Of a stretch of DNA of 7,409 nucleotides, positions 1-7,409 are shown piece by piece. The DNA lies in assembly GCA_959600065.1 (NCBI GenBank), contig CAUGKZ010000082.1:1-7409 (forward strand). The letters are read 5' to 3'. The stretch comes from an uncultured Kroppenstedtia sp. Lineage in GTDB: Bacteria; Bacillota; Bacilli; Thermoactinomycetales; DSM-45169. The notes beneath the pieces are model-generated. The model was not told the origin of the DNA. It worked only from the letters and a program-made list of their open reading frames with translations, and made no database searches. Position numbers and translations under genes: made by a program. Numbering within the stretch: position 1 is the first letter of the stretch; each line of letters starts with the position of its first letter.

Positions 1-72
1 GGGTATACCCAGGAAGGGCAGGGTCCTATGGTTGAAGACGATCAGGGCTGTTTATTATCCGAATTTTGGTAA
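1..72 (+). CDS. Possible C-terminal end of a gene cut by the left edge
   Basis: Frame 1 is open from the window edge to a TAA at 70-72 and would encode 23 residues ending in Leu-Ser-Glu-Phe-Trp. Its acidic, soluble composition is compatible with a protein tail, but frame 2 is also open (to a TAA at 77-79), so the assignment is weak. All three minus-strand frames contain stops here. I do not recognise the fragment. If real, it is a plus-strand gene converging on the minus-strand cluster, and the inverted repeats at 84-148 and 202-239 lie between them, where terminators are expected. Confidence 0.22.
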   Translation, partial: GYTQEGQGPMVEDDQGCLLSEFW

Positions 73-83
73 GAAATAAAGTC

Positions 84-148
84 GGGATGGTGGGACTTTG
101 ATTCGCCTTTGCGCTTTTTGCAAGAGATCGTAGCCCTCCCACCATCCC
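84..148. repeat. 12-bp perfect inverted repeat with a structured loop, terminator-like
   Basis: GGGATGGTGGGA at 84-95 is perfectly complementary to TCCCACCATCCC at 137-148, with a 41-base loop. The loop has its own small stem, TTGC (109-112) with GCAA (120-123). Read on the minus strand, the structure is followed by ACTTTATTTCTT, which is U-rich in RNA, so it could end minus-strand transcripts coming from the nuclease gene. Read on the plus strand there is no U-run. The loop is long for a classical intrinsic terminator, so an untranslated RNA structure or the relic of a small element is also possible. Confidence 0.45.
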
Positions 149-201
149 CGTCCCCTCAAGCAATATTTTACGATGGGCACTTTATGGTTATCATTAACCA
201 A

Positions 202-239
202 CAGTTAACCCCCCCAGTTTGAAAACAGGGGGTTAACTG
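202..239. terminator. Strong hairpin after the nuclease gene
   Basis: CAGTTAACCCCC (202-213) pairs perfectly with GGGGGTTAACTG (228-239) around a 14-base loop, 18 bases beyond the minus-strand stop codon at 258. The 12-bp stem and its position at the end of the cluster suggest a 3'-end or terminator hairpin. Neither side has a clean run of T, so termination efficiency is uncertain. A second small hairpin, GGTTA (186-190) with TAACC (195-199), sits next to it. Because TAACC recurs at 206-210 inside the big stem, alternative pairings are possible. Confidence 0.5.
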
Positions 240-257
240 AGGTCTCATTTTATTCCT

Positions 258-959
258 TTATCCTCTTCTCTTCCGCTCATGTAGTGTGCGTCCCTGCTTG
301 TCTTTCCACTCTATCCAGCCATTTGCGGAACGTCCCATCACAACCGAGGCTGCTGTACTAGGTGAGCTGAACAAGTGATTCTCGTTAAAAACATAATGAT
401 CTCCACGATCAATCACAATCGCATCCTCCATCAACCTTCGGCGCACCTTGGGAACGGTGGTTCCCTCCACACTTTTCACTACTTCTTTGGGCATCTGAGA
501 CCCACTCAGAACCACAAACCCCTCACTGGTATACTCCCCTTTGCTGGCAAATCCTTTGCGTTGACAATAGAATAAATCCTTTTCCTCAGGTCTTTGTAAT
601 CCGTCAAATGCGGGATACCCCAAGGTAGTCAGTAACAATTTAATGGTATCAAAATGGTCATATAGATCCGCCATATCTGGCTCTGGAACATAGGACTGAG
701 TGGGTACGATATCGTTTACCACCTCATACCGTTTCTTCTCAACCAGCTGTTGAAATGCATGGGATTCCAAAAACTTGACATGGGCTTTGGTAAATAACAA
801 CGCCTTAGTTGTAAATGCGATAGCAACGTTCCAAAAGTCTTTCTGTTTGTGATGTTGGAGCAATCGATCATAACAGTTTTCAGCCTCTCCTACATAAACC
901 TGAGGCTTGGAACCATCTTCAGATATCCCGAAAAGGAAATAAAGGCCTACCTGTTTCAC
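258..959 (-). CDS. Catalytic part of the GIY-YIG/DUF4357 nuclease, as the longest uninterrupted ORF
   Basis: This is the 233-residue open stretch an automatic annotation would report, from a GTG. It holds a GIY-YIG core: Gly-Leu-Tyr at residues 5-7, Tyr-Val-Gly at 23-25, Arg32 in the following helix and a candidate metal-binding Glu65 in Lys-Phe-Leu-Glu-Ser. A DUF4357-type segment follows at about 184-228, ending Asn-Gly-Trp-Ile-Glu-Trp. The expected catalytic elements are present, so this part could fold and act as a nuclease if translated. The start is poor: the only good Shine-Dalgarno, AGGAGG at 976-981, overlaps the TAG and lies about 17 bases upstream, and the nearer ATG at 964 opens only a two-codon frame. 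I infer the GTG is not the ancestral start; the true gene starts at 1103. If the domain is made today, it is probably by restart after the TAG. Confidence 0.6.
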   Translation of the reverse strand: MKQVGLYFLFGISEDGSKPQVYVGEAENCYDRLLQHHKQKDFWNVAIAFTTKALLFTKAHVKFLESHAFQQLVEKKRYEVVNDIVPTQSYVPEPDMADLYDHFDTIKLLLTTLGYPAFDGLQRPEEKDLFYCQRKGFASKGEYTSEGFVVLSGSQMPKEVVKSVEGTTVPKVRRRLMEDAIVIDRGDHYVFNENHLFSSPSTAASVVMGRSANGWIEWKDKQGRTLHERKRRG

Positions 960-980
960 CTCATCCCGTTTACTCGCCTC

Positions 981-1103
981 CTAAAGTTGGGAACGCGGAA
1001 TCAAAACTGCTTGAGTCATCCGGCTTGTAATATGTGCAATCTTGATCCCACTGGGGGAACCTTCTGGCAAGAAGATCTGAATCGTTTTCGGTCGATTGTC
1101 CAT
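981..1103 (-). CDS. 40-aa N-terminal fragment of the interrupted nuclease
   Basis: ATG 1103 to TAG 981-983 gives a 40-residue product rich in alternating hydrophobic residues (Ile-Gln-Ile-Phe-Leu; Ala-Val-Leu-Ile-Pro). It has its own upstream AGGTGAA. It corresponds to the small domain that normally precedes the GIY-YIG core in DUF4357-type proteins and would not be catalytic alone. It overlaps a different minus-strand reading frame (970-1125) that has no recognisable protein features. Confidence 0.55.
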   Translation of the reverse strand: MDNRPKTIQIFLPEGSPSGIKIAHITSRMTQAVLIPRSQL

Positions 1104-1125
1104 CGGATTCACCTACATCTGCCAT

Positions 1126-1162
1126 GATCAGAATTGATTAGACGATAAGATCAAAATTGATT
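1126..1162. repeat. Two near-identical 14-bp direct repeats
   Basis: GATCAGAATTGATT (1126-1139) and GATCAAAATTGATT (1149-1162) differ at one base and start 23 bases apart. Each is partly self-complementary (ATCAA-AA-TTGAT in the second). They lie at the junction between the membrane-protein stop codon and the nuclease start. A local duplication or a pair of protein-binding sites are both possible. Confidence 0.4.
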
Positions 1163-2050
1163 TTTCTTGGAATGAAAAACATGGGCCAGAGAGTACATGT
1201 TGGTAAACAAAGTGACCGGGCTGTTGGCGAAAACATACCACTTATAAATATCGAGATACTCTTTTATTTCATTATTTAGTCGGTCCGGATAATATACCAC
1301 CATCGGAATTGGCAAATCGGAGTCTTTCTTAATCTGTTTCAAAACTTTTATTAAATCTGAATCCCGTTGATCCTCTGCATTCAAATCATATTCATATACA
1401 ATAATATCCACTTCGTTCAGCTTTAAAAGCTGTGATAGACGATGGTAAGGCGGAGCTTCATAATCGATCTTCAAATTTTTATCCAAAGGCGAGGTGGACA
1501 AAAGTGGGCGGATATTTCCTCGATCCAAAACTAGGATTTTAGAACTCTTATACCAAACTTCCTTATCAACAAGTTCCCCGAGTTCCCCAATCCGATCCTG
1601 CAAATCAGTCACTTCATTTCCGATTACTTTTTCAAATGCCTGTTCTGCCCTTCCTTCAAATTGATTCTGAACAGTATTTTCCACATCCTTTTTTATCTCT
1701 TCTGCTTTTTCATCCGCCCGCTTTTTTATACCTTTGACTGATTTTACGTCAAAAAAAATCAGAGTAGCACCAATGACTGTGACCACAAGCGGGAGGACAC
1801 ATTGTAATAGATTAATAAACCGATCCCATTCCCCTTCGACAAACTCCCGATAGGACTTGGTTTCTTCTTTGAGGTAGTCATAACTGTCGTTTTTAGCACT
1901 CAACTGATTCATCTCTTTTTCCAGCTGTTCCACTTTCTCCGACAGGTCTGGATCCGCTTTTTCTGCCGCCGATACGTCAGTATGAAGGGTTAAAAAGGAA
2001 GTGAGGAAAAAGACGACGATCATTCCCCAAAAAGATGCTCTTTTACTCAT
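1151..2050 (-). CDS. Membrane-anchored coiled-coil protein with a receiver-like C-terminal domain
   Basis: The 299-residue product starts at ATG 2050, chosen because AAGGAGG at 2062-2068 lies 11 bases upstream. An in-frame ATG at 2080 has no such site and would put ten charged residues before the signal sequence. Residues 1-29 look like a signal peptide: Lys3-Arg4, hydrophobic stretch 8-22, then Val-Ser-Ala-Ala. Residues 30-75 are charged and coiled-coil-like, 80-100 form one membrane helix, and 105-165 are a long charged helical stalk. Residues 170-295 alternate strands and helices (KILVLD; DIIVYEYD; IPMVVYY; YVFANSP) like a CheY-type receiver. The usual acidic pair after strand 1 and the lysine before the last proline are not seen, so phosphorylation is doubtful. 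If a signal peptide is cleaved, the C-terminal domain would be cytoplasmic. I infer a membrane-tethered signalling or effector role in the cluster; no named family is recognised. The gene is visibly more A+T-rich than the transporter. Confidence 0.8.
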   Translation of the reverse strand: MSKRASFWGMIVVFFLTSFLTLHTDVSAAEKADPDLSEKVEQLEKEMNQLSAKNDSYDYLKEETKSYREFVEGEWDRFINLLQCVLPLVVTVIGATLIFFDVKSVKGIKKRADEKAEEIKKDVENTVQNQFEGRAEQAFEKVIGNEVTDLQDRIGELGELVDKEVWYKSSKILVLDRGNIRPLLSTSPLDKNLKIDYEAPPYHRLSQLLKLNEVDIIVYEYDLNAEDQRDSDLIKVLKQIKKDSDLPIPMVVYYPDRLNNEIKEYLDIYKWYVFANSPVTLFTNMYSLAHVFHSKKNQF

Positions 2051-2061
2051 TCTCTCTGTTT

Positions 2062-2068
2062 CCTCCTT
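2062..2068 (-). promoter_or_regulatory. Ribosome binding site fixing the start of the membrane protein
   Basis: AAGGAGG on the minus strand, 11 bases before ATG 2050. It lies inside the longer in-frame reading from ATG 2080 and so argues for the shorter protein beginning Met-Ser-Lys-Arg. Confidence 0.7.
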
Positions 2069-2235
2069 AGGTAAATACATAGATCATTTTGCGTTATTAC
2101 CACGGTCAGATCATTCTACGGAGAGCTGCCAGCCCACAATTCTCAGGTGAGATCCAACATCAAGCTGTGATGAAATTACAGGGGAAAGCAACCATGAAAG
2201 GGTGTTAACTTGTTCCCAAGGTCGGTCTTCCTGGC

Positions 2236-2580
2236 TCACTTAATCATGTCCATCACCGACGAAATCACCTGACCCACTGCTGAGGTAGCACCAAAGGCGG
2301 CTTGCCATTTTTGCAAGCGATCTAGCAGAAGATTGGAGAGCGATTTCCCCTCCTGACCTCCCTTGCGGATCATTTCTAAGATTTCATAGGTTGATTCCTT
2401 TTCTTCTTCTGGAATCCGATCTGTATCTGCCAATAACTGTCGGAGTTCCTGAATCAGACGGCCCAGTTCGTCTCCCTGTCCATTAGAAACGTAGATGGTA
2501 GACCCATGATTGGCAAAGTTGACTTGACTTCCAGAAGCATTATGAAAGACCACGTGTTCGGAGTGCTTCTCTTCTGTCAT
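2236..2580 (-). CDS. Small putative adaptor: Asn/Gly beta-strand motif plus helical body
   Basis: The 114-residue protein starts at ATG 2580, which shares one base with the helicase stop (TGATG). AAGGGAG at 2588-2594 is seven bases upstream. A TTG one codon earlier is less likely. Residues 9-33 are strand-forming and rich in Asn, Gly, Ser and His (Asn-Phe-Ala-Asn-His-Gly-Ser-Thr-Ile-Tyr-Val). Residues 37-52 and 56-72 form charged amphipathic helices, 79-95 another, and 96-114 a Gly/Ala-rich, mildly hydrophobic C-terminal helix. There is no signal peptide or catalytic motif. The layout resembles small helper proteins of bacterial conflict systems that pair an N-terminal strand motif with a helical bundle; that is a resemblance by eye, not a family assignment. 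The strand motif recurs at the helicase C-terminus, so I infer a physical partner of the helicase, made in coupled amounts. Confidence 0.8.
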   Translation of the reverse strand: MTEEKHSEHVVFHNASGSQVNFANHGSTIYVSNGQGDELGRLIQELRQLLADTDRIPEEEKESTYEILEMIRKGGQEGKSLSNLLLDRLQKWQAAFGATSAVGQVISSVMDMIK

Positions 2581-5500
2581 CAAATATCTCCCTTCGGTTT
2601 CTGTTCAATATTGTCAATCTGGATCCTCGATTGATTATCTGCGTAATTGATGATGCCATGATTGATGACAGTAGTTTTGGAAATTCCTTTGGCTGATTTG
2701 GCCATTCTTTTGTTCATCCTGCCAACCATGGCCTCAATCTGCTCTGCAGGAATCTCCGCTCTGCTCGGCGGCAATCGGTGCAGTCGCTGTTTCAACTTGC
2801 CAGAGGGTTTGTGGCTCATCCGCCCAAACACCTCCATATCCCCGAAGACCAAAAAAGATTCCTTCGCCCGGGATACTGCCACATTTAGCAAATAGCGGGT
2901 GTTATCGTAAAACAACGACTGATTGCGATGATTTGGTCCTCCATAGGTGGCGGAGAAAAGGATAATATCCTTTTCCGCACCCTGCAACGAATGCACCGTA
3001 TCCACAGTCAGGCCCTCGATCTGATACTCATTTTTCAAATATCTGCTGATCAAGTTGGCCTGTTTGCGGAAAGGGGTGACGACAGCGATGATATCCTCCA
3101 ATCGTCGGGTTCCTCCCGTCCATTCATCCTTCATCTGATGAATCCACCAGGCGATGGTTGCCGCCTCTTGTTGGTTTTCCCAACTCCCTCCCACACGTTC
3201 AGCTGTACCTACCACATGCAGGTACCCCATTCGGGGAAGGTCCCTATATATTTCCTCACCGGGAGCGGGATTCTTGGTTCGCGGCACCAGGCGCCCCTGA
3301 TAGCACAAATCGTTGCAGTATTGAATGATGTCCTCCCGGCAACGGTAATGATCGGTCAGCCACATCCCCCCTAAATCGTCGGGTTTTCCAAACCGGCTCA
3401 CCCGCTGGGCGATCTTCATCACACTGCCGTCCGAGACAGCCAGTCCGCTTTGGCTAAAATGGTCAAAGCTTGTCCCTTCAGATAAAAAACCGAACAGGTT
3501 CACGTTGGCTTCATCAACAGTAGAATTGACCCGCGGGATTGGCTGTAGCTGTTCCGTATCCCCCACCACCAGTGCTCGATCGGCCAAAGCAAAAACGGGT
3601 CCAGCCTGCTCAGGCGTGACTTGCCCTGCCTCATCGATAATAAGGAGATCGATGAAACCGTATAGATAATTCTCCGGGTCCCGAAAACTTCGAAAAAAAT
3701 TTGGAGCAGAAGCCAAGGTGGACACGAGACACGGTGTCAATTTGGCATATCGACGCCACCCTGTTCCATCCTGTTCCTCAGAAGGGCTTTCTGTTCTCTC
3801 CTGGAGCCAACGAGATTCCCAATAATGGGTGGCCAATAGGAAAGCCTTGTATCTCAAATGGGTGTCCAGATAAGTGAACCAGTCCTCCTCCGGGGAACTT
3901 TTAGACCGATGCTTCTCCTTCCACTCGACCCATTTCTCTTCCAGCTTTTCCATCCGGTCCCGAAACTCTATTAATTTGTGAAGTCGTTGGTTGTGCTCGG
4001 TGTACTTCTTTTGTGCCTCGATCTCTCTTCGAGACAACTCCTCTCTTACAGCTATATCTTTATATGAAGAGAAGGACATCTCTACTCTCTTTTCTCGCAT
4101 AAACGATTCATTAGCCACCGACTGCAGAAATCCGAGAAAGGGATGCAGAAAGGAACGGTTTTTCACATCCTTCAACCAATCGGAATAAAGGGATTCCAGG
4201 CGCTGATGCTCTTCACGGGACTGCCCTTCTGCCACGGTTGCCTTGGCAATGGCTTGCTCCAACCCCTCCCAGGATTGAAATTCCGTTTCCAAGCGCTTTT
4301 GCAATCGTTTCCGTTCATGAAATTGGATAATCATGTCCTCCATCGTTTCGCAAACATCGGAGAGTTCGCGATGCAACCGTTGCTTCGCCTGGTTCAAATC
4401 CGTTACGGAGTCCCCAAAATATTGCCTACATCGATAAAGGAAATGATCCACCTGACTTTGCAGGTTTTCCTTTTCCAAATCAGCGACAAACCCGATCATT
4501 TCCTCCCGCCGACCCCCTCGTGTTCTTTGCCGGAGAACAGAAGGATATTTTTGCTGTTGTTTCTCGAACATGGTCTTGGAGGCACAAAACAAACCATAAC
4601 TGTTCACCCCAGGAATCCAACGGGAAGCCAGTGGATACAGCTCTTTTGCCTTCGGATCCGTTGCCCCCGCTTTTTGAAAGCTATCCAGGATGTTTAATAT
4701 CGCACGATTATTGCTGGAAGCAGCCAATATCACCGGAGGTTCCTTCCCATCCAAGGCCCGTCCAATCCACAGAGAGGAGACCACGCTTTGGATCAGGGTC
4801 GTCTTTCCCGTACCTGGCGGTCCGTTGACTCCCAATACCTCCCCTGCTTCCAAAGCAAAAAAATGGTGAAGGGTTTCCCGCTGGGAAGAAGTGAGGGGAT
4901 ATTGGTCCGTCATCTGCCCGTAATGTCGGGTTCCATAGTCACCGTGCTCTTCCAGCGTGTTCTGACTTCGTTTTTCCCTGGCTCCTGTGTAGGTTTGTAG
5001 TAGCCCAGGGTGCTGCTGTTTTCCCTTCAAAAGGTCATGGTAGCAGTTAGCGATGTGGTAATAGGCGGCACTGGCCGTCTTTCCAAACCAAACCACTGCA
5101 TGAGGAGACCGATGGTACCCCTCTAGTTCAAATCGTGCCGGTGCTTTCCCGGTCACTTTTTTGAACAGATGCTCCGCATCTCGCCAAACCATTTCCCACG
5201 TTCCCTGTTCCGGATGGGGATGCTTGTTCCGATATTCTTCCCATGCCGCTAATTGACCCACCACAACTGGAGTGTAAGTCTGATCGAAAGGCTCTAGATA
5301 CTTTCTCGGTACAAACGAAGGGTTGTCCTTATTTGGGTGCAAAGACCCGTCTTCCTCTAACCGAGCTGGGATCACTAAAGGAAACAAGCGGCGATCCCGA
5401 TCCCCTTTCTTTCCTTTTTGTTCACGAAACAAAGGAAAAGGGCAAATCAACACATCTAGTGATCTCTTGTGGTTCCAATCCGCCTTTTTCTCCACAGCCT

Positions 5501-5648
5501 CAAATGAAGAAGGAGACAGCTGCCCTTCTGTAATCTCCTCACATGGGAGATCCACGTAATTGGTGATCTGAGATTCCTGAAAATCCAATCGATCCCCGTC
5601 TTCCACGCTTCTTTGCCAGTAACGGAGCACTCTCTTCGTGTTGTCCAA
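2580..5648 (-). CDS. Superfamily 1 UPF1/DNA2-like helicase with a long coiled-coil insert
   Basis: The product is about 1022 residues (counted from TTG 5648), an NTP-driven helicase or translocase. Motifs in order: a Q-motif-like Leu-Thr-Ser-Ser-Gln at 252-256, Walker A GPPGTGKTT at 276-284, Walker B DEAG at 672-675, GDTEQLQP at 696-703, DHYR at 766-769, TVHSLQGAEKD at 884-894 and NVAVSRAK at 922-929. All key residues are intact. About 390 residues separate Walker A from B, including heptad-like charged helices near 418-490 and 530-585. The first ~250 residues are an unassigned domain. I see no nuclease domain. The extreme C-terminus (about 992-1013) is a short Asn-rich strand motif matching the N-terminus of the next protein. 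Start: AAGGGG at 5655-5660 is six bases before TTG 5648; ATG 5654 directly abuts it, and GTG 5684 coincides with the predicted transcription start. The gene is first in the cluster and overlaps the next gene by one base. Confidence 0.9.
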   Translation of the reverse strand: MDNTKRVLRYWQRSVEDGDRLDFQESQITNYVDLPCEEITEGQLSPSSFEAVEKKADWNHKRSLDVLICPFPLFREQKGKKGDRDRRLFPLVIPARLEEDGSLHPNKDNPSFVPRKYLEPFDQTYTPVVVGQLAAWEEYRNKHPHPEQGTWEMVWRDAEHLFKKVTGKAPARFELEGYHRSPHAVVWFGKTASAAYYHIANCYHDLLKGKQQHPGLLQTYTGAREKRSQNTLEEHGDYGTRHYGQMTDQYPLTSSQRETLHHFFALEAGEVLGVNGPPGTGKTTLIQSVVSSLWIGRALDGKEPPVILAASSNNRAILNILDSFQKAGATDPKAKELYPLASRWIPGVNSYGLFCASKTMFEKQQQKYPSVLRQRTRGGRREEMIGFVADLEKENLQSQVDHFLYRCRQYFGDSVTDLNQAKQRLHRELSDVCETMEDMIIQFHERKRLQKRLETEFQSWEGLEQAIAKATVAEGQSREEHQRLESLYSDWLKDVKNRSFLHPFLGFLQSVANESFMREKRVEMSFSSYKDIAVREELSRREIEAQKKYTEHNQRLHKLIEFRDRMEKLEEKWVEWKEKHRSKSSPEEDWFTYLDTHLRYKAFLLATHYWESRWLQERTESPSEEQDGTGWRRYAKLTPCLVSTLASAPNFFRSFRDPENYLYGFIDLLIIDEAGQVTPEQAGPVFALADRALVVGDTEQLQPIPRVNSTVDEANVNLFGFLSEGTSFDHFSQSGLAVSDGSVMKIAQRVSRFGKPDDLGGMWLTDHYRCREDIIQYCNDLCYQGRLVPRTKNPAPGEEIYRDLPRMGYLHVVGTAERVGGSWENQQEAATIAWWIHQMKDEWTGGTRRLEDIIAVVTPFRKQANLISRYLKNEYQIEGLTVDTVHSLQGAEKDIILFSATYGGPNHRNQSLFYDNTRYLLNVAVSRAKESFLVFGDMEVFGRMSHKPSGKLKQRLHRLPPSRAEIPAEQIEAMVGRMNKRMAKSAKGISKTTVINHGIINYADNQSRIQIDNIEQKPKGDI

Positions 5649-5654
5649 TTTCAT

Positions 5655-5660
5655 CCCCTT
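5655..5660 (-). promoter_or_regulatory. Ribosome binding site deciding the helicase start
   Basis: AAGGGG, continuing as AAGGGGATGA, matches the AAGGAGGTGA consensus at eight of ten bases. It is well spaced (six bases) for TTG 5648, has zero spacing to ATG 5654, and is downstream of GTG 5684. Confidence 0.55.
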
Positions 5661-5691
5661 CGCCAAAATATTTATTATAATCACGAATATT

Positions 5692-5720
5692 ATTATACTA
5701 TTTCATCCAAAAGATTTCCA
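5692..5720 (-). promoter_or_regulatory. SigA-like promoter of the helicase cluster
   Basis: On the minus strand TGGAAA (5715-5720, four of six to TTGACA) is followed after 17 bases by a perfect TATAAT (5692-5697). The predicted transcription start falls near 5684-5686, about 36 bases ahead of the favoured TTG start. No equally good promoter was seen further down the cluster, which supports one transcript for the helicase and adaptor at least. Confidence 0.6.
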
Positions 5721-5905
5721 TATCTTCGAGAACCTAAATCCGGATTTTATCGTTCAGTTCACTTCCTTGAGCGGCAAATAATTTTGTCTCCAATGCCTCC
5801 AATGCCATCACTACTCAAACCTACCCTAACAATTTAACACAGGGGGCTCGGTCTGATGCTCTCCGTATTCCCTTTCATTATGTTATCTTTAAAATACAAA
5901 AAACA

Positions 5906-5916
5906 GGGAGAGGTGA
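5906..5916 (+). promoter_or_regulatory. Ribosome binding site of the transporter
   Basis: GGGAGAGGTGA ends seven bases before TTG 5924, which favours that start over the in-frame GTG at 5930. Upstream A+T-rich sequence around 5880-5900 could hold a promoter, but no convincing -35/-10 pair was found. Confidence 0.6.
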
Positions 5917-5923
5917 TCCTGGA

Positions 5924-7108
5924 TTGGCTGTGGATGCTAGCACCCAAGTGAAGATGCCCCAGAAAAGACAGCTGTGGAGCTTAAGTGGCTCCCATATGTT
6001 GAACGACATTATGACGGCGGGTATCGTACCTGCGCTGATGCCTCTGTATAAAGAGGCATTTGATCTGACCTATACCCAATCGGGGATGATCGTCCTGATC
6101 TCTTATCTCGTTTCTTCCGTGATGCAACCCTTATTCGGCCTGTGGACGGATCGGACGCCTAAACCCTGGTTGCTCCCGTTGGGAGTCTTCCTGACGGGGC
6201 TCGGTTTAGCCCTGTCCGGCTATGTCCCCTCTTATGAATGGCTACTGGTGGTGATCGCTTTGTCGGGACTCGGCTCCGGGCTGTTTCATCCCGAAGCCTC
6301 CCGAGGAGCTCATCTGGCCGCCGGTGGCGCTAAGGGAACTGCACAGGCCATTTTCCAGGTGGGAGGGAATGCCGGGCAGGCCCTGGGTCCTCTCATGCTC
6401 CCCCTGTTCGTCCTATCCACCGGATTGTCTGGATTGATCTGGTTTCTTCTGTTCGGCTTTGTAGGGGCCTGGCTGATGTGGCGAATCCTCCCCTGGTATC
6501 GGGAGCGCCTCAATGAAGAGCGACACACCCAAACAGCCGTCCAAGGTAAAAGCTATCTCTTGGGCCTGATCTTTTTGGTGCTGGTGGTTCTCCTTCGTTC
6601 CTGGACGCAAATCGGAATTGCGGGGTTCCTACCCTTTTACTATCTGCAACACCAAATTCCCCTGGAGATCGGAGAGATTTACACTTTTCTCTTCCTGGCC
6701 GCAGGAGCCGTCGGTACATTTATCGGGGGAAGGTTGTCGGATCGGATCAGTCATAAATGGCTGTTGTTCGGTTCCATGTTCCTCACCGTCCCCTTTGCCT
6801 TATTAACCCCTCTAGTGAAGGGGCCTGCCGGAGCGGTAATGCTGATTATCTTCGGATTTTTTGTTCTCTCCTCCTTTGCGGTTACAGTCGTCTACGGTCA
6901 ACGGCTGCTACCGGGAAAAGTGGGACTGGTGTCCGGATTGATGATCGGGTTTGGAGTAGGAGCCGGGGGCATCGGGGCTACATTTCTCGGGTGGGTCGCC
7001 GACCGCTACGGTGTTCCCTTCGTATTGGAATGGATCTTCCTCCTTCCCTTGCTAGGTAGCCTGCTCACTCTGTTCATCCCGGACACTCGTAAATTGGAGA
7101 CGACTTGA
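5924..7108 (+). CDS. MFS efflux transporter, fosmidomycin-resistance (Fsr) family
   Basis: The 394-residue inner-membrane protein has about twelve hydrophobic helices, the normal size for a major facilitator. Family marks are His-Met-Leu-Asn-Asp at 24-28 in helix 1, the loop 2-3 motif GLWTDRTPKPW at 72-82, GSGLFHPEASR at 117-127, and FQVGGNAGQALGPL at 144-157. A second, C-half copy of the loop motif, GGRLSDR, is at 268-274. These closely follow E. coli Fsr, a proton-driven exporter linked to fosmidomycin resistance. The real substrate here is unknown and the symbol is withheld because orthology is not shown. Translation starts at TTG 5924. The gene is divergent from the helicase cluster, looks monocistronic, ends in a terminator 21 bases downstream, and is richer in G+C than the minus-strand cluster. 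A link to the cluster is not indicated. Confidence 0.92.
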   Translation: MAVDASTQVKMPQKRQLWSLSGSHMLNDIMTAGIVPALMPLYKEAFDLTYTQSGMIVLISYLVSSVMQPLFGLWTDRTPKPWLLPLGVFLTGLGLALSGYVPSYEWLLVVIALSGLGSGLFHPEASRGAHLAAGGAKGTAQAIFQVGGNAGQALGPLMLPLFVLSTGLSGLIWFLLFGFVGAWLMWRILPWYRERLNEERHTQTAVQGKSYLLGLIFLVLVVLLRSWTQIGIAGFLPFYYLQHQIPLEIGEIYTFLFLAAGAVGTFIGGRLSDRISHKWLLFGSMFLTVPFALLTPLVKGPAGAVMLIIFGFFVLSSFAVTVVYGQRLLPGKVGLVSGLMIGFGVGAGGIGATFLGWVADRYGVPFVLEWIFLLPLLGSLLTLFIPDTRKLETT

Positions 7109-7129
7109 TCGAATATCCCAAGCTCATCA

Positions 7130-7165
7130 CAAAAACGCCATCGGTCTGAATCCGCGGCGTTTTTG
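7130..7165. terminator. Bidirectional intrinsic terminator
   Basis: CAAAAACGCC (7130-7139) pairs perfectly with GGCGTTTTTG (7156-7165). Inside, CGG (7142-7144) can also pair with CCG (7152-7154). The arm supplies a T-run in either direction, so it can stop the transporter transcript from the left and the SPOR-gene transcript from the right. Confidence 0.8.
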
Positions 7166-7219
7166 CGTTTCAAACGTTATAATCTAAAAACGGAGGGTGA
7201 GCTTTTTTCTATCAGCATC

Positions 7220-7409
7220 TTATTTGTACAAGATAAACCCATCGGTGATGCCCAGCTCCTGAATCTCTTTCAACCTATCCTCTGCATTGGAGCGTTGGCT
7301 GAAGGCCCCTGCCTGTACCCGATAAAGCTTCTCTTGATCCAACTGGGTTTCAAGGATCGTCGCCGGGATTCCCTTCTCTTCCAGATGTTTTTTTCGCGCT
7401 TGGGCATTC
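7220..7409 (-). CDS. SPOR-domain protein, C-terminal end only (cut by right edge)
   Basis: The minus-strand frame is open from the edge to TAA at 7220-7222 and gives the last 62 residues. Residues 28-62 (Leu-Tyr-Arg-Val-Gln-Ala-Gly-Ala-Phe, then Asn-Ala-Glu-Asp-Arg-Leu and a final Phe-Ile-Leu-Tyr-Lys) are a nearly complete SPOR repeat. The preceding ~20 residues look like the end of a first repeat. SPOR domains bind septal or denuded peptidoglycan. Tandem C-terminal copies are typical of spore-former N-acetylmuramoyl-L-alanine amidases of the CwlC kind, which is a likely but unproven identity because the catalytic part lies outside the window. The gene converges on the transporter, with the shared terminator between them. 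Confidence 0.8.
   Translation of the reverse strand, partial: NAQARKKHLEEKGIPATILETQLDQEKLYRVQAGAFSQRSNAEDRLKEIQELGITDGFILYK

What the first reader, a model, noticed from the sequence alone, without database searches (positions are those of the whole stretch)
2482..2651. Same short strand motif at the helicase C-terminus and the adaptor N-terminus
The last residues of the helicase contain I-N-Y-A-D-N-Q-S-R-I-Q-I-D-N (bases 2610-2651) and the first residues of the next protein contain V-N-F-A-N-H-G-S-T-I-Y-V-S-N (2482-2523). Aligned without gaps they share N, A, S, I and N, with V/I, F/Y, N/D and V/I as conservative changes. Both also contain Asn-His-Gly next to this element. Matching motifs at the end of one protein and the start of its genetic neighbour are how amyloid-signalling pairs (HET-s, RHIM-like and bacterial NLR-associated motifs) are organised. 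I infer that helicase activation could template or recruit the small protein through strand pairing.
Basis: partly seen in the sequence, partly recalled or inferred. Interest (0 to 1): 0.8.

Follow-up and report, generated by a model that had tools for sequence, protein, structure and literature searches.

The report
Helicase and partner share matched motifs
In a group of relatives of Bacillus, a helicase resembling an anti-phage protein ends in a short motif that matches the start of the small protein encoded next to it, and the two motifs differ together from genome to genome, so the motif likely lets the helicase recruit its partner by amyloid-like pairing, as some immune receptors do.

Summary
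The two 14-residue segments lie at the stated coordinates and are the best of 103,121 ungapped 14-mer comparisons between the proteins. Alone they are weak evidence (shuffle p 0.013). The family decides it. In 16 of 16 loci (window included) with this helicase beside this small-protein family, the ORF that best matches the small protein's N-terminus is the adjacent helicase tail. By eye the motifs fall into six types, and both partners change type together (0 of 100,000 permutations; three control regions negative). At 166 identical residues, codons are shared no more than chance (77 against 75.2), so the match is kept at protein level. Tail-less and PLD-bearing helicases lack the partner (7 of 7). 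Natural helicase-motif-helix fusions exist. The same small family also stands beside NACHT receptors and likely membrane proteins with matching motifs; where several pairs share a genome, 12 of 12 small proteins fit their own partner best. I read this as NLR-type amyloid signalling with a Mokosh-II-like SF1 helicase as receptor. Motif matching is well supported; amyloid structure, defence function and a membrane effector are inferred.

The parts
2580..5684 (-). SF1 (UPF1-like, AAA_11/AAA_12) helicase, 1034 aa, related to Mokosh type II MkoC but without the PLD domain; predicted receptor
   Evidence: Pfam AAA_12 9.3e-25 and AAA_11 1.7e-15; PADLOC MkoC 916 bits over profile positions 4-967 of 1136; no PLD family among the 21 Pfam matches
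   Evidence: same place in homologues
2236..2580 (-). small protein, 114 aa from ATG: N-terminal motif plus helical domain; predicted effector or adaptor
   Evidence: ORF; 92% identical to K. eburnea P0001; PADLOC PDC-M14B C-terminal part 9.9e-10
   Evidence: modelled as disordered in the monomer
2242..2469 (-). four-helix domain of the small protein (residues 38-113), with a hydrophobic last helix
   Evidence: AlphaFold2 block-mean pLDDT 74-89 from residue 41 on, helices 38-51, 58-72, 78-96, 101-113; hydrophobicity
2578..2582 (-). TGATG overlap of helicase stop and small-protein start, suggesting translational coupling
   Evidence: sequence

Best explanation
The helicase and the small protein next to it carry matched motifs and likely work as receptor and partner: the helicase's C-terminal motif is predicted to nucleate an amyloid-like assembly with the matching N-terminal motif of the small protein. 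Shown: matched motifs within each locus, joint change across six motif types, a match kept at protein rather than DNA level, natural fusions, joint absence of tail and partner, and the same small family beside NACHT receptors and likely membrane proteins with matching motifs. Inferred: the helicase engages foreign or aberrant nucleic acid; this clusters or exposes its tail; tails line up in cross-beta register and convert or recruit many copies of the small protein; the crowded four-helix domains with their hydrophobic last helix then act, perhaps at the membrane, as the output. It would be the logic of NLR amyloid signalling with an SF1 helicase in place of the NLR, and with the small protein in place of the PLD nuclease that ends Mokosh type II helicases.
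For: Permutation test on 15 helicase/small pairs: matched mean 55.5, mismatched 29.4, 0 of 100,000 permutations; control regions p 0.15, 0.64, 0.10. Scan over all ORFs of at least 50 aa per locus: the adjacent motif carrier is the top hit in 16 of 16 helicase loci and 9 of 12 other loci. 25 pairs: 0 of 200,000; control with the small protein's C-terminus 1,801 of 20,000. Within one genome, own partner best for 12 of 12 small proteins; exact joint p 0.0035. Within motif class p 0.0035 over 13 loci. Same codon at 77 of 166 identical residues, 75.2 (sd 6.1) expected. Fusions P0005, P0008 (same length and C-terminus as L023), P0017, P0053, L028, the first four of these chains other than P0053 on separate branches of a core tree with L028. 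7 of 7 tail-less or PLD helicases without the partner. NACHT/STAND receptors with a matching N-terminal motif beside the same small family (L104, L106).
Against: No tool here shows cross-beta structure. The window's own pair is among the weakest: its small protein scores 34 with its own tail and 42, 43 and 52 with the three other class A tails, and six of the other 24 small proteins fit the window helicase better. Own partner ranks first in only 9 of 15 and 15 of 25. Motif class largely follows the helicase core tree, so the pairs are not fully independent. Position is reversed relative to BASS systems (receptor C-terminus, partner N-terminus). Motif models have pLDDT under 50. The helical domain matches no solved fold significantly (0 matches at E 0.001 or better), so its effector role is a guess. 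Of 12 non-helicase loci, L110 and L112 show no motif partner and L111 an unclear one.
Confidence: 0.66

Rival explanations
1. The shared motif is a constitutive tether: the two tails form a small stable beta-roll or beta-sandwich complex, so the small protein is a permanent subunit and no templating or amyloid growth occurs.
For: Natural fusions make the small protein a covalent part of the helicase. The matched motifs would look the same.
Against: Short, N/G/Q-rich motifs, modelled as disordered in the monomer, and the same small family beside NACHT receptors fit inducible amyloid signalling better. Neither point is decisive.
Confidence: 0.22
2. The small protein is an inhibitor or chaperone that caps the helicase tail and keeps the system off.
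For: Overlapping or closely spaced genes and fixed pairing are also typical of toxin-antitoxin and inhibitor pairs.
Against: Fusions P0005, L023, P0017 and L028 carry both in one chain, and the small family has several kinds of partner.
Confidence: 0.08
3. The similarity is a relic: the genes arose by splitting a fused ancestor or by a small duplication, and the motifs have no joint function.
For: Fused forms exist in the same clades.
Against: Six diverged motif types still match within loci; codons at identical residues agree no more than chance; other kinds of partner protein carry the matching motif too.
Confidence: 0.03
4. Chance similarity of N/G/S-rich low-complexity ends.
For: The window pair alone has p 0.013 to 0.31.
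Against: Mismatched pairs, drawn from the same kind of ends, score 29.4 against 55.5 for matched ones; within-genome comparison.
Confidence: 0.01

Closest known systems
BASS: NLR-associated bacterial amyloid signalling sequences with BELL effectors (Dyrka et al. 2020, not held; known to me here through passages of PMC7889193 and PMC8086366)
   Same: Adjacent or overlapping gene pair; same short motif in receptor and small helical partner; many motif families; described in filamentous bacteria (the window's order is filamentous too: recalled)
   Different: Receptor is an SF1 helicase, not an NLR; motif at receptor C-terminus and partner N-terminus, the reverse of BASS; helical domain not shown to be BELL; motif not tested against BASS 1-10 profiles
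Mokosh type II (MkoC) anti-phage helicase
   Same: Helicase body aligns over MkoC profile positions 4-967 with 916 bits
   Different: The C-terminal PLD domain is missing; a motif tail and a separate motif-bearing helical protein stand in its place
HET-S/NWD2 and RHIM/PP amyloid signalling of fungi and animals
   Same: Matched short motifs in receptor and effector encoded side by side (NWD2/HET-S; abstract start)
   Different: No RHIM family among the Pfam matches at E up to 1; receptor type and motif sequence differ
PADLOC candidate PDC-M14B
   Same: 18 of 19 small proteins match a PDC-M14B model at E up to 0.1; for the window the match is to its C-terminal part. The L071 member has motif plus helical domain
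   Different: PDC-M14B has a further N-terminal domain, and in L071 stands near SNF2-helicase-like and methyltransferase-like genes (by eye)

Membership tests
BASS / NLR-associated amyloid signalling | same motif in two adjacent or overlapping genes | tested here: met
   16 of 16 helicase loci; permutation tests
BASS / NLR-associated amyloid signalling | receptor is an NLR (NACHT or NB-ARC) | tested here: not met
   Window receptor is an AAA_11/AAA_12 helicase; NB-ARC and NACHT only below cut-off at the P-loop. Met in sister locus L104
BASS / NLR-associated amyloid signalling | motif at receptor N-terminus and effector C-terminus | tested here: not met
   Reversed in the window
BASS / NLR-associated amyloid signalling | match to a BASS 1-10 profile | not tested
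   The profiles are not held by the tools
BASS / NLR-associated amyloid signalling | motif forms amyloid and cross-seeds | not testable with these tools
   Needs peptides; models of the motif have pLDDT under 50
BASS / NLR-associated amyloid signalling | BELL-type helical effector with hydrophobic helix | tested here: inconclusive
   Four helices with a hydrophobic last helix; no BELL profile held
Mokosh type II | MkoC-type helicase | tested here: met
   PADLOC MkoC 1.1e-275
Mokosh type II | PLD nuclease domain in the same protein | tested here: not met
   Profile match ends at 967 of 1136; no PLD match
RHIM | RHIM motif | tested here: not met
   No RHIM family among the Pfam matches of helicase (21 listed) or small protein (1 listed) at E up to 1

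The most novel reading that the evidence does not exclude
Amyloid signalling in bacteria is not tied to NLRs: one family of small motif-plus-four-helix proteins serves as a plug-in output for SF1 helicases, NACHT receptors and membrane proteins, each wired by its own matched motif, with several mutually insulated motif codes running in the same cell.
Probability: 0.5. Interest if true: 0.9.

Novelty: new variant of a known kind. Interest (0 to 1): 0.8.

Why it matters
A review of amyloid signalling asks outright whether signalling amyloids exist in fungi and bacteria in pathways not dependent on NLRs (PMC7889193, passage). This locus and its relatives offer a concrete, testable candidate for yes: a nucleic-acid helicase as the receptor. 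They would also show how a Mokosh-type helicase can swap a built-in nuclease for a separate motif-recruited partner, and they supply about two dozen natural matched pairs (16 with the helicase, 9 with other partners), several within one genome, to study specificity between short assembly motifs. In seven literature searches (open-licence PMC only) none of the titles and abstract starts listed described helicase-linked amyloid motifs in bacteria; the lists were capped, and most subscription papers are not in that library.

Tried and rejected
Helicase search in genome contigs gave only two loci, so whole genomes were used. The protein database gave few small-protein relatives (1 hit, 5). Plasmids: no match. 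Foldseek of the small-protein model against PDB: 118 weak matches, none at E 0.001 or better; I draw nothing from them. Last helix as a membrane anchor: best 19-residue Kyte-Doolittle means run from 0.65 to 2.12 over 15 small proteins, not decisive. Structure of the natural fusion L028: strand-turn-strand at the tail motif (residues 58-69 and 72-82 of the piece) but pLDDT under 50. The downstream membrane protein (1151-2080) was considered as the effector and set aside: by eye it does not recur behind L001 or L002. Recent duplication or gene conversion was tested and rejected.

Rows left out before counts: L026 (contig ends inside the helicase) and G063 (fragments) from the tail/partner tally; of the 39 places, 22 lie away from the helicase, 14 of these were fetched, L115 and L116 (contig end, truncated) were then left out, so 12 were scanned; L024 (tail out of frame) and L102 (helicase fragment, fetched later) are not, L024 and P0006 not. 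In one search the P0006/P0125 pair is inferred from an equal contig length (50,308). In some searches the non-helicase partner was the neighbour that I had already seen to carry a motif, which favours matched scores; L111 is included there although its best match is not at its N-terminal end. One search scans all ORFs of at least 50 aa, but its loci were fetched because of the small protein. Motif classes were assigned by eye.

Full report
What is there. The window carries, on the minus strand, a 1034-aa helicase (5684-2580) and a 114-aa protein (2580-2236) whose start overlaps the helicase stop as TGATG. The small protein is 92% identical to one named for Kroppenstedtia eburnea, so the window is from that genus or near it (order Thermoactinomycetales, filamentous Bacillota: recalled). 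The helicase is UPF1-like (AAA_11/AAA_12) and matches PADLOC MkoC over profile positions 4-967 of 1136 at 916 bits. The end of that profile, where the PLD nuclease of Mokosh type II would lie, is missing. A table in PMC10952713 (one passage) lists a PLD-like domain for Mokosh types I and II.

The observation. The pair alone is modest evidence (p 0.013 on 40-residue ends; p 0.31 against the whole helicase). The NHG detail is inexact: it precedes the element in the helicase and lies inside it in the small protein.

Homologous loci. 18 of 42 genomes of the order hold the helicase at E 1e-60 or better. Of these, 14 have the two-gene arrangement, two a fusion (G011, G013), one is tail-less (G007) and one ends at a contig end (G012). 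With the window and L102 (helicase fragment at a contig start) this makes 16 two-gene loci. By eye the motif types differ widely: INYA..GSTI in the window, L001, L002, L024, L025; N.GQ....ATQN in L027, L029, L030, L032; SQ.G.N.NA in L036, L037, L102; GNVTG.IV in L033, L035; another in L034; STYVEGD in L038. In each locus the helicase tail carries the same type as its own small protein. In L024 the tail sits in another frame than the helicase body.

Tests. (1) 15 pairs, tail 45 against N-terminal 45 residues: matched mean 55.5, mismatched 29.4, 0 of 100,000 permutations; own partner ranks first for 9 of 15. Helicase region -100 to -55, small C-terminus and helicase N-terminus as controls: p 0.15, 0.64, 0.10. 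(2) For each locus, the small protein's first 42 residues against every other ORF of at least 50 aa (19 to 99 ORFs): the adjacent helicase tail is the top hit in 16 of 16, in L024 as the out-of-frame tail ORF; single-locus shuffle p ranges from 0.000 to 0.31, the window being the weakest. (3) At 166 identical aligned residues in 14 loci the codon is the same at 77, against 75.2 (sd 6.1) expected from codon usage, so the match is kept at protein level. (4) Within motif classes own pairs still score above permuted ones (13 loci, p 0.0035), though not in every row: the window's small protein scores 34 with its own tail and 52 with that of L025.

Presence, absence and fusion. Six tail-less helicases (L031, L064, L066-L069) and one PLD helicase (L065) have no small partner downstream. 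G007 has no small-family match anywhere, and none of the other six genomes is among the 26 with a match. Chains that join helicase, motif and helical domain occur in P0005 (Salinithrix), P0008 (same length and C-terminus as L023), P0017, P0053 (Planifilum) and L028. On a quick tree of the helicase core (30 rows, P0053 not included) fused rows stand among two-gene rows in at least three places by eye. Motif class mostly follows that tree, so the 16 loci are not independent; the within-genome comparison below does not rest on phylogeny.

Beyond the helicase. A profile of the small proteins finds matches in 24 of 42 genomes of the order at E 0.01, and in 26 of 398 genomes of the class at 1e-6, of which 21 are among those 42. 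Of 22 places away from the helicase I scanned 12; 9 of the 12 have as top-scoring ORF an adjacent protein with a matching motif: two NACHT/Sel1 receptors with the motif at the N-terminus (L104, Pfam NACHT 3.3e-9 and 1.9e-7), a STAND/Sel1 protein (L106; NPHP3_N 1.1e-6), a receptor-like gene in pieces (L105, by eye), proteins with hydrophobic stretches that look like membrane proteins (L103, L107, by eye), a 434-aa protein (L108: HNYGGQVNVSKNNSTLHAQLTIH against YNYGGQVNISKDNSTLNANMTVN), a 254-aa protein (L109: IEGSVGGHILLGDFSNNQGNINSD against IEGNVGGSILIGDFSNNKGAINSN), and two proteins with a hydrophobic stretch and Cas4-like cysteines (L113, L114; the Cas4 likeness is recalled, Pfam gave no such match). 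L110 and L112 show no partner, L111 an unclear one. Over 25 pairs 0 of 200,000 permutations reach the matched sum; own small protein ranks first for 15 of 25 partners. In five genomes with two or three pairs each, all 12 small proteins fit their own partner best; exact joint p 0.0035. Non-helicase partners were picked after seeing their motif.

Structure. AlphaFold2 on 19 small proteins gives a disordered motif (residues 1-35, pLDDT under 50) and four helices (block means 74-89). The natural fusion L028 gives the same helical domain and a strand-turn-strand exactly at the tail motif, at pLDDT under 50. PDB search found nothing significant.

Interpretation. Shown: a matched, co-changing motif pair between a defence-type helicase and a small helical protein, and the same small family beside NACHT receptors with matching motifs. 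Inferred: strand pairing, amyloid-like growth, a helicase trigger by nucleic acid, and output by the helical domain. BASS systems share the gene-pair logic, but two of their tested features (NLR receptor, motif order) are not met in the window, so I call it a new variant that works like BASS, not a member. The review PMC7889193 (passages) asks whether signalling amyloids exist outside NLR pathways; this is a direct candidate.

Noticed in passing
window 258-959 (-): GIY-YIG/DUF4357 protein strongly matching PADLOC candidate PDC-S14 (6.7e-86), so the neighbourhood may be a defence island.
   Followed up: no
window 1151-2080 (-): 309-aa protein with hydrophobic stretches and weak matches to PADLOC C3a55 and Mem_02; not seen behind the helicase in L001 or L002.
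   Followed up: partly
L104 6243-9281 and 9521-10861: NACHT/Sel1 receptors with an N-terminal motif matching the divergently encoded small helical protein: an NLR-type pair of the same small family.
   Followed up: partly
L113 4422-5951, L114 4566-5996, L109 5099-6055: Proteins with a hydrophobic stretch and spaced cysteines recalling Cas4; those of L113 and L114 carry near their C-terminus a motif matched by the adjacent small helical protein.
   Followed up: partly
L071 4227-5048 (-): PDC-M14B protein with an N-terminal domain, a GQINVSKDNSTINA motif and the same helical domain, near a SNF2-helicase-like gene; no partner motif sought.
   Followed up: no
L024 3088-6224: Helicase reading frame breaks near its C-terminus; the motif tail lies in another frame just before the small gene.
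   Followed up: yes
G001:C132:41268-41402 (locus L100): A second, partial small-family match upstream of the Paludifilum helicase (7.1e-10).
   Followed up: no
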